Shown one piece after another: positions 1-64,000 of a stretch of DNA of 64,000 nucleotides. The stretch covers positions 186,001 to 250,000 of the forward strand of contig NZ_VTZS01000006.1 of the NCBI RefSeq assembly GCF_008367235.1, written 5' to 3'. Position numbers and translations under genes: made by a program. The DNA comes from Pareuzebyella sediminis (GTDB taxonomy: Bacteria; Bacteroidota; Bacteroidia; Flavobacteriales; Flavobacteriaceae). The notes under the pieces were generated by a model. That model searched no databases. It saw only the letters and a program-made list of their open reading frames with translations, and had not been told where the DNA came from. Each line of letters begins with the position of its first letter. Positions within the stretch are counted from its first letter, which is position 1.

Positions 1-72
1 GCAAAGTTTTCTTAAGCATCTCGTGGTATTTGAAGTTCACATCGAATATAAGTATTAACCAATTAACCCCAC

Positions 73-97
73 AAAAAAACCCTCTTTGAAAGAGGGT
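73..97 (-). terminator. Rho-independent terminator after the DUF5606 gene
   Basis: An inverted repeat (ACCCTCTT / AAGAGGGT, 8 bp, tiny loop) is followed on the minus strand by a run of Ts. It sits about 30 bases beyond the stop codon of the DUF5606 gene and probably ends the ruvX-def-DUF5606 transcript. Confidence 0.7.
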
Positions 98-128
98 GTA
101 TAGAGCGATGATGCACTTTTCAAATCAC

Positions 129-560
129 TTACTCCTCCTCGGTCGAATCTTCTGAAGTCTTTTCTTCTTTCGCCGAAAAATCCGTAATTCCATTGTCATT
201 AAGTATGTTGTACCAATGTATCACTTTCTTAATGTCACTGGCATAGACCCTATCTTCATCATAATTGGGCAATACTTCAAAGAAATATTCTTCAAGCTTT
301 ATCTTCTCGTCTTTATGACCTACACTTGTCTTTTCGCCGTTCTCCTTTTCTTGAATCTTTAGAAAAACCTCACGTAACGGCAATTCTTCATCGAGGGTAT
401 AAATCGCTATTTCAGAGAGTATGCTCACATTGCTCTGCATTCCTACGGTTATTCTCTTGTTGTCCAATAAGGATTCGGCAACAAAACCCGTTCGGGTCTG
501 GGTGACCAGTTTATAAAGACCAGGTTTACCTCCAATGGCTAATATTTTGTCTAAACTCAT
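129..560 (-). CDS. DUF5606 family protein
   Basis: This 143-residue protein matches, from memory, the small cytosolic DUF5606 family of Bacteroidota, whose function is not known. The N-terminus (MSLDKILAIGGKPGLYKLV) is the conserved part and has an SH3-like, beta-rich look. The last 20 residues are acidic and low in complexity. There is no signal peptide or membrane segment. It lies about 60 bases downstream of peptide deformylase on the same strand and is likely the last gene of a ruvX-def-DUF5606 transcript, followed by a terminator. The family call is fairly firm, but no biochemical role can be given. Confidence 0.85.
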   Translation of the reverse strand: MSLDKILAIGGKPGLYKLVTQTRTGFVAESLLDNKRITVGMQSNVSILSEIAIYTLDEELPLREVFLKIQEKENGEKTSVGHKDEKIKLEEYFFEVLPNYDEDRVYASDIKKVIHWYNILNDNGITDFSAKEEKTSEDSTEEE

Positions 561-618
561 ATGTAAGATTACGTTTTAGGAGCGCAAATATGATATTTTT
601 CGATGGATTACGGTAAAA

Positions 619-1209
619 CTAACGCCCTTTTTTCATATTAGGAAACCGCATACGATAATCAACATGAATCTTACCTTTCGAGATATTGTTCAACCTTCCT
701 TTGAGCATTCTCTTTTTTAGGGGTGACAATTTATCGGTAAAGAGTATTCCCTCTATATGGTCGTATTCATGTTGAACTACCCTTGCTATCAGTCCATCAA
801 AGGTTTCCTTATGGGTCTTAAAGTTTTCATCGACATAGGAAATAGTGACCGTATCTTTCCGCTTCACATCCTCACGGACATCGGGTATACTTAGGCAGCC
901 TTCATTAAAGGTCCACTCTTCTCCCCCTTCCTCTTCAATCGTTGCATTGATAAAAACTTTTTTAAAACCGTCCAACTGGTTTTTTTCATCGGCCGACAGT
1001 TCTTCATCATCAGCAAAGGGTGTAGTATCTACCAAAAACAATCGAAGTGGCACGCCTACTTGAGGGGCCGCAAGGCCCACACCTTTAGCATTATACATGG
1101 TTTCCCACATACCTTCTAGAAGTTCTTCTAATTTTGGATAACCTTTGGGTATTTCCATGCACTTTTTTCGCAATACAGGATCACCGTAAGCAACAATCGG
1201 TAAAATCAT
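619..1209 (-). CDS. def: Peptide deformylase
   Basis: This metalloenzyme removes the N-formyl group from the first methionine of nascent proteins. All three family motifs are present in the 196 residues: GVGLAAPQVG at 43-52, EGCLSIP at 103-109 (Cys105 is a metal ligand), and QHEYDH at 146-151 (His147 and His151 are ligands, Glu148 is catalytic). A short acidic insertion at about 66-80 is typical of the Bacteroidota form. The gene directly abuts ruvX (the ruvX stop ends at 1210 and the def start codon is at 1209), which implies translational coupling. Full length, with no anomalies. Confidence 0.97.
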   Translation of the reverse strand: MILPIVAYGDPVLRKKCMEIPKGYPKLEELLEGMWETMYNAKGVGLAAPQVGVPLRLFLVDTTPFADDEELSADEKNQLDGFKKVFINATIEEEGGEEWTFNEGCLSIPDVREDVKRKDTVTISYVDENFKTHKETFDGLIARVVQHEYDHIEGILFTDKLSPLKKRMLKGRLNNISKGKIHVDYRMRFPNMKKGR

Positions 1210-1623
1210 TTATATTTTTTTATTTAAATAGGCCTGCAATATAAGTGTTGCACTTATTTCATCTATCAATGCTTTATCCTTTCTTTTCTTTCGTTTCATG
1301 CCCCCATCAATCATACTTTGCACTGCAAGTTTCGATGTAAAGCGTTCGTCCTGTCTAACAATTGATATTTCAGGAAATACCTTCGCCAAACAATCTAGAA
1401 AAGGCACAATATATTCTTCTGCTTCCGAAGGTTCGTTGTTCATTCTTCGGGGTTCACCAATGACAAAAACCTCGACATTTTCTTTGGCAAGATAATCTTG
1501 AAGGAATTCCATCAAATCTATCGTAGCTACGGTAGTCAAACCGGAAGCAATCAAATGTAGCTCATCAGTAACCGCTATACCCGTTCTTTTTTTACCATAA
1601 TCCAATGCCATCAACCTTCCCAA
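1210..1623 (-). CDS. ruvX: Putative Holliday junction resolvase RuvX/YqgF
   Basis: This RNase H-fold protein (137 residues) of the YqgF/RuvX family acts on branched DNA and on pre-16S rRNA 5' ends. Visible motifs are ALDYGKKRTG near the start with the first catalytic Asp at residue 8, GEPRR at 56-60, DERFTS at 92-97, and a final acidic site at Asp121 (DEISA). It is the first gene of the minus-strand group ruvX-def-DUF5606. A TATTTTTG box on the minus strand (bases 1640-1647) just upstream of the start fits a Bacteroidota -7 element, though no clear -33 TTG accompanies it. Confidence 0.93.
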   Translation of the reverse strand: MGRLMALDYGKKRTGIAVTDELHLIASGLTTVATIDLMEFLQDYLAKENVEVFVIGEPRRMNNEPSEAEEYIVPFLDCLAKVFPEISIVRQDERFTSKLAVQSMIDGGMKRKKRKDKALIDEISATLILQAYLNKKI

Positions 1624-1794
1624 ATCCCTATATTTTTGGCAAAAATAACCTTTAAATTGTTATAAGCGTAAAATTGAATCCGCAAATCATTTTTGACCAA
1701 TTATATTTGCAGGGTCAGAGAGCTGTTCAAAAAAAGTACAGATCATTGCAAAAATAAGACATAAGCATTAACCCATTTTAAAATACGACTACAG

Positions 1795-2610
1795 ATGACC
1801 GATTTACGAGAAACCATTGAGAAAGCATGGAACAACCGAGAACTTTTAAAAGAATCGAAGACGCAAGAGGCTATTCGAGAGGTAATCGACCTTCTTGATC
1901 AAGGTAAACTACGATGTGCGGAACCATCTGAAGATGGTTGGCAAATCAATGAATGGGTTAAAAAAGGCGTAGTGCTCTATTTTCCCATACAGAAAATGGA
2001 AACACTGGAAGCGGGCATCTTTGAATACCACGACAAAATACCCCTGAAAAGAGGATATAAGGAAAAAGGTATTCGGGTGGTACCTCATGCCGTTGCCCGA
2101 CATGGCTCATATATTTCGGCAGGTACTATTTTAATGCCCAGTTATGTGAATATCGGAGCCTATGTCGATGAAGGCACCATGGTAGACACTTGGGCCACCG
2201 TAGGTAGTTGCGCCCAAATTGGAAAGAATGTACATTTGAGTGGAGGCGTCGGTATCGGAGGGGTACTTGAACCCCTTCAAGCTGCTCCGGTCATCATAGA
2301 GGACAACGCTTTTATAGGATCGAGATGTATTGTTGTAGAAGGTGTACACGTGGAAAAAGAGGCGGTTTTGGGAGCCAATGTTGTACTCACCGCATCTACA
2401 AAAATTATTGACGTTACAGGAGATAGTCCAAAAGAAATCAAGGGTAGGGTTCCGGCCCGTTCGGTTGTTATACCTGGAGGATACACCAAAAAGTTTTCTG
2501 CCGGGGAGTTTCAGGTGCCTTGTGCGTTGATAATTGGGACAAGAAAAGAAAGTACTAACAAAAAGACTTCCCTTAACGATGCTTTGAGGGAATATGATGT
2601 TGCCGTATAA
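1795..2610 (+). CDS. dapD: 2,3,4,5-tetrahydropyridine-2,6-dicarboxylate N-succinyltransferase
   Basis: DapD transfers succinyl from succinyl-CoA to tetrahydrodipicolinate in the succinylase branch of lysine and meso-diaminopimelate synthesis. The 271-residue protein has the family's usual length. It has an alpha-helical N-terminal domain (about 1-95), then a left-handed beta-helix built from hexapeptide repeats (about 100-230, including VNIGAYVDEG, GVGIGGVLEP and AFIGSRCIVV), then a short C-terminal tail. It stands alone, divergent from ruvX. The pathway's last enzyme, lysA, is also in this window at 55.2 kb but is not linked to it. A TATATTTG box lies at 1702-1709, about 85 bases upstream. 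Confidence 0.96.
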   Translation: MTDLRETIEKAWNNRELLKESKTQEAIREVIDLLDQGKLRCAEPSEDGWQINEWVKKGVVLYFPIQKMETLEAGIFEYHDKIPLKRGYKEKGIRVVPHAVARHGSYISAGTILMPSYVNIGAYVDEGTMVDTWATVGSCAQIGKNVHLSGGVGIGGVLEPLQAAPVIIEDNAFIGSRCIVVEGVHVEKEAVLGANVVLTASTKIIDVTGDSPKEIKGRVPARSVVIPGGYTKKFSAGEFQVPCALIIGTRKESTNKKTSLNDALREYDVAV

Positions 2611-2626
2611 ATTTTGTAGGAATTTT

Positions 2627-2646
2627 AAGTATTTATATACTTTTTT
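2627..2646 (+). terminator. Weak AT-rich hairpin after dapD
   Basis: AAGTAT and ATACTT form a 6-bp stem with a 4-base loop, followed by Ts, 17 bases after the dapD stop. The stem is AT-rich, so termination strength is uncertain. Confidence 0.35.
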
Positions 2647-2707
2647 CTCCCTTTTTTAGTTATAATTTTGTCTTAAGAGACGCGAGACACTGATTATTTA
2701 GATTTCA

Positions 2708-3502
2708 ATGAACGGTAAAAGAGAGAAAATATCCGCCTTGGTCATAGCCTATAACGAGATAGGTTATATTGAACAGTGTATTGATTCCGTCGCCTTTGCA
2801 GACGAAATAATCGTTGTAGACAGCTATAGTAGCGATGGTACTTATGAGTATTTGAAGAATCATCCTAAAGTAAAGGTACTTCAACATCCATTTATCAATT
2901 TCACCCATCAGAAGTCGTTTGCCCTAAAACAGGCCAATAATGATTGGGTACTTTTTTTGGATGCGGATGAGACCGTTTCCAAGAAACTTCAAAAAGAAAT
3001 TATAGAAACGGTCAATAACGATACCGATTATGCCGCTTTTTGGTTTTACCGAAAATTTATGTTCGAACGTAGACCACTGCATTTCAGCGGCTGGCAAACA
3101 GACAAAAATTATCGTCTTTTTAGAAAAAGTAAGGCGCAGTTCTCCGATAAAAAAATAGTACACGAAACACTTGACGTTGATGGAAAATCAGGGGTTTTTC
3201 AAGAAAAACTGACCCATTACTGCTATAAAAACTTTAAAGACTATAAATCAAAAATGCTAAAGTATGGCAGACTAAAGGCCAAAGAGGACTTTTACCGTGA
3301 GAAAAGGTTCAACTTTTTGTCGCTGCTTTTTAAACCACTCTGGAAGTTCTTTAACCATTACGTGATAAGACTGGGATTTCTCGATGGTAAAAAAGGTGTT
3401 ATTATCTGTTATCTGAATGCATTGAGCGACCTTGAGCGCTACCGCGAATTAAAAAAATTGGAGAAGAAAAATGAGCTTGCCTACTATTTGGTAATGCCGT
3501 GA
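2708..3502 (+). CDS. Glycosyltransferase family 2, WaaE/KdtX-like
   Basis: The 264-residue protein is a GT-A-fold glycosyltransferase. It has the nucleotide-sugar binding start (SALVIAYNE, residues 9-17), IIVVDSYSSDGT at 34-45, and the metal-binding acidic motif LDADE at 84-88. The C-terminal region is basic and aromatic. The arrangement is typical of the lipopolysaccharide-core transferases (WaaE/KdtX type) that add a sugar to the inner core. It has no membrane segment and is likely peripheral at the inner membrane. Its 3' end overlaps the 3' end of the convergent GT2 gene by 19 bp. The sugar specificity cannot be read from the sequence. Confidence 0.85.
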   Translation: MNGKREKISALVIAYNEIGYIEQCIDSVAFADEIIVVDSYSSDGTYEYLKNHPKVKVLQHPFINFTHQKSFALKQANNDWVLFLDADETVSKKLQKEIIETVNNDTDYAAFWFYRKFMFERRPLHFSGWQTDKNYRLFRKSKAQFSDKKIVHETLDVDGKSGVFQEKLTHYCYKNFKDYKSKMLKYGRLKAKEDFYREKRFNFLSLLFKPLWKFFNHYVIRLGFLDGKKGVIICYLNALSDLERYRELKKLEKKNELAYYLVMP

Positions 3503-4296
3503 TAGGTCCACACACTTTTTTTTTGGCGGACTTCCTTTCGGATAATCTGATTTTTAGCAATAGCTTCCGGGGTACGATACCCTCGCTCGTGGTCTAAATG
3601 AACACAGACAGCACTGTATCTCAATTGTTTCGATTTTACCCCGAAATTGAACAGGCGTTCCCCGAATTCCCGATCCTCACCTCCGTATTGCATACGCTCA
3701 TCAAAACCATTGACATTTAGGATATCTTTTTTCCAACCCGAAGAGTTATGCCCGTTCCAACTGGCATTGGTAGGTGTAAAAGTGTTGAACAAAGTGGAGA
3801 TAAAACCACGGGCCGTAAGCTTATTGTTTTTAAAAGTCTTAGGGATTCCTTTCTCTTTTAACCATTGAATATTAAAACAATTTTGTGCTTCGATATCTTT
3901 CAAAGTAATGGCCTTTGATATATTCATAGGCAACATGTAATAGCCGCCAGAAATAAAATAACCTGGCAATTTGTTGATATAATGCACTTGAACGAAATCT
4001 TCCCTTGGAATACAGTCCCCATCGGTCATTATAATATAATCGGCATCGCTTGCCACGATGGCTTTATTTAATATTCTACATTTTTGAAAACCATCATCTT
4101 CTTGCCAAACGTGCTTGATATCGTATGATACTTTATCGCGAAGTTCATCTACTACCTCCTTGGTTTTTGGCCCTGAACCATCATCGGCCACGATAAGTTC
4201 AAAATCTTTGTAGGTCTGGCACTGAAAACCCCAAAGAACTTTCCTCAACCATTCGGGATGGTTATATGTACTAACGACGACGCTTACCGCACTCAC
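3484..4296 (-). CDS. Glycosyltransferase family 2 with galactosyltransferase-type C-terminus
   Basis: This 270-residue GT-A glycosyltransferase begins with VSVVVSTYNHPEWL, has ADDGSG at 37-42 and the DXD-like metal site TDGDC at 91-95. Near residue 200 it carries GFDERMQYGGEDREFG, the acidic motif of the C-terminal galactosyltransferase-like domain (Glyco_transf_7C type). It is the only minus-strand gene in the surface-glycan block and converges with the GT2 gene at 2708, sharing 19 bases of coding sequence at their ends. A good Bacteroidota promoter (TTG-N19-TACATTTG) lies 30 bases upstream of its start. Function: probably glycan extension; donor and acceptor are unknown. Confidence 0.85.
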   Translation of the reverse strand: MSAVSVVVSTYNHPEWLRKVLWGFQCQTYKDFELIVADDGSGPKTKEVVDELRDKVSYDIKHVWQEDDGFQKCRILNKAIVASDADYIIMTDGDCIPREDFVQVHYINKLPGYFISGGYYMLPMNISKAITLKDIEAQNCFNIQWLKEKGIPKTFKNNKLTARGFISTLFNTFTPTNASWNGHNSSGWKKDILNVNGFDERMQYGGEDREFGERLFNFGVKSKQLRYSAVCVHLDHERGYRTPEAIAKNQIIRKEVRQKKSVWTYHGITK

Positions 4297-4325
4297 TAAA
4301 GATTGTTTAATTTTGACTACTTTTA

Positions 4326-4355
4326 CAAATGTAGTTTTTTGAGTTCCATCTCCAA
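4326..4355 (-). promoter_or_regulatory. Bacteroidota-type promoter for the minus-strand GT2 gene
   Basis: Read on the minus strand, TTG (4353-4355) is followed after 19 bases by TACATTTG (4326-4333). This matches the flavobacterial TTG / TAnnTTTG sigma-A consensus at the expected spacing, and it ends 30 bases before the start codon at 4296. Confidence 0.55.
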
Positions 4356-4373
4356 TAAAATTCCTTAATTTAT

Positions 4374-5417
4374 ATGTGCAGAACCTATGTAGGGTCCACC
4401 ATATACCATATCTATCTGACGCTGCTGCATATACTCAGGGATTCGCACTACGATACCAATAACTTAGGTAACAATCTCTTATTTTTAGTGGAGAGTACGC
4501 CGATGATAGAGACCTTGATCCCTAATCTAAAAGCTCACTTTTTCAGGGATGTACATATCCTTTCAGAGCGCAGACATCACGTTGAACATTTAGGTACGTT
4601 CAATTATTCCTTCCGCAGAAAACAGAAACTTATCCCATACTTGGAAGCCAAACACCCTATGCTATCCAAGGAAAAAGACTTTATAAAAAAATCCGCTCTT
4701 TATCTCTGTGATACCGATTCGTCAAAAAGTTATTTTCTATATGAATTTGGAAAAAAAGGAATCACTATGATCGAAGATGGTGCACGCACTTATCGCCAAC
4801 GACATAGTCCGATGGAACAGTTTATCAAATCAAAAATTACGAAGGCCCCCATAGGAGGAGGGTTCGATAAAGAGGTACATACTATTTTAGCCCAGTTTCC
4901 CGAAAGACTGCCCGAGCCCATACGCCATAAGGCTGTTGAGCTCAATATCAAAAAGGAGGTTATGAAATTGGACGAAAAGACCAAACATGAAATTTTTACT
5001 ATTTTTCTTCCAGAACATACCTTTACCATTGACAGTGCCAACAACGCCCTTATTCTAACCCAGCCGATTTCTGAAGATAAGGTCATTAAAAACGAAGCGG
5101 AAAAAATAGCCATTTACAGGGATATCATTTCAAAAGTGCCCTCTAGCATGAATATTGTACTGAAAACACACCCTAGGGAAACTACAGATTACAAAGAGCA
5201 TTTTAAAGATATCACCGTTTTGCCGGCCTTGTTTCCCATTGAAATTCTCGGGCTAAGGGAAGGTTTTTATTTCGATAGGGGATATACGCTTTTTTCGACC
5301 GCCCTCTCCAACCTCGAAATTGTAAAACAGCGATTTTTTTTGGGTAAGGATTATTTGGATAAATTTACGGTCAAAGCGACGAGAGACCTCATTCAAAATA
5401 TGGTCGTTGATTCTTAA
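4374..5417 (+). CDS. GT52-like glycosyltransferase (probable sialyl/nonulosonyl transferase)
   Basis: I read this 347-residue protein as a divergent GT-B glycosyltransferase of the GT52 / bacterial sialyltransferase group. The evidence is LILTQPISED near residue 225, KTHPRET near 264, a Pro-rich FPIEIL segment shortly after, and a Ser/Thr-Ala motif (LFSTALSN) near 305. This order resembles the CMP-sugar binding half of GT52 enzymes. The first 20 residues are aliphatic but not a clean signal peptide. It is followed 9 bases later by the CMP-nonulosonate synthetase and then by neuB, which supports a role in transferring a nonulosonic acid to a glycan. The N-terminal half is too diverged to be sure. 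Confidence 0.6.
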   Translation: MCRTYVGSTIYHIYLTLLHILRDSHYDTNNLGNNLLFLVESTPMIETLIPNLKAHFFRDVHILSERRHHVEHLGTFNYSFRRKQKLIPYLEAKHPMLSKEKDFIKKSALYLCDTDSSKSYFLYEFGKKGITMIEDGARTYRQRHSPMEQFIKSKITKAPIGGGFDKEVHTILAQFPERLPEPIRHKAVELNIKKEVMKLDEKTKHEIFTIFLPEHTFTIDSANNALILTQPISEDKVIKNEAEKIAIYRDIISKVPSSMNIVLKTHPRETTDYKEHFKDITVLPALFPIEILGLREGFYFDRGYTLFSTALSNLEIVKQRFFLGKDYLDKFTVKATRDLIQNMVVDS

Positions 5418-5426
5418 CACGCCACT

Positions 5427-6593
5427 ATGTCAAAAAAATCCATAGGTTTTATTCCTTTACGAAAGCATTCAAAAGGCATCCCCGGAAAGAACAAGAGAAA
5501 ACTTCTTGGTCGGCCACTATTCACTTGGGTGTTGACAGAAGCTATATTTTCAAATCTTAACGAGGTTTACGTTTTTACCGATGACGAAGAGATCATTGCC
5601 TATGTGGAGCAACACTATACTTGGACTTCAAAGGTAAAGGCCCTTAAACGTTCAGCAGAGAATGCATCGGACACCGCTTCTACCGAAGCGGCCATGTTAG
5701 AATTTTGTACCAATGAGCCTACCGATTTTGATGTGTTTTGCCTTCTTCAGGCCACTTCGCCCCTGACCAATCGACACGATATCAACGCGGCATTACTTAA
5801 ACTACAAGAGAGTACTTTAGATGCCGTTCTCAGTGTGGTAAAAACCCACCGCTTTACTTGGTCAAAAGAAGGTAGTCCCCTAAATTATGATGTTATGGCC
5901 AGACCCCGAAGGCAAGACTTCGAAGGTCTGCTTATTGAAAACGGGGCGGTTTATTGTACATATAAAACCTGCCTGCTGGAATCAAAAAATAGATTAAGTG
6001 GTAAAATAGGTATGATTCATATGCCCGAAGATACATTGGTCGAAATCGATTCTGAAACCGATTGGCAGCTTATCGAACAATTGCTGATTTCCAATTTCAA
6101 GAGCCAAAAATCGGCTCGGCGCATCAATCATCTCATCTTAGATGTCGATGGCGTGTTTACCGATGGTAGGGTTACTTTTAATAAGGAAGGAGAATTTTCG
6201 AAAATCTTCGATATGCGTGACGGTATGGGGCTCGAGATATTACGTCAGCACAACGTTAATGTCATGGTTATGACCTCTGAAGATTCGGAAGTAGTTGGGC
6301 AACGAATGAAAAAATTGAAATTAAAAGATACATTTTTGGGTGTAAAAGACAAATATTCGTTCTTGGAAAGGCTGTGTGCCGAAAGGAATATTTCACCCAA
6401 AGAAATCGCCTATGTCGGAGACGATGTAAACGATTTAAGCAATATGCTGAGGGTGGGCTGGTCTTTATGCCCTATCAATGCAACCAAAACGATAAAGTAC
6501 CACGCAGACATCGTCTTGAAAAAAGCTTCCGCCCATGGTGCTATTCGCGAAGCCTGTGAATTTATCATCAATTATAACCTTAGATTCAAATGA
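5427..6593 (+). CDS. neuA: CMP-nonulosonate cytidylyltransferase fused to a KdsC-like HAD phosphatase
   Basis: This 388-residue bifunctional protein activates a sialic-type sugar with CTP. Residues 1-225 are the cytidylyltransferase: the CTP-binding motif FIPLRKHSKGIPGKNKRKLL is at 8-27, followed by LLQATSPLTN and a later ENGAVYCT. Residues about 232-388 are a HAD phosphatase of the KdsC type, with LDVDGVFTDGRVTF (nucleophile Asp in DVDGV) near 237-250 and GDDVNDLSNM near 331. The same domain order occurs in vertebrate CMP-sialate synthetase. The stop overlaps the neuB start (ATGA), so the two are translationally coupled. The HAD half could dephosphorylate a sugar 9-phosphate made by NeuB, but that is an inference. 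Confidence 0.87.
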   Translation: MSKKSIGFIPLRKHSKGIPGKNKRKLLGRPLFTWVLTEAIFSNLNEVYVFTDDEEIIAYVEQHYTWTSKVKALKRSAENASDTASTEAAMLEFCTNEPTDFDVFCLLQATSPLTNRHDINAALLKLQESTLDAVLSVVKTHRFTWSKEGSPLNYDVMARPRRQDFEGLLIENGAVYCTYKTCLLESKNRLSGKIGMIHMPEDTLVEIDSETDWQLIEQLLISNFKSQKSARRINHLILDVDGVFTDGRVTFNKEGEFSKIFDMRDGMGLEILRQHNVNVMVMTSEDSEVVGQRMKKLKLKDTFLGVKDKYSFLERLCAERNISPKEIAYVGDDVNDLSNMLRVGWSLCPINATKTIKYHADIVLKKASAHGAIREACEFIINYNLRFK

Positions 6594-7459
6594 ATTATAA
6601 AGAGCCCTATATTATCGCAGAAATCGGATGCAACCATAAAGGCGATATGAAAATTGCCAAAGAGATGATCAACATGGCTAAAATTTTCGGTAATGCGAAC
6701 GCCGTAAAATTTCAGAAACGCAATAACAAGGAACTACTTACCGAAGAGCAATACAACGCCGCACATCCTAATCCTGCCAACTCCTATGGCGACACCTACG
6801 GCGCCCATCGCGAATTTCTGGAGTTCGATGTTGCCCAACACCAAGAATTGAAGGCCTATTGTGAAGAAGTGGGCATCACCTATTCCACTTCGGTATGGGA
6901 AACCACTTCGGCCAAGGAAATTGCAAGCTTACGGCCCGATTTTATAAAAATACCATCGGCCTGCAATAATCACTTCGAAATGCTAGGCTGGCTATCGGAT
7001 AATTACGAAGGAGAAATACATATCTCTACAGGCATGACCACCAAGGGGGAAATTGAGACGCTCGTTAACTTTTTTGGGGAAAGAGGCAGAAATAAAGACT
7101 TGGTCATCTATAATTGTACATCGGGGTATCCCGTACCCTTTGAAGATGTATGTCTTCTAGACATTCTAAAACTCAGGGAAAAATATGGTGAAAAGGTTAA
7201 AAGCATCGGATTTTCGGGCCATCATTTAGGTATCGCCATTGACGTGGCCGCCTATACCCTTGGAGCCCCTATTATCGAACGTCATTTCACCCTTGACCGA
7301 ACTTGGAAAGGTACCGACCATGCCGCTTCACTAGAACCCATGGGCCTTAGAAAGTTGTGTAGAGACCTGCGAGCGACCCATCAGGCGCTAACGTATAAGC
7401 AAAAGGATATTCTTGATATCGAAAGTGTACAGCGTGAGAAATTAAAGTATAAAAAATAA
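6590..7459 (+). CDS. neuB: N-acetylneuraminate synthase family protein lacking the SAF domain
   Basis: NeuB-type enzymes condense phosphoenolpyruvate with an N-acetylated sugar to make a nonulosonic acid. The TIM-barrel part is clear: YIIAEIGCNHKGD at the start, AVKFQKR near 38-44, FIKIPSACNN, HISTGMTT, and GFSGHHLG near 208. The protein ends at 289 residues just after the barrel (IIERHFTLDR near 230, then about 50 residues). Typical NeuB, PseI and LegI are about 335-350 residues with a C-terminal antifreeze-like SAF domain, and that domain is absent here. There is no frameshift and the next gene starts on the stop codon, so the short form looks genuine. The substrate may therefore differ from ManNAc. 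Confidence 0.88.
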   Translation: MNYKEPYIIAEIGCNHKGDMKIAKEMINMAKIFGNANAVKFQKRNNKELLTEEQYNAAHPNPANSYGDTYGAHREFLEFDVAQHQELKAYCEEVGITYSTSVWETTSAKEIASLRPDFIKIPSACNNHFEMLGWLSDNYEGEIHISTGMTTKGEIETLVNFFGERGRNKDLVIYNCTSGYPVPFEDVCLLDILKLREKYGEKVKSIGFSGHHLGIAIDVAAYTLGAPIIERHFTLDRTWKGTDHAASLEPMGLRKLCRDLRATHQALTYKQKDILDIESVQREKLKYKK

Positions 7460-8031
7460 TGAAGATCGACTTTACTACGGCCTTGCAGAATTGTGTGGAA
7501 GTACTAGAGCATGGTGGACTTATACTTTATCCCACAGATACAGTTTGGGGCATTGGATGCGATGCCACCAACGCCAAGGCTGTCAGTAAGGTATACGAGC
7601 TTAAAAAAAGAGAAGACTCCAAGGCTCTTATATGCTTGGTTGCCAATGATGCCATGCTCGAAAGGTACGTGCAGCATGTGCCCGACCTCGCTTATGACAT
7701 AATGGATTTGGCCACTAAGCCCACCACCATCATCTACGACAATCCTATAGGTATTGCCCAAAACCTGATAGCCCCTGATAATAGTTTGGCTATCCGTGTG
7801 GCGTCTGACAAATTCTGTAGGTATCTTATTCAGACCTTTAAAAAGCCCATTGTATCGACCTCGGCAAATATATCGGGCAAAGACACCCCAAAAACTTTTT
7901 CAGAAATAGACAATGTCATTTTAAAAGGTGTAGACTATGTGGTAAATTTGCCTTCCGAAGAAAAATCAGGGGTACCATCTTCCATTATAAAATTAGGGGC
8001 CGATGGTACGGTAAAGGTAATCCGTGAATAA
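7459..8031 (+). CDS. tsaC: L-threonylcarbamoyladenylate synthase (YrdC/TsaC type)
   Basis: This enzyme makes threonylcarbamoyl-AMP from threonine, bicarbonate and ATP for the universal t6A37 modification of ANN-decoding tRNAs. The 190-residue protein is the YrdC domain alone, without the Sua5 extension. Motifs are LYPTDTVWGIGCDA near 22-35, LKKREDSKAL near 47-56, and KPIVSTSANISG near 131-142. Its ATG overlaps the neuB stop by one base (TAATG), placing a tRNA-modification gene at the end of a sugar operon. The cca gene for tRNA maturation follows within 90 bases. I see no functional reason for the coupling to neuB. Confidence 0.92.
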   Translation: MKIDFTTALQNCVEVLEHGGLILYPTDTVWGIGCDATNAKAVSKVYELKKREDSKALICLVANDAMLERYVQHVPDLAYDIMDLATKPTTIIYDNPIGIAQNLIAPDNSLAIRVASDKFCRYLIQTFKKPIVSTSANISGKDTPKTFSEIDNVILKGVDYVVNLPSEEKSGVPSSIIKLGADGTVKVIRE

Positions 8032-8117
8032 TTGAAAAAAGGATTATTGACCTTTACAACCTATTTTGAAAAGAGAAAAGTATTTTCTTTTCCATCCTGA
8101 AGCAACGAAAAATTATT

Positions 8118-9524
8118 TTGAAGCATACACAAGCATTACAAGGTCAGATCTTTGAACTCGTTACAAAAGCCTCGGAAGAGCTTGGCACACCCTCTTACGT
8201 AATAGGAGGCTTTGTACGCGATTATTTGCTTAAAAGGGGGGCACCCAAAGATATCGATATAGTGGTAGTCGGTAGCGGTATTGCATTGGCAAAAAAACTC
8301 GCCCAGTTGTTACCGGAAAAACCCGAAGTTACGGTTTTCAAAAATTTCGGAACAGCCATGCTCAAATACAACGATATCGAACTTGAGTTTGTGGGAGCGC
8401 GTAAAGAAAGCTACCATCGTAATAGTCGAAAACCCGTTGTTGAAAATGGCACCTTGGAGGATGACCAAAAGCGTAGGGATTTCACCATTAATACGCTGGC
8501 CCTCTCCTTAAACGCTAACGACTTTGGCAAACTACTGGATCCATTCGATGGGCTGTCAGATCTTGACAAAAAAATTATCCGAACCCCATTGGAACCTGGA
8601 ATTACGTATTCAGATGATCCCTTGAGGATGATGCGGGCAATCCGGTTCGCCACCCAGCTCGATTTTAAAATACAACCTGCTTCGCTCCAAGCCATTTCGG
8701 AAAACAAAAACAGAATTCAGATTATCTCCAAAGAGCGAATTGTTGAGGAACTACATAAAATACTGGCCTGCGACAAACCCTCCCTGGGTTTTGCCCTCTT
8801 GCACAAAACTGGCCTATTGCCCTATATACTGCCAGAGTTGATAGCACTTCAAGGTATCGAAGAGATAGAAGGGCAGCGGCATAAGGATAATTTTTGGCAT
8901 ACCCTGGAAGTTGTCGACAATATAGCCAAAACCACAGATAATCTTTGGCTACGATGGGCCGCCTTACTACACGATATCGGAAAAGCACCCACAAAAAAAT
9001 TCCATAAGAAAATCGGTTGGACTTTCCATGCACATGAATTTGTGGGTTCAAAGATGGTTTATAACCTGTTCAAACGTCTTCGCATGCCCCTGAACGAAAA
9101 GATGAAATATGTGCAGAAAATGGTACTTATGAGCTCCAGACCCCAGATTCTGTCGGAAGACTTTGTGACCGATTCCGCAGTTCGAAGATTGATATTTGAT
9201 GCAGGTGATCATGTCGACGATCTCATGACGCTTTGTGAAGCGGATATCACCACAAAGAATTCAAGGAAACAAAAAAAATACAAGGAAAATTTCAAGCTGG
9301 TTCGCCAAAAGATTGAAGAAGTTGAAGCCCGTGACCACATTCGAAATTTTCAGCCTCCTATCAGCGGCGAGGAAATAATGGTGACATTCGACCTAAAGCC
9401 CTCCAAAGAAATAGGTATTATCAAGGATGCTATAAAGGAAGCTATTCTTGAGGGCCAAATACCCAACGAATATGAAGCCGCAAAGAAATTCATGTTAGAA
9501 AAAGGTAAAGAAATAGGCTTATAA
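8118..9524 (+). CDS. cca: CCA tRNA nucleotidyltransferase with HD domain
   Basis: The enzyme adds or repairs the 3' CCA of tRNAs. The 468-residue protein has the class II nucleotidyltransferase head (YVIGGFVRD at 27-35, the Asp-Ile-Asp metal site at 45-47), then [10 protein letters not shown] near 118, then a helical tRNA-binding region, then an HD phosphohydrolase domain (LLHDIGK near 285). It ends in a helical segment. The start is TTG at 8118. No ATG lies in frame between the preceding stop codon at 8067 and this point, and starting here gives the normal N-terminus. A poly(A) polymerase function is possible for this family, but the intact HD domain favours CCA addition. Confidence 0.92.
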
Positions 9525-9683
9525 TTAAATTTCATTTGACCTTATCTTGCCATGGAGGACATCACCATCATTTAAAACTATATTTTTGACTTAGAATTCT
9601 TAACGAAGAAAAATACTGAAAGCTCCAATGCTACGTTATTAGGTTAGAATATGCCTACTATCATGCGGTGTGAAAAAATCTAA

Positions 9684-10622
9684 ATGGGAAAACGCTACCT
9701 ATTTCTTCTATTCATTGTGGTTCAGGCCGAATTCTTATGGGCGCAACCTGAACCCCAATATACCCAGTACATGTACAATACGTTGGCAATTAATCCTGCT
9801 TATGCAGGGTCAAGAGGTGCTTTCAGTATCACTGGCATGCACAGATCCCAATGGCTCGGTATCGACGGTGCGCCGAAGACACAGACGCTCAATCTACACA
9901 CTCCTATGTCCGAACGTGTTGGGTTGGGACTTTCCGTAGTCAATGATGAAATCGGCAATGGTACGAACCAAGAAACCTATTTCGACGGCATCTTCTCGTA
10001 TACCTTACCCCTTTCAAGGGAAGCTAAATTGGCCTTTGGTATAAAGGCAGGAGGACATCTATTGAATCTCGATTTTACGAAGTTGGCCAACTACAACGAA
10101 GAGGTTGTAGGATCTGGATTGAACAATATCGATAATAAGTTCTCACCGAATTTTGGTATAGGTGCGTACTACTACAATGAGAGGTTCTATATTGGTCTGT
10201 CCGTTCCCAACTTTTTGAAAACAGAGCATTTCGATGAATCTGAAACAAGCAATTCATTTTTAGCGAACGATCAGCTCAATTTTTATTTTATGACCGGTTA
10301 TGTCTACGATATACACCCCATTGTTCTATTTAAGCCTGCACTTTTGGTACGAATGGAACAAGGTACTCCTCTTCAAATAGACCTCTCGGGAAGCTTTCTT
10401 TTCAATGAAAAATTTACGCTCGGTGCTGCATATCGTTGGAATGCAGCCTTAAGTGCCATGTTCGGTTTTCAGGTCAATGATAATTTTATGATCGGTCTCG
10501 CTTACGATCGGGAGATTTCTGCATTAGGGGGAGCGACTTTTAATGACGGATCGTTTGAAGTCTTGCTGCGCTATGAGTTTTTGACGCGCTATCAAAGAAG
10601 GCTAACCCCAAGATTTTTCTAG
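9684..10622 (+). CDS. Type IX secretion system membrane protein, PorP/SprF family
   Basis: This 312-residue predicted outer-membrane beta-barrel has a signal peptide ending in FLWAQ, followed by the family signature PQYTQYMYN and NPAYAGSRG. PorP/SprF proteins are needed for secretion or surface attachment of T9SS type B cargo, each usually paired with a particular large cargo protein. Here it is followed by ctaA and lies 4 kb upstream of the giant SprB-like gene, close but not adjacent. The final motif LLRYEF is typical of the last strand. Which cargo it serves cannot be told from the sequence; the SprB-like giant is the best guess. Confidence 0.9.
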   Translation: MGKRYLFLLFIVVQAEFLWAQPEPQYTQYMYNTLAINPAYAGSRGAFSITGMHRSQWLGIDGAPKTQTLNLHTPMSERVGLGLSVVNDEIGNGTNQETYFDGIFSYTLPLSREAKLAFGIKAGGHLLNLDFTKLANYNEEVVGSGLNNIDNKFSPNFGIGAYYYNERFYIGLSVPNFLKTEHFDESETSNSFLANDQLNFYFMTGYVYDIHPIVLFKPALLVRMEQGTPLQIDLSGSFLFNEKFTLGAAYRWNAALSAMFGFQVNDNFMIGLAYDREISALGGATFNDGSFEVLLRYEFLTRYQRRLTPRFF

Positions 10623-10691
10623 AAATCGATCTGTTTCTTCTACTTTTTTCCCTCAAAGTATGGTAATTTTGTAGTGCATGTATTCGCATAA

Positions 10692-11717
10692 ATGAAGAAA
10701 TACTTTCACTCTGCAGCAAAAATAGCACTAGTCTTGGTATATCTGGTAATTGCGGCCGGAGCCGTCGTACGGATGACCGGAAGTGGTATGGGATGCCCCG
10801 ATTGGCCCAAATGCTTCGGATATTACATCCCCCCTACTGAAGCATCCGAGTTAGAATGGCAGCCCCTTAAGGCCTATAAGGCCGGTCAGGTCATCATAAA
10901 GGATGAATCTCTTAAAGTGGCCAAGAACGATTTTTCTACAGGGTCGGCCTACATAGATAAGAACTGGGATAATTATACCAAGCACGACTATGCCATTTTC
11001 AACCCATGGCACACCTGGATCGAATTCGTGAATCGCCTATTTGGCGCATTGGCCGGTTTGGCAACTTTGGTAGTGGGCATTCTCTCCATCGGCTATTGGA
11101 AAAAGAACAAAAAAATAACCATTTTCGCATGGTTGGTAGTTTTTGCGATGGGTTTTCAGGCTTGGTTGGGGGCCACAGTAGTCTATTCGGTACTAGAACC
11201 CGTCAAAATAACCACACATATGATTATGGCGCTTATAATTGTGGCCCTGTTGCTCTATGTGATATACGCTTCGAGAAAAAATCCGAAGACTTTTACCTAT
11301 CGTAAAAACCTTTATGTTTTGGTAGTAATCACTTTGGCCGTCAGCCTGATTCAGATAATTTTGGGAACACAAGTACGCCAGTTTGTGGATGGTCAAATCG
11401 AAGTCGTCGGCGAAACGGCAAAGCACCTTTGGCTCGACAACGCAAATTGGCAATTCTATACCCATCGATCCTTCTCGATACTTGTTATCTTGTTGAATCT
11501 TTTTTTGGCTCAAATCATTTACAAAAATCGATTGGGTTTTTCAAAAATAAATTGGGTGCTCCTACTTCTCTTCCTTGAAGTGCTAACAGGAATCACTATG
11601 GTCTATTTTGAATTTCCCTTTACGACGCAATCTATTCATTTGATCTTGGCATCCCTACTGTTCGGGGTTCAGTTTTATTTAGTTTTAGAGGCGAGAAACA
11701 CCCAGAAATCTTTGTAA
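10692..11717 (+). CDS. ctaA: Heme A synthase, COX15/CtaA family
   Basis: CtaA oxidises the C8 methyl of heme O to make heme A for aa3-type cytochrome oxidase. The 341-residue membrane protein has about eight transmembrane segments in two four-helix halves, with the conserved N-terminal GAVVRMTGSGMGCPDWP near residue 23, a HTWIEFVNR segment near 107, and conserved His residues in the later helices (ITTHMIM, YTHRSFS). The loop between helices 1 and 2 is long, as in Bacteroidota homologues. No other cytochrome oxidase assembly gene is next to it. A TAATTTTG box at 10664-10671 may be its -7 element. Confidence 0.94.
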   Translation: MKKYFHSAAKIALVLVYLVIAAGAVVRMTGSGMGCPDWPKCFGYYIPPTEASELEWQPLKAYKAGQVIIKDESLKVAKNDFSTGSAYIDKNWDNYTKHDYAIFNPWHTWIEFVNRLFGALAGLATLVVGILSIGYWKKNKKITIFAWLVVFAMGFQAWLGATVVYSVLEPVKITTHMIMALIIVALLLYVIYASRKNPKTFTYRKNLYVLVVITLAVSLIQIILGTQVRQFVDGQIEVVGETAKHLWLDNANWQFYTHRSFSILVILLNLFLAQIIYKNRLGFSKINWVLLLLFLEVLTGITMVYFEFPFTTQSIHLILASLLFGVQFYLVLEARNTQKSL

Positions 11718-11722
11718 CTTTG
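11715..11722 (+). promoter_or_regulatory. Possible -7 box (TAACTTTG) for the gene at 11745
   Basis: TAACTTTG matches the TAnnTTTG consensus and overlaps the ctaA stop codon, 22 bases before the next start. No convincing -33 TTG lies at the right distance, so this is only a candidate. Confidence 0.35.
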
Positions 11723-11744
11723 CATTCGCTCAAAAGTAACGGCC

Positions 11745-12239
11745 ATGATCTATAAAATAAGGATTATCTTGGACGCCCAAGAGGATATTTTTCGAGATAT
11801 CGAAATCGATGCAAGCAGTTCCCTAGAAGAGTTTCATAATGTGATTTCACAGTCTTTCGGTTTTTTGGGGAATGAAATGGCATCGTTCTATACCTGTGAT
11901 GACGAATGGAACCAAGACGAAGAAATAGCCCTTTTCGACATGAGCGAAAATGGTTCGGACGTACGCTTGATGAATGAAACCTTTTTAGAGGAGGTAATGA
12001 ACGAAGATCACCCAAAACTCATCTACGTCTATGACTTTTTGAGTATGTGGACCTTCTTTGTCGAACTGGCTGATATCGTAGAGAATGAAGCGGGAATAGC
12101 ATACCCCAACCTACTTTTCAGCTTTGGTGAATTACCGGAGACACCCCCGGAAAAAACTTTCAAATCGGAGACAAAATTCGATTTTGACGATACCTTCGAA
12201 AACTATGACGATCTTGATTTCGACGAAAACTGGAACTGA
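11745..12239 (+). CDS. Plasmid pRiA4b ORF-3-like family protein
   Basis: This 164-residue cytosolic protein is very acidic, with a ubiquitin-like opening (YKIRIILDAQEDIFRDIEI) and the family motif IYVYDFLSMWTFFVEL near 92-107. These features match the family annotated as plasmid pRiA4b ORF-3-like or IS1096 passenger TnpR. Members are common as ordinary chromosomal genes in Bacteroidota, and nothing here suggests a mobile element. The C-terminus is a run of Asp, Glu and Phe. It lies between ctaA and the nucleoid-protein gene, 27 bases upstream of the latter, so the two may be cotranscribed. Function unknown. Confidence 0.8.
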   Translation: MIYKIRIILDAQEDIFRDIEIDASSSLEEFHNVISQSFGFLGNEMASFYTCDDEWNQDEEIALFDMSENGSDVRLMNETFLEEVMNEDHPKLIYVYDFLSMWTFFVELADIVENEAGIAYPNLLFSFGELPETPPEKTFKSETKFDFDDTFENYDDLDFDENWN

Positions 12240-12265
12240 TCGGCAATTGAAACGCACTATGATTT

Positions 12266-13324
12266 ATGATTAACCTATACCCTGCCCAAATCGAAAGTAT
12301 TTCCTTGCACCGCGTGGGGAATAAAAATAAAAATGAAGGAATTTTTCTCTCGGCTGAACCATTTGGCCTTAATGATGAGACCACGGGACTTCTAAAGGAG
12401 TACTTTTTCAAACCATTTCGGGAAAAGGAAGAGAACTATTATCATTTGTCCCACGAGGTCGATATTGAATTCAACGAGGTATATAAATATGTTACCGAAA
12501 TTTTTTCCGATTCCGACAGGGCCCATGAATGCTCAAAAAAACTGGCCACACATCTATTCGAGCAATCGAACCACCCTCACATCAAAAGCGGTGAGGTTTA
12601 TGTAGCCTATTTGACAGGGGTTCTTCTTGACAACGAAAAAATCGATGCGGTAGGCATCTTTAAAAGCGAGCTAAAACATGATTTCCTCCAATTCGAGGAA
12701 AGGGGTAGCAATCTCGATATCATTATCCAACAGGGCATCAATATCAATAAACTTGATAAAGGTTGCTTACTATTCAACACCCATAAAGAGGAAGGATATA
12801 AAGTGCTTTCCGTAGACAGCAATCGGTACGACACGAAGTACTGGCTTGAAAACTTTTTGGGCGTTACCGCCCTGACCGACGAGAACTTTTATACTAAAAA
12901 CTACCTAAAATTCTGCCAGAACTTCGCCAAAGACGTCGTCTTACCTGCCGAAGACAAACAACAAGAGGTACTTTTCATGAACCGTGCGGTAAATCACTTC
13001 GCTAAAAATGATGCTTTCGAAGAGACCAGTTTTTTGAACGAGGTAATGGAAAATCCTGAATTCATCCCAGAATTCAAACACTACAAAGTCGAAAAAGGTC
13101 CTAAGTACAGTATTGAAGATGTATCAAATTTCAATATCGCGAACAAAGCGGTTTCAGACGCACGTAAAAAGATAAAGAACGTAATCAACCTCGATACGCA
13201 CATACAGATCAAAATGGACTTTATCAATCCGGAATCAGCACAAAAATTTGTTGAAAAGGGTTGGGACGAAGAACGTCAGATGTATTACTATCTCGTGTAC
13301 TTTAATAAGGAAGAGAAGAGCTGA
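12266..13324 (+). CDS. Nucleoid-associated protein, NdpA/YejK family
   Basis: The 352-residue protein matches the 37-kDa nucleoid-associated (NdpA/YejK) family. The opening (INLYPAQIESISLHRVGNK) and a central stretch reading VYVAYLTGVLLDNEKIDAVGIF near 112-133 follow the pattern 'hhVhh...d....A.. F KSE'. A lysine-rich C-terminal region follows (DARKKIKNVI). There is no signal peptide or membrane segment. In proteobacteria the family is thought to bind double-stranded DNA; its role in Bacteroidota is not established. It is followed by a strong hairpin terminator and a convergent gene. Confidence 0.85.
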   Translation: MINLYPAQIESISLHRVGNKNKNEGIFLSAEPFGLNDETTGLLKEYFFKPFREKEENYYHLSHEVDIEFNEVYKYVTEIFSDSDRAHECSKKLATHLFEQSNHPHIKSGEVYVAYLTGVLLDNEKIDAVGIFKSELKHDFLQFEERGSNLDIIIQQGININKLDKGCLLFNTHKEEGYKVLSVDSNRYDTKYWLENFLGVTALTDENFYTKNYLKFCQNFAKDVVLPAEDKQQEVLFMNRAVNHFAKNDAFEETSFLNEVMENPEFIPEFKHYKVEKGPKYSIEDVSNFNIANKAVSDARKKIKNVINLDTHIQIKMDFINPESAQKFVEKGWDEERQMYYYLVYFNKEEKS

Positions 13325-13352
13325 TAGGATCAAGTCAAGCCTATCTTAACTT

Positions 13353-13396
13353 TTTAGTGTTTCCTTTCAAACACCGAAACACTAAATCTTTATTCT
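13353..13396 (+). terminator. Hairpin terminator after the nucleoid-protein gene
   Basis: A perfect 11-bp inverted repeat (TTTAGTGTTTC at 13353-13363 and GAAACACTAAA at 13376-13386, 12-base loop) is followed on the plus strand by a T-rich stretch. Its right arm contains the stop codon of the convergent minus-strand gene, so the two 3' ends share the structure. Confidence 0.6.
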
Positions 13397-14464
13397 TTGT
13401 TCGATAATTTGCTTCATGCTTACGTCTTCATAATTTCGACGCACAAAATTAAGGGCCAAATCAAGTACCTGCCCCATGGTGTGGCATTTTTTAAAGTTTG
13501 GGTCCATGGTAAGCTCATAAATCTGCTCTCGTAATAGTTCAATATTTTCAGGGGAAGAGATGGTGTCATCTTTTGCGATGGCCCTCAACTTTTTGATCCG
13601 ATTTCCCGAACTTAGAATCCGCTTGGCTACAAATGAGCGTTCTTCCAATTTATATTGGTCTACCGAGTTTCGCAATAATTTATGTCGCACCAATTCGACC
13701 ATTTGAAAATTCTCTTTAAAAAATTGGGGGCGGTAAATCTTCAGCTTTCCTTCATAACATTGCTGGTCAAAATCGATAGCCCGTATGCGATATACCACGT
13801 GGTCAAAATCGTGAACAGGTACGATGACGTAATTGTATGAGCGCATATCGCCCAAAAGTCGTATCATGCAACGCTCATTGAATTTTACAAACTCTTTTGC
13901 CAACTGCGCCTTTTCAGATTCCGTACAATTCGGCAACATATCCTTTATAAACACATCGCCCGGTATACCGGCCACATGCTCTTCGATCAGGGTATCTTTG
14001 TACACCAAAAAGTTCAGGTTGTACGGAGAGAGCATATGCTCAAGCTCAAGGCCGTAAATACGGGAAGCATCGGTTTTCTTGATATAGAAATACGTGAAAT
14101 TATCATTGAGAATGTTCCTGATTTTAATACGGAAAGGTTTCGAATTTCCAAAAGTGCAAAAATCCACCGCATCGACATTCAAGTACTGATGTATATTATT
14201 GCTACCGTCTGAATGCAATATAGAGTACACTTTTTTTAAGCTATTGTCTATTTCTTGACGATCAAATTCGGAGTAGTAGACCCTAATCCAAAGTGTGTCT
14301 TCATCATTGGCATCATAAACCACAACAGAGCCGGAAAATCGAAGTAAATCCTCATAAAATATAGGGATTTCAATTTTGCGGTTATAATGCTGCAAATATT
14401 CGTCAAGCTTTTCGTTGACAGGGTAGGCCGGCTTCTTTTTCGACATCATTTTTTCACCTGACAT
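13382..14464 (-). CDS. Uncharacterised protein with kinase-like catalytic motifs
   Basis: I do not recognise a named family for this 360-residue cytosolic protein. Its middle reads like a protein-kinase/aminoglycoside-phosphotransferase fold in order: FYIKK at 126-130 (ATP-binding Lys), a helix with LELEH near 139-143 (partner Glu), a hinge-like LIEEHVAGIPGD at 159-170, then GDMRSYN at 205-211 with Asp206 and Asn211 at the five-residue spacing of kinase catalytic loops, and AIDFDQ at 229-234 (metal-binding Asp231). Residues 1-110 form a separate mixed domain and 250-360 are helical. Alternative starts at Met6 and Met7 are possible. The kinase reading is my inference. Confidence 0.55.
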   Translation of the reverse strand: MSGEKMMSKKKPAYPVNEKLDEYLQHYNRKIEIPIFYEDLLRFSGSVVVYDANDEDTLWIRVYYSEFDRQEIDNSLKKVYSILHSDGSNNIHQYLNVDAVDFCTFGNSKPFRIKIRNILNDNFTYFYIKKTDASRIYGLELEHMLSPYNLNFLVYKDTLIEEHVAGIPGDVFIKDMLPNCTESEKAQLAKEFVKFNERCMIRLLGDMRSYNYVIVPVHDFDHVVYRIRAIDFDQQCYEGKLKIYRPQFFKENFQMVELVRHKLLRNSVDQYKLEERSFVAKRILSSGNRIKKLRAIAKDDTISSPENIELLREQIYELTMDPNFKKCHTMGQVLDLALNFVRRNYEDVSMKQIIEQRIKI

Positions 14465-14718
14465 AATAGCTGTGTTTTAAAATAAAATATGCTTTTAGAG
14501 ATTGAAAACAGTTGGAATATGGTCGCTTCCACCTATATAAATAAAAATTCCACGCTTCATTTTGTAAAGGTACGCATAAGGATTAACAACCGGCTTTATC
14601 GGTAAGTTTAACCGTCCTGCTGTTTTTCCAACATTATAAATGCGTTTGACAACATATTCTTGTAACCGCAGTCTAGTTATTCTTCCTTTGCAACAGTGCT
14701 ACATAGCATGTCCCAAAA

Positions 14719-17700
14719 ATGTACCGAATGAACCGTAAAATACTATTTTTATTACTAGGTATTGGCTTTGGCATCTCCGTTAATGCGCAGTTAAGCAATC
14801 TGCACTATTTGCCTCCTTTAAAACAAGGACGAAATAATCAAGCGATCCAACAGCAAGCGGTATATCTTTCTACTCCCGAGCCTACCACTTTTGTGGTCAA
14901 TGCCTATCGAGGAACAAGTCTAACCCCCGAGGCTACCTTCAACATTTCTAACAATAGTCCGGCAGTATATTCCTTGCCAAATGGGGACAACAACATCACC
15001 CTAGTAGATAACAACCATACTGGTGTCGTATTGAACAACAGTGGATTGCGCTTTGAATCGCCCAGTGGCAATAAATTTTATGTTAACTACCGCGGGTATT
15101 CATCGGCGCAAGCTGCCTCCCTGACCTCAAAAGGTCGGGTGGCTATGGGAAGAAGGTTTCGATGGGGAGGCGTTCCCAATTTAGGGGCACATGTATCAAA
15201 ATCCAATACGTTAGGCATCATGGCCACTGAGGATAATACAACGATTACCCTATCTGGCTATGACCCAAATTGTGTATTTCGAGTGGGAGGCAACATTGTG
15301 GGTATCACCGCTAATACCCATACGGTTACGTTGAACGCGAACGAATCATTTGTGTACGAAAATTACAGGGGCAATAACCCCACTGCCGCAAATCGTGATG
15401 GTTGGATAGGAGCAGCTATAGTTTCAGATAAAGATATTGTTATCAGCAACGGTTCCATGAACTTTGGTCGACAGGAAAACAATAGCAACAGGGATGCAGG
15501 TATCGACCAACCCGTACCAGAAAACAGATTGGGCAAGGAATATGTCTTTGTTCGCGGTAATGGTAATACGAATGGCTGGACAGAGTTTCCGCTCTTGATT
15601 GCTATTGCCGACAACACTCAAATATTTGTAAACGGTTCGACCACCCCGATCGCCACCTTGAACGCGGGTGATTATTTTGAGATACCCAGCAGCTTTTATT
15701 CTTCCAATTCGGTGGGTGCCAACATGTTCGTACAGACGTCAAAAGATGTGTATGCCTACCAATGTATGGCGGGTGCCAGTCAAGTATATACACAGGGACT
15801 CAACTTTGTAGCACCGGTCAATTGTTTGTTGCCCGATGTCATGGACAATATTCCGGATATTAGAAATATGGCAGGCCAGCTGGTAACGGGCGGAATGACG
15901 ATAATTGCGGCCGTGAACACTCCTGATGCCAATATACAGGTTACTGATGGCAATGGCCCCGTTGCCCTACCTGCCCATGTTCCGGTTGCCGGTTCTAGTG
16001 ATTGGAAAACATTTTTCATTCCGAATCTAACCGGAAATGTAAGCGTACAGTCCACAGGTCCCATGGCCATAGGATTTTTCGGTTACAATGGAGCGCGGGG
16101 TGTTGCAGGTTATTTTTCAGGGTTTGATACCGTTCCTGAAGTCACCCTTGAAATCAGGGGTGGTAAGGGATGTTTTGTAGGCTCTGAAATCTATGAGGCA
16201 ACGGGCAATTTTGACGCCTACCAATGGTATTTCGATGGGCAACCCGTACCTGGTGCCAATGGTCCCAGTTTTGCACCGACCGTAGCCGGTGATTACTTTG
16301 TTCGCGGCACCAAAGGACCTTGTACCTATGATAGTCAATCTATACAAGCCCTTTATTGTGATCCTGATGTGATCATTAATAAAACGGTAGACAACCCTGA
16401 AATCATGGAAGGCGAAACGGCCACCTTTACCATTCGCGTAAGAAACCTAGGGGTGGGGCCTCTGACCAATCTACAGATTACGGATAACATTCCTGCAGGG
16501 CTTACCTTGGAATCTTCTTATACCATTACGGGAACATGGAGCGGCACCACCTGGAACATAGGTACATTAAATGGCGGGGAAACTGCACTTCTGGAGCTAG
16601 AAGTGAGTGCCGATGAAATTGATACATTACCCCTTTTAAGCCTCACCAACACGGCAATCAACTCCCAAGACCAAACGGATAGCAATACCACACCCGATAA
16701 TCCATCTGCAAGAATTGTGGTCCATAACGATTTTGATAACGATGGCATTCGTGATGTAACCGATTTAGATGATGATAATGATGGTATCTATGACACGGAG
16801 GAGTGCAACAATCTGTCCTTTACTATTTCTGGTGGCAACCCATTTAACAGCGACTTGGCCAGTGTTGACAACTATTTGGTTCTTGACCTTTTTAGTATGG
16901 ACAATTCCTTCAACCTCCAGTTCAATGGCAACGACGTAGCGGGTGAAGTGCAATTTCAGCCAGGAGCTACAGGTAATTTTGCCGAATTTTTAGATGGTAC
17001 AAGATATGGTCAAGATGGCATTCCACAGATCTATACCCTTACGGGGTCCCATGGAAGTCCTCTATTAAGGGTCGTAATAAACGAAGCTGGGCAGTTTGAA
17101 CTTTTTGGGGCGCGTACCTCAAACGGGCAATTGGAACCCATGATATTGACAACTCCTCCCAACTCCATAACTTGGAATACTTCAGGAAACAATACCATTA
17201 CGGTAAACCAAAATGTTGTCGGCCCCACAAATATGAGCGGCATACTATTAACTGCTGGATGTGACACGGATAATGATGGCTTCCCCGATCAATTGGATTT
17301 GGATAGTGACGGCGACGGTTGTTCCGATGCCAATGAGTTTTATAAAGACAATAATGCCGATGGTGGCGATGATGGATTTTATGGTGCGGGAATTCCTGCC
17401 GTGAATGCCAATGATGGTAAGGTAAACGCCGCTTCCTATATTAGGGTATATGCCCCCGAGATACTTCTTGGTAATACGACCGAAAATTTAGGCGGCACGG
17501 ATATTAATGGACAAGACGTAAGCCTTGGCCAAACGATACAGTATGTATTGCGTTTTCAAAATACAGGAGATGATCATGCTCAGAACGTATCCATAATGAA
17601 TTTGCTACCCCAAAATGTAACCTTGGACAACGTGGATACCTCTAATGCCACAGGGACGACCTATGCCCACGATATAACAACGAACACCTTGAATTTTGAT

Positions 17701-20700
17701 ATCCCGAACAGCTTGGTACAGGTGGGCGATCCTCAGTACAGTATAAGAATAACAGTGACCATTGCCGGAAACTGCTCGGAATTTGTAGCCGCCTGTTCCT
17801 CCCAACTAGAGAACAGAGCGTATTTGACTTATCAAGGAACACTTAACAGCAACACTTTTTCAGATGAACCGGGCAACGGACCTATATCCGCCTGTGCCAG
17901 TACGCCGGAAATAGCCTTAAACTCTATTTTCAATGACTTGGAGAATTGTGAAGAATCTAGAACCGTACAACTTTGTGGAGCCAGTGTCATTTTAATGGCC
18001 GGGCAGGGCTATAGTAGCTACAACTGGGTATTCGACACCAACGGAAACGGAGTAGTAGATAGTGGTGAAAGCCCCTTAAACGATGGTAACCCCGACAATG
18101 ACCCAAGTACTTTATTGGTCACTACTATTGGAGACTATATTGTACAAAAATCATCGGATGGCAGTTGCCCCGATAGAATGGAACGTGTTAAAGTAGAACG
18201 GTTCGGAGAAACCCAGACCAACCCCATTATCGACTATTTCAACCAGGTAAATGCCGACAATAATCCCGATAATGACATGCAGGGCGAAATCGCGACATGT
18301 ACGGTCGATGGGGACGCAATGCCAAAACTATTCTTGTGTGGAGCGAACGATACAGCTACAATTCAATTGGGCATCACCGATGCACAGAGTATTACTTGGC
18401 AAAAACTGGATGAAAATAGCTGTTCCGATGCCGGTGAAGATTGCGCTACTAAAAATGGTACTTGTTTATGGAATACTGTAGGAAGTAGCGACAACTTTAC
18501 CCTTTCCGATAGTGGTGAGTACCGCGTGGTTATTAATTACCAGAATGGCTGTTTTAGTAGATTTCACTTTAAGGTCTTTAAAAACAATTTGGTTTTGGAC
18601 CATAATGCCACCGACATTCTTTGTAGTACCCCGGGGCATATAACAGTCACAAATGTTGGTTCAGGTTATGGCTTTCAATTGATTGACGTTAATACCGACA
18701 CGATCATAGTTCCGTTCTCCGCTAATAATGGGCCGAATTTTGATATTTCAAATAGTGGGGTCTATAAAGTGCAGGTCACCCAATTAGACCCGGCAAATGG
18801 CACTCCCATATTGGGCAGTTGTATTTTTGAAACTGAAGATATAGGTATCTTGGAACGTAATTTCCAGGTGAATTTGGCGACAGCGCCAGCAAATTGCAGC
18901 ACCCTAGGGTCTATAGAGATCCAAGCCTTGAATGTTACCCCGATATACAGCTACGAACTTCGTCGGGACGATGGTAGTAATGGAGGCCAAGGAAGCCTTA
19001 TCTCTACGGCTCCGGCACGCAATGACAATACCCACACCTTTAGCGGTGTAGCGCCCGGCAACTATTTGGTCACTACACGTACCGATGACGGCTGTTTTGA
19101 CACGCAAAATATTACTGTTGATGAAATCCCGGAATTGACGTTAACAGCCTCGGTTGCGGATCATATTACCTGCAACCCTGGAGTAATAACTCTTACTCCT
19201 GGAGGAGGTCAGCCCAATTCGAGTTATTCAATGGCCATTTGGAGTAAAGATGGTATACCTCTATATAGTGACCCGTCGAACATTCCCCTGGCCGCGGTAC
19301 AAACCACGAACAGCTTTCTTTTCGGACATCGTGGCAATCCCAGTAGCTACTATCCCAACGAAGATGGTGACTATACCTTTATCGTGATGGATAGTAATGG
19401 CTGCTACAACATTTCCAATACCGTACGGATTCAAGATTTAGGTAGTCCGTCGATAAATGCATCCCATACCCAGATTACCTGTGCGGATTCGGCTACTTCT
19501 ACCTTAACGGTGAATGTTACCGGAGGCACCGCGCCCTATCAATACAGTTTAGATGGCGGAACCACTTTTCAAAATACCAACAGGTTTTTAAACCTGCCTT
19601 CCGGTTTTTATGAGATTACGGTGATGGATTACAGTGGAAATGGAAGTAATGCCTGTACCGCGACCATAAACTATGAGATAGACCAACCTTTTAGATTGAC
19701 CGCGTCACCCTCTATATTGGAAGATGCTTCATGCGACCCTAGTGGGGCTTTGGTAAAAATATTGAATCCGAACGGAGGTCAATTTCCCTACGAATTTAGT
19801 TTTGACGGTGGTAGCTCCTTTAGTGCCATAGACAACCAACGCCTATTACCGGGAACCTATCAATTAGCCGTACGTGATGCCATTGGTTGTACCTACCCCA
19901 TGGAAATTATCGTTCCAAATCCTGTGACAGATCCAACATTTGCGCAGGCGGTAGATTACGATTGTCTGGGAGAAGGCACTATTACTATTACCCCCTCCAA
20001 TACAACGGATTTTGATTTTAGCTATAGTCTAAATAGTACGTTGAATAGCCCTTCGGACAACAATACATTTGCCAATATACTCGCTGGCACCAACACGGTA
20101 ACGGTAACTTACGTCACTGCTGTGGCACCGGATCAAAGCACATTGTTCTTTGAGGATTTTGGTTCAGGACCTAATACACAAATTGGGGAAGTAGGCCCAG
20201 GTTATTGCTATGAGCCACAGGATGGTAGTGCCACGGCCTGTAATTTAGGTCCGGCAGGGATATTGGTAGACGGCGAGTACTCTGTGACCCATTTTGTGAC
20301 CAACCCCATTCCAGCTTATAGAAACCCTAATGACCATACTTCATTGACCGACGGACGATTCCTGTCCATCCACCCCAGCAACAATCTGGTGGGCAGTAAT
20401 AGCATCATATGGGCGAGAAGGGCTTTAGAGGTATTGCCGAACAGGGATATTGACATCTCATTTTGGGCCTACAACCTAAGGCAGACCGGTTCTGCAGGCA
20501 ATAACCCAGAAATTCAGGTTGAATTATTGGATGCTGGGGGCAACGTTATCGACAGTATGACGCTACCTGAAATACCAAAAAACACCAATGCGGATGATTG
20601 GCATAACCGATCGGTGACCTTTAATCCAGGTGTCAATACTACGGTGGATATTGTATTGCGAAGCAACCAACCCAGTGATGATGGCAATGAATTGATTTTA

Positions 20701-23700
20701 GATGACATTCAGGCTAGCCAACCACCTAAAATTTGTGAAAAAACTACGGATATTGTTGTGGTTGTGGAAGGTGGACAAGCTTTTGAAGCTACCCTATTGA
20801 GCACGATTGACCCAAAATGTAATGGTGGTTCCGATGGAGCCGTTCGCTTTGCCGTATCGAATTTTGATGCCACTACAGGTTTCGAATATTCCATGGATGG
20901 TGGTGCCTCATGGACCACATCCTTGGTCTCACCAGTGACTACGGCAGCCAATTTGACCAGTGGGAACTATACGTTACAAGTACGTAAGGTAGCCGAAACC
21001 TCATGTACTAGTGATTTTAACGCAACCTTGAACGACCCATCACCCCTAGTGCCCCAGTTGGCACAAGTGGAAGATTATACCTGTTTCAACACCGGAGGCA
21101 CCTTAGAAGCTTCGGCGACGGGAGGAAATCCGGCGTATGAGTACCAATTGGAAAATACCTTGGGCCAAATCATTTCCCACTATCAGATCAATGCCCGTTT
21201 TACCAATATTGCTGATGGTGATTATGTAGTACGAGTACGTGATCAAAATGGCTGTAGCACGGTGACCACCAATCCGGTCACTATTGCACCAACAGAAACC
21301 ATTATTTTCGACCTTTCGGCTACGGACTGTTACGATGGTCAAAATAACGCTGAAATTACGGTAAATGTCACCGCAGGAAATGGCGGATACCAATTTAGAA
21401 TCAATGGAGGTGTATGGGTAACCCCCACTCCGGCCACGGAAGCCACACATACATTTAACGGTTTATCGGAAGGTAGTTATGCCATTGAAGTAAGGGACCG
21501 ATTAGGCTGTCCTACCGTATCGAATTTGCAAACCATCGAAATACACCCCCCTCTGGTCGTAGACGTAGTCACTGAGGAAATAAGCTCGTGTGGAGATGGT
21601 TCTATTACCGTAAATGCCACAGGGGGAAACGGCACATTACGTTACGCCATCGTTCCAGCGAATACAGTTCCAACAGGTTTTTTCAGTGCTACAAGTACTT
21701 TAACGGTTACTGATGCCATGGCAACGGCTAACCCGGCCGGGTATGATGTATATGTGGAGGACAATAGCGGCTCTCCATCACTATGCAATTTCCTACAAGA
21801 AGATATTATTTTAACTCCTTCAACACCTTTATCCCTATCAGCAACACCCACAGACCCCGAGTGTTTTGGTGGTTTAGGTCAAATAGATGTAACTGTAGGA
21901 GGAGGAAAAGCCCCATTCACATATACACTAACGGATTTATCTGCGGCAGATGGTATAGACTATGGTAGAAGTAACACCAACGTTTCCATTGCCACCTTAG
22001 CTTTCAATGGCATTGGGGCAGGTAATTACGAAATTACAATAACGGATACGAATGGTTGTACAACCTCATCCTCCCTTACCATAGCTAATGCAATAGAAAT
22101 AACAGCGGATATAGTACCGATACTGCCCGCAGCATGTACAAGTACAATTGAAAGTGATTTTGGATTTGAATTTCAAAATGTGATCAGTCCATCAGGAACA
22201 GTGGAATACAGTAATGATGGGGGGGCCACTTGGCAAACATCCGCTGAGTTAAGGGGCTCTGTGTCCTATCCGACTTTTTCAGGAACAGAGGTTTTCCCAT
22301 CGATACGGGTAGAGGTATCTCCGGGGGTCTTTTGTCAAAAAGATTTTGACAGGTATATCATTCCATTTCCACTCGATGATCTGGACATAACATTATCGGC
22401 GATAGTTATCGGGTGCAACGACCTTCAGGTTACAGTGGAAGGTAGTGAGGGAAATCCTATACCAGGGTATGAGTACACCTATACCGATGATCCTGCTAAT
22501 TTCACTACATTTATCACGGATCCAAACGTATGGACACCAGCTTTACCTAGCGGTACCTCACATACTTTTGCCAATATAGACCCAACTACTCCTCAGTATC
22601 CAGAAGTTCCTCTTCTTATCCCCGGAAGAACCTACGTATTCTATGTAAGGGATGGATCAGGTTGTATTCGACAAAGTAGTGTCGATATAAACGAAATACC
22701 CTTGGTCAATCTACCAATAGAAATAACTCCGGATGTCACCCCTACTTGTTTTGGTACAACCACCGGGGCAATAACCTTTACCATCACACCGGATACAAGT
22801 TATCCAAATTTTAGATGGGAAATCTATGAATTAGGAAATACTACTCCAATTGAAACGAGTGGTGGCAACGTTCCTTTTAGCAGCTTGGTTTCCACTTCGG
22901 TTCCCTTGGGAGAAGGGGAATACTACATAGAGGTAACCCAAATACAGGCAGACAATATCACAGTAGCTTGTAAAGCGGCTAGTGAAAATGTATTCTTGGA
23001 GGAATTGGCTCCAATCTCCGCAACGGCAACAGCGACAAGAGATATATCCTGTAACCTTCCAGGACTTATTACTGTTACGGGAATTACAGGTGGAGGCGGC
23101 CATCCATATAGTTACGATGTGAGTGGTCCTTCTGGTTTTACAAGTCTGACAGGTACCACCGATAATCCGGTTGAAATACCTGTCAACTCTCCATCAGGTG
23201 ATTACACCGTTACGCTGTATGATCAATATAATTGTCCCGTCATACTGAATACGGTAACCTTATCATTAACACCAAACCCCTTGCTGTCCGTAACGCAAGA
23301 CAATTGTACGGCGCCAATTACAGTAACAGCAACTGGTTCGTCAGCGATTGGCAATCTTAGGTATGCTATGGTCTCAAGTGGTGATCCTGCGCCGACTACT
23401 TTTAACGACAATGCCGGTATCTTTAACAATATTGCTCCCGGAACCTATGATTTCTATGTAACTGATGGCAACGGATGTATAACTTCTGAACTTGGCTTCG
23501 TCGTGTATCCGACACTTTCGGCCAGTGCTTCACTTTCTAAAGTAATAGATTGTACCCTATCACCCGAAGCAATAATAACAATCGATATAACAGAAGGTTC
23601 TGCAGCCTATGAATATAGTATCACCAATACGGCAGGGGCTCCCGCAATAAGTAAAACCAGTGTGCCAGGTTTTACTTTTGATTATAGTACTTCATTACCC

Positions 23701-26700
23701 GGTGACTATACCATTACAATCTATGACACAAATACACCTGATAACGCAAATTGTAACCGAACATTCACGGTCACTGTTCAAGATCGTATAGAACCCGTAA
23801 TTGACCCTGCTATTCTAACGGAAGATGTAAGTTGTTCCGGGAATACTGACGGAAGTATCACCATTGCAACAAACGCTGGGAATGCCGCTCCATACACCTT
23901 TATGATAACATCTATGGATGGTACGGCGACAAGCATTCTACCTACTTCCACAACGGGAATCTCGGCAACTTTCACAGGCCTGGCACCCACTACTTCTCCC
24001 TCTGGTTATATTGTTACGGTAACGGGAGATCCAGCATACAATAATTGCAGTGTGACCAGCGGTCCGATTGAAATTAATGAGCCGGCCGCTATTACATTCA
24101 ACGCCAATGTTACAGAACCGTTTGCCTGTACCTCGGGCAATACCATGGAAAATGCCCTGATCGAAATCGACCTCGGCAGCATTTCAGGTGGTACCAATAG
24201 CTATACCCGTTATGAATTTATAGAGGTGGGCACCGGTAATGTATTACAAAATGGCTCCAACCATAGATATACCTATACCAATGTAGCAGGTGGTGATATT
24301 ATCATAAGGATATACGACGAGAACGGTTGTTCAGGGGAAAGAACGGTGAACGTACCACCATATGATACCTTGGGCACCCCTACCATACATATTGACGATG
24401 CCATCTCCTGCAGCAATTTAGGAGAAGATATTTCTTTGGATATTTCATGTTCGGTCACAAGTTTCACCACCCATCCGAGCAATTACGAATTTAGACAACT
24501 GCCTTCCGGGGCCTATCAAGCTTCAAACCAGTTTACAGATTTACAACCTGGAAATTATACCTTTGCGGTCCGGAATATTGCTACAAATTGTGAAATAACG
24601 GTAAACCATACCGTATCAGACCCGAATACTTTTGGGGCATCAGTGAATAAAATCTCCGACGTAGCCTGTTATGGTGATAATGGGAGTATAACCATTACGG
24701 TTACAGACCCCGTTTATTCAGGAAGCTTTAGCTGGTCAATTTTCAACACCAACGGAACCCCGAGCGATCGTTCCGATGACGGTACGGCCGTCACTTCAGG
24801 CACCTTAAGCGCAGTGGGTACCACCCCCGGCATAGCACTTCCAGGAGGAAATTACATCGTAGAGGTTCTACAAGATGCCTTCCCCGAATGTGGGCAAGTT
24901 CGTTCCTTTACCATTACAACTCCTGCTGCGCCTCTCACCTTAGATGCCATTTCCCTTTCAGAAGTGGGCTGCAGCAATGATCGCGGAAGCGCATCCATAA
25001 AACCGTTGGGAGGCCTAGCTCCCTATGATATTCAACTGACGAATACTACTATCGGTAGTAGCTGGAATGAAAATGGTGTGAATGCACATTTATTCACATC
25101 GTTATCCGCTGGTCAATACAGTATTTTGGTAACTGATGCCCTAGGGTGTTCACGGACGTTTACCAATGAATTTGAGCTACTGCTACCAGATCCGATTTCA
25201 GGAACGGTAAGTACAACCGCGTTGGTATGTGAGAACGGTACCGATGCATCAATAAGTATCTCGGTAGGTCCAAGAAATATCAGTAGCAATTATCGGTATC
25301 GCCTTAGAAACTATAGTGATATGACCGGGACCACGCTAATTGGCAATTCTGCCGGCCAAACATCAATTACTTTTAACGACCTGGGAGCTGGATTCTACAG
25401 TATCTTCATTGAAGATGATTTGGGATGTACCTTTGAGTCGCCAATTAGGGAGATTGTCAACCCTACCGAAGTGAGTGTACAGCTTAGTATGCAGCAATCT
25501 TTGGGATGCCAAACGGATGCTATTTTAGTATTGAGCGCACAGGGGGGAACAGCACCATATTCTTGGAGTATTGATGGTATTACCTTCAACCCAATGAATG
25601 GATTGAATGGTTCCACCACCCACGTTTTCCAAAATGTTGGGGCGGGCACATACCATTTTTATGTCAGGGATATGTTCAACTGCGTTTCGACTATTTCGAA
25701 CGAAGTGGAAATCGCATCGATAGAAAACATGACGCTAGAAGTTAACAAATCAGCCTCTGTAGTGAACTGTAATGGAGATCATACAGGAGCGATATACGCT
25801 CAGGCCGCAGGCGGACTAGGTTCCTATAGGTATGCATTGTTCACCGATCAGGCCATGACCAATAATTATTACGGTGTCGGGTACGAGCAGACCGATGGAG
25901 AATTTTTCGATCTTCCGGCCGGCACGTATTATGTAAATGTGGTCAGTGATGATTGTACCGTAGTCCCCGAGGAGGTGATCATCAATGAGCCAAGCCCATT
26001 ATCAGTAGTAAATCCTCAGGATTATACCGATATCACTTGTACCGGCGCGAATGATGGAACAATCTCTGTTGAACTCTCGGGCGGAACAGGGCCCTATCAG
26101 TACGCCATTTCTCCCCATCTTAATAAATTTGACCACAAAAACACCTTCGACGGATTGCAGCCCGGTAGTTATACCGTAATCGCTCAAGATCAGAATGGAT
26201 GCTTTATCAAATTGGACTATACCTTGGTCGAACCCGCTCCATTGACTGCATCGGCCACAAGTTTGCCGGAAATCTGTGATGGTGAAGAAAATGGCGCCAT
26301 CGAATTAACCCTTTCTGGCGGAACTGCACCATATAGTACCCGCTTGTCGCAGGAAATCGATTTTGTTCAAGGTAGAACAAATATAACTGATTTGGCTGGT
26401 GGGGACTACATTGTCTATGTAAGGGATGCCCAAGGTTGTGAAGTAAACGTCAGTGTAAGTATTGAATCAGGAGCAAGTCTAGATGCGTATGTAGAGCCGG
26501 TATACGGGTGTAATGGCTATTTACCTAACAACTATGTAAACATTGTTTTGGACGACCCGAGTATATCCGATGAAGTACTCTATGGTTTAGATTCTACCGA
26601 CCCAAACAACATGCAGCTCAATCCATTTTTTAGGGACTTGAATCCCGGTACCCATACTATTTCAATTTCGCATGCGAACGGCTGCATACGAACGTATACC

Positions 26701-27198
26701 TTCGAAATTGAAAATTTCGAACCCTTGACCTTATCCGTTGAACAGTCAAACCTCAACGAAATAACGGCAACGGTCACTGGAGGAAAAGAGAATTATACCT
26801 TTTATTTCAATGATTTGGATAACGGTGACACTAATACCTTCTATATCAAAAGAACGGATACGTATCTAGTTCGCGTAGTTGATGAAAACGGATGTGAAGC
26901 TACGGCCAGCATCTACATGGAGTTCATCGATATTGAAATACCGAACTTCTTTACGCCCAATGGGGACGGACAGAATGATTTTTGGAAACCAAAAAACATA
27001 GAACAATTCCCCGATATTTTCATTAAGATATTTGATCGATATGGACGTCAGGTCTTTACCATTAAGGACAATGAAGAAGGTTGGAACGGACTTTATCAAG
27101 AATCGAATTTACCAAGTGGTGATTATTGGTATATCATCAAATTGAATGGGGAAGACGATGATAGGGAGTTCATGGGTCACTTTACCTTATACCGTTAA
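14719..27198 (+). CDS. Giant SprB-like surface protein with T9SS type B sorting domain
   Basis: This 4159-residue secreted protein is probably a cell-surface adhesin moved by the gliding or T9SS machinery. Order: signal peptide to about 24 (VNAQ); IgGFc-binding-like domain about 25-470; Ig-like domain about 475-546; DUF11 about 547-665; thrombospondin type 3 Ca-binding repeats near 672-698 and 849-889; a second DUF11 near 911-1064; Ig/PKD-like segments to about 1295. Then come roughly 28 SprB-type repeats of 80-110 residues, each opening with Cys and a GSI-type strand followed by GG-[TN]-PY. The array is interrupted near 1810-2010 by a jelly-roll-like domain. The end (FFTPNGDGQNDFW to GHFTLYR) is the gliding-motility-associated type B sorting domain. 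A second Met at residue 4 is an alternative start. Confidence 0.93.
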   Translation: MYRMNRKILFLLLGIGFGISVNAQLSNLHYLPPLKQGRNNQAIQQQAVYLSTPEPTTFVVNAYRGTSLTPEATFNISNNSPAVYSLPNGDNNITLVDNNHTGVVLNNSGLRFESPSGNKFYVNYRGYSSAQAASLTSKGRVAMGRRFRWGGVPNLGAHVSKSNTLGIMATEDNTTITLSGYDPNCVFRVGGNIVGITANTHTVTLNANESFVYENYRGNNPTAANRDGWIGAAIVSDKDIVISNGSMNFGRQENNSNRDAGIDQPVPENRLGKEYVFVRGNGNTNGWTEFPLLIAIADNTQIFVNGSTTPIATLNAGDYFEIPSSFYSSNSVGANMFVQTSKDVYAYQCMAGASQVYTQGLNFVAPVNCLLPDVMDNIPDIRNMAGQLVTGGMTIIAAVNTPDANIQVTDGNGPVALPAHVPVAGSSDWKTFFIPNLTGNVSVQSTGPMAIGFFGYNGARGVAGYFSGFDTVPEVTLEIRGGKGCFVGSEIYEATGNFDAYQWYFDGQPVPGANGPSFAPTVAGDYFVRGTKGPCTYDSQSIQALYCDPDVIINKTVDNPEIMEGETATFTIRVRNLGVGPLTNLQITDNIPAGLTLESSYTITGTWSGTTWNIGTLNGGETALLELEVSADEIDTLPLLSLTNTAINSQDQTDSNTTPDNPSARIVVHNDFDNDGIRDVTDLDDDNDGIYDTEECNNLSFTISGGNPFNSDLASVDNYLVLDLFSMDNSFNLQFNGNDVAGEVQFQPGATGNFAEFLDGTRYGQDGIPQIYTLTGSHGSPLLRVVINEAGQFELFGARTSNGQLEPMILTTPPNSITWNTSGNNTITVNQNVVGPTNMSGILLTAGCDTDNDGFPDQLDLDSDGDGCSDANEFYKDNNADGGDDGFYGAGIPAVNANDGKVNAASYIRVYAPEILLGNTTENLGGTDINGQDVSLGQTIQYVLRFQNTGDDHAQNVSIMNLLPQNVTLDNVDTSNATGTTYAHDITTNTLNFDIPNSLVQVGDPQYSIRITVTIAGNCSEFVAACSSQLENRAYLTYQGTLNSNTFSDEPGNGPISACASTPEIALNSIFNDLENCEESRTVQLCGASVILMAGQGYSSYNWVFDTNGNGVVDSGESPLNDGNPDNDPSTLLVTTIGDYIVQKSSDGSCPDRMERVKVERFGETQTNPIIDYFNQVNADNNPDNDMQGEIATCTVDGDAMPKLFLCGANDTATIQLGITDAQSITWQKLDENSCSDAGEDCATKNGTCLWNTVGSSDNFTLSDSGEYRVVINYQNGCFSRFHFKVFKNNLVLDHNATDILCSTPGHITVTNVGSGYGFQLIDVNTDTIIVPFSANNGPNFDISNSGVYKVQVTQLDPANGTPILGSCIFETEDIGILERNFQVNLATAPANCSTLGSIEIQALNVTPIYSYELRRDDGSNGGQGSLISTAPARNDNTHTFSGVAPGNYLVTTRTDDGCFDTQNITVDEIPELTLTASVADHITCNPGVITLTPGGGQPNSSYSMAIWSKDGIPLYSDPSNIPLAAVQTTNSFLFGHRGNPSSYYPNEDGDYTFIVMDSNGCYNISNTVRIQDLGSPSINASHTQITCADSATSTLTVNVTGGTAPYQYSLDGGTTFQNTNRFLNLPSGFYEITVMDYSGNGSNACTATINYEIDQPFRLTASPSILEDASCDPSGALVKILNPNGGQFPYEFSFDGGSSFSAIDNQRLLPGTYQLAVRDAIGCTYPMEIIVPNPVTDPTFAQAVDYDCLGEGTITITPSNTTDFDFSYSLNSTLNSPSDNNTFANILAGTNTVTVTYVTAVAPDQSTLFFEDFGSGPNTQIGEVGPGYCYEPQDGSATACNLGPAGILVDGEYSVTHFVTNPIPAYRNPNDHTSLTDGRFLSIHPSNNLVGSNSIIWARRALEVLPNRDIDISFWAYNLRQTGSAGNNPEIQVELLDAGGNVIDSMTLPEIPKNTNADDWHNRSVTFNPGVNTTVDIVLRSNQPSDDGNELILDDIQASQPPKICEKTTDIVVVVEGGQAFEATLLSTIDPKCNGGSDGAVRFAVSNFDATTGFEYSMDGGASWTTSLVSPVTTAANLTSGNYTLQVRKVAETSCTSDFNATLNDPSPLVPQLAQVEDYTCFNTGGTLEASATGGNPAYEYQLENTLGQIISHYQINARFTNIADGDYVVRVRDQNGCSTVTTNPVTIAPTETIIFDLSATDCYDGQNNAEITVNVTAGNGGYQFRINGGVWVTPTPATEATHTFNGLSEGSYAIEVRDRLGCPTVSNLQTIEIHPPLVVDVVTEEISSCGDGSITVNATGGNGTLRYAIVPANTVPTGFFSATSTLTVTDAMATANPAGYDVYVEDNSGSPSLCNFLQEDIILTPSTPLSLSATPTDPECFGGLGQIDVTVGGGKAPFTYTLTDLSAADGIDYGRSNTNVSIATLAFNGIGAGNYEITITDTNGCTTSSSLTIANAIEITADIVPILPAACTSTIESDFGFEFQNVISPSGTVEYSNDGGATWQTSAELRGSVSYPTFSGTEVFPSIRVEVSPGVFCQKDFDRYIIPFPLDDLDITLSAIVIGCNDLQVTVEGSEGNPIPGYEYTYTDDPANFTTFITDPNVWTPALPSGTSHTFANIDPTTPQYPEVPLLIPGRTYVFYVRDGSGCIRQSSVDINEIPLVNLPIEITPDVTPTCFGTTTGAITFTITPDTSYPNFRWEIYELGNTTPIETSGGNVPFSSLVSTSVPLGEGEYYIEVTQIQADNITVACKAASENVFLEELAPISATATATRDISCNLPGLITVTGITGGGGHPYSYDVSGPSGFTSLTGTTDNPVEIPVNSPSGDYTVTLYDQYNCPVILNTVTLSLTPNPLLSVTQDNCTAPITVTATGSSAIGNLRYAMVSSGDPAPTTFNDNAGIFNNIAPGTYDFYVTDGNGCITSELGFVVYPTLSASASLSKVIDCTLSPEAIITIDITEGSAAYEYSITNTAGAPAISKTSVPGFTFDYSTSLPGDYTITIYDTNTPDNANCNRTFTVTVQDRIEPVIDPAILTEDVSCSGNTDGSITIATNAGNAAPYTFMITSMDGTATSILPTSTTGISATFTGLAPTTSPSGYIVTVTGDPAYNNCSVTSGPIEINEPAAITFNANVTEPFACTSGNTMENALIEIDLGSISGGTNSYTRYEFIEVGTGNVLQNGSNHRYTYTNVAGGDIIIRIYDENGCSGERTVNVPPYDTLGTPTIHIDDAISCSNLGEDISLDISCSVTSFTTHPSNYEFRQLPSGAYQASNQFTDLQPGNYTFAVRNIATNCEITVNHTVSDPNTFGASVNKISDVACYGDNGSITITVTDPVYSGSFSWSIFNTNGTPSDRSDDGTAVTSGTLSAVGTTPGIALPGGNYIVEVLQDAFPECGQVRSFTITTPAAPLTLDAISLSEVGCSNDRGSASIKPLGGLAPYDIQLTNTTIGSSWNENGVNAHLFTSLSAGQYSILVTDALGCSRTFTNEFELLLPDPISGTVSTTALVCENGTDASISISVGPRNISSNYRYRLRNYSDMTGTTLIGNSAGQTSITFNDLGAGFYSIFIEDDLGCTFESPIREIVNPTEVSVQLSMQQSLGCQTDAILVLSAQGGTAPYSWSIDGITFNPMNGLNGSTTHVFQNVGAGTYHFYVRDMFNCVSTISNEVEIASIENMTLEVNKSASVVNCNGDHTGAIYAQAAGGLGSYRYALFTDQAMTNNYYGVGYEQTDGEFFDLPAGTYYVNVVSDDCTVVPEEVIINEPSPLSVVNPQDYTDITCTGANDGTISVELSGGTGPYQYAISPHLNKFDHKNTFDGLQPGSYTVIAQDQNGCFIKLDYTLVEPAPLTASATSLPEICDGEENGAIELTLSGGTAPYSTRLSQEIDFVQGRTNITDLAGGDYIVYVRDAQGCEVNVSVSIESGASLDAYVEPVYGCNGYLPNNYVNIVLDDPSISDEVLYGLDSTDPNNMQLNPFFRDLNPGTHTISISHANGCIRTYTFEIENFEPLTLSVEQSNLNEITATVTGGKENYTFYFNDLDNGDTNTFYIKRTDTYLVRVVDENGCEATASIYMEFIDIEIPNFFTPNGDGQNDFWKPKNIEQFPDIFIKIFDRYGRQVFTIKDNEEGWNGLYQESNLPSGDYWYIIKLNGEDDDREFMGHFTLYR

Positions 27199-27402
27199 AA
27201 TCCGAGAAAAGGCGTAAAATCTTACCAATTTTGTTTCGTGCTTTGTAATTGTTGAATAAACATCAGGTCAGAAAAAAGCTACAGTAAAGTCTTTAAATAT
27301 CGGTTTTACAACTTGAGTCAAAGCATACACAACAAAAAGTTCAATAAGACATAGCCTTTGATTTATTTTACCTTGTAGTGTCAGAACAGTTAAAAACTTA
27401 CC

Positions 27403-30400
27403 ATGTTCTCTTTTAGGCATTTTTTTTTATTGATCTTGGTATGTTCCTTTTCAATATCGGTACATGGTCAACTAAGCGATCTTCACTATTTACCGCCATT
27501 AAAACAGGGTCAAAATAACGGTGCCATTCAACAACAAGCCGTATATCTATCTACGCCGGAGACCTCCTCCTTTACCGTAAATGTATACCGAGGAACCTCT
27601 ACAACCTCTTTGGCTACCTTTACAATTTCCAATGTGGCACCGGCAGTATATAACCTTCCGAACGGTGACAATAATATTACTTTGGTTGATAATTCGAATA
27701 CTGGGGTAGTACTCAACAATGGTGGGTTACGATTCGAAGCACCGGGCGGCAATAAATTTTATGTAAACTATCGCGGCAGGTCCGGTTCACAAGCTGCTTC
27801 CTTAACCACTAAGGGACGCGTGGCAATGGGAACCAATTTTAAATGGGGAGGTGTACCCAACTTAGGCAGCCATGTCTCCAAATCGAATACTTTAGGAATA
27901 ATGGCGACCCAAGACAATACGACAATTACCCTTTCTGGCTATGACCCGAACTGCGAATTTCGTGTGGGTAACAATAGAGCCGGTATTACTGATAACTCTT
28001 ACACCATTACTTTAGATGAAAACGAATCTTTTGTCTTTGAGACGTACATTGGCAATTCGCCAACTCCGGCACATGAAAGGGGATGGATAGGTGCTTCAAT
28101 TGTATCGGATCAAGCTATTGTGATCAGCAATGGGTCGTTAAACTATGGTAGACAGGCTGGCAACAGCAATAGGGATGCCGGTATCGATCAACCAGTTCCA
28201 GAAAACAGACTAGGTAAGGAATATGTATTTGTAAGGGGCAATGGCAACTCCAATGGTTGGACCGAGTTTCCATTAATTATTGCCACTGAAAACAATACAC
28301 AGATTTTCGTAAATGGTTCCGCTACATCGATAGCAACACTCAATGAAGGTGATTTTTATGAGATTGCAAGCAGTAATTATTCCTCCAACTCCGTGGGTGC
28401 CAATATGTATGTAGAAACTTCAAAAGATGTTTACGCCTATCAATGTGTGGGAGGTTCTACGGCAGCATATACCCAAGGTTTAAATTTTGTAGCCCCGGTA
28501 AATTGTCTTTTACCCGATACGATGGATAACATCCCAAGTATAACAGATGCCGCAGGCGTGACTATAACTGGTGGGGTTACCATTATTGCAGCTACTAGCA
28601 CGCCAGATGCAAATATTACGGTGACCGATGGAAATGGCACGGTTGCACTACCTGCTTCCTCACCGATAACGGGAACGACAGACTGGAAAACCTTTTATCT
28701 TCCTAGCCTTACGGGTAATGTGAGTGTACAATCCTCCGGGCCTATAGCTGTTGGTTTCTTTGGCTTCAACGGGGCTCGAGGTGTCGCGGGTTATTATTCA
28801 GGTTTTGATACTTTACCAGATATCGATCTACAAATTACGGGAAATTACTGTTTGCCCGGAACAATTTTAGAGATTGCCAGCGGAGAAACATTTGATGCCT
28901 ATCAATGGTATGGAGATGGTGTTTTAATTCCAGGAGAAACATCGGCATCATATACTGCCGCCACAGCAGGGGACTATTATCTAAGGGTTACCAGGGGGCC
29001 TTGTAGTTATGACTCCAATTCCATATCAGTCTACTATTGTAATCCGGATATTGTAGTGAACAAGACGGCAAATGTTTCCACTTTAAATGAGGGTGATAAT
29101 GTAACCTTTACTATCACCGTGGAAAATTTAGGGATAGATCCTACTACAAATTTGACGATAACCGATATAATGCCCAGTAGACTTTCTATAGTATCCACAA
29201 CACCATCGGCAGGAAGTTGGACATCCCCCGACTGGAACGTAGGTACGCTCAATAGCGGTCAATTGGAAACCCTGACCATAGCGGCGATTGCAGATACAAA
29301 CAATTCAATTGTTCCCGCATTTTTTGTAACCAACACGGCAAGTAACAGCCAAGACCAAACAGATAACAACATCACTACGGATAACCCCTCCGTTTCGCTT
29401 ACTATCTATAATGATTATGACAATGATGGTGTAATTGATATTGCCGATTTAGATGATGACAATGATGGTGTCTACGATGATGCTGAAGCAAATATATGTG
29501 CCGGAGGTCTCGATTATGAATTCTACGATTTGACGCCGACAGGAAATACCGTGGATAATATTCCCCTGACGGGATCTTACGCCACGGGAACTGCAAACAA
29601 TGTAAACGTTGCCGGTCTGGCCGCGATACATACACCGGGTGATGGTGAAACATATTCGGTGCGATATACCGGTTATATCGAAATCGAGAATGGTGGTTCA
29701 TACACCTTTTACACTGATTCCGATGATGGGTCAAAACTGTATATCGATGCCAATTTGGTCGTTGACAACGATGGTCTGCACGGCATTGTTGAAGAATCTG
29801 GTACTATAGCGCTATCTCCTGGTCTTCACTGGTTGGAAATCCTTTTTTTTGAATTCACGGGAGGCGATAATCTCGTTGTTCAATATCAAGGACCGTCGAT
29901 AGTCAAACAAGATATTCCATTTTCAATTTTATTTCCTGCATCCTGCGGATCAGATACAGATGGATTTCCAGATCATTTGGATCTGGATGCCGACGACGAC
30001 AGCTGCTCCGATGCCAACGAGGCCTATACTAACGTCAACGCGGATGGCGGTGACGACGGTGTATATGGTTCTGGTGTTCCCGCTGTAAACGCAAATGGTA
30101 CCGTAATCGCCGCAACCTATACCGTACCAGAGGATATCGATAGCAATGGCACCTACGAATTTCAAGAAGCAGGTGCCACTCCAACCATAACACTAGCCCC
30201 GGCAGATACCAGGACTTTTGTGAACACCACTGCCAACTTAGATAGTACCGATAATGGGGACGCCCACCAATGGCAGGTAAGCACCGATGGAGGAATAACC
30301 TTTACCGATATTTTAGACGGGCCGGAATATAGTGGCACCACCACCAACACCCTTAACATCATACAACCGGGGATTGACAAGAACGGTAACCGCTACAGGG

Positions 30401-30522
30401 TGATCATCACCAGTGATACCTTTATCTGCGGGAGCATAACCTCGACCCCGGCCCTACTGAACGTCAGCCCCGCCACTATAATTACGAATAGAAGAATTAC
30501 CTACAGGGTGAATAAAAATTGA
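27403..30522 (+). CDS. Secreted IgGFc-binding-like/DUF11/PA14 protein, paralogue of the giant adhesin's head
   Basis: The 1039-residue protein repeats the first 890 residues of the giant at 14719, with the same domain order and long identical stretches (for example LSGYDPNC and AGIDQPVPENRLGKEYVFVRGN). Order: signal peptide to about 23; IgGFc-binding-like about 24-470; Ig-like to 545; DUF11 about 548-665; thrombospondin type 3 repeats; a PA14 domain at about 700-848 (FYTDSDDGSKLYID) in place of the giant's unnamed domain; a second Ca-binding repeat; and an Ig-like domain about 910-1020. It lacks SprB repeats and any type A or B sorting domain. Instead it ends in a short basic tail, ITNRRITYRVNKN. 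Surface or released glycan-binding function is plausible. Confidence 0.85.
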   Translation: MFSFRHFFLLILVCSFSISVHGQLSDLHYLPPLKQGQNNGAIQQQAVYLSTPETSSFTVNVYRGTSTTSLATFTISNVAPAVYNLPNGDNNITLVDNSNTGVVLNNGGLRFEAPGGNKFYVNYRGRSGSQAASLTTKGRVAMGTNFKWGGVPNLGSHVSKSNTLGIMATQDNTTITLSGYDPNCEFRVGNNRAGITDNSYTITLDENESFVFETYIGNSPTPAHERGWIGASIVSDQAIVISNGSLNYGRQAGNSNRDAGIDQPVPENRLGKEYVFVRGNGNSNGWTEFPLIIATENNTQIFVNGSATSIATLNEGDFYEIASSNYSSNSVGANMYVETSKDVYAYQCVGGSTAAYTQGLNFVAPVNCLLPDTMDNIPSITDAAGVTITGGVTIIAATSTPDANITVTDGNGTVALPASSPITGTTDWKTFYLPSLTGNVSVQSSGPIAVGFFGFNGARGVAGYYSGFDTLPDIDLQITGNYCLPGTILEIASGETFDAYQWYGDGVLIPGETSASYTAATAGDYYLRVTRGPCSYDSNSISVYYCNPDIVVNKTANVSTLNEGDNVTFTITVENLGIDPTTNLTITDIMPSRLSIVSTTPSAGSWTSPDWNVGTLNSGQLETLTIAAIADTNNSIVPAFFVTNTASNSQDQTDNNITTDNPSVSLTIYNDYDNDGVIDIADLDDDNDGVYDDAEANICAGGLDYEFYDLTPTGNTVDNIPLTGSYATGTANNVNVAGLAAIHTPGDGETYSVRYTGYIEIENGGSYTFYTDSDDGSKLYIDANLVVDNDGLHGIVEESGTIALSPGLHWLEILFFEFTGGDNLVVQYQGPSIVKQDIPFSILFPASCGSDTDGFPDHLDLDADDDSCSDANEAYTNVNADGGDDGVYGSGVPAVNANGTVIAATYTVPEDIDSNGTYEFQEAGATPTITLAPADTRTFVNTTANLDSTDNGDAHQWQVSTDGGITFTDILDGPEYSGTTTNTLNIIQPGIDKNGNRYRVIITSDTFICGSITSTPALLNVSPATIITNRRITYRVNKN

Positions 30523-30586
30523 TTTTGCCGTAACAATTTGATCGATTTCTCGTCAAGTAGGTATAGTAATCTATAAACCATCCTTT

Positions 30587-31489
30587 TTGAGCTCTATTTT
30601 AACCGTTGACCATCTAACCAAAAGATTTGGCTACCTCACTGCTGTCAAGGATCTATCGTTCTCCATTGAAAAAGGGAACGTTTATGGTATTTTAGGTCCC
30701 AACGGAAGTGGGAAATCCACCACCTTGGGTATTGTACTCAACGTTGTGAATAAAACTTCAGGTAGTTTTCATTGGTTTGACGGACATACGTCCACTCATG
30801 ATGCCCTCAAAAAAGTGGGGGCCATTATAGAGCGGCCCAACTTTTATCCCTATATGACCGCAGTACAAAACCTTAAACTGGTCTGTAAGATAAAAGAGGT
30901 TTCCCCCGAAAAGATCGATGAAAAATTGGAACTGGTCGGTCTGCTAGAACGTAAACATAGCAAATTCAAAACCTATTCCTTAGGTATGAAGCAACGTCTT
31001 GCCATCGCTTCTGCCCTGCTTAACGACCCTGAAATACTAATTTTGGATGAACCCACCAATGGGCTTGACCCCCAAGGCATTCATCAGATTCGGGAAATCA
31101 TAAAAAAGGTAGCTGCCCAAGGAACAACGATACTTCTGGCCTCCCATCTTTTAGACGAGGTAGAAAAGGTATGCAGCCACGTCATCATTTTAAGAAAAGG
31201 TGAAAAATTGTATTCCGGAAGAGTCGACGGTATGCTGGCAAGTTACGGTTACTTTGAATTGAAGGCCGAAAAGATGGAATCCTTAAAAAAATTCTTAAAA
31301 AGCGACCCAAAATTCGGCTCTATCACTGTAGAAAACGGCCTTCTAACAGCCTATCTAAATGAGGAAATGGACGCCACGGAACTCAACACCCTACTTTTTG
31401 CGCAAGGCATCACACTTAGCCATTTGGTAAAACGGAAGGAAAGTTTGGAAAAGCAATTTTTAACGTTGACCAAGAATCAAACCCACTAA
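30587..31489 (+). CDS. ABC transporter ATP-binding protein
   Basis: This 300-residue ATPase subunit has Walker A GPNGSGKST at 37-45, signature SLGMKQ at 131-136, Walker B LILDEP at 151-156, and switch His187 (ASHLLDEV). The last 70 residues form the regulatory tail seen in CcmA/BcrA-type exporters of the ABC-2 group. The start is TTG at 30587; no ATG lies in frame after the upstream stop, and the N-terminus (SILTVDHLTKRFG) is normal. The permease follows 6 bases after its stop, so the two form an exporter operon. The substrate is unknown. It sits inside the surface-protein island but need not serve it. Confidence 0.93.
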   Translation: MSSILTVDHLTKRFGYLTAVKDLSFSIEKGNVYGILGPNGSGKSTTLGIVLNVVNKTSGSFHWFDGHTSTHDALKKVGAIIERPNFYPYMTAVQNLKLVCKIKEVSPEKIDEKLELVGLLERKHSKFKTYSLGMKQRLAIASALLNDPEILILDEPTNGLDPQGIHQIREIIKKVAAQGTTILLASHLLDEVEKVCSHVIILRKGEKLYSGRVDGMLASYGYFELKAEKMESLKKFLKSDPKFGSITVENGLLTAYLNEEMDATELNTLLFAQGITLSHLVKRKESLEKQFLTLTKNQTH

Positions 31490-31495
31490 ATCACC

Positions 31496-32329
31496 ATGTT
31501 TCGACTTCTACACATAGAGTTCATAAAGCTTTGGAACAACAGGGCCAGCAGGGTTTTAATACTTTCTTATTTTATTCTGCTTACCTCCATTGCCTTGGTC
31601 GCTGCCATAAAATTCGATATAGGCCCTATTCAATTCCACCTAGCGGACCAGGGTATTTTCAACTTTCCGTACATCTGGCACTTCAACACCTTTATTACGG
31701 GTATTTTTAAGTTGTTTCTAGCGATTGTTATTGTATCGATGATGTCTAACGAATACAGTAACAAAACGATTAAACAGAATCTGATCGATGGTCTTTCCAA
31801 GAAAGAGTTTATTCTGTCGAAGTTCTTGACCGTCGTTTCATTCGCCCTTATATCGACACTTTTTGTATTTGTAGTCTCCCTGATTTTGGGAATGGGCTAT
31901 TCCGATTACACAGAAATCTCCATAATATTCTCTGACCTTGAGTTTTTGGCAGCTTATTTTGTAAAACTCGTAGGCTTCTTTTCATTTTGCCTTTTTCTAG
32001 GTATTCTCGTAAAAAGATCCGCTTTTGCACTAGGGTTTCTGATTTTGTGGCAAGTCTTCGAGGCCTTCGTAAGGGGCATGATCCGTTGGAAGCTCTTTGA
32101 TGCCGAAACAACGGATACCATTATGGGCTATTTTCCGCTCAATGCCATGTGGAATTTGCTAAAAGAACCTTTCTCTCGTCTAAATGCCGTACAATCAGCC
32201 GTTAAACAAATGGGGGAGCAACTAAACCTGAATTACCATGTACATTGGTATGAAATCCTGATTGTACTCGGGTGGACGGCAATTTTCATCTTTTCATCGT
32301 ACGCCTTGCTGAAAAAACGTGATTTGTAG
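31496..32329 (+). CDS. ABC-2 type transporter permease
   Basis: This 277-residue integral membrane protein has about six predicted transmembrane segments: one near 20-40, one near 70-85, then pairs around 105-135, 145-170, 175-200 and the C-terminal 255-270. It opens with FRLLHIEFIKLWNNRASRVL, a typical ABC-2 permease start, and has the SNEYSNKTIKQNLIDGLSK cytoplasmic loop characteristic of the family. It partners the ATPase immediately upstream. Bacitracin-resistance or gliding (GldA/F-like) exporters share this fold, but nothing identifies the substrate. Confidence 0.9.
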   Translation: MFRLLHIEFIKLWNNRASRVLILSYFILLTSIALVAAIKFDIGPIQFHLADQGIFNFPYIWHFNTFITGIFKLFLAIVIVSMMSNEYSNKTIKQNLIDGLSKKEFILSKFLTVVSFALISTLFVFVVSLILGMGYSDYTEISIIFSDLEFLAAYFVKLVGFFSFCLFLGILVKRSAFALGFLILWQVFEAFVRGMIRWKLFDAETTDTIMGYFPLNAMWNLLKEPFSRLNAVQSAVKQMGEQLNLNYHVHWYEILIVLGWTAIFIFSSYALLKKRDL

Positions 32330-32703
32330 TACCTTGCCCAAGTACTGTAGGGTTAACAGAACCATATAGAACATATAAGGACCTATAAGCTTTTTAGCTT
32401 CTCGAGAATTGCTGTTTGAAATGAAAGAAAATACCCTTCCTAGAGGGCTGGTATTTCCATTGACACTGGGGAATTACTGCCTACGGACAATATGATCCGT
32501 CTTAAGGAGAGCTAACCTTCCCTTCACCATGTATGGGTGAATTCGAAACACTTTCATTTTCAACTATCGACCGTAGATCAAATAGGTCTCCAATTTGAAA
32601 TTCTTGACTATTGATTCTCATTGGGCCGTACCACGTTTTGTATTAGAGTCTTCCAAAACATGGTATCGAGATATTTTAGTATTTTTAAAGACTTTTGATA
32701 GCT
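32330..32703 (+). other. Intergenic region with one imperfect hairpin
   Basis: I find no convincing gene in these 374 bases. The only structure is an inverted repeat at 32629-32640 (TACCACGTTTTG) and 32654-32665 (CAAAACATGGTA), with one mismatch and a 13-base loop. It ends 38 bases before the next start codon and could shape the leader of the T9SS gene that follows. Confidence 0.5.
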
Positions 32704-35430
32704 ATGAAAATGAGTAGAACGCTTTGCCTGATTTTTCTTTTCTTCGCCGGCCTTCACCCTATCCTTGCCCAAAGAGAAGCCTCCCGATGGTATTTCGGCA
32801 ATGAGGCTGGTTTAGACTTTAATAATGGGGTACCCGTTGCGTTGAATGACGGAAAGTTGGCTACACACGAGGGATGTTCGACCATTTCCGACCAAAATGG
32901 AAACTTATTGTTTTATTCTGACGGAATACATGTGTGGGACAAACGACATCGCCTCATGCCTAACGGTATTGATCTTTTGGGGCATGAATCAAGTACGCAG
33001 TCTGCGATTATCGTGCCGAAAGCCGGTTCTATGACGCAATACTATATATTTACCGTTGATGAACCAGACCCCGAAGAAACTGATAATGCAGGGCTCAACT
33101 ATACCTTGGTCGACCTCTCATTGAACAACGGTTATGGAGATGTCGTATCTTCGGAAAAAAACGTTCATTTAATTACCTACAACCCTAATGACCCCGTAGA
33201 ATCAAAACTTAAATGTTCGGAAAAGATCACCGCTGTTGCCCATAATGATGAACAATCGATATGGGTAATCACCCATTTTGTGAATAAATTCTATGCCTTT
33301 CGAGTCGATGCAAACGGGGTGAACCCTTCTCCCGTCGTCAGCCAGACGAATACCACCGTACCGCCACAAGGCTACAAACAGAACGGTATCGGTTATTTAA
33401 AGGTGTCACCCGATGGGAGTAAAATTGGAATAGCCCACAGTCAAACCAGCCAATCGGAACTGACAGGCCCTAAAACCCAAGGAAAGCAAACGGGAAAGGT
33501 TTTGCTCTATGATTTTAATACTACCACGGGTGCCGTGTCTAACGAATTATCCCTTTTGAGCAATAGAATTCCCTATGGGGTGGAGTTTTCCGCCAAATCG
33601 ACGAAATTATATGCGACCGTAAACAATTACGGCAGCGACGGATCGCCTCAGGGAAGTTCACTATATCAGTTTGACCTTGCTGCCGGTAATATTGCAGGTT
33701 CGCAAACCGATATTATAACCGCGGCCCAAACGGCCGGGGCATTACAACTAGGCATTGACAGTAAAATATATAGGGCCGGCTATCCCATTAATGGTTCAGG
33801 AACAAGTCTTTCCGTCATAAATAATCCGGAGGCAAAGGGTAACGCCTGTAATTATGTGGACCGTACCGTATCGTTAAACGGCCGTTTTGCAGAGCTCGGC
33901 CTGCCCCCTTTCGTGCAGTCTTTTTTTATCTTGAAATTTGAGTATAAAAATGTCTGTCTCGGTGATACCACTGAATTTACGATTCTAGATGAAGCCCCAG
34001 TCGATACTGTATTATGGGATTTCGGGGATGGCCAGACTTCCACCGATATTGCACCTACGCATACCTATGCCCAACCTGGGGAATATACGGTCTCTCTGAC
34101 CAAATTTTTTGGAGGTATCCCTTCGGATCCGATTACCAAACAAATCACCATTTTCGATGCACCCGCTGTACCTGAAAATCGTGTGGCCTATTATCAGTGT
34201 ACCGAAGAGCAAAACACAAACGGTATTGGCACCTTTAACCTCAACTTGATCAATCCGACCGTAAGCTTGGACAGTGACCAGATTATCAATGTCTTTTACT
34301 ATTCGGATATCGCCTCGGCCCAACAGGACGTGTTGAATACCAATGCCCTACCTTACCAGTATACCAACACCGTACCTGATGAGGTACTGGTTGCCAAAGT
34401 GTACAATCCCATCAGCGGTTGTTATAGTACAGTTGAAGTGGAACTGAAAATAAAGACCACACTGTCCTTAGGGGAAAATGTAATCTATGGATGTGCCTTA
34501 GGAAATGGTTTAGGAGAGTTCCATTTAGACGTACAACGCGATTTTCTTATGGAAGAATTCAATTTGCCTGAAGAAAGTTCCATTAAATTTTATCCCGAAA
34601 AGGAGGATGCCTTATTCGGTGATGAAAACTACTTGCCCGATGATTTTATCTCTGAAAATACGGTAATATATATCAGGGTAGATAATGAAAACATCTGCTA
34701 TGGCATAGGGGCCTTGAGCATTGAATTGTCCGACTTTGATATAATACCTTTCGAAGAACAATTGCTATGCGACAACCAACCTTCCGGTGTTACCTTAACA
34801 GCAGGCATTCTCTCGGGCAACACCGACGAATTCACCTACCTTTGGTCTACGGGCGAAACTAGCTCCACGATCGAAGCAAGTTTACCAGGGCAATATTCAG
34901 TGACCGTTACTAATGTTGCAGGATGCAAAAAGGAAAGGGTAATCGATCTCATTCAAGGACTGTCACCCCAAATCGACCGTGTAGAATCGTCCAATGACGT
35001 GGTTAAAATATTTACCGTGGAGAACGGCGATTATGAATATGCCCTATCGGATATTAATGGACCTTATCAAAACAGCAATGTTTTTGAAAACGTAGCTAGT
35101 GGCGAACAGACGGTTTATGTAAGAAATAAAAATGGATGTGGGATATCTTCGGACACGGTTTCGGTAGTCGCCTATCCAAAATTTTTCACTCCGAATGGAG
35201 ATAATGTGAACGATTTTTGGCAACTAGACGGGTTAAGCGATGAATTCGAACCTGAATCACCAATTTATATTTTTGACAGGTATGGAAAACTTTTGGCCCA
35301 AGTGGATCCTGTCTCATCAGGTTGGGATGGAATGTATCAAGGTAAGTTATTGGCCTCTTCAGATTATTGGTTCAAAGTGACATTGAGCGGCGGGCAATTG
35401 CTAAAGGGTCATTTTTCTTTAAAACGATAA
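32704..35430 (+). CDS. T9SS type B sorting domain protein with PKD domain
   Basis: This secreted protein of about 908 residues starts at the ATG at 32704; an in-frame TTG nine bases earlier is less likely. The signal peptide ends near ILAQ. Residues about 20-410 form a beta-rich, propeller-like region opening with SRWYFG and GCSTISDQNGNLLFYSDG. A PKD domain follows (VLWDFGDGQTS near 435-445). The C-terminal part has Ig-like strands (YLWSTGETS) and a type B sorting domain (FFTPNGDNVNDFW to GHFSLKR), so it should be exported by T9SS and attached to the surface. It is paralogous to the protein at 38242. Target unknown. Confidence 0.9.
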   Translation: MKMSRTLCLIFLFFAGLHPILAQREASRWYFGNEAGLDFNNGVPVALNDGKLATHEGCSTISDQNGNLLFYSDGIHVWDKRHRLMPNGIDLLGHESSTQSAIIVPKAGSMTQYYIFTVDEPDPEETDNAGLNYTLVDLSLNNGYGDVVSSEKNVHLITYNPNDPVESKLKCSEKITAVAHNDEQSIWVITHFVNKFYAFRVDANGVNPSPVVSQTNTTVPPQGYKQNGIGYLKVSPDGSKIGIAHSQTSQSELTGPKTQGKQTGKVLLYDFNTTTGAVSNELSLLSNRIPYGVEFSAKSTKLYATVNNYGSDGSPQGSSLYQFDLAAGNIAGSQTDIITAAQTAGALQLGIDSKIYRAGYPINGSGTSLSVINNPEAKGNACNYVDRTVSLNGRFAELGLPPFVQSFFILKFEYKNVCLGDTTEFTILDEAPVDTVLWDFGDGQTSTDIAPTHTYAQPGEYTVSLTKFFGGIPSDPITKQITIFDAPAVPENRVAYYQCTEEQNTNGIGTFNLNLINPTVSLDSDQIINVFYYSDIASAQQDVLNTNALPYQYTNTVPDEVLVAKVYNPISGCYSTVEVELKIKTTLSLGENVIYGCALGNGLGEFHLDVQRDFLMEEFNLPEESSIKFYPEKEDALFGDENYLPDDFISENTVIYIRVDNENICYGIGALSIELSDFDIIPFEEQLLCDNQPSGVTLTAGILSGNTDEFTYLWSTGETSSTIEASLPGQYSVTVTNVAGCKKERVIDLIQGLSPQIDRVESSNDVVKIFTVENGDYEYALSDINGPYQNSNVFENVASGEQTVYVRNKNGCGISSDTVSVVAYPKFFTPNGDNVNDFWQLDGLSDEFEPESPIYIFDRYGKLLAQVDPVSSGWDGMYQGKLLASSDYWFKVTLSGGQLLKGHFSLKR

Positions 35431-35434
35431 AAAA

Positions 35435-36268
35435 ATGATCAAGATGAAACGACTAGTAGTAGTAAAACCCGCATACTTCAGAAGACTTCTGGCCCTAGCC
35501 ATATTCATGGCACTCACATTAGGATGTAGCTCCGATTCCGAAGACCCACCCCCTCCAACCCAAGAAGAGGACATAACCTTTGACGATGTTGAGACCGCAT
35601 TTTCTGAGTTGCAGATGACCGTAGGGATTAATGATTTTTCCCTTAAGGTTCCTGGTGACCTTAGCTGGACGTTTAGGGCCATAGTTCCAGAGCTATCGAA
35701 CGACGAAAAAGTACCGCTATTCGTTCATTTACATGGAGCTTCCGGCGGAAATCCGAACGCCCATAAAAGCACCTCTTGCTACATGGAGCCTGCATTGGAA
35801 GATACCAAAGCCTATATCATAAGTCCAAATGGAGGTAGCAACCAATGGTACGAGCCAATTAACCAGTCACAGGTTATGGGCCTAGTTACCTATGCCTTAA
35901 AATATTGGAATATCGATCCGGATAGGATCGTCGTTGTGGGTTACAGCGATGGCGGCAATGGGAGCTGGTTTTTTGCGGAGACACAACCTCAAGTGTTTTC
36001 CGCAGGAATACCGATGGCCAGTTCATACAGTACGATCGGCACCGACGGTGCCCCTAGAAAAATCGATACGCCGCTCTATGTCATCCATGGGGAAAATGAT
36101 GACCTGTTCCCCGTTGAAGAAACTGAATCTTGGGTCGAACAGTCGGTCGAGGTGGGAAGTCAAATTGAATTTGTGGTGGCACCTGGCCTGGTGCACAACG
36201 AGCCCTGCGAGTATGTGGCTTACCTGAAAGAAGGTATTTCGTGGATAAAAACCAATGTTTGGCAATAG
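35435..36268 (+). CDS. Alpha/beta-hydrolase lipoprotein, esterase-like
   Basis: This 277-residue protein has a lipoprotein signal peptide whose lipobox is LTLGC with acylated Cys31, followed by a Pro/Glu/Asp-rich linker. The catalytic triad is visible: the nucleophile in GYSDGG (Ser171), an Asp in GENDDLFP (222-223), and a His in GLVHNEP (His254). HLHGASGG near 99-106 is the oxyanion-hole region. The fold is like feruloyl esterase or polyhydroxybutyrate depolymerase (LpqC-type) enzymes; the exact ester is unknown. It begins 4 bases after the upstream T9SS gene's stop and is likely cotranscribed with it. A Met at residue 4 is an alternative start. Confidence 0.82.
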   Translation: MIKMKRLVVVKPAYFRRLLALAIFMALTLGCSSDSEDPPPPTQEEDITFDDVETAFSELQMTVGINDFSLKVPGDLSWTFRAIVPELSNDEKVPLFVHLHGASGGNPNAHKSTSCYMEPALEDTKAYIISPNGGSNQWYEPINQSQVMGLVTYALKYWNIDPDRIVVVGYSDGGNGSWFFAETQPQVFSAGIPMASSYSTIGTDGAPRKIDTPLYVIHGENDDLFPVEETESWVEQSVEVGSQIEFVVAPGLVHNEPCEYVAYLKEGISWIKTNVWQ

Positions 36269-36685
36269 ACCGTATGACCCAAAAAGAGTGCGAGTCAGAA
36301 CCCCGAACATGTACATTAATAGGAGAAATCGTCAAGTGACCTCTTTATCCATAAAAAAGCTACCGCCGAAGCAGTGGTGACCTAAAATTTATTAATAAGC
36401 CATTATGGCAATGCGTCAGATTTTGTAGCGGGATATATGAAAATAATTAGATATAGCGAATCGAACCATGTAGCGATAACACAAGTTTTTGACCAATACC
36501 GTGACCGTATAGCTGAAATCGATATTCTTCAAAAGGTTGGGACGAGAATCGTAAGGGAGCATCAGTTCTCTCTTCCGATTATTGGTGTTTGCCACTTCGC
36601 TAAGAATCTAGAGTAGCAAGGCCATTTCGCCTCACAAATATAGATGGGTAACGAGAAAAGGAAAAATCGTGTAGGCGATACAATT
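36269..36685 (+). other. Intergenic region holding a possible gene remnant
   Basis: These 417 bases contain no full gene. A 59-codon reading frame at 36437-36616, listed separately, looks like the start of a GNAT acetyltransferase. I see no terminator or convincing promoter. Confidence 0.5.
36437..36616 (+). pseudogene. Possible truncated GNAT acetyltransferase remnant
   Basis: An ATG-started frame of 59 codons begins MKIIRYSESNHVAITQVFDQ and continues with YRDRIAEID. That opening resembles the first strand and helix of GNAT N-acetyltransferases ('MKIIrYsesdh.ai.qlFdqYR.fy'). After about 30 residues the similarity stops and no acetyl-CoA site follows. It may be a decayed gene or a chance match. 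No frame downstream continues the domain before the next gene. Confidence 0.25.
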
Positions 36686-38137
36686 ATGAAAAAAATTAGT
36701 TCCATACTTCTTATGTGGTGCACCTGTTTTTTATATGCTCAGGAGTGCACAACGATTAGCTTTCCGAGTGATGGAACCCTTGATGTTCCGGTAGATGTGA
36801 CTATAACATGGCCTTCGGTCGAAGGCATAAATGGGTATCTGATTTCATTGGGAACAACCCCTGGGGGAACTGAAATATTGAAACGACAGGCCATTGGTAT
36901 TGAAAACTTCTACAAGGCCCCTTTGGGGCTACCGGAAAACACCCAAATCTATGTCACTTTAAGTATTCTCACGTTCAACGCCCAACCTAAGGAGTGCTCC
37001 AGCATTAGTTTCAGAACTGTAGATGTGGTCTCACCTCCGCCTTGTACTCTTTTAGTAGCTCCTGACAATAATGCTGCCAACGTTACCATAGTTACTGATA
37101 TTATCTGGGCCTATTCCCCTACCGCTACTGGCTATACATTGTCTATGGGAACCATTCCGGGAGGTACGGATATTCTTGACAATGAAGATATGGGCAATGT
37201 GCTAACCTACGAACCTCCCCAAGACCTTCCTCAAGACACTCAAATTTATGTCACTGTAATACCAAGGAACGAAAATGGTTCAATGGCCCCATGCACGGAG
37301 GAAAGTTTTAAGACAGGGCCGGCACCATTTGCTTGTGATCCGGTAATTGACGAAAATACGGGGAATACCACTTTTCTAAGGCCAAGAACGCAGTTCCCGG
37401 CGGTAGTAGGGCTCTGTAGCGACGAACTTCCCTATATTGTCGCTACCAAAGATACCGCTGACGGTTTCAGGTGGTTCAAGGGAAACGTGGGCAGTACCGA
37501 AACCTTGCTGTCGGAAGACCGGGAAGTTGCGATAAACGAGCCTGGAAGATATCGCTACGAGGCGTACAATAGCATCAGGCAGTCGAACGGCACCTATATT
37601 GAATGCGTAAGTTCCCAGGTGTTTACCATAGTAACCTCCGAAAAGGCAATTATTGAAAAAATAGAGTCGGTTTATAGACCTGGAGGTAAGACAATAACCA
37701 TAGCGGTATCTGGAAACGGACAATATGAATACTCACTGACCAGCGAAAATGGGCCATATCAGAACAGCAATGTTTTTGAAAATGTTAGTCCGACCCCACC
37801 TTTCGCCTATGTAAGGGACAAAAATGGGTGTGGCATCACCCGAAGAACGGTAGACCGTGATTTGACCCTAAAAGACTTTCCGAACTTTTTCACTCCTAAT
37901 GGTGACGGGGTCAATGATTATTGGCAGTATATACCTCCCCCCGAAAACTACGAGCAAAGTTTGGAGGTAATCCGTATTTTCGATAGATATGGAAGTCTGT
38001 TGACCCAAATCGACCCCCAATCCCAAGGCTGGAACGGCACTTTCAATGGACGCCTATTGCCCGCTTCCAACTATTGGTTCAAAGCAACGTATGTAGACCA
38101 TCGTGAAATACGGGGGTATTTTGCACTCAAGCGATAA
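36686..38137 (+). CDS. T9SS type B sorting domain protein with tandem fibronectin-like domains
   Basis: The start is taken at the ATG at 36686, because it begins a normal signal peptide (MKKISSILLM, ending in FLYAQ); a longer frame from 36644 would put a charged stretch in front. The mature protein of about 460 residues holds two homologous domains, each opening with Cys and containing [IL]xxGTxPGGTxIL with a DTQIYVTV/NTQIYVTL end, like fibronectin type III units. An Ig-like segment follows (VATKDTADGFRWFKG), then a type B sorting domain (FFTPNGDGVNDYW, IFDRYG, to GYFALKR). It should be a T9SS-exported surface protein. The binding partner is unknown. Confidence 0.9.
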   Translation: MKKISSILLMWCTCFLYAQECTTISFPSDGTLDVPVDVTITWPSVEGINGYLISLGTTPGGTEILKRQAIGIENFYKAPLGLPENTQIYVTLSILTFNAQPKECSSISFRTVDVVSPPPCTLLVAPDNNAANVTIVTDIIWAYSPTATGYTLSMGTIPGGTDILDNEDMGNVLTYEPPQDLPQDTQIYVTVIPRNENGSMAPCTEESFKTGPAPFACDPVIDENTGNTTFLRPRTQFPAVVGLCSDELPYIVATKDTADGFRWFKGNVGSTETLLSEDREVAINEPGRYRYEAYNSIRQSNGTYIECVSSQVFTIVTSEKAIIEKIESVYRPGGKTITIAVSGNGQYEYSLTSENGPYQNSNVFENVSPTPPFAYVRDKNGCGITRRTVDRDLTLKDFPNFFTPNGDGVNDYWQYIPPPENYEQSLEVIRIFDRYGSLLTQIDPQSQGWNGTFNGRLLPASNYWFKATYVDHREIRGYFALKR

Positions 38138-38241
38138 AAAAACACGGTACCCTTAATCTTCATTGACCGGCCCTACAATAATGCCGTCTGGTCTAGTATC
38201 ACAATTTGAATTATGGTATATTGTACAATGGAGAAATCACT

Positions 38242-40968
38242 ATGAAAAAGGAAGCCATCATATTCTTTTGGGTGCTTCTAATCCCGTTATTTATCTCGGG
38301 ACAAGGAGAAACCAGTAATTGGTACTTCGGAAGCGGGGCGGGACTTCGTTTCAACAATGATGGCAGCGTAACCCCACTTTCAAACGGGCAGTTACGAACA
38401 TTGGAAGGGTGTGCTACGATTTCCGACCCTTTTGGCAATTTACTCTTTTACACTGATGGTATTACCGTTTACAATGCCCGACATCAACGTATGGAAAATG
38501 GAAACGGTCTTTTTGGAAATGATTCAAGCTCGCAATCTGCCATTATCGTCCCAGACCCCGGGAATGAAAATGGGTATTATATCTTTACCGTAGATACGTC
38601 TTTCGGGGAATTTGACGAAAGTTCCGGTTTTAACTACTCCTATGTCAATTTGATGTTGGCCGACGGCCTTGGGGCGGTGACAAAAAAGAATGTAAATCTT
38701 TTACCCAGGTGTTCCGAAAAAATTTCCGCTGTGGTCAAAGATTGTGATGAAAGTTCATTTTGGGTTATAACCTCAGCTCCTGCCAATGCAAATTCAGAAA
38801 TTTATAATAATATATTCAGCTACGAGATCAATGGTGAAGGTATTCAAGAACCGGTAAAATCTGTTATTCCACAACTTTATGCCGAAGATAAAAGGGGCTA
38901 TTTAAAGTTATCGCCCAACGGAGCCAAAGTGGCCATGGCAACGGCCGAATCGGGTTTGTTCCTTTTAGATTTCAATCCAACCACCGGTACCGTATCCAAT
39001 CCCTTAAGGCTTTTCATGAATCGACAAAATTTTGCGCCCTATGGGGTCGAATTTTCACCAAACAACCGCTTCTTGTACGTGCACAGCTCCAATGATACCA
39101 TGGAAGAGCCACACTCCTCCGCACTGTTTCAATTTGATCTCCAATCTACGGATATCAACGAAAGCCGACGTACCTTAGATCAGCGGAGCATTTACCGTGG
39201 AGCGCTTCAATTAGGACAGAATGGCAAAATATACAGGGCCTTGGCAAACAGTTATCAAGCGGGCACCAATTTTTTGGGCGTTATAGAAAATCCAAATGAT
39301 CCACAGGCCGAATACGTACATAATGCGATCGAATTGGGCCCAGGAACCAGGTCAACGCAAGGGCTACCCCCTTTTGTACAATCTTTTTTTGATAAGGTAA
39401 ATATCATCGGTAGCAAAGGTGAAAACCGAACAAACAGTGGCACGTTACCCCTATGTGTTGGGGAAAGTTACACACTGGAGGCTCCGGAATTTGCAAACGG
39501 AACATACGTTTGGTACAAGGACAACGAAAAACTAGCGAACAGCACCTCATCTTTGGAGTTAGCAAATACCACCATAGCCGATAGTGGCACCTATAAACTG
39601 GTTATTGAAGGTGTTGGCTATGGGCGTTGTCCGGTTCAGGGCGAAGCGAAGGTTATCGTTGAGCCCATACCGGAGCCCGAAGATACAGAGCTCGTTCAGT
39701 GCGACATCGATGAAAACCCCGAGGACGGTCTTGCCATCTTCAACCTTAACAATGCCTTATCCGGACTTACGGGGCCTGGGTCTGATTTCTCCTTGACATT
39801 TTTTACGAGCGAGCAGAATGTACTTGACAATGTGCCCATTGCCAACCCCGAAAAATATCAAAATATAAGGGCTGGCGAAGAAATTTGGGTATCGGTCCGC
39901 AATAAAGCAGGATGTGGTGATTTGGCCAAAATCACCTTACAAACCGTACCCGTTGCGATCGAACAGGCCACCGTCCCAAATTTTTATGGCTGTGACGAAG
40001 ACCCCCAAGATGCTATTCTTGCAGGTTTCTTCGATTTCGATGAACTGGCCCTGCGTTATACAGGCATGGAGGCTTCTTTTTATAGTGATTTGGAGGACTT
40101 GGCCCAAGGGGAAAATGCCCTTGTCGATCCGGAAGTTTTTGAAGAGGGAACCGTTATCTATGTAAAGCTGGCAAATAATGGTCAATGTGCAGCTGTCGAA
40201 TATGTAACGCTCTTAATAGACCCTAAACCACAGGTAGAGCCCCCCTCCGACATTCCTATTTTGTGTCTGAATAATCCATCGATTACCCTTATCGGGCCAG
40301 AAGGTTACGATGAATACCAATGGTTGCGGGAAACCGATAATGGAACTTATGAAGTTGTATCTGAAGGTATGGTCGCAAATTTGTCCAATGGAGGTTCCCA
40401 TATACTACAAGTAACGGAGTTCTACGAAGATCAACAAGGTACGCGAAGCTGCTCTAATACGGCAATTTTCACCGTACCCGTATCCAATGTAGCGATATTT
40501 CAACCAGAGCCCGAAGTACGTGATCTTTCACAGAATAATATAATTACAGTCTTTACTTTTGGGGAAGGCGACTATGAGTTTTCCCTTAATCCCGAAGGCC
40601 CCTATCAATCGGATAATTTTTTTGAAAATGTACCATCAGGATTCGTTACCGTGTATGCACGGGATAAAAATGGTTGTGGCCTTTCGGAAACGGAAGTAGC
40701 TGTGGTCGGCCATGATAAATTTTTCACCCCGAACAACGACGGAGTCAACGATTTTTGGCAAATCAACGGCATCAATAAATTGGTGCAGCCCGGTTCTTTG
40801 ATCACCATATTTAATCGTTATGGCAAATTATTGGCCCAGTTAAGACCTGAGGAGCGAGGCTGGGACGGAACGTTCAAGGGCATACCAGTACCATCCTCCG
40901 ATTATTGGTTTAGAGTGGAATTACAAGATGGGCGGATGTTCAAGGGCCATTTTACCTTAAAAAGATGA
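38242..40968 (+). CDS. T9SS type B sorting domain protein, paralogue of the 32704 gene
   Basis: This secreted protein has about 908 residues from the ATG at 38242; the frame opens 36 bases earlier at TTG, but MKKEAIIFF starts the signal peptide, which ends near ISGQ. Residues about 20-400 repeat the WYFG... GCATISDPFGNLLFYTDG region of the 32704 protein with the same motif order, so the two are paralogues. An Ig-like domain replaces the PKD domain near 405-480 (TYVWYKDNEKL). Two repeated Cys-Asp-x-[DN] units follow, then the type B sorting domain (FFTPNNDGVNDFW, IFNRYGKLLAQ, to GHFTLKR). Probably a surface protein of the same class. Confidence 0.9.
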   Translation: MKKEAIIFFWVLLIPLFISGQGETSNWYFGSGAGLRFNNDGSVTPLSNGQLRTLEGCATISDPFGNLLFYTDGITVYNARHQRMENGNGLFGNDSSSQSAIIVPDPGNENGYYIFTVDTSFGEFDESSGFNYSYVNLMLADGLGAVTKKNVNLLPRCSEKISAVVKDCDESSFWVITSAPANANSEIYNNIFSYEINGEGIQEPVKSVIPQLYAEDKRGYLKLSPNGAKVAMATAESGLFLLDFNPTTGTVSNPLRLFMNRQNFAPYGVEFSPNNRFLYVHSSNDTMEEPHSSALFQFDLQSTDINESRRTLDQRSIYRGALQLGQNGKIYRALANSYQAGTNFLGVIENPNDPQAEYVHNAIELGPGTRSTQGLPPFVQSFFDKVNIIGSKGENRTNSGTLPLCVGESYTLEAPEFANGTYVWYKDNEKLANSTSSLELANTTIADSGTYKLVIEGVGYGRCPVQGEAKVIVEPIPEPEDTELVQCDIDENPEDGLAIFNLNNALSGLTGPGSDFSLTFFTSEQNVLDNVPIANPEKYQNIRAGEEIWVSVRNKAGCGDLAKITLQTVPVAIEQATVPNFYGCDEDPQDAILAGFFDFDELALRYTGMEASFYSDLEDLAQGENALVDPEVFEEGTVIYVKLANNGQCAAVEYVTLLIDPKPQVEPPSDIPILCLNNPSITLIGPEGYDEYQWLRETDNGTYEVVSEGMVANLSNGGSHILQVTEFYEDQQGTRSCSNTAIFTVPVSNVAIFQPEPEVRDLSQNNIITVFTFGEGDYEFSLNPEGPYQSDNFFENVPSGFVTVYARDKNGCGLSETEVAVVGHDKFFTPNNDGVNDFWQINGINKLVQPGSLITIFNRYGKLLAQLRPEERGWDGTFKGIPVPSSDYWFRVELQDGRMFKGHFTLKR

Positions 40969-41028
40969 GGAGTCACAAAAAAGGGAAAGGAGCTTCGCAA
41001 CCTCATAACGTTTCGTATTTTTAACGGC

Positions 41029-43017
41029 ATGAAGTTTAAGGTAGTTTCGGGGTTCAAACCCACAGGAGATCAGCCTGAGGCCATTCGACAGTTGGCCGAA
41101 GGTATTAAGAGTGATGAACGGTATCAAACACTGTTAGGTGTTACAGGGTCGGGCAAAACCTTTACGGTGGCCAACGTCATCGAAAAGGTACAAAGACCTA
41201 CCCTGGTGCTCTCACATAATAAAACACTGGCCGCTCAGCTCTATTCGGAATTCAAACAGTTTTTTCCGGAAAATGCAGTTGAATATTTTGTATCGTACTA
41301 TGACTACTATCAACCCGAAGCTTTTATACCTACCACTGGGCTATATATTGAGAAAGATCTTTCGATAAACGAAGATATTGAAAAACTGAGGTTGAGCGCG
41401 ACTTCGTCTTTGCTGTCCGGTAGGCGCGATGTACTTGTTGTAGCCTCGGTCTCTTGCCTTTATGGTATTGGCAACCCCATTGAATTTCAAAAAAATGTAA
41501 TCTCTATCCGAAAAGACCAAGTTATTGCCCGTACCAAATTTATGCATCAATTGGTACAAAGTCTTTATTCGAGAACAACAGCAGATTTTAGAAATGGAAA
41601 TTTCAGGGTTAAGGGAGATGTGATAGATGTCTTCCCCAGTTATGCCGATCATGCCTTTCGTATACACTTTTTCGGGGATGAAATCGAGGAAATCGAAGCC
41701 TTCGATCCTTTCAACAATACCCTCTTAGAAGTTTACGAAAATCTAAATATCTATCCGGCCAATATGTTTGTGACCTCCCAAGATGTGCTTCAAAATGCCA
41801 TTCATCAAATTCAGGATGACCTGGTTCAACAGGTCTCTTATTTCAAGGAAATAGGAAAACCTTTGGAAGCTAAAAGATTAGAGGAGCGAACTAATTTTGA
41901 CCTCGAAATGATTAGAGAGCTTGGCTATTGTTCGGGTATTGAAAATTATTCAAGGTATCTAGATGGTCGCGAGCCCGGCACCCGACCCTTTTGTTTATTA
42001 GACTATTTTCCGGATGACTACCTTATGGTGGTCGATGAAAGTCATGTGACTATTCCACAGGTACACGCCATGTACGGTGGGGATCGATCTAGAAAAGTGA
42101 ACTTGGTGGATTATGGTTTTCGTCTACCGGCAGCAATGGACAATCGCCCCTTAAAATTTGAAGAATTCGAAGCCCTCCAAAACCAGGTTATTTATGTGAG
42201 TGCCACCCCAGCGGACTATGAGCTGAAACTCAGTCAGGGAATTTATGTCGAACAGGTTATCAGACCTACCGGATTGTTAGATCCTGAAATTGAAGTAAGG
42301 CCGAGTCTAAATCAAATAGATGATCTGGTCGAAGAAATACATATCAGGGTAGAAAAAGACGAACGAACCTTGGTCACTACCCTGACCAAAAGAATGGCGG
42401 AAGAGCTTACCAAGTATCTCACGCGTATCAATATTAGGTGCCGATATATACATAGTGATGTGGACACTTTGGAACGTGTAGAGATTATGCAAGATCTTAG
42501 GAAAGGTATTTTCGATGTATTGATAGGGGTTAATCTACTTCGAGAGGGTCTAGATCTACCCGAGGTATCTTTGGTCGCCATCATCGATGCGGACAAGGAA
42601 GGTTTCTTGAGAAATAATCGATCTCTTACCCAAACAGTGGGAAGGGCGGCACGACATCTCAACGGGAAGGCGATTATGTATGCCGATAAAATTACCCAGA
42701 GCATGCAGAAGACCATTGACGAGACGAACTATCGACGTGAAAAACAATTAGCCTATAATACCGAAAATAATATAAAACCCACGGCATTAAATAAAAGTTT
42801 AGATAGCGCTCTGGCCAAAAATTCAGTTTCAACGTATCATTTTGAAAAGGAAGAAATGCGAGCCGCCGAACCCGAACTTGAATACCTCACCAAAGAGCAA
42901 ATCGAAAAGCTGATTCGAGACAAAAGAAAAGCCATGGAAAAAGCCGCCAAGGAATTGGATTTTATGCAGGCGGCAAAGCTTCGGGATGAAATCAAACTGT
43001 TGCAAAAACAAGACTAA
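41029..43017 (+). CDS. uvrB: Excinuclease ABC subunit B
   Basis: UvrB verifies damage and loads UvrC in nucleotide excision repair. The 662-residue protein is full length: Walker A GVTGSGKT at 37-44, the beta-hairpin region with YYDYYQPEAF near 92-101, helicase motifs (VVDESHVT near 342), motif VI (QTVGRAARH near 535), and a C-terminal UVR motif (AMEKAAKELDFMQAAKLRDE) near 635-654 that contacts UvrC. It stands alone after the T9SS island. A GATCAAATTTTGATC palindrome lies 13 bases after its stop. Confidence 0.98.
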   Translation: MKFKVVSGFKPTGDQPEAIRQLAEGIKSDERYQTLLGVTGSGKTFTVANVIEKVQRPTLVLSHNKTLAAQLYSEFKQFFPENAVEYFVSYYDYYQPEAFIPTTGLYIEKDLSINEDIEKLRLSATSSLLSGRRDVLVVASVSCLYGIGNPIEFQKNVISIRKDQVIARTKFMHQLVQSLYSRTTADFRNGNFRVKGDVIDVFPSYADHAFRIHFFGDEIEEIEAFDPFNNTLLEVYENLNIYPANMFVTSQDVLQNAIHQIQDDLVQQVSYFKEIGKPLEAKRLEERTNFDLEMIRELGYCSGIENYSRYLDGREPGTRPFCLLDYFPDDYLMVVDESHVTIPQVHAMYGGDRSRKVNLVDYGFRLPAAMDNRPLKFEEFEALQNQVIYVSATPADYELKLSQGIYVEQVIRPTGLLDPEIEVRPSLNQIDDLVEEIHIRVEKDERTLVTTLTKRMAEELTKYLTRINIRCRYIHSDVDTLERVEIMQDLRKGIFDVLIGVNLLREGLDLPEVSLVAIIDADKEGFLRNNRSLTQTVGRAARHLNGKAIMYADKITQSMQKTIDETNYRREKQLAYNTENNIKPTALNKSLDSALAKNSVSTYHFEKEEMRAAEPELEYLTKEQIEKLIRDKRKAMEKAAKELDFMQAAKLRDEIKLLQKQD

Positions 43018-43434
43018 ACTTTCAAATAAGATCAAATTTTGATCAAAAAATTATTTTTATATTAAAGGTTTAGTTAATGCAGTATATATTTCTGGATTAT
43101 AATTTATTAAATGTTATTTTTAGACTTGTCTAAAATATGTTTTTCCAGCAAATTTGAGAGTGTCTCTTGGTCATCATGATTCTCAAAACTAGGTTTGAAC
43201 TCCTTTCTTCCATGAAGGAATGTCAAAGGTATTTTTACGCATTATATTTCTTGTTTTCGGTATTGAATTTATTAAAATTTCGAGAATAGAAACTAGTTGT
43301 TGAAACAAATTTCACCACGCATTTTGCCGGTTAATGCTTATAAAAAAAGCGCTCCGATTCTAGACCGGAGCGCCATTCAACTAACCAACCAAATCAACCT
43401 TTACTTACGATAAGGTCATCATTTACCCTTCTTG
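43018..43434. other. AT-rich intergenic region between uvrB and hsp20
   Basis: No gene is supported in these 417 bases. The notable features are the perfect palindrome GATCAAATTTTGATC at 43030-43044 just after uvrB, and the hsp20 terminator at 43341-43374. Confidence 0.5.
43341..43374 (-). terminator. Rho-independent terminator of hsp20
   Basis: GCGCTCCG (43349-43356) and CGGAGCGC (43366-43373) form an 8-bp GC-rich stem, with a run of Ts following on the minus strand. It lies 60 bases beyond the hsp20 stop. Confidence 0.75.
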
Positions 43435-43860
43435 TTATTTCAATGCAATGGTCCGTTTTGGTTTTGGCAACGCTTCCTCTTTTTTAGGAAGTGTGAACTT
43501 TAAAAGACCATCCTCATACTTGGCTTCAATATTGGAGTTATCAATGGTTTCTGGAAGGGTAAAAGATCTTTTGAAAGAAGAAAAACCAAATTCCCTTCTT
43601 GTGTAATTCTCTTCTTTCACCTCATCTTCGTGACTAACCTCTGAAGATATAGTCAAGATGTCATTGTCCACTTCAATATTAAAATCATCTTTTTTTCTAC
43701 CGGGCACGGCAAGTTCCAATTCAAAATCTTTCTCGTTCTCCTTTATATTGACGGCAGGTACACCGAAGTCGTGATTCTCTGTACCTCCAAACCAATCTGG
43801 TTTAAAAATTTCGTTCATCAAGGAAGGAAAGACCAAGTTGTTTCTTTTAACGATACTCAT
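43435..43860 (-). CDS. Small heat shock protein, Hsp20/alpha-crystallin family
   Basis: This 141-residue ATP-independent chaperone holds unfolding proteins. The alpha-crystallin domain occupies about 30-130, with the characteristic FELELAVPGRKKDDFNIEV near 47-65, ILTISSE, and the closing AKYEDGLLKFTLPK. The C-terminal anchor normally read as I-x-I/V is poorly kept (the protein ends PKPKRTIALK). It is monocistronic with its own terminator. Heat or stress control is expected for the family; I saw no CIRCE-like repeat upstream. Confidence 0.95.
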   Translation of the reverse strand: MSIVKRNNLVFPSLMNEIFKPDWFGGTENHDFGVPAVNIKENEKDFELELAVPGRKKDDFNIEVDNDILTISSEVSHEDEVKEENYTRREFGFSSFKRSFTLPETIDNSNIEAKYEDGLLKFTLPKKEEALPKPKRTIALK

Positions 43861-44255
43861 GATATATAAATTTTTTAGTTAAACTTCTATTTCACCCCTA
43901 AAATGACAAAGAATGTACCACTCCATTATTAATGCCAATACGGCAGTTTTTAAAAATATATTCATGCCATTATGTCGTATTCATGAGGATTGTAGCTTGT
44001 AAAAAGTTCAAAATTTTGCGTTAATAGCTCCATAAACAATTTGTAATTCTTTTCTCCCAACCCTTAATAATCACAAATACAGATATACTTCCCCTTGATG
44101 CTCCAGTTTTCTCATGCAAGAAGCCAAGAGGGGCTGCGTCGATCTTAACATTCGTCTCTCTTTTTATTATGGTCTTGGCAAAAGTTTTCTTTAAGTCTTT
44201 CTTGGCCTTAGGCAGCATCTATTTATTTTGTAATACCTTGCCAAAAAAATGGAGT
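43861..44255. other. Intergenic region between divergent hsp20 and the DUF1456 gene
   Basis: No gene is supported in these 395 bases. A minus-strand open frame at 44021-44218 (65 codons) has no recognisable family, signal peptide or neighbours and I treat it as chance. Promoters for the two flanking divergent genes should lie here, but I find no clean TTG/TAnnTTTG pair. Confidence 0.45.
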
Positions 44256-44636
44256 ATGACGAACAACGATATTTTCAAAAAATTGAGAGTGGCCCTAATG
44301 TTGAGAGACGATGATATCCTAGAAATTTTGAAACTAGCCGATTTCGAATTAGGTAAGAGTGAGCTTGGGGCTTTCTTTAGAAAAGAAGATCACCCAAACT
44401 ACAGGGAGTGTGGAGATCAAATCTTACGGAACTTTTTAAACGGACTTGTCATCTATTTACGGGGCACCAAAGAAAACCCAAAGTATCCCGGCGATATTTT
44501 AAAGCAAAACAAATCAACTGAGACGCGGAAACGACCAAGTTTTAAAGCTCAGCAAAGAAAAAAGGTAGATACAGCGGTGAGTCATGGAAAGTACAAGAAC
44601 AAACCGGCCCGCTCTAAAGGAAATAAAAAGCCCTGA
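44256..44636 (+). CDS. DUF1456 family protein, YehS-like
   Basis: The start is chosen at 44256 because MTNNDIFKKLRVALMLRDDD is the conserved family beginning; the frame continues 29 codons upstream with a hydrophobic stretch that homologues lack. The 126-residue protein should hold two short helical repeats (LRVALMLRDDDILEIL, then ILRNFLNGLVIYLRG), the pattern of the DUF1456 family typified by E. coli YehS. A Lys/Arg-rich tail of about 40 residues follows. Function unknown; cytosolic. The stop codon lies inside the left arm of the shared terminator hairpin. Confidence 0.83.
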   Translation: MTNNDIFKKLRVALMLRDDDILEILKLADFELGKSELGAFFRKEDHPNYRECGDQILRNFLNGLVIYLRGTKENPKYPGDILKQNKSTETRKRPSFKAQQRKKVDTAVSHGKYKNKPARSKGNKKP

Positions 44637-44658
44637 TCTGGAACTATCAGATCAGGGC
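44621..44658. terminator. Bidirectional terminator between convergent genes
   Basis: GCCCTGATCT (44630-44639) and AGATCAGGGC (44649-44658) form a perfect 10-bp stem with a 9-base loop. On the minus strand it is followed by TTTTTATTT, so it mainly ends the transcript of the gene at 44680. The plus-strand stop codon of the DUF1456 gene is inside the stem. Confidence 0.7.
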
Positions 44659-44679
44659 CCTTGGCTTCTGCACTAAAGG

Positions 44680-45015
44680 TTAGCGAACTATACGAACAGG
44701 TACAGTGTATACTTTACCTTCAATGTATTTTTCAAGGTTGACTTTTTTGTAGTTCAACTTTGCCTTTACGAAACCTTCTAGCAAACTATCAGGCGTATCA
44801 ACCGATAGTACTACGATTTCCTTTTCATTGTTCAGGGTAAATCTTACCTGCGCGGTCATATCTACCTTGTCTATGGTGAATGAATTGTCACTCAACATCT
44901 GGGCAATTTGTACTGACAATTTTTTTGAAGGATTAACGCTATCGACATCATTTGCCAATAAACTTCCTGAAGATAGTAGCATTGCAGCTACCAAAACTAA
45001 ACTAAATTTTCTCAT
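44680..45015 (-). CDS. Small exported protein resembling a stand-alone TonB C-terminal domain
   Basis: Starting at the ATG at 45015 gives 111 residues with a normal signal peptide (MRKFSLVLVAAMLLSSGSLLA). The longer frame from 45138 adds an implausible hydrophobic stretch. The mature part is about 85 residues with the pattern AQVRFTLN...IVVLSVDT...LEGFVKAKLNYKKV...Y.EGKVYTVPVRI. This follows the strand-helix-strand plan of a TonB C-terminal domain but has no membrane anchor and no proline spacer. The protein at 52290 is a clear paralogue. Function unknown, probably periplasmic. A near-perfect palindrome lies in its leader at 45031-45052. Confidence 0.7.
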   Translation of the reverse strand: MRKFSLVLVAAMLLSSGSLLANDVDSVNPSKKLSVQIAQMLSDNSFTIDKVDMTAQVRFTLNNEKEIVVLSVDTPDSLLEGFVKAKLNYKKVNLEKYIEGKVYTVPVRIVR

Positions 45016-45030
45016 GACTTTGTTTTTAAG

Positions 45031-45052
45031 ACTTGTCCGTTTCCGAACAAGT
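45031..45052. repeat. Palindrome upstream of the small exported protein
   Basis: ACTTGTCCG and CGAACAAGT, separated by TTTC, form 9-bp arms with one mismatch. The site is 16 bases upstream of the start codon at 45015 on the minus strand. It is followed by tandem ATTGATGA-like repeats. It could be an operator or a leader hairpin. Confidence 0.4.
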
Positions 45053-45214
45053 GATTGATGAATTGATGAATAAATTAATTGATTACTTAAAAGACGACCG
45101 AGAAAGAAAGTTGTTACGACAAAACCAAGGTTTAACATAATTTTAAGAAAAAGCGGATGGCATCTTTAGTTGTATCATTGAACGCTTAGCGAATTCAACA
45201 TTATGAAAGTAAGG

Positions 45215-45676
45215 CTAAGAATCAAAACTAATATGTCTACTGGCTCTTTCCTCCAATGAGATGAACGACTCTACCCCTTGTATACCCTCTATAGTAAGAA
45301 TAGACTCTTGATAAAGTTGCCGGTAATGAATGCTATCCTTGGCGTGAACTTTTATAAAAACATCATATTTACCCGTACTATGGTGCACCTTGACCACCTC
45401 GGGCACCTCAAGTAATTTTTCGATGACTTTTTCATACAATGAAGCTTCTCTCAGATAAATCCCTAGAAAAACAGTTAGCTTCCAACCCATTTTGCTATAA
45501 TCCAACGTTAAGGTAGCCCCCCTTATGACACCTAGGTTCCTCATCTTTCGCATACGCATGTGAACGGTTCCGGGCGAAATTCCGGCGCGCTTGGCGACCT
45601 CCGTATAGTTCATCTGGGCATCCTCAGTCAACAAAGTCAATATTCGATGGTCGACTGTATCAAGTCTATCCTTCAT
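45215..45676 (-). CDS. Lrp/AsnC family transcriptional regulator
   Basis: This 153-residue regulator has an N-terminal winged helix-turn-helix (about 4-55; DAQMNYTEVAKRAGISPGTVHMRMRKM) and the RAM/AsnC ligand-binding domain at about 65-140 (VFLGIYLREASL, VKVHHSTGKYDVFIKV). Family members sense amino acids and bind AT-rich DNA. It is divergent from a TonB-receptor, lipoprotein, aminotransferase and permease locus, with a 561-base AT-rich region between. The natural inference is that it controls that locus in response to an amino acid. Ligand unknown. Confidence 0.93.
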   Translation of the reverse strand: MKDRLDTVDHRILTLLTEDAQMNYTEVAKRAGISPGTVHMRMRKMRNLGVIRGATLTLDYSKMGWKLTVFLGIYLREASLYEKVIEKLLEVPEVVKVHHSTGKYDVFIKVHAKDSIHYRQLYQESILTIEGIQGVESFISLEERASRHISFDS

Positions 45677-46237
45677 CTGTTATCTATTTTAAGTTCAAGC
45701 TGCCTCGTATAATCGGAAAATGGCGGCACCTTTCTCATATTATCAAATCTTCATAAAAATTAGCACAAATGAAGATTTTTGTAAATATAATTTAAGGTTT
45801 TAAAAAAAATGGATATAATATCATAATATAATTAGCTTTTTATTGAATTTTATCTAAAATAGAAAGAGGCAAATTTTGAATACAATAAAAATGAATTTTC
45901 ATCTGTTTTTTTAATAATCGAGAGTTTTTGACCTCCTTTCGGATACAATACTGTTGAATCGTTAAAAAAAAACTTAAATATTTTTTTTTCGTCACGTTAA
46001 TTCAATATAACTACCATAATTTCAGCTATTTACGAGCTCTTCTAATTTTTATATATCAAAAACTCCCCCTAATATTGTGGCTGTTGTTTAGCCTAAAAAT
46101 CACTGTTAAATAACATAGAAAGTATCCGGAACTTTTCTTTTGAAATGCATTTGCCCCACCAACCTCGAGTAAAGGATAACCTTGATCATGTGGATGGTAC
46201 AACGGGCAGTATTAGTATCAACTAAACCTTAACTCTT
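45677..46237. other. AT-rich divergent regulatory region
   Basis: No gene is supported in these 561 bases between the Lrp-type regulator and the TonB receptor. The stretch is markedly AT-rich, with long A and T runs, which suits Lrp-family binding. The first part of the receptor transcript's long leader probably also lies here. I could not pick a single clean promoter. Confidence 0.45.
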
Positions 46238-49183
46238 ATGAAGAAAGCTCTATTACTATCTGTTGTTCTTTTAAATACGTTGTGCATCGCTTATGCACAG
46301 GAAATCATGATAACCGGAAAGGTTATTGATGACCAGGGCGTAGTATTGCCAGGTACGGACGTTATTATAAAAGGAACCACCAAAGGGGCTACCACTAATT
46401 TTGACGGGGAATATACTATTGATGCCCCTGCCGATGCAGTGCTAGTCTTCTCCTCCCTGGGATTTGGCTCAAAAGAAATTCCGGTTAATGGACAGAAAAC
46501 GGTCGATGTCATTCTTATACCTGCTGCCGAGCAATTGCTTGAAACCATTGTTATCGGTTCAAGAGGGCAACCCAGAACCAAATTGGAGACCCCTGTGCCA
46601 GTTGATGTCATAAATGTCAGCCAGCAGGCGATTAATATGCCTCAAACTGATTTAGGTGACGTATTAAGGGCCTCGGCACCCTCCTTCAATGCGTTTCAGT
46701 CACAAGCCGGAGATTTGTCGTCGCACGTCGTTCCTCCTACATTAAGAGGTCTGGCACCCAATCAAATGCTAGTTTTGATTAACGGCAAAAGAAGACACTC
46801 TTCTGCCTTATTGTTAGGCAACCAAACGGGTTCGAGTTCAAATGCCACCGATATGAGTTTTATACCCACTGCTGCTGTAGAACAAGTAGAAATTTTGAGG
46901 GATGGGGCTTCGGCACAATATGGATCCGACGCCATCGCCGGTGTGATGAACATTATAATGAAGAAAGGAACCGATAAACTTACCGCCATGTTAAGCATGG
47001 GGGGATATCCAGGATTAGAACCTGATATGAGCGATCAGTTGACCCCTGAAGAAAACATACTTTCAAGGGATTTCGACGCAGATGGGTTCAATTATCAATT
47101 TGATGGCAACTACGGAGTAGGCTTTGATAACGGAGGTTATCTTAACGTTACAGGCACGCTGAGACAGGCCAAAAGAAGTATAAGGCCCTCAGTTTTAGGA
47201 ATTGACAGGTCCCCGCTTTATAGTAGTGATTATCTCAACAATGAGACTACCGACTTAAATGGTAATCCTGTCATTACCAATCCAGAGCTGGTCAATGCCT
47301 TGGCCGCTGGCAATACGGCCCTAGCCGGAGAATTGACAACAATAGAAGGATTGATGGACGCTCGCGGCATTGAACAACGGGACGTAGCCTCTTACGCAGG
47401 TAATCCTGCCATAAACTTGGGTGTATTAGCGTACAATTTTTCCATGCCCTTAACAGAAAACGTAGATCTCTATTCTTTTGGCGATATCGGGTTCAAATAT
47501 GTTGAAGGCTTTAGTTGCTTTTATCGAAGAGCGGCTCAAGCAGATCGAACGAGTTATGCGCTTTACCCTAACGGCTTCAGGCCCCAAATGTACTCCAATC
47601 AGTTCAATACCAGCTTTGCTGCCGGGGTTTCCGGTACTCTGGGCGAGTTCAAATTTGACCTGAGCAATACCTTTGGCGCCAATAAAATGGCGATAGGAAT
47701 GTTCAATACCTGGAACGCCAGTATCGGGGAATCCTCACCTACCGATATGTATCTTGGAACCCATAATTATTTACAGAATACTACGAATTTGGATATCAGC
47801 CGATATTATGATGATATCCTTTCAGGACTTAACATTGCAGGTGGCGTAGAATATCGCGTTGAAAGATATCAAATAGAAGAAGGTCAAAGAGAAGGATGGA
47901 CTGCCGGAACAGCCGGTATATATACGGCGACCGAAGATAATGAAGCCTTGGTTGGCCCTGATGGCCTTCCATTGGAAGATTTGAGTGGCACACCCATTGT
48001 GGATGGGAATGGAAATGCCGTCGTACTACCGTATGCGGGTTACAGCGCCGAACTCGTTAAAGGATACGCTTTGAACTGTCAGTGCTTTCGCGGATTCGGA
48101 CCGGACAATGCCAGCCGAAACTATAGGTCGGTCATTGGTGCCTATCTCGACGTAGAAATGGATTTTACCGATAATTTCTTCATGGGTTTGGCTGTTCGAT
48201 CGGAAGCCTACTCGGATTTCGGAAAGGTCTTGACCGGAAAAGTAACTTCAAGACTCTCGCTTTCGGACAATTTCGCGATTCGGGGCTCCTTCAGTAACGG
48301 CTTCAGGGCACCATCGTTACAGGAATTGAACTATTCACATAGCTACACGTTCTTCGTCAATCTGGTACCCTTCGATGGTACGTTATACCGCAATAGCAGT
48401 GCCGCTGCCCGAGCCATCGGAGTGACACAACTTCAAGAAGAAAGATCGACTAACTTCAGTTTTGGTTTCACCACCAAATTATTCGACAAATTAGAGTTGA
48501 CGGTCGATGCCTATAAAATTGATATAACAGACCGCATCTTTCAGACTTCCGAATTCGATGCCACCGAAGCACCGGCTCTTGGTCCGGTCATCGGATCTGG
48601 TCTAGCCAGTTTTAGAATAAACGGAGGTGATGTCAGCACAAAAGGAATCGAGGTGGTCGCGAACTATACAACTTTTTTTGGACAGAACAAGTTTAATGCT
48701 ACCCTTTCAGGTACGTTCCGTGAAAATAAATTCGATCAGGTCGTAGTACCCGAACTCAATACTTCTTTGACCGATGATGAAGTGGCCGCGAAATATGTAG
48801 ACAGGGCCTCCATAGGACAATTTGAAACAGGTACGCCCAGTTCTACGGTAATCGGTGCACTAAATTATTCTTTCGGAAAATTTAGCACCATGATCAGAGG
48901 TACGCGTTATGGGTCTGTCGTCAACTTGGCGGCACGCGAGCAGAATCTCTACGGTGGTGGTTTTGGATATCCCGACCAAACCTTTACCCCTGAATTCGTA
49001 GTCGACTTGGGCATCACTTATGCCTTTAACGACATGTTGAGTCTCACTATCGGTGGGAACAATATATTCAATGAATATCCCGAGATACACCGTTATGAAA
49101 ACCGTAGTTTCAGCCTGTTTTCAAACTATCAGCAAGGATCTAATGGATCATATTATTTCGGACGTCTAACACTCACGCTATAA
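46238..49183 (+). CDS. TonB-dependent receptor with carboxypeptidase-like N-terminal domain
   Basis: This 981-residue outer-membrane receptor takes up a nutrient using energy from TonB. The signal peptide ends at YAQ near 21. A carboxypeptidase-regulatory-like beta-sandwich covers about 24-95 (ITGKVIDDQGVVLPGTDV, TNFDGEYTI). The plug spans about 110-245 (LINGKRRHSSALL, VEILRDGASAQYGSDAIAGV). The rest is a beta-barrel ending in YYFGRLTLTL, with the last residue aromatic-rich. An unusual CQCFRGFG segment lies near 615. No SusD homologue is nearby, so this is not a standard polysaccharide locus. Its stop overlaps the start of the lipoprotein frame (TAATG). Confidence 0.93.
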   Translation: MKKALLLSVVLLNTLCIAYAQEIMITGKVIDDQGVVLPGTDVIIKGTTKGATTNFDGEYTIDAPADAVLVFSSLGFGSKEIPVNGQKTVDVILIPAAEQLLETIVIGSRGQPRTKLETPVPVDVINVSQQAINMPQTDLGDVLRASAPSFNAFQSQAGDLSSHVVPPTLRGLAPNQMLVLINGKRRHSSALLLGNQTGSSSNATDMSFIPTAAVEQVEILRDGASAQYGSDAIAGVMNIIMKKGTDKLTAMLSMGGYPGLEPDMSDQLTPEENILSRDFDADGFNYQFDGNYGVGFDNGGYLNVTGTLRQAKRSIRPSVLGIDRSPLYSSDYLNNETTDLNGNPVITNPELVNALAAGNTALAGELTTIEGLMDARGIEQRDVASYAGNPAINLGVLAYNFSMPLTENVDLYSFGDIGFKYVEGFSCFYRRAAQADRTSYALYPNGFRPQMYSNQFNTSFAAGVSGTLGEFKFDLSNTFGANKMAIGMFNTWNASIGESSPTDMYLGTHNYLQNTTNLDISRYYDDILSGLNIAGGVEYRVERYQIEEGQREGWTAGTAGIYTATEDNEALVGPDGLPLEDLSGTPIVDGNGNAVVLPYAGYSAELVKGYALNCQCFRGFGPDNASRNYRSVIGAYLDVEMDFTDNFFMGLAVRSEAYSDFGKVLTGKVTSRLSLSDNFAIRGSFSNGFRAPSLQELNYSHSYTFFVNLVPFDGTLYRNSSAAARAIGVTQLQEERSTNFSFGFTTKLFDKLELTVDAYKIDITDRIFQTSEFDATEAPALGPVIGSGLASFRINGGDVSTKGIEVVANYTTFFGQNKFNATLSGTFRENKFDQVVVPELNTSLTDDEVAAKYVDRASIGQFETGTPSSTVIGALNYSFGKFSTMIRGTRYGSVVNLAAREQNLYGGGFGYPDQTFTPEFVVDLGITYAFNDMLSLTIGGNNIFNEYPEIHRYENRSFSLFSNYQQGSNGSYYFGRLTLTL

Positions 49184-49716
49184 TGAAAGCATCAACAATA
49201 AACAGCACAACGATGAAAAAAATAATCGCACATATTTCTTCTTCCGTACTCATACTCTTGATTTTGGTTTCATGTGATCAAGAACGTCTAGAACCTGTAT
49301 TAACCGCGGCGGACGGTGGAGGTAAAATGACTTCTTTCATGGCTTATACCATTGGTACGGAGTCCGATAGTGATGTCTATGGCAGGGTGGTTTTCTGGAA
49401 AGATGCCATCGGACGAACGCAAGTTCAAGTATCCGTATATAATACGGAAGTAGGCGCTACATATCCTGTAAGCTTGGTCAACGGAAGTGTGGCAACAGCC
49501 GGTAGCGAATTAATGGCGATATATGATCTTATAGGGAAAGAAACAAATGGTTTGGTATTCGGGGAACTTGGAGAAAATAAGTTCTTTACAATTACCGATA
49601 CGGCTTTTTATGATGCTCTTCCGGCACTTGATGCCCACATCAGTATTTATTCAAACGGTGGCGTAATTGCCTCCGGTGATATCGGGGCGAATGCGACACC
49701 AATTGAAATGAATTAG
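49183..49716 (+). CDS. Small lipoprotein of unknown function
   Basis: Two starts are possible: the ATG at 49183, which overlaps the receptor's stop, or the ATG at 49213, which begins the signal peptide (MKKIIAHISS). Either way a lipobox LVSC places the lipid-modified Cys at residue 31 (or 21). The mature part of about 150 residues is rich in beta strands and resembles no family I can name. The gene lies between the TonB receptor and the Tat-exported aminotransferase and is presumably part of the same transcript. A surface ligand-binding role would fit, by analogy with other receptor-lipoprotein pairs, but this is a guess. Confidence 0.75.
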   Translation: MKASTINSTTMKKIIAHISSSVLILLILVSCDQERLEPVLTAADGGGKMTSFMAYTIGTESDSDVYGRVVFWKDAIGRTQVQVSVYNTEVGATYPVSLVNGSVATAGSELMAIYDLIGKETNGLVFGELGENKFFTITDTAFYDALPALDAHISIYSNGGVIASGDIGANATPIEMN

Positions 49717-49745
49717 AACTTTTAACAACTTAAATATTTAGCACT

Positions 49746-50936
49746 ATGAAAACAACAGTAAACAGAAGAGATTGGCTCAAAAGAGGCGTTCTCACCGCTG
49801 CGGGAGTAATGGCAGCACCTTATTTGACCTACGGGGCATTTCCATCGCAACCTATTAAAGTAGATGCACAGGGAAATATTCCGTACACTCCATTTTTCAA
49901 GGAGTATTTACCTTACGCACCTACACAACCGATTGAACTGGCGGCAAAAATCAATGCCAACGAAAACCCTTATGGCCCATCTCCAATGGCCGTAGATGCC
50001 ATGCAGAAATACGCACCAAAGGGCAACCGCTATGCTTGGAAGGAACTATACGAGTTGATGGATAAAATAGCTTTGGAAGAAGGCGTAAAGCAAGAAAATA
50101 TCATGATGGGTCCTGGATCTTCTGATCTTTTGGAGAAAACGGCCATGGTATTCTTTAAGGAAGGTGGAAACATCGTCTCTGCCGATCCAGCCTATATGTC
50201 ATTGATTAAAGTTGCCGAAGCGACCGGTGCAACCTGGAAGCCTATTCCACTTAAAAAGGATTGGTCACATGATTTAGCGGCGATGGAAGCTGCGGTTGAT
50301 GCAGATACCAAATTAGTGTATATCTGTAACCCGAACAATCCTACGGGCAGTATGACCGATCATGATGAATTGATCGATTTCTGTTCCAGGGTTTCTGAGA
50401 AGACGCCTATTTTCGTCGATGAAGCCTATTTAGGTTTCTTGGAAGACGGTGCTAAAAAGAGTATGGTTTCCTTAATCAATAAGGGGAAAAATGTCATCAT
50501 AGCCAGAACATTTTCCAAAATACAGGGTATGGCCGGCCTTCGTGTTGGTTATATAGTGGCCCAACCTGACACTTTGGAGGTCATTCAAAAGGTCACACGC
50601 GGTGGAATGGGAATCACCTTGCCATCCGTATACGCCGCCATGGCAAGTATGGACGATGTTGCCTTCAAAAACAAATCAAGAACACTGAATAAGGAATGTA
50701 GAGAGTATGTCTACGAAAACTTGGAGCGTATGGGCTTTGATTACGTACCGTCTTCTACGAGCTTTATACTCTTCCCTATAGAAATGGAGGGCAAATCATT
50801 CTTGGAAAAAATGACCGCAGAAGGTGTTGGCGTCAGAGCCTTTGACATCTATGGCCGAAACTGGTGTCGTGTAAGCATGGGCACCATGGACGAAATGAAA
50901 ATTTTTACTTCGGCCTTACAGAAAGTGCTAGTTTAA
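49746..50936 (+). CDS. HisC-like PLP aminotransferase with Tat export signal
   Basis: The 396-residue protein opens with a Tat signal: the twin-arginine motif NRRDWLK at 6-12, a hydrophobic region, and a cleavage-like stretch before residue 40. The rest is a class I/II aminotransferase of the histidinol-phosphate/HisC type: NENPYGPSP near 72, YICNPNNPTGS near 195, FVDEAYLGF near 222, and SKIQGMAGLRVGY with the PLP Lys258. Because Tat exports folded proteins with cofactors, the enzyme should work in the periplasm, which is unusual for this family. It sits between the lipoprotein and the AEC permease. A role in amino-acid processing during uptake is an inference. Confidence 0.85.
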   Translation: MKTTVNRRDWLKRGVLTAAGVMAAPYLTYGAFPSQPIKVDAQGNIPYTPFFKEYLPYAPTQPIELAAKINANENPYGPSPMAVDAMQKYAPKGNRYAWKELYELMDKIALEEGVKQENIMMGPGSSDLLEKTAMVFFKEGGNIVSADPAYMSLIKVAEATGATWKPIPLKKDWSHDLAAMEAAVDADTKLVYICNPNNPTGSMTDHDELIDFCSRVSEKTPIFVDEAYLGFLEDGAKKSMVSLINKGKNVIIARTFSKIQGMAGLRVGYIVAQPDTLEVIQKVTRGGMGITLPSVYAAMASMDDVAFKNKSRTLNKECREYVYENLERMGFDYVPSSTSFILFPIEMEGKSFLEKMTAEGVGVRAFDIYGRNWCRVSMGTMDEMKIFTSALQKVLV

Positions 50937-50946
50937 GTTGAGTTAG

Positions 50947-51015
50947 CCCAAAGAGCCGGATTGGAGAGAAATTGCCTTGATATTCTTATAGGTCCGGCTC
51001 TCTCTGGGTTATTTT
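50947..51015 (+). terminator. Long hairpin between the aminotransferase and permease genes
   Basis: AGAGCCGGA (50952-50960) and TCCGGCTCT (50993-51001) form a 9-bp GC-rich stem, extended by CCCA/TGGG pairing, with TTATTTT after it. It fills most of the 115-base gap, so it could act as a full or partial terminator and lower permease expression. Confidence 0.55.
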
Positions 51016-51051
51016 CTAGTATAGATTAACGCTAAAATTTCTAAATACTTT

Positions 51052-52212
51052 ATGAACTTCGCACTTCAAAATACGCTGGAACTTCTATTGATAATAGGTC
51101 TAGGCTTGCTTTTACAAAAAAAAGTGGCCAAACAAGATTTAAAGGGAGTTAAAACGATTATTCTTAGTGTGGCATTACCATCCGTAATTTTTGTGGCACT
51201 CTTAAAAATTAAGTTGGAAAGCTCGCTATTGGTATTTCCTTTATTGGCACTTTCCTTTAACTTGATTATGCTCGCCGCTTCAAAATATATTTTGGGTGCC
51301 TCCCTTCCTAAAAATGACGATTCTAAAAAAAGAACGGTCATGATGTTACTGCCCTCTTTGGCCCCAGGCCTTTCTTGTTTTCCCTTCATCGTGGTTTATC
51401 TCGGGGACGACTCCTTGGCATTGGCGGCACTAGCTGATGTCGGAAACAAAATTTTTGGGCTTATTCTTTTGTATATGCTGGCCATGCACTGGTACCATCT
51501 TCGATCGATCAAGAACCTCAAGGCCTCAACAGGCAGCAAACTTCGCAGTTTGGCCCTTGCTTTGGTAAAGGAGCCCATTAATATGGTCATTATTGTGGGA
51601 TTGGTCTTATTGACCGTCGGTCTCAATATGGAATCACTTCCTCTGTTCATGCAGAATACCATACAAAGTCTGAAAATCTTGATGACGCCGTTAGTGTTAT
51701 TGTTTATCGGAATGGCGGTACGGATCAAATCAGGTGAATTTGGAGTAATACTTTCCCTCTTGGCAAGAAGAGCCGGTATTACTTTCTGCCTTTCTGCCAT
51801 ATTCGCTTTTCTCTTTCCTGCACTTACGCCCGCCTTAATATTGCTCTTAGTGGTTTTTCCTCAAAGCGCCTGTAGTTTTTGGCCCTTTGCACATATGAGT
51901 GCTGTAAGTGCCCTCGAAGAAAATGACGAACAAAAAATCCCAACGTTCGACATTAACTTTGCGGTTAATATCTTGGCCTGTTCCCTACCATTTTCAACCA
52001 TCTTGATCATTAGTGTTTTCTCATTAAGTGAATTCTTTGTCAACCCCACAGTCATCCTCACTACGGGCATAAGTATGATAACTCTATCATTCATACCCTA
52101 TTTTATTAAACGTCTCGGAAAATCAAAATCGGAAGAGGTAAAATCCGGGAGGGCTACCTATAACGAATATGCGGGCTTTAACACTTCGGCCCAATCGTCG
52201 GAAGAAAGTTAG
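51052..52212 (+). CDS. AEC family permease (auxin-efflux-carrier type)
   Basis: This 386-residue integral membrane protein has about ten transmembrane segments in two five-helix halves. The first half includes IIGLGLLLQKKVAKQ, LSVALPSVIFVALL and LPSLAPGLSCFPFIV; the second half has the PLVLLFIGMAV motif typical of the AEC family and the SACSFWPFAHMSAV segment near helix 9. The last 40 residues are a charged cytosolic tail. AEC members carry malonate, malate, amino acids or auxin-like acids. Here the preceding receptor and Tat-exported aminotransferase suggest an amino- or keto-acid substrate. The call to AEC is good, the substrate unknown. Confidence 0.78.
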   Translation: MNFALQNTLELLLIIGLGLLLQKKVAKQDLKGVKTIILSVALPSVIFVALLKIKLESSLLVFPLLALSFNLIMLAASKYILGASLPKNDDSKKRTVMMLLPSLAPGLSCFPFIVVYLGDDSLALAALADVGNKIFGLILLYMLAMHWYHLRSIKNLKASTGSKLRSLALALVKEPINMVIIVGLVLLTVGLNMESLPLFMQNTIQSLKILMTPLVLLFIGMAVRIKSGEFGVILSLLARRAGITFCLSAIFAFLFPALTPALILLLVVFPQSACSFWPFAHMSAVSALEENDEQKIPTFDINFAVNILACSLPFSTILIISVFSLSEFFVNPTVILTTGISMITLSFIPYFIKRLGKSKSEEVKSGRATYNEYAGFNTSAQSSEES

Positions 52213-52234
52213 TAAAGGAAAAACTATTTCAAAC

Positions 52235-52262
52235 AAAAAAGGCCCGTTACCGGGCCTTTTTA
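52235..52262. terminator. Bidirectional Rho-independent terminator
   Basis: AAAAAAGGCCCG and CGGGCCTTTTT form a strong stem with a TTAC loop. It lies between the convergent permease gene and the small exported-protein gene and works in both directions. Confidence 0.85.
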
Positions 52263-52289
52263 TATAGCTAATTCTAGGATATTATTTCC

Positions 52290-52631
52290 TTATTTTTTAA
52301 CCTCTATAGGTATACGGTATACGATTCCTTTTTCATAGGTTCCTTTACCCAGTTTTTGAAAATCGATGCTACTTCGCACAAAATCTTCCATAGCTTCATT
52401 TTCTGTATCGACCGAAAGTATTCTCAAATGGTTTCCACGATCTACGGCTACGCGAACTTCAGCTTTAGAACCACGTATCTCATCGGGAATATTATTCTCT
52501 CCGAGCATCTCGTAAATTTGAGATGCAATGGCTTTGGCGGGATTCGGAAACGCCGGCTTCGCATCGGCGGCCACCACATAACCCACATTAAATGCCATCG
52601 CGATTACCAATGTTAGTAAAGTCTTTTTCAT
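52290..52631 (-). CDS. Small exported protein, paralogue of the one at 44680
   Basis: The protein has 113 residues, with a signal peptide (MKKTLLTLVIAMAFNVG, ending near VVAA). The mature part ends with AEVRVAV...LRILSVDTENEAMEDFVRSSIDFQKL, followed by a Tyr-Glu-Lys-Gly motif and YRIPIEVKK. This matches the 44680 protein along its whole length (LSVDT, FV, Y..G.VY..P). The order resembles a TonB C-terminal domain without an anchor. It is probably periplasmic; function unknown. It shares a bidirectional terminator with the AEC permease gene on the opposite strand. Confidence 0.7.
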   Translation of the reverse strand: MKKTLLTLVIAMAFNVGYVVAADAKPAFPNPAKAIASQIYEMLGENNIPDEIRGSKAEVRVAVDRGNHLRILSVDTENEAMEDFVRSSIDFQKLGKGTYEKGIVYRIPIEVKK

Positions 52632-52854
52632 ATCATCATCATTTTACTCTGTTATTATCTTAAATTTTGCATAAAGATAACGCAAAATAACCTAATTAAA
52701 TTATGTATTTACTAAAATTTAACGTTGATAAATAAGAATATCGAAAAAATAACAAAAAAACTAATGAATCATTATTTTTTTGGATTTAAACTATCGAAAT
52801 GATTTTATCTGGATATTGAAACGTAAAAGGACGACCCTAAAAACCGGGGAAGCC

Positions 52855-52884
52855 ACAAAAAAACCTCCAAAAACTGAGGAGGTC
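52855..52884 (-). terminator. Terminator of sucC
   Basis: On the minus strand ACCTCC and GGAGGT pair across a 9-base loop and are followed by a run of Ts, 31 bases beyond the sucC stop. Confidence 0.65.
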
Positions 52885-52914
52885 TTTCATTGACTTATAG
52901 TTGGAGCGGATTGT

Positions 52915-54108
52915 TTAGCCCAACACTTCTTTTACCTTATCTGCGGCTTCTTGGAACTGTACTGCAGAATGTACTGCTAGTCCGGAATTATCGATAATCT
53001 CTTTTGCCAATTCAGCATTGGTGCCCTGCAATCGCACAATGATAGGAACGTTGATGGCATCGCCCATATTTTTATATGCATCCACAACACCTTGAGCAAC
53101 CCGGTCACAACGTACGATACCTCCAAAAATATTGATAAGAATCGCTTTGACCCCCGAGTCTTTGAGAATAATACGAAAAGCCTCTTCTACCCTTTTGGCA
53201 TCTGCCGTTCCTCCTACGTCCAAAAAGTTCGCTGGTTCTCCACCAGCCATCTTAATAAGATCCATAGTAGCCATGGCCAAACCAGCCCCATTTACCATAC
53301 AACCTACATTACCATCCAAGTCCACATAATTAAGGCCAACGGCTCTCGCCTCGACTTCGATGGGATTTTCTTCCCGAATATCACGCATCTCTGCATATTG
53401 TTTTCTGCGGAAAAGGGCATTATCATCAATAGATACCTTGGCATCTACAGCCATAATTTTATCATCTGAAGTTTTTAGAACAGGGTTGATTTCAAATAGG
53501 CTCGCATCACTCTGTTCGTAGGCCTTATAAAGTGAAGTAACAAACTTTGTCATTTCTTTAAAGGCAGTTCCGGAAAGACCCAGATTAAAAGCTATTTTTC
53601 GTGCCTGAAAAGGCAACAAACCTGTAGCGGGATCGATTTCTTCGGTAAATATCAAGTGCGGGGTTTTATCGGCAACTTCCTCAATATCCATACCTCCCTC
53701 TGTCGAGTACATGATCATGTTTCTCGCTTTACCCCTGTTCAATAAGACAGACATGTAGAACTCGCTGGTTTCGCTATCACCTGGATAATAGACATCCTCG
53801 GCAACCAACACCTTGTTCACTTTCTTTCCCTCAGCTGAAGTTTGGGGAGTTACCAAATTCATACCGATAATTTTACTGGAAAGCTCCTCAACTTCTTTGA
53901 GGTTTTTGGCCAATTTTACACCACCGCCTTTGCCCCGACCTCCCGCATGCACTTGCGCTTTTATTACGTGCCACCCAGTACCGGTCTCGGCGGTCAACTG
54001 TTTTGCCGCATCGACAGCTTCATTGGCATTGTGGGCCACTATTCCGCGTTGAATGCGTACGCCGAAACTAGATAAGATTTCCTTTCCTTGGTACTCGTGA
54101 AGATTCAT
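52915..54108 (-). CDS. sucC: Succinyl-CoA ligase (ADP-forming) beta subunit
   Basis: SucC is the ATP-grasp subunit of the TCA-cycle enzyme that makes succinate and a nucleotide triphosphate from succinyl-CoA. The 397-residue protein is full length, with the opening MNLHEYQGKEILSSFGVR, the ATP-grasp Lys/Gly region (KAQVHAGGRGKGGGVKLA near 50-67), VLVAEDVYYPGDSE near 101, and the C-terminal ligase domain (FGGIVRCDRVAQGVV near 325). The alpha subunit sucD is not next to it. A TATTTTTG box on the minus strand (54134-54141) may be its -7 element, without a clear -33. Confidence 0.97.
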   Translation of the reverse strand: MNLHEYQGKEILSSFGVRIQRGIVAHNANEAVDAAKQLTAETGTGWHVIKAQVHAGGRGKGGGVKLAKNLKEVEELSSKIIGMNLVTPQTSAEGKKVNKVLVAEDVYYPGDSETSEFYMSVLLNRGKARNMIMYSTEGGMDIEEVADKTPHLIFTEEIDPATGLLPFQARKIAFNLGLSGTAFKEMTKFVTSLYKAYEQSDASLFEINPVLKTSDDKIMAVDAKVSIDDNALFRRKQYAEMRDIREENPIEVEARAVGLNYVDLDGNVGCMVNGAGLAMATMDLIKMAGGEPANFLDVGGTADAKRVEEAFRIILKDSGVKAILINIFGGIVRCDRVAQGVVDAYKNMGDAINVPIIVRLQGTNAELAKEIIDNSGLAVHSAVQFQEAADKVKEVLG

Positions 54109-54133
54109 ATGACAGGTGTTTAATGTTCGCTTG

Positions 54134-54141
54134 CAAAAATA
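54134..54141 (-). promoter_or_regulatory. Possible -7 box (TATTTTTG) for sucC
   Basis: The minus strand reads TATTTTTG, a match to TAnnTTTG, 26 bases upstream of the sucC start. No TTG lies at the usual distance, so confidence is low. Confidence 0.35.
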
Positions 54142-54385
54142 GGAAACAACAATGATTTTGACTAATGAAAATAGGAGTTAGTTTTAAGTACAGGTCAAAT
54201 CCAAAGAGACCATACGGAATGAGGCTTGTAATGGCATCTGTATTTTTTCAAACTTTTATCGGATTCGTGACCGATATGGCAATTTGTAGAATTACTTATG
54301 AGTTAAACTAGATTTCATCATGAATTTTGACAAAATAGATGTAATCAGGGCACAAACACTAAGAGGTCACGGGGCTGTAGAGGAC

Positions 54386-55024
54386 TTACATGTTGAAATC
54401 TTTAAAATCAAGGGGGTCAAAATTTCTGAAATCTCCATTCATTTTAATGGTTTTTTTAGTTCTGTCGACCTCTTTAAGCACTGCAATGGTTGCTAATAAA
54501 TGGGCTTTGATAAACGCCAATCGCTCACTTTCCTTTGACAATTGCAACAATTGGTACTCCTGCTCGAAAGACAGTCCCATTTTATGGGCCAGTACATAAC
54601 TGTGAAACTTTTCGACCGGTAAAGGTGAGAAAGGTACTTCCATCAGCTCATAAAGTTCATAGATCTTATCGAGCACCTCTCTTTTCATCGCCTTATCGGC
54701 ATCATTGATATTATCAATAAATTCGACCTCTCCACCGGCATAGAGCTTGCCTTCCATTTCATTATCGAAACTGGTAATCTTAAAGACTTGCCGCCCCACA
54801 CAGGTTACATCCATCTCTCCACTATCATAGGTGTTTACAATTTCTACGAGTTGTACCTCTGTACCATAGGTAACACTATTGTAAATATAAACGGGTATTC
54901 CAAAGGTTATGGCCTCCTTTCTGCAATCACGTATAAGCTGTTTGTAGCGTTCTTCAAAAATATGCAGGGGTACCGTTTCCCCGGGATAAAATATCGTTTG
55001 CAAAGGAAATAAGGGCAATTTCAT
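54386..55024 (-). CDS. LON peptidase substrate-binding domain protein
   Basis: This 212-residue cytosolic protein consists of the N-terminal LON substrate-binding domain alone, without the protease's ATPase or catalytic parts. The conserved opening is LPLFPLQTIFYPGETVPLHIFE, and TCVGRQVFKI lies in the middle, with a helical tail. Such stand-alone domains are common in bacteria and their role is unclear. It is divergent from lysA, with a promoter-like TTG-N21-TAGTTTTG on the minus strand. No protease gene is nearby. Confidence 0.9.
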   Translation of the reverse strand: MKLPLFPLQTIFYPGETVPLHIFEERYKQLIRDCRKEAITFGIPVYIYNSVTYGTEVQLVEIVNTYDSGEMDVTCVGRQVFKITSFDNEMEGKLYAGGEVEFIDNINDADKAMKREVLDKIYELYELMEVPFSPLPVEKFHSYVLAHKMGLSFEQEYQLLQLSKESERLAFIKAHLLATIAVLKEVDRTKKTIKMNGDFRNFDPLDFKDFNM

Positions 55025-55055
55025 AAGGATTCATCTTTGGGCTAAAAGTACAACT

Positions 55056-55087
55056 CAAAACTATTCTGACAAATTTAGAAACCTCAA
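55056..55087 (-). promoter_or_regulatory. Bacteroidota-type promoter for the LON-domain gene
   Basis: On the minus strand TTG (55085-55087) precedes TAGTTTTG (55056-55063) by 21 bases. The -7 box is 31 bases upstream of the start at 55024. It resembles the TTG / TAnnTTTG consensus. Confidence 0.45.
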
Positions 55088-55143
55088 TATAAATGTTTTA
55101 AATATAACAATTTGTTGTATTTATAATATTTGTAAAGCTTTTT

Positions 55144-55174
55144 TTGTTCATGAACAATTAAGAGCTTAGTTTTG
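55144..55174 (+). promoter_or_regulatory. Bacteroidota-type promoter for lysA
   Basis: TTG (55144-55146) precedes TAGTTTTG (55167-55174) by 20 bases, and the ATG of lysA follows 17 bases after the box. Spacing and sequence fit the TTG / TAnnTTTG consensus. Confidence 0.55.
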
Positions 55175-55191
55175 CCGCAAACACATTAGCT

Positions 55192-56439
55192 ATGAACTAC
55201 TCCGATTTAACAAAGGTTGTAGAAACCTATGGAGATCCCGTCTATGTTTATGATTCAAGCAAAATAGTTACGCAATTCGAAAGGCTTACCCAAGCTTTTG
55301 GAAGTGTAAAGAATCTGAAGCTCAATTATGCAGCCAAGGCCCTCTCTAATATATCCATACTTAAATTAATGAATAGTTTAGGTAGCGGACTTGATACTGT
55401 TTCCATCCAAGAGGTTCAATTAGGTCTCTTGGCCGGTTTTAAACCGGAGTCCATTATTTTTACACCAAACGGTGTTTCTTTGGAGGAGATTGAGGAAGCC
55501 GCAAAACTCGGTGTCCGAATTAATATCGACAACCTCTCTATTTTAGAACAATTCGGTACCAAACATCCAAATATTCCTGTTTGTGTCCGAATAAATCCAC
55601 ACGTAATGGCCGGTGGCAATTCTAAAATATCGGTGGGCCATATTGACTCAAAATTCGGCATTAGTATTCATCAAATACCGCATTTGCTCCGAATAGTAGA
55701 GGTTACTAACATGAATATCAATGGTATTCATATGCATACCGGTAGTGATATTCTAGACATTGACGTATTTCTTTACGCTTCGGAAATACTTTTCGAGACG
55801 GCCAAAAACTTTAAGAACCTAGATTTCATAGATTTTGGCAGTGGTTTTAAAGTACCTTATAAAGAGGGTGATATTCAGACGAATGTAGACGAGCTAGGCA
55901 AAAAATTGGGAAGCCGGTTCAACGAATTTTGCGAAGAATACGGTAAAGATTTGACATTAGCTTTCGAACCAGGAAAGTTTTTGGTGAGTGAAGCCGGGTA
56001 TTTTCTAGCTCGTGTCAATGTGGTCAAGCAAACAACCTCCACAGTTTTCGCCAGCATAGATACTGGGTTCAATCACCTCATACGACCCATGTTCTACGGA
56101 GCGACCCATCAAATCGTCAATATATCGAACCCAGAAGGTAGGGAACGTTATTATTCCGTAGTGGGTTACATTTGCGAAACAGATACTTTTGCTAGTAATA
56201 AGCGAATCAATGAAATTTCTGAAGGGGATATTCTTTGCTTCAAAAATGCAGGAGCCTATTGTTTTACCATGTCCAGCAATTACAACTCGCGCTTCAGGCC
56301 TCCTGAAGTACTTTGGCACAATGGCGAAGCCATTCTTATTCGGGAACGGGAAACCTTTGAAGATCTAATTAAGCACCAAATTGATGTCAAAGATCTTTTT
56401 ACCGCCAAGAAAAAAGAGGAGAAAGTGATGGTAAAATAA
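55192..56439 (+). CDS. lysA: Diaminopimelate decarboxylase
   Basis: LysA removes the D-carboxyl of meso-diaminopimelate in the last step of lysine synthesis. The 415-residue protein is a fold type III PLP enzyme: the PLP Lys49 lies in NYAAKALS, followed by GHIDSKFG near 147, FIDFGSGFKVPY near 212, AFEPGKFLV near 263, and a C-terminal beta-domain with GDILCFKNAGAYCFTMSSNYN near 344-364, where the substrate-binding Tyr is typical. The start follows a clear promoter. The related gene dapD is at 1.8 kb. An L-ornithine/arginine decarboxylase of the same fold is the only alternative, and less likely. Confidence 0.95.
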   Translation: MNYSDLTKVVETYGDPVYVYDSSKIVTQFERLTQAFGSVKNLKLNYAAKALSNISILKLMNSLGSGLDTVSIQEVQLGLLAGFKPESIIFTPNGVSLEEIEEAAKLGVRINIDNLSILEQFGTKHPNIPVCVRINPHVMAGGNSKISVGHIDSKFGISIHQIPHLLRIVEVTNMNINGIHMHTGSDILDIDVFLYASEILFETAKNFKNLDFIDFGSGFKVPYKEGDIQTNVDELGKKLGSRFNEFCEEYGKDLTLAFEPGKFLVSEAGYFLARVNVVKQTTSTVFASIDTGFNHLIRPMFYGATHQIVNISNPEGRERYYSVVGYICETDTFASNKRINEISEGDILCFKNAGAYCFTMSSNYNSRFRPPEVLWHNGEAILIRERETFEDLIKHQIDVKDLFTAKKKEEKVMVK

Positions 56440-56496
56440 ACACCGGTTATTTTCGTTAGCTTTGGTATACTTATTGGACTAACATAGAAAAAAGTG

Positions 56497-57018
56497 ATGA
56501 AAATAAGCTACAAGCATATACTGCTCCTTCTGATAGGGTTCGTTTCCCTTTCCATAAACGCCCAAGAGGTCAAGTGGTTGACGTGGAACGAGGCCGCCGA
56601 ACTTGCTGCCACTGAAAAAAATCCGAAGAAAATTTTTATAGACGTATATACAGACTGGTGCGGTTGGTGCAAGAAGATGGACAAAGATACCTTCCAAAAT
56701 CCGACTGTGGCGCAATACATGTCTGAAAACTTCTATATGGTCAAATTGGACGGTGAAGGCAAAGATCCTATAGATTTCAAAGGAAAAACCTATAAATTTG
56801 TGCCTTCTGGGCGAAAAGGATATCATGAATTTGCCGCTGCTTTATTACAGGGCAGATTGAGTTATCCAACTACCGTTTTTCTAGATGAGGAAATGAATAT
56901 GCTATCACCCGTACCGGGCTACCAAAAACCAGAACCTTTTTTAAATATTGCCAAATACTTTGGTGATGATATTTACAAAGAGAAGGATTGGAAAACATAT
57001 ACTGGAGAAGCAAAATAG
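56497..57018 (+). CDS. Exported thioredoxin-family protein
   Basis: The protein has 173 residues from the ATG at 56497; a GTG three bases earlier is the other option. The signal peptide ends near INAQ at residue 23. The thioredoxin fold carries the redox pair in WCGWC (Cys55 and Cys58) and DVYTDWCGWC, followed by FLDEEMN and PGYQKPEPF, which resembles DUF255/thioredoxin-like exported proteins. It probably reduces or exchanges disulfides in the periplasm. It is convergent with, and one base from, the lipoprotein gene on the other strand. A TAGCTTTG box at 56457-56464 may be its -7 element. Confidence 0.88.
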   Translation: MKISYKHILLLLIGFVSLSINAQEVKWLTWNEAAELAATEKNPKKIFIDVYTDWCGWCKKMDKDTFQNPTVAQYMSENFYMVKLDGEGKDPIDFKGKTYKFVPSGRKGYHEFAAALLQGRLSYPTTVFLDEEMNMLSPVPGYQKPEPFLNIAKYFGDDIYKEKDWKTYTGEAK

Positions 57019-57019
57019 A

Positions 57020-57442
57020 CTATTGTTTTCTATACTTCTGCCCACATCCTTCGATACAGGGATAGGATAGAACTAGGTGTTGTCCTTCCAAATGGAAAAA
57101 AATCTTATAATTATCACAATCTTCAGGAAGTATGTAATTGTCGATGGAGAATTTGTTCAATGAATCATTAACGACATACGTGCCATAAGTCTTATCCCCT
57201 GAAGCACTTTGTAGGCCGCATAGCTCACCATTGGAACTAAGGATTCCGTCCTCAAAAAACTCAATAATTTTATCGCTATCTACCTTTTTGAAATCTCCGC
57301 TTCCGTCACCAGGATCCGCATATTGTTCAACCAATTCCCAAACGCCCTCTAATTGTGGGGCAGGGCCCTGTGCTACGTCGTCTCCGTCGGAACATGAAAC
57401 CATCAACACCAAATAAATCACAACCCATCTTCGCATCTCCAT
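57020..57442 (-). CDS. Lipocalin-like lipoprotein
   Basis: This 140-residue protein has a lipobox MVSC with acylated Cys17. An internal Met at residue 3 is an alternative start. The mature domain begins LEGVWELVEQY and ends with HLVLSYPCIEGCGQKYRK, like the small lipocalin-like lipoproteins of Bacteroidota whose job is not known. Four Cys occur in the last third (about residues 84, 109, 129 and 133), which suggests disulfides. It converges with the thioredoxin gene and is separated by one base. Confidence 0.75.
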   Translation of the reverse strand: MEMRRWVVIYLVLMVSCSDGDDVAQGPAPQLEGVWELVEQYADPGDGSGDFKKVDSDKIIEFFEDGILSSNGELCGLQSASGDKTYGTYVVNDSLNKFSIDNYILPEDCDNYKIFFHLEGQHLVLSYPCIEGCGQKYRKQ

Positions 57443-57494
57443 TTTTTTTTTACAAGATGAAAAAAAACAAAATGGTTGCTTTAAACTGACATGC

Positions 57495-58967
57495 TTACCT
57501 ACTGTAGTTTGGTGATTCCTTGGTGATGGTCACATCGTGCGGGTGGCTCTCGTTGATACCACTTGAAGTAATCTTTACGAAACGGCCATTCTCTTTTAGG
57601 CTGGCAATATCTTTTGCTCCACAATATCCCATACCTGCCCTTAGGCCCCCGATAAACTGATGGATGCTTTCATAAAGTTCTCCTTTATAGGGAACGCGCC
57701 CTACAATGCCTTCTGGAACCAGTTTTTTGATATCGTCTTCTACATCTTGAAAATAACGGTCTTTGCTACCCTCTTTCATAGCCTCTACGGAGCCCATACC
57801 CCTGTAAGACTTGAATTTACGACCTTCATAGATTATGGTTTCACCGGGGGATTCTTTTGTCCCAGCCAATAGCGAGCCGAGCATTACCGTATCGGCACCT
57901 GCAGCGATCGCTTTTGGAATATCACCCGTGTATCGGATACCTCCATCGGCAATCACCGGAACTCCACTACCTTTTAAAGCCGCCGCAACCTCCAATACCG
58001 CCGAAAATTGTGGAAAACCAACGCCTGCCACCACTCGGGTTGTACAAATAGATCCCGGACCAATACCTACTTTTACCGCATCGGCCCCCGCTTCGGCCAA
58101 ATATTTGGCCGCTTCTGCAGTAGCTATATTTCCAACGATTACATCCAGTTCAGGGAACTTGGCCTTAACTTCCTTTAAGACATTGACCACCCCTTTTGTA
58201 TGCCCATGGGCCGTATCGATTACGACAGCATCCACACCAGCATCGACCAGCGCCTGTGCACGCTCAACGGCATCATAAGTTACACCAATGGCCGCGGCCA
58301 CCCGTAATCGGCCATAAGAATCTTTATTGGCAATAGGTTTTTGTGTTAGTTTCGTAATATCCCTAAACGTAATAAGCCCAACAAGTTTATTATGCTCATC
58401 GACAACAGGAAGTTTTTCAATTTTGTTTTCTTGTAGGATGTCTTCGGCCTCCGCCAAGGAAGTACCTTGACCAACGGTAACCAAATTCTCGGAAGTCATG
58501 ACCTCGGAGATAGGTCGATCATTATTTTTTTCAAACCGCAGATCACGGTTGGTAACGATACCAATCAGTTTTCCATCATCGTCAACAATAGGTATACCAC
58601 CAATACTGAATTCTTTCATATTTGCTTTGGCATCGCGTACCAAAGAATCCAAGGGCAGCGTTACCGGGTCGAGGATCATACCGCTTTCGGCGCGCTTTAC
58701 TTTTCTCACTTTAATAGCTTGCTGTTCGATCGACATGTTCTTATGCAACACACCAATACCTCCTTCCCTCGCCATAGCTATCGCCATTTGCGATTCCGTC
58801 ACCGTATCCATAGCCGCGGAAACCACGGGGACATTAATCGGTATGTTTCGGGTAAATTTAGACTGAATGTTGACTTCCCTAGGAAGTACTTCCGAGAAAG
58901 CCGGAACGAGAAGTACGTCATCGTACGTAAGCCCTTCCCCTAAAATTTTGTCGTGATGCGCTTGCAT
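57495..58967 (-). CDS. guaB: IMP dehydrogenase
   Basis: GuaB oxidises IMP to XMP, the first committed step of GMP synthesis. The start is the ATG at 58967, giving 490 residues ([17 protein letters not shown]); the longer frame begins with TTG inside a TACATTTG -7 box and is unlikely. The TIM barrel carries the catalytic Cys in GPGSICTTR near residue 298, the flap region follows ([10 protein letters not shown] near 385), and two CBS domains are inserted at about 95-205 ([19 protein letters not shown]). It is full length and apparently monocistronic. Confidence 0.97.
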
Positions 58968-58991
58968 TGCAATTAGAGATTTAATTGCGTG

Positions 58992-58999
58992 CAAATGTA
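58992..58999 (-). promoter_or_regulatory. Probable -7 box (TACATTTG) for guaB
   Basis: On the minus strand TACATTTG matches TAnnTTTG and lies 25 bases upstream of the guaB ATG. No clean -33 TTG is present. It overlaps the alternative TTG start, which argues for the ATG at 58967. Confidence 0.4.
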
Positions 59000-59192
59000 A
59001 TTAAAAAAGCGCAAAGACGACCTAGAATAGCACGGTAAGTTTTCATGTGGTTCCATGGCCCGAACCAACTACGGTTTCATATGGAATTCTCCTCTACATG
59101 ATGTTGCAAGCGTGATCCGAAGCCGTCTAAAAACGTCCCTATGCGTGCAGAAGCATGATAAGGGAATGTACCCGCCTATTGGCGTTGTTCCT

Positions 59193-61664
59193 TTATAACT
59201 GTAACTGCAAGGTGGTGTAGAATGTTCTCGGTTGGGCGGGAATGATTCCGGGTCCGGGGTACCCCGTAGCCCTCCGGGTAAAATAATTGGCATCCAGTAG
59301 ATTATTGATACCCGTTTCCAGTTTCCATTTTTTATAGGAATAGGACAAGGAAAAATCCATAATCCCATAGGCGGGAATTGCACCTTCAATGCCCCTTTGG
59401 TTATCACTACGATCTTGTGGTGCATTGGTGGCATCGGTATATTGTTCTGACAGATAGGTATACTGCAGGCTTCCCAAAAGATTCCGGTATCCGAAATTCA
59501 AACCTGTTTTCAGGTTAATATCTGGAATAAATTCTACTTGTTTGCCTTCGACATTGTTCTCTTCGGATGAAAGGTATTCTGATTGGGTCCATGCGAGGTT
59601 CAAAAAATAATTCAGTCTTACTTTTTCCGAGGACGGAAAGAAGGTTTCCTTAATGCTCCAACTACCAAAACTTTCCAGGCCGTACATAAATGCGGTACCG
59701 ATATTCCCCCTGTAGCGTACAACACCACCGGTTTCAATTTCATTTCCGTTTTCATCGGTGCGGGTGGCCGATTTAAGAATCTCACCTAACCGATTATCAT
59801 ACAAGAGTGCGAAACCACTGATATCGAACGACAATATGTCATTATACGTTCCCCGAAAACCTAAATCTGCGGTAAAACCATCCTCATCCGAAATATTTTG
59901 ATCTATTTGGAACGAGGGATTCACCACTCGAATGTCGCTAAAGGTTACCGACCGATAGTTCTGTGAGAAATTGCCATAGATCTCCGAAGTTGGTGCAACA
60001 CTATAGGTCGCCCCGACACCCAAAAGTAAAAATGTACGTTCAAAGGTTCTATTGTCAGGGATTTCCTCGTTCAACAACGGGTTTCCGGCTAGATCAAGCA
60101 CAACGTTCTTATAGCTGCCTTTGCTTTCCGTTTTAATATGTTCCAAACGAAACCCGGGCGTCACACTTATTTTTTCGCTTAGATTAAAAATATTCTCGCC
60201 GAAAAAAGCAAGGTTGCGATTGGGAAAATCAAAACGTGATTGCCTTTCATAATTTGGAAAGGCAGTATCGGCAAAATTAAAATTGGCATCTTTGGCGACC
60301 GTACCCGGCCCTTGTCTTTGGTCATTCCAAGTTTGATATAATTTAGAGCCCAATAGTAATGCCGATTCTGAATCCCAAATAGTATATCGGGTAAGTAGAC
60401 GGGCTTCGGCTCCCCAATTATTAAAATTATCGATTAAAAGCTCTCTGGGCTCCTCCAGATCATCGGCTTGTGATACCCGGTTCGTTCGAAACCCCAGCGC
60501 CTTTCTTGACGCATCTAGCCCGAATAGATTTAAGCTAAAATTGGTCTTCGCCGAAAATCGATGATCCAATCGCAACGAATACAGTTTCCAATCCACGGAA
60601 AACCAGTTTCGCTCTCGATTACTGAAGGTAGGATCTTGTGTAAATTGCATGTCCGTAAGACCACCAGGTTGTTGGGCCAAGTAATTCAAAAAGGTGGTTT
60701 CTAGGGTCAACTTCGTTCTATCCGAGAATTGATAGCCGACATGGGCAAAATAATTTTTACTATCGAACCCGGAGTTAGGTCGAAAGCCATTGCCCTTTTT
60801 ATAATTGAAATAGGAATAGTAACTGAGTTTCCCAACAGTGCCTTCGAGACTGTTGAAGCTGGTGAACAATCCGTAAGAACCGACCGTCTGACGGGTGACC
60901 AGTGCTATCCTTTTGTTCGGGTCGGGCTTTTTGAACTTAAAATTGACCAGACCGCCGAACTGTGTGCCGAACTGCAAGGAGGCCGCACCACGAACGACCT
61001 GAATTTCTTCCAAAGCTTCGGCTGGAGGGGTATAATAGCTTTCGGGATACCCAAGCACATCGGCGCTGATATCGTAACCATTTTGACGGGTATTGAAATT
61101 TGCAGTGCGATTCGGATCCAAGCCCCTACCCCCGATATTCAGCTGTAATCCCGCATCACCATTGTCGTAAATATTGAGGCCCACTACTTGACCGTAAACC
61201 TGTCTCGCATTATTGGCGGCAAGGTTTCCGGTAATGGCATCCAATAGAACGACCTCGCTTTTTTTACCTGCATAGATTGCCGTACCCTCCACTTTTCTCA
61301 ATTGTTTTAAGGCAAAGATTCGCTCGCGCCGTTGGGTCAAAACGACTTCGGAAAGTTCTTCGGCGCGAAGTGGTTCCAATCGGATATCGATAAAAAATGG
61401 CCCATCGAGTGTGAACTCTTTCTCAAAGACCTCGTATTCAAAGGCAAAAACGACCATGGTATATGCTCCTTGCGCTACCTGGGAAAATTTGAAATTTCCA
61501 TCCTGATCGGTAACTTCCAAACGTTGGGATTCCTTCAAATAAACCTCAACATCAGCCAATGGACGCCCTTCAGTATCCATTACCTTTCCGGATACGGTCA
61601 ACTGACCAAATAATGGGAAGGTACCGAGCAAAAGGAACAATGTACTATAAACCTGTAATTTCAT
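59193..61664 (-). CDS. TonB-dependent receptor, FecA-like, with carboxypeptidase-like N-terminal domain
   Basis: This 823-residue outer-membrane receptor has a signal peptide ending at LFGQ near residue 20. A carboxypeptidase-like domain covers about 22-100 (VSGKVMDTEGRPLADVEVYL). The plug spans about 110-240, with NIGGRGLDPNR and EEIQVVRGAASLQFGTQFGG. The barrel extends to the end, closing with FYTTLQLQL. The sequence resembles Fe(III)-dicitrate/siderophore receptors. Its start overlaps the upstream HTTM gene by 20 bases, so it is the last gene of an operon that also encodes imelysin. The substrate is likely an iron chelate but is not proven. Confidence 0.9.
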   Translation of the reverse strand: MKLQVYSTLFLLLGTFPLFGQLTVSGKVMDTEGRPLADVEVYLKESQRLEVTDQDGNFKFSQVAQGAYTMVVFAFEYEVFEKEFTLDGPFFIDIRLEPLRAEELSEVVLTQRRERIFALKQLRKVEGTAIYAGKKSEVVLLDAITGNLAANNARQVYGQVVGLNIYDNGDAGLQLNIGGRGLDPNRTANFNTRQNGYDISADVLGYPESYYTPPAEALEEIQVVRGAASLQFGTQFGGLVNFKFKKPDPNKRIALVTRQTVGSYGLFTSFNSLEGTVGKLSYYSYFNYKKGNGFRPNSGFDSKNYFAHVGYQFSDRTKLTLETTFLNYLAQQPGGLTDMQFTQDPTFSNRERNWFSVDWKLYSLRLDHRFSAKTNFSLNLFGLDASRKALGFRTNRVSQADDLEEPRELLIDNFNNWGAEARLLTRYTIWDSESALLLGSKLYQTWNDQRQGPGTVAKDANFNFADTAFPNYERQSRFDFPNRNLAFFGENIFNLSEKISVTPGFRLEHIKTESKGSYKNVVLDLAGNPLLNEEIPDNRTFERTFLLLGVGATYSVAPTSEIYGNFSQNYRSVTFSDIRVVNPSFQIDQNISDEDGFTADLGFRGTYNDILSFDISGFALLYDNRLGEILKSATRTDENGNEIETGGVVRYRGNIGTAFMYGLESFGSWSIKETFFPSSEKVRLNYFLNLAWTQSEYLSSEENNVEGKQVEFIPDINLKTGLNFGYRNLLGSLQYTYLSEQYTDATNAPQDRSDNQRGIEGAIPAYGIMDFSLSYSYKKWKLETGINNLLDANYFTRRATGYPGPGIIPAQPRTFYTTLQLQL

Positions 61665-63012
61665 CGTTGAAAGGAAGTATCCACGTTTTATGTTCGAATG
61701 ATTCGTTTTCTTGCGTAAGGTCGATTTTTGGATCGATGTAAGGTTTACTTAAACGACCATTAAGGGTTACCATGCTGTTTACGTATACCGCAACTTTTTG
61801 ATGCCCGTCGTGCTCAAAATGGTCTTTTAAAAAATGAGCATATTCCAATATAAAATCTGGCTGAAAGGCCATCTGTTTTTCCTGAAAGGAAGTTAGAAAA
61901 TCAGAATTATCAACATAAAACCATTTGCCGCTTTTGCCGTCTACTATCTTGAACTGGGCATACCCCGATTTCTCGATTAACATTACCCGCCAAGAGAAAC
62001 GGTACCCCTCCTCCGTCCAAAATAGTTCGCCAGGATAGGCCAAGTACCGAAAGGGGAACAAGAACTGTACTGCAAAAAATAGTATGATAACGCTAAATTT
62101 CAAGTAATTGCGTGTTGTATTTAAGGAAATTAGACTTCTATTATTATCAAAACGATGTTTCCCAATTTTTAGGATTTTATCCAAGAAGTTCAAAATTTTA
62201 TGATGCACAGGAGCATTGAAAAATATCAAAGTAGAGACAATCATGATGTAGGGAAACATTCCAATAGGAAATAACACCCTTGTCAACACATGAAAAATGA
62301 CAACAGTAAAAAAGGCATAAGGTCGGGTCTTGCCATACATCAGTAAAAAAGGTATGGTAAGATCATATAACGCTCCTCCCCAGCTAAAGGCATACTGCAC
62401 CCATTCTAAATGTAGAAGACTGCCCAATACGGGCAGGTCGAACTTGGAGGGTAGCCAAATTTTTAGTGGCATGGCATGAAGCAACCAGTCGGAATTCAGC
62501 TTGGCCAGACCGGCATACACATATACAATGCCTAACAGTAACTTGAGACTGCCAATGGTCCAGGCCGGAATCTTTTGAAACGCATTTTTAGGGTTCTTGA
62601 GGGCATCTAATGAATAGTACGCGTTTGCAGGAAGAAATATCATTAAAAAAGCGAGGATACTAATAAAGTAATAATGATTTAGATAAGTCGTTTTGTCCAT
62701 AAGTTCGATATACGTAAAACTCAGGAAGAAAACGATAATTGCCATTCTGTACTTATACCCGATGGCAATCATCACAGCTGCGATGGCACAGACCCCAAAG
62801 AGCAGATAGGTATAATTTCCCAGAGGCTTGATCCATTCAAAACCATAATAAGAGAAGAAAAATTTGGGTGTTATATAAAATTTATCAATCCAGCCGTACC
62901 AAGCAAAACGAATCAGGCCGAAGAACATCATCATGCCGAACAAAATGCGAAAGACCGCTAACGGAGCGGCCTCCACGGCTTTAAAAAGGTATTTGTGCTG
63001 AAACAATGTCAT
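61645..63012 (-). CDS. HTTM-domain membrane protein
   Basis: The 455-residue membrane protein has about eight transmembrane helices in its first 300 residues and matches the horizontally transferred transmembrane (HTTM) family related to vitamin-K-dependent gamma-carboxylase. Motifs are PLAVFRILFGMMMFFGLIRF near 17-36, YLNHYYFISILAFLMIFLPA near 110-129, and VYAGLAKLNSDWLLHAMPL near 167-185. The last 120 residues form a soluble beta-rich domain. In Bacteroidota it is often found beside imelysin and TonB receptors, as it is here. Its biochemical role in those operons is unknown. Confidence 0.85.
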   Translation of the reverse strand: MTLFQHKYLFKAVEAAPLAVFRILFGMMMFFGLIRFAWYGWIDKFYITPKFFFSYYGFEWIKPLGNYTYLLFGVCAIAAVMIAIGYKYRMAIIVFFLSFTYIELMDKTTYLNHYYFISILAFLMIFLPANAYYSLDALKNPKNAFQKIPAWTIGSLKLLLGIVYVYAGLAKLNSDWLLHAMPLKIWLPSKFDLPVLGSLLHLEWVQYAFSWGGALYDLTIPFLLMYGKTRPYAFFTVVIFHVLTRVLFPIGMFPYIMIVSTLIFFNAPVHHKILNFLDKILKIGKHRFDNNRSLISLNTTRNYLKFSVIILFFAVQFLFPFRYLAYPGELFWTEEGYRFSWRVMLIEKSGYAQFKIVDGKSGKWFYVDNSDFLTSFQEKQMAFQPDFILEYAHFLKDHFEHDGHQKVAVYVNSMVTLNGRLSKPYIDPKIDLTQENESFEHKTWILPFNDEITGL

Positions 63013-63015
63013 TAT

Positions 63016-64000
63016 CTAATCGCCATCCGCATCGACAAAATCGATACTGATACTCATGGCGGAGACCATATCGACTTTCAATAGTGGTACAACCCGTTGA
63101 ACTTCGTCATAGGCCAAAAGCATTTCAACTGGTGGAGTTTTGGTCGCTATTTCCTCCTTAAAGGTTGAAAGGCCTTCGACGAGCGTTCGAGCCGCATTGA
63201 ACTGGTCATTGATCATTTTCTTCAAATCATCTCCTTCCTTAACCGTGTTCAATGCATCCAAATAGGACGCCAAGCTTTGACCAGTGCTGCTTTTGCCATA
63301 GTGTTTGCCATTAAAAAAATCCTGTACCGCATTCAACCCCTCCAAAAAGAGTTCTTTGGAAACATTGCCCTTGTGGTATGCCTCCACATTCCCAGGAAGG
63401 GGGCTACCAGAAAAAACACCGAGCGGAATCCCCATTTTTCCGGCCCTTACATACTTTTCGTAATACAAAATATAGTCATTGACAAAACGGTCTAGGGAAG
63501 CCGTGGAGGACGCTCCATCGGCGGCCACAAAATTATCACGATATCCTTCTTTCCACTCCGAAAGCACCTGAACGCTAAGCATGGTCATATCTGATAAAAC
63601 CGCATCAAAGTAGGCTACTAATTCATCATTATCGGTCGTGTTAAACTTCGAAACGATAGCGGCATCGTTCTCGGCCAAACCATTGATGAGATAATCCAAG
63701 GCAGGAAATCCTTTGGCATCCCTATTGGAAGAAAGGGAAAGATCGTAACTGCCCGAGGCAATATGGCCTTCAATTTTTTCAGTATTGGAGGGATAAATGT
63801 TCATGTTCAAACGAAGACCTACGGCCTCGGCCGGCCCTATTTCAAACATAGATACATGTTGCCACACTTTGTATGCCGACAACCAGGAAGCCCTCAAAGC
63901 AAGCAAATTGGATTCGTTCGTATCTGCCTTAAAGGCGTCAAACGAAGCGTTCAGTGCTTCAAGCTGTATAGCAAACGATTCATAGGAAGGAATAATAATG
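63016..64000 (-). CDS. Imelysin family protein, 5' end cut by the window
   Basis: The frame is open to the edge at 64000, so the start lies outside; the readable part is about 327 residues. Imelysin-like proteins (peptidase M75 family) are iron-regulated periplasmic proteins or lipoproteins. Visible signatures are SAYKVWQHVSMFEIGPAE and NIYPSNTEKIE, two segments of the first helical bundle, then GFPALDYLI and a C-terminal helical bundle. The usual GxHxxE motif reads GFPALD here, so the metal or substrate site differs. The HTTM gene begins 3 bases after its stop. It is the first visible gene of the imelysin-HTTM-receptor operon. Confidence 0.88.
   Translation of the reverse strand, partial: IIIPSYESFAIQLEALNASFDAFKADTNESNLLALRASWLSAYKVWQHVSMFEIGPAEAVGLRLNMNIYPSNTEKIEGHIASGSYDLSLSSNRDAKGFPALDYLINGLAENDAAIVSKFNTTDNDELVAYFDAVLSDMTMLSVQVLSEWKEGYRDNFVAADGASSTASLDRFVNDYILYYEKYVRAGKMGIPLGVFSGSPLPGNVEAYHKGNVSKELFLEGLNAVQDFFNGKHYGKSSTGQSLASYLDALNTVKEGDDLKKMINDQFNAARTLVEGLSTFKEEIATKTPPVEMLLAYDEVQRVVPLLKVDMVSAMSISIDFVDADGD

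Follow-up and report, generated by a model that had tools for sequence, protein, structure and literature searches.

The window, a stretch of 64,000 nucleotides of Pareuzebyella sediminis DNA, carries a gene set with a stable core, an aminotransferase (AT) and a carrier, and with a receptor–lipoprotein pair as its exchangeable outer-membrane module, in whose place a SusC–SusD pair stands elsewhere. The set is read as a locally regulated system for uptake and conversion of an amino-acid-like compound, with a periplasmic AT and a PIN-fold carrier, a reading for which we judge the chances evenly balanced. The preliminary description of this DNA had named a regulator, a receptor, a lipoprotein, an aminotransferase and a carrier; all five are borne out, regulator, receptor and AT by Pfam matches, the lipoprotein by its lipobox and the carrier by its predicted fold, and an ORF check of the window finds the five ORFs at the positions below. 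Among the open-licence papers searched, no title or abstract start describes this module.

45215..45676, minus strand: AsnC/Lrp-family regulator, divergent from the receptor gene (PF01037 E 1e-16, PF13412, PF13404)
46069..46078, plus strand: promoter-like CTAATATTGT, a block conserved in 12 chosen upstream regions
46120..46137, plus strand: candidate regulator operator AAGTATCCGGAACTTTTC, pseudo-palindrome AAGT-N-TCCGGA-ACTT, from conservation across loci
46238..49183, plus strand: TonB-dependent receptor with a CarboxypepD_reg-like N-terminal domain (Pfam)
49183..49716, likely start 49213, plus strand: lipoprotein (lipobox), probable receptor partner
49746..50936, plus strand: Tat-signal class-I PLP AT (PF00155 E 7e-52)
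50941..51013, plus strand: conserved RNA hairpin with loop ATTGCCTTGAT, between AT and carrier (covariation)
51052..52212, plus strand: PIN/AEC-fold inner-membrane carrier (predicted fold, model pLDDT 85.6)
52235..52261, plus strand: terminator-like hairpin 3' of the carrier (fold z -3.6)

Relatives of the carrier form an 80-locus set and an overlapping 47-locus set (in 14 of the 47 loci the carrier core is identical to one in the 80-locus set), together 112 distinct carriers. Weak matches in G055 (L009) and G245 (its second, L026), which have no adjoining AT, were not counted as relatives, and those in G401 and G579 were also left out. An AT gene lies directly upstream of the carrier gene on the same strand at 47/47 and 79/80 loci, hence for 111 of the 112 distinct carriers, the remaining locus being cut by a contig end. 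The full five-gene set occurs at 47 of the 112 distinct loci, a SusC–SusD pair replaces receptor and lipoprotein at 15, and both arrangements are absent from 50. By set, receptor and lipoprotein accompany the regulator at 15/47 and 46/80 loci, SusC–SusD stands beside AT and carrier at 2/47 and 13/80, and two loci (L159 and L179) have regulator, AT and carrier with no receptor. The preliminary description had staked its proposal on cotranscription and co-conservation of the genes and had suggested a synteny check across Bacteroidota; the genes are co-conserved there, which answers half of the matter.

The exchange of the outer-membrane partner was followed on a quick carrier tree with several long branches (111 rows including the window, from both locus sets). 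Twelve changes of the partner label are required on this tree, and 8 for the SusC–SusD label taken alone, of which well-supported branches force at least 6. The receptor varies together with the lipoprotein (partial correlation 0.70), while AT gives 0.03 with the receptor and 0.16 with the lipoprotein, so that exchange of AT in step with receptor–lipoprotein type finds little support. These sequence comparisons argue for joint evolution of receptor and lipoprotein and for separate exchange of AT. Such differing histories would suit a self-contained AT–carrier pair to which the receptor and lipoprotein are linked only as a functionally separate peptide receptor. In the same direction, BLAST with these queries finds neither such a receptor nor SusC–SusD beside AT and carrier at 30 of 47 loci; the link between the pair and outer-membrane uptake may therefore not be obligatory. 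Separation of function is nevertheless unlikely in our view, given the short receptor–lipoprotein and lipoprotein–AT gaps (medians 28 and 28 nt, 45 loci) and an order kept in 46/80 loci despite flanking genes that differ among Zobellia, Maribacter, Arenibacter and Fulvivirga.

AT scores 177.2 bits against PF00155 (cut-off 19.7), and RR, NPNNP, DEAY, TFSK (lysine) and R375 are invariant among 28 aligned members; we take the TFSK lysine, NPNNP, DEAY and R375 to be PLP residues. Its N-terminus, MKTTVNRRDWLKRG, is a Tat motif by sequence, the twin-arginine motif NRRDWLKRGVLTAAGVMAAPYL preceding a hydrophobic stretch. The N-terminal RR pair recurs in 111/111 distinct ATs, window included (within 60 residues in 109, the other two having over-long ORF starts), and a stricter motif in 104/111. 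Given this Tat-type leader, AT is very probably outside the cytosol, in agreement with the Tat export proposed for it earlier. It misses the curated cut-off for the histidinol-phosphate transaminase HisC (TIGR01141, 257.9 versus 276.55 bits), and a more distant homolog (27% identity) sits in what reads as a his cluster. The PtaA model (NF051461) matches AT at 5.8e-66 with 222.6 bits, below its cut-off of 500. Sister ATs are ~35–43% identical, and at 9 of 18 AT loci that lack the carrier the adjoining gene reads as a Tat-leadered flavoprotein; the one tested matches the L-amino-acid oxidase 2jae (E 1.5e-103). These neighbours make amino-acid deamination outside the cytoplasm the likely theme.

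The receptor consists of plug and β-barrel (PF07715 3.2e-19, PF00593 4.6e-27) plus CarbopepD_reg_2 by Pfam, and its nearest paralog in the same genome is encoded divergently from an M20 peptidase. For the lipoprotein (lipobox LVSC) the probable start is 49213 (MKKIIAH...), since its relatives begin near there and the median receptor–lipoprotein gap is as given above; acidic residues follow the lipobox cysteine in these relatives. It has no Pfam family at E<=1, and a Pfam scan of 16 members gave no useful match and none to CHRD. Against PDB sequences there is one match (E 1.1). Its model is weak (pLDDT only 66.2), with SOD as the best Foldseek match (E 6.8e-3) and none at 0.001.

Siderophore receptors are the best PDB matches of the window receptor, which raises the question of metallophore tailoring or release. 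The receptor would import an amino-carboxylate metal chelator, AT would alter the amino-acid part of the chelator in the periplasm, freeing the metal or marking the chelator, and the PIN-fold protein would move the modified chelator. There is a precedent in PtaA, periplasmic transaminase A of Pseudomonas fluorescens, which the consulted part of PMC6206403 describes as Tat-exported, PLP-containing and active in the periplasm, where it modifies a glutamate of the siderophore pyoverdine, and the match of AT to the PtaA model, although below cut-off, points the same way. The PDB matches cover mostly the plug region, however, and include B12 receptors and SusC homologs; the regulator is of AsnC type, and the SusC–SusD pair at other loci argues for a nutrient. 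A role in metallophore chemistry is thus rather improbable.

The window carrier has no Pfam family at E<=1, and a PF03547 search of its own genome came back empty. Eighteen of 42 aligned carrier members match PF03547 weakly at E<=1 (best 2.2e-6), the window protein not being one of the 18, and TIGR00946 matches the L207 carrier at 2.2e-9 (36.9 bits versus a cut-off of 246.05). Comparison with PDB sequences returned nothing useful (chance matches at E 0.26 and worse, or none), and a viral_contigs scan found no relative. The predicted model has the PIN-type carrier fold, superimposing on LYCHOS (9jbf, Z 26.1, rmsd 3.7 over 319) and on PIN8 (9g0w, Z 23.3, rmsd 3.6 over 303); NHA2 (Z 21.0, which ties with PIN1), SbtA (20.8) and ASBT (18.9) come near the PIN values, so the fold is one shared across a broad superfamily. 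The AEC permease named in the preliminary description therefore stands by alignment, by fold and by weak matches of its relatives, but not by any Pfam match of the window protein itself.

AEC proteins include exporters, and in structure the carrier comes closest to PIN auxin carriers and to the PIN-like region of LYCHOS. AT might accordingly make an amino acid or a 2-oxo acid such as the auxin precursor indole-3-pyruvate, and the PIN-fold protein might export a related acid that signals to algal hosts or binds metal, with the receptor only bringing in the precursor. Several hosts of the module belong to genera known from seaweeds. An AT that faces the periplasm would leave its product already outside the inner membrane, in need of no exporter, and two kinds of outer-membrane importers together with a local amino-acid-type regulator point inward; we regard export as very unlikely. 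Least credible, and close to negligible, is a chance meeting of an ordinary receptor with an ordinary aminotransferase and permease, in view of how often the five-gene order and above all the AT–carrier pair recur among the distinct carrier loci.

The regulator combines an AsnC-type HTH with a ligand-binding domain (PF13404 and PF01037, over cut-off). It had been called an Lrp regulator: membership of the AsnC/Lrp family and the divergent orientation hold, but the protein scores higher with the AsnC model than with Lrp and stays below both cut-offs (128.5 bits versus 227 for the AsnC equivalog NF008384, its best NCBIfam model). In the regulator–receptor gap, CTAATATTGT departs at one base from the flavobacterial -7 box TAnnTTTG (consensus as given in the excerpted part of PMC9723704). 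A sigma-70 scan was at chance level (17 versus 18.5). The candidate operator in the regulator–receptor gap is a palindrome that recurs with at most one mismatch in 39 of the 48 loci of the 80-locus set with a divergent regulator; 0/300 shuffles gave it with 3 or fewer mismatches, and its 16-base core has a single exact copy in the genome. At L180 the receptor is present and the palindrome absent.

A conserved RNA hairpin lies between AT and carrier. Its structure comes from 15 hand-picked rows, and was read off one of them; among these chosen rows the inner helix has 99.2% of cells paired, with 5 of 8 pairs changed on both sides, and the outer helix is weak (65.9%). Further pair types are no more frequent than in shuffles (13 versus 12.7), and a first alignment of 33 AT–carrier gaps gave no structure, its model R1 being free of base pairs. 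The hairpin model has one significant match in its own genome, a count bounded by the scoring of 150 of some 1,400–2,200 first-look candidates per genome, and no significant match in Zobellia uliginosa (G001); there is no Rfam match. The whole gap folds with a moderate z of -2.65 in the window alone and a mean of -3.97 over 48 loci (custom shuffler). A classical terminator is unlikely here, since at least 5 T within 8 nt downstream are found in only 11/48, some tails being shortened by the fold. A simple terminator scan was itself at chance level (6 versus 8.4) and did not return the hairpin 3' of the carrier. The 115-nt gap with its hairpin could separate the expression of the carrier.

In the uptake-and-conversion system favoured here, the genes from receptor to carrier may share one transcript, and the AsnC-type regulator would sense an amino acid and act at the conserved palindrome upstream of the receptor. 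Receptor and partner lipoprotein would bring an amino-acid-like compound, whether free amino acid, small peptide or amino-acid derivative, across the outer membrane; Tat-exported, PLP-loaded AT would remove or move its amino group in the periplasm, and the PIN-fold carrier would bring the product, most simply the 2-oxo acid, through the inner membrane, perhaps by exchange against an amino acceptor or the product of that acceptor (pyruvate/alanine). Two different outer-membrane import modules in the same place speak for uptake. A narrower version, possible but more doubtful, is conversion-coupled import, in which an amino acid would be converted in the periplasm to its 2-oxo acid, the only form that would cross the inner membrane, by the PIN-fold carrier; the amino group would return on alanine, a cytosolic dehydrogenase would regenerate pyruvate where it is carried, and AT and carrier would be a two-gene machine for periplasmic transamination and transport, taking different outer-membrane importers. 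In favour of the uptake-and-conversion reading, an alanine dehydrogenase gene follows the carrier on the same strand at 8/80 and 4/47 loci (508 bits versus a cut-off of 391.85 for the one tested); against it, the best match to this protein in the window's genome is only 34% identical.

If true, conversion-coupled import would be the bacterial counterpart of the pairing of a transaminase with a PIN carrier. A conserved AT–carrier pair with exchangeable importers would hint at what an unassigned branch of the AEC fold transports, and would take the scheme of Bacteroidota nutrient loci (import, convert outside, carry in) beyond glycans to amino compounds. That AT and carrier genes keep together in marine Bacteroidota while the outer-membrane part changes suggests a mode of feeding not yet described. 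Published cases of PLP chemistry in the periplasm seem rare; PMC6206403, in its available part, calls the periplasmic activity of PtaA surprising and reports a suggestion that it has other periplasmic roles. A conserved AT and PIN-fold carrier with exchangeable importers would give a periplasmic transaminase such a further role. Regulator, palindrome and hairpin make the module directly testable.

Among known systems, the SusCD/RagAB-type loci of Bacteroidota likewise place a lipoprotein after a TonB receptor, but the window receptor misses the SusC/RagA cut-off (TIGR04056, 144.6 versus 368.25 bits) and its lipoprotein is a protein of 177 residues with no Pfam match. The HutC and HypR amino-acid regulons of Proteobacteria include predicted TonB-dependent receptors (PMC5343134) and thus also set an outer-membrane receptor under an amino-acid regulator; the regulators differ, and the portion of PMC5343134 drawn on mentions no periplasmic transaminase for them. 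With bacterial AEC and PIN auxin carriers (PF03547, TIGR00946) the carrier shares the PIN-type fold and, through its relatives, weak PF03547 matches, but it belongs to a divergent branch whose genes adjoin that of a Tat-leadered AT. PtaA is of the same Tat-leadered PLP transaminase type as AT; it tailors a siderophore and, as far as the cited section of PMC6206403 goes, its gene usually lies outside the pyoverdine cluster, whereas AT falls short of the PtaA cut-off and is paired with a PIN-fold carrier at nearly every distinct locus.

All five genes that the preliminary description proposed as an amino-acid acquisition system are present in the window sequence, in the order claimed.

45215-45676, minus strand, AsnC/Lrp-family regulator
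46238-49183, plus strand, TonB-dependent receptor
49183-49716, plus strand, lipoprotein
49746-50936, plus strand, Tat-signal class-I PLP aminotransferase
51052-52212, plus strand, membrane carrier of predicted PIN/AEC fold

A Pfam scan of the five window proteins gave clear matches for the regulator, receptor and aminotransferase, and no match for the lipoprotein or carrier. The aminotransferase sequence has NRRDWLKRG ahead of a hydrophobic stretch, and a lipobox (LVSC) is present in the lipoprotein. Relatives of the lipoprotein mostly have an acidic residue right after the cysteine and, two positions beyond that residue, usually E (SCEQERL, SCDLERL and similar), a pattern that may be a surface-export signal. 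Across 45 loci surveyed for spacing, the receptor-lipoprotein and lipoprotein-aminotransferase gaps have medians of 28 and 28 nt and the aminotransferase-carrier gap is about 120 nt. A terminator-like hairpin lies 3' of the carrier gene (52235-52261, fold z -3.6); it is absent from the output of a simple terminator scan. Two small, probably secreted proteins encoded on the minus strand flank the locus, at 44680-45138 (weak PepSY_2 match) and 52290-52631 (no match in Pfam), and the same pair flanks the locus in Zobellia-type relatives.

The arrangement is conserved, as a check of synteny established. Carrier matches, own genome included, were found in 5 of 60 relatives, 10 of 395 genomes phylum-wide and 44 of 397 within the family; each of these counts includes a single weak match. 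Every strong-match locus outside the own genome was kept, and in all 47 the aminotransferase gene lies immediately 5' of the carrier gene on the same strand (split in locus L113). A scan of GTDB genomes yielded 371 carrier relatives; among the best 80 the aminotransferase is upstream in 79, and the remaining locus, L213, starts at a contig end. Merging the 47 loci with the best 80 of 371 leaves 112 distinct carriers, 111 with the aminotransferase upstream: 47 have the full regulator-receptor-lipoprotein set, 15 a SusC-SusD pair and 50 neither, a class that would also take in receptors unlike the BLAST queries used. The full set occurs in 46 of the best 80 of 371 and in 15/47 (Maribacter, Arenibacter, Zobellia, Euzebyella, Pseudozobellia, Pricia, Cellulophaga, Saonia, Fulvivirga and others). 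Flanking genes vary by genus, with sucC and a DUF1456 gene in Zobellia relatives and different genes in Maribacter, so the five-gene block is not hitchhiking in one common neighbourhood. SusC-SusD precedes the aminotransferase-carrier pair in 13 of the best 80 of 371 and 2/47 (Echinicola, Neolewinella, Flexithrix, Rhodonellum, Saprospiraceae and others). A quickly built carrier tree with long branches, whose 111 rows comprise 51 receptor, 15 SusCD, 43 neither and 2 left uncounted, requires at least 12 partner switches (SusCD alone, 8). The aminotransferase and carrier are the core of the system, and its outer-membrane part is interchangeable.

Most SusC-SusD loci have a small lipoprotein gene between the pair and the aminotransferase; in ten (L020, L188, L190, L192, L193, L203, L205, L207, L208 and L211) its product has a conserved ELDKSGILD..GID-like stretch. 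Among the best 80 of 371, two loci of this otherwise bacteroidotal carrier, L204 and L213, are named Thalassobius/Thalassovita (Roseobacteraceae); both come from metagenome bins and are probably misplaced contigs in contaminated bins.

Pairwise protein distances, compared by partial correlation over 48 distinct five-gene loci, agree most closely within two pairs, receptor with lipoprotein (0.70) and regulator with carrier (0.72); the aminotransferase stands apart (0.29 against the carrier, ≤0.16 against the other three). The window locus is itself a mosaic: Euzebyella marina is nearest for the receptor (91%), lipoprotein (80%) and regulator (80%), Maribacter for the aminotransferase (92%) and Pseudozobellia for the carrier (82%; Euzebyella 79%), and the identity steps coincide with gene ends (45215-52212 against loci L135, L177 and L182). 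A grouping on the carrier tree (support 85, not starred), picked after the identities were known, is rejected by the aminotransferase data (AU p 7e-42). Receptor and lipoprotein thus evolve as one unit, and the aminotransferase has been exchanged at the locus.

The regulator-receptor gap contains two elements.

46069-46078, regulator-receptor gap, promoter-like block CTAATATTGT
46120-46137, receptor-gene leader, near-invariant palindrome AAGTATCCGGAACTTTTC (AAGTNTCCGGAACTT)

The first departs at one base from the -7 box of flavobacteria, TAnnTTTG (PMC9723704); the palindrome lies about 40 nt past it. In the 48 divergent-regulator loci among the best 80 of 371 the palindrome has no mismatch in 20, one in 19, two in 1, three in 3, four in 1, five in 2 (one without receptor) and seven in 2 (one without receptor). 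These loci are related by descent, and 0/300 shuffled 560-nt controls, their letters shuffled singly, came within three mismatches. The arms co-vary, AAGT/ACTT becoming AAGC/GCTT in L138 and L172, and a Fulvivirga locus (L181) has the arm variant AAGTATCAGATACTT. The exact 16-base core occurs once in the own genome, with five places two bases off (ten for the reversed control). We read the palindrome as a candidate operator of the divergent regulator; by position it would fall within the leader RNA, and a role at the RNA level is therefore possible.

A further conserved element lies between the aminotransferase and carrier genes.

50941-51013, aminotransferase-carrier gap, covarying hairpin with loop ATTGCCTTGAT, also in many loci from L135 to L200

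In 15 chosen rows the inner helix is paired in 99.2% of cells, with both-side changes in 5/8 pairs; the outer helix, at 65.9%, is weak. Both-side changes affect 17 cells against 5.9 in shuffles, with pair types not above shuffles. The loop is highly conserved (GCCT or GTCT in 36/48). A covariance model has this gap as its single significant own-genome match and as top match in 9/10 other genomes, five of which supplied training rows; beyond the training rows it matches 10/18 further receptor-type loci and 0/15 others at E<0.01 (34 sources). Rfam gave no family match to this candidate for a new cis-regulatory RNA. A steady U-tract is missing after the hairpin, for which reason we favour a regulatory or processing element that would set the level of carrier relative to aminotransferase.

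The carrier had been called an AEC permease, a description supported at the level of the predicted fold; both a PF03547 search of the own genome and the Pfam scan missed the window protein. PF03547 is matched at E≤1 by 18/42 aligned members (best 2.2e-6), the window's not among them, and one relative matches the auxin efflux carrier model TIGR00946 under cut-off (2.2e-9). The predicted structure (pLDDT 85.6) most resembles LYCHOS, with Z 26.1 and an rmsd of 3.7 across 319 residues, and PIN8, with Z 23.3 and an rmsd of 3.6 across 303; PIN1 (21.4) is on a par with the antiporter NHA2 (21.0) and SbtA (20.8), and ASBT scores 18.9. The top 26 Foldseek matches listed are all LYCHOS or PIN. Since the model matches these best, the carrier is predicted to be of the PIN/AEC type of fold, a likeness that carries no information on its cargo.

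The aminotransferase belongs to the class-I PLP enzymes, and in an alignment the residues expected of that class are conserved. The own genome has a second aminotransferase with an RR leader (L226) and, by reading, a HisC-like gene amid an apparent his cluster (L227), and the enzyme is thus dispensable as HisC. In 9/18 loci, again by reading, sister aminotransferases (~35-43% identity, without carrier) adjoin a Tat-leadered flavoprotein; the single flavoprotein tested resembles L-amino-acid oxidase (2jae, E 1.5e-103; PF01593), so the enzyme group recurs with amino-acid deamination outside the cytoplasm. These loci (L117-L124, L126), often with an extra secreted protein (one tested: Hint module), possibly form a second periplasmic amino-acid module. 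An alanine dehydrogenase gene directly follows the carrier gene in Zobellia and Pricia, in 8 of the best 80 of 371 (L137, L139, L140, L142, L143, L145, L149, L158) and 4/47 (L007, L084-L086), which suggests alanine or pyruvate as reaction partner. The closest own-genome paralog of the receptor (34%) is encoded divergently from an M20 peptidase gene, which weakly supports a peptide or amino-acid substrate.

The most economical reading, to which we give an even chance, is that a substrate would be imported across the outer membrane and transaminated in the periplasm, and the product then imported. A literature search confined to an open-licence library found no description of this module. Among the 25 NCBIfam matches listed, the aminotransferase reaches no cut-off (score/cut-off: HisC 257.9/276.55, PtaA 222.6/500, PRK09105 280.1/444). 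The nearest studied analogue in kind is PtaA, the periplasmic transaminase A of Pseudomonas fluorescens, which is reported to pass through Tat already folded with PLP and to be active in the periplasm (PMC6206403).
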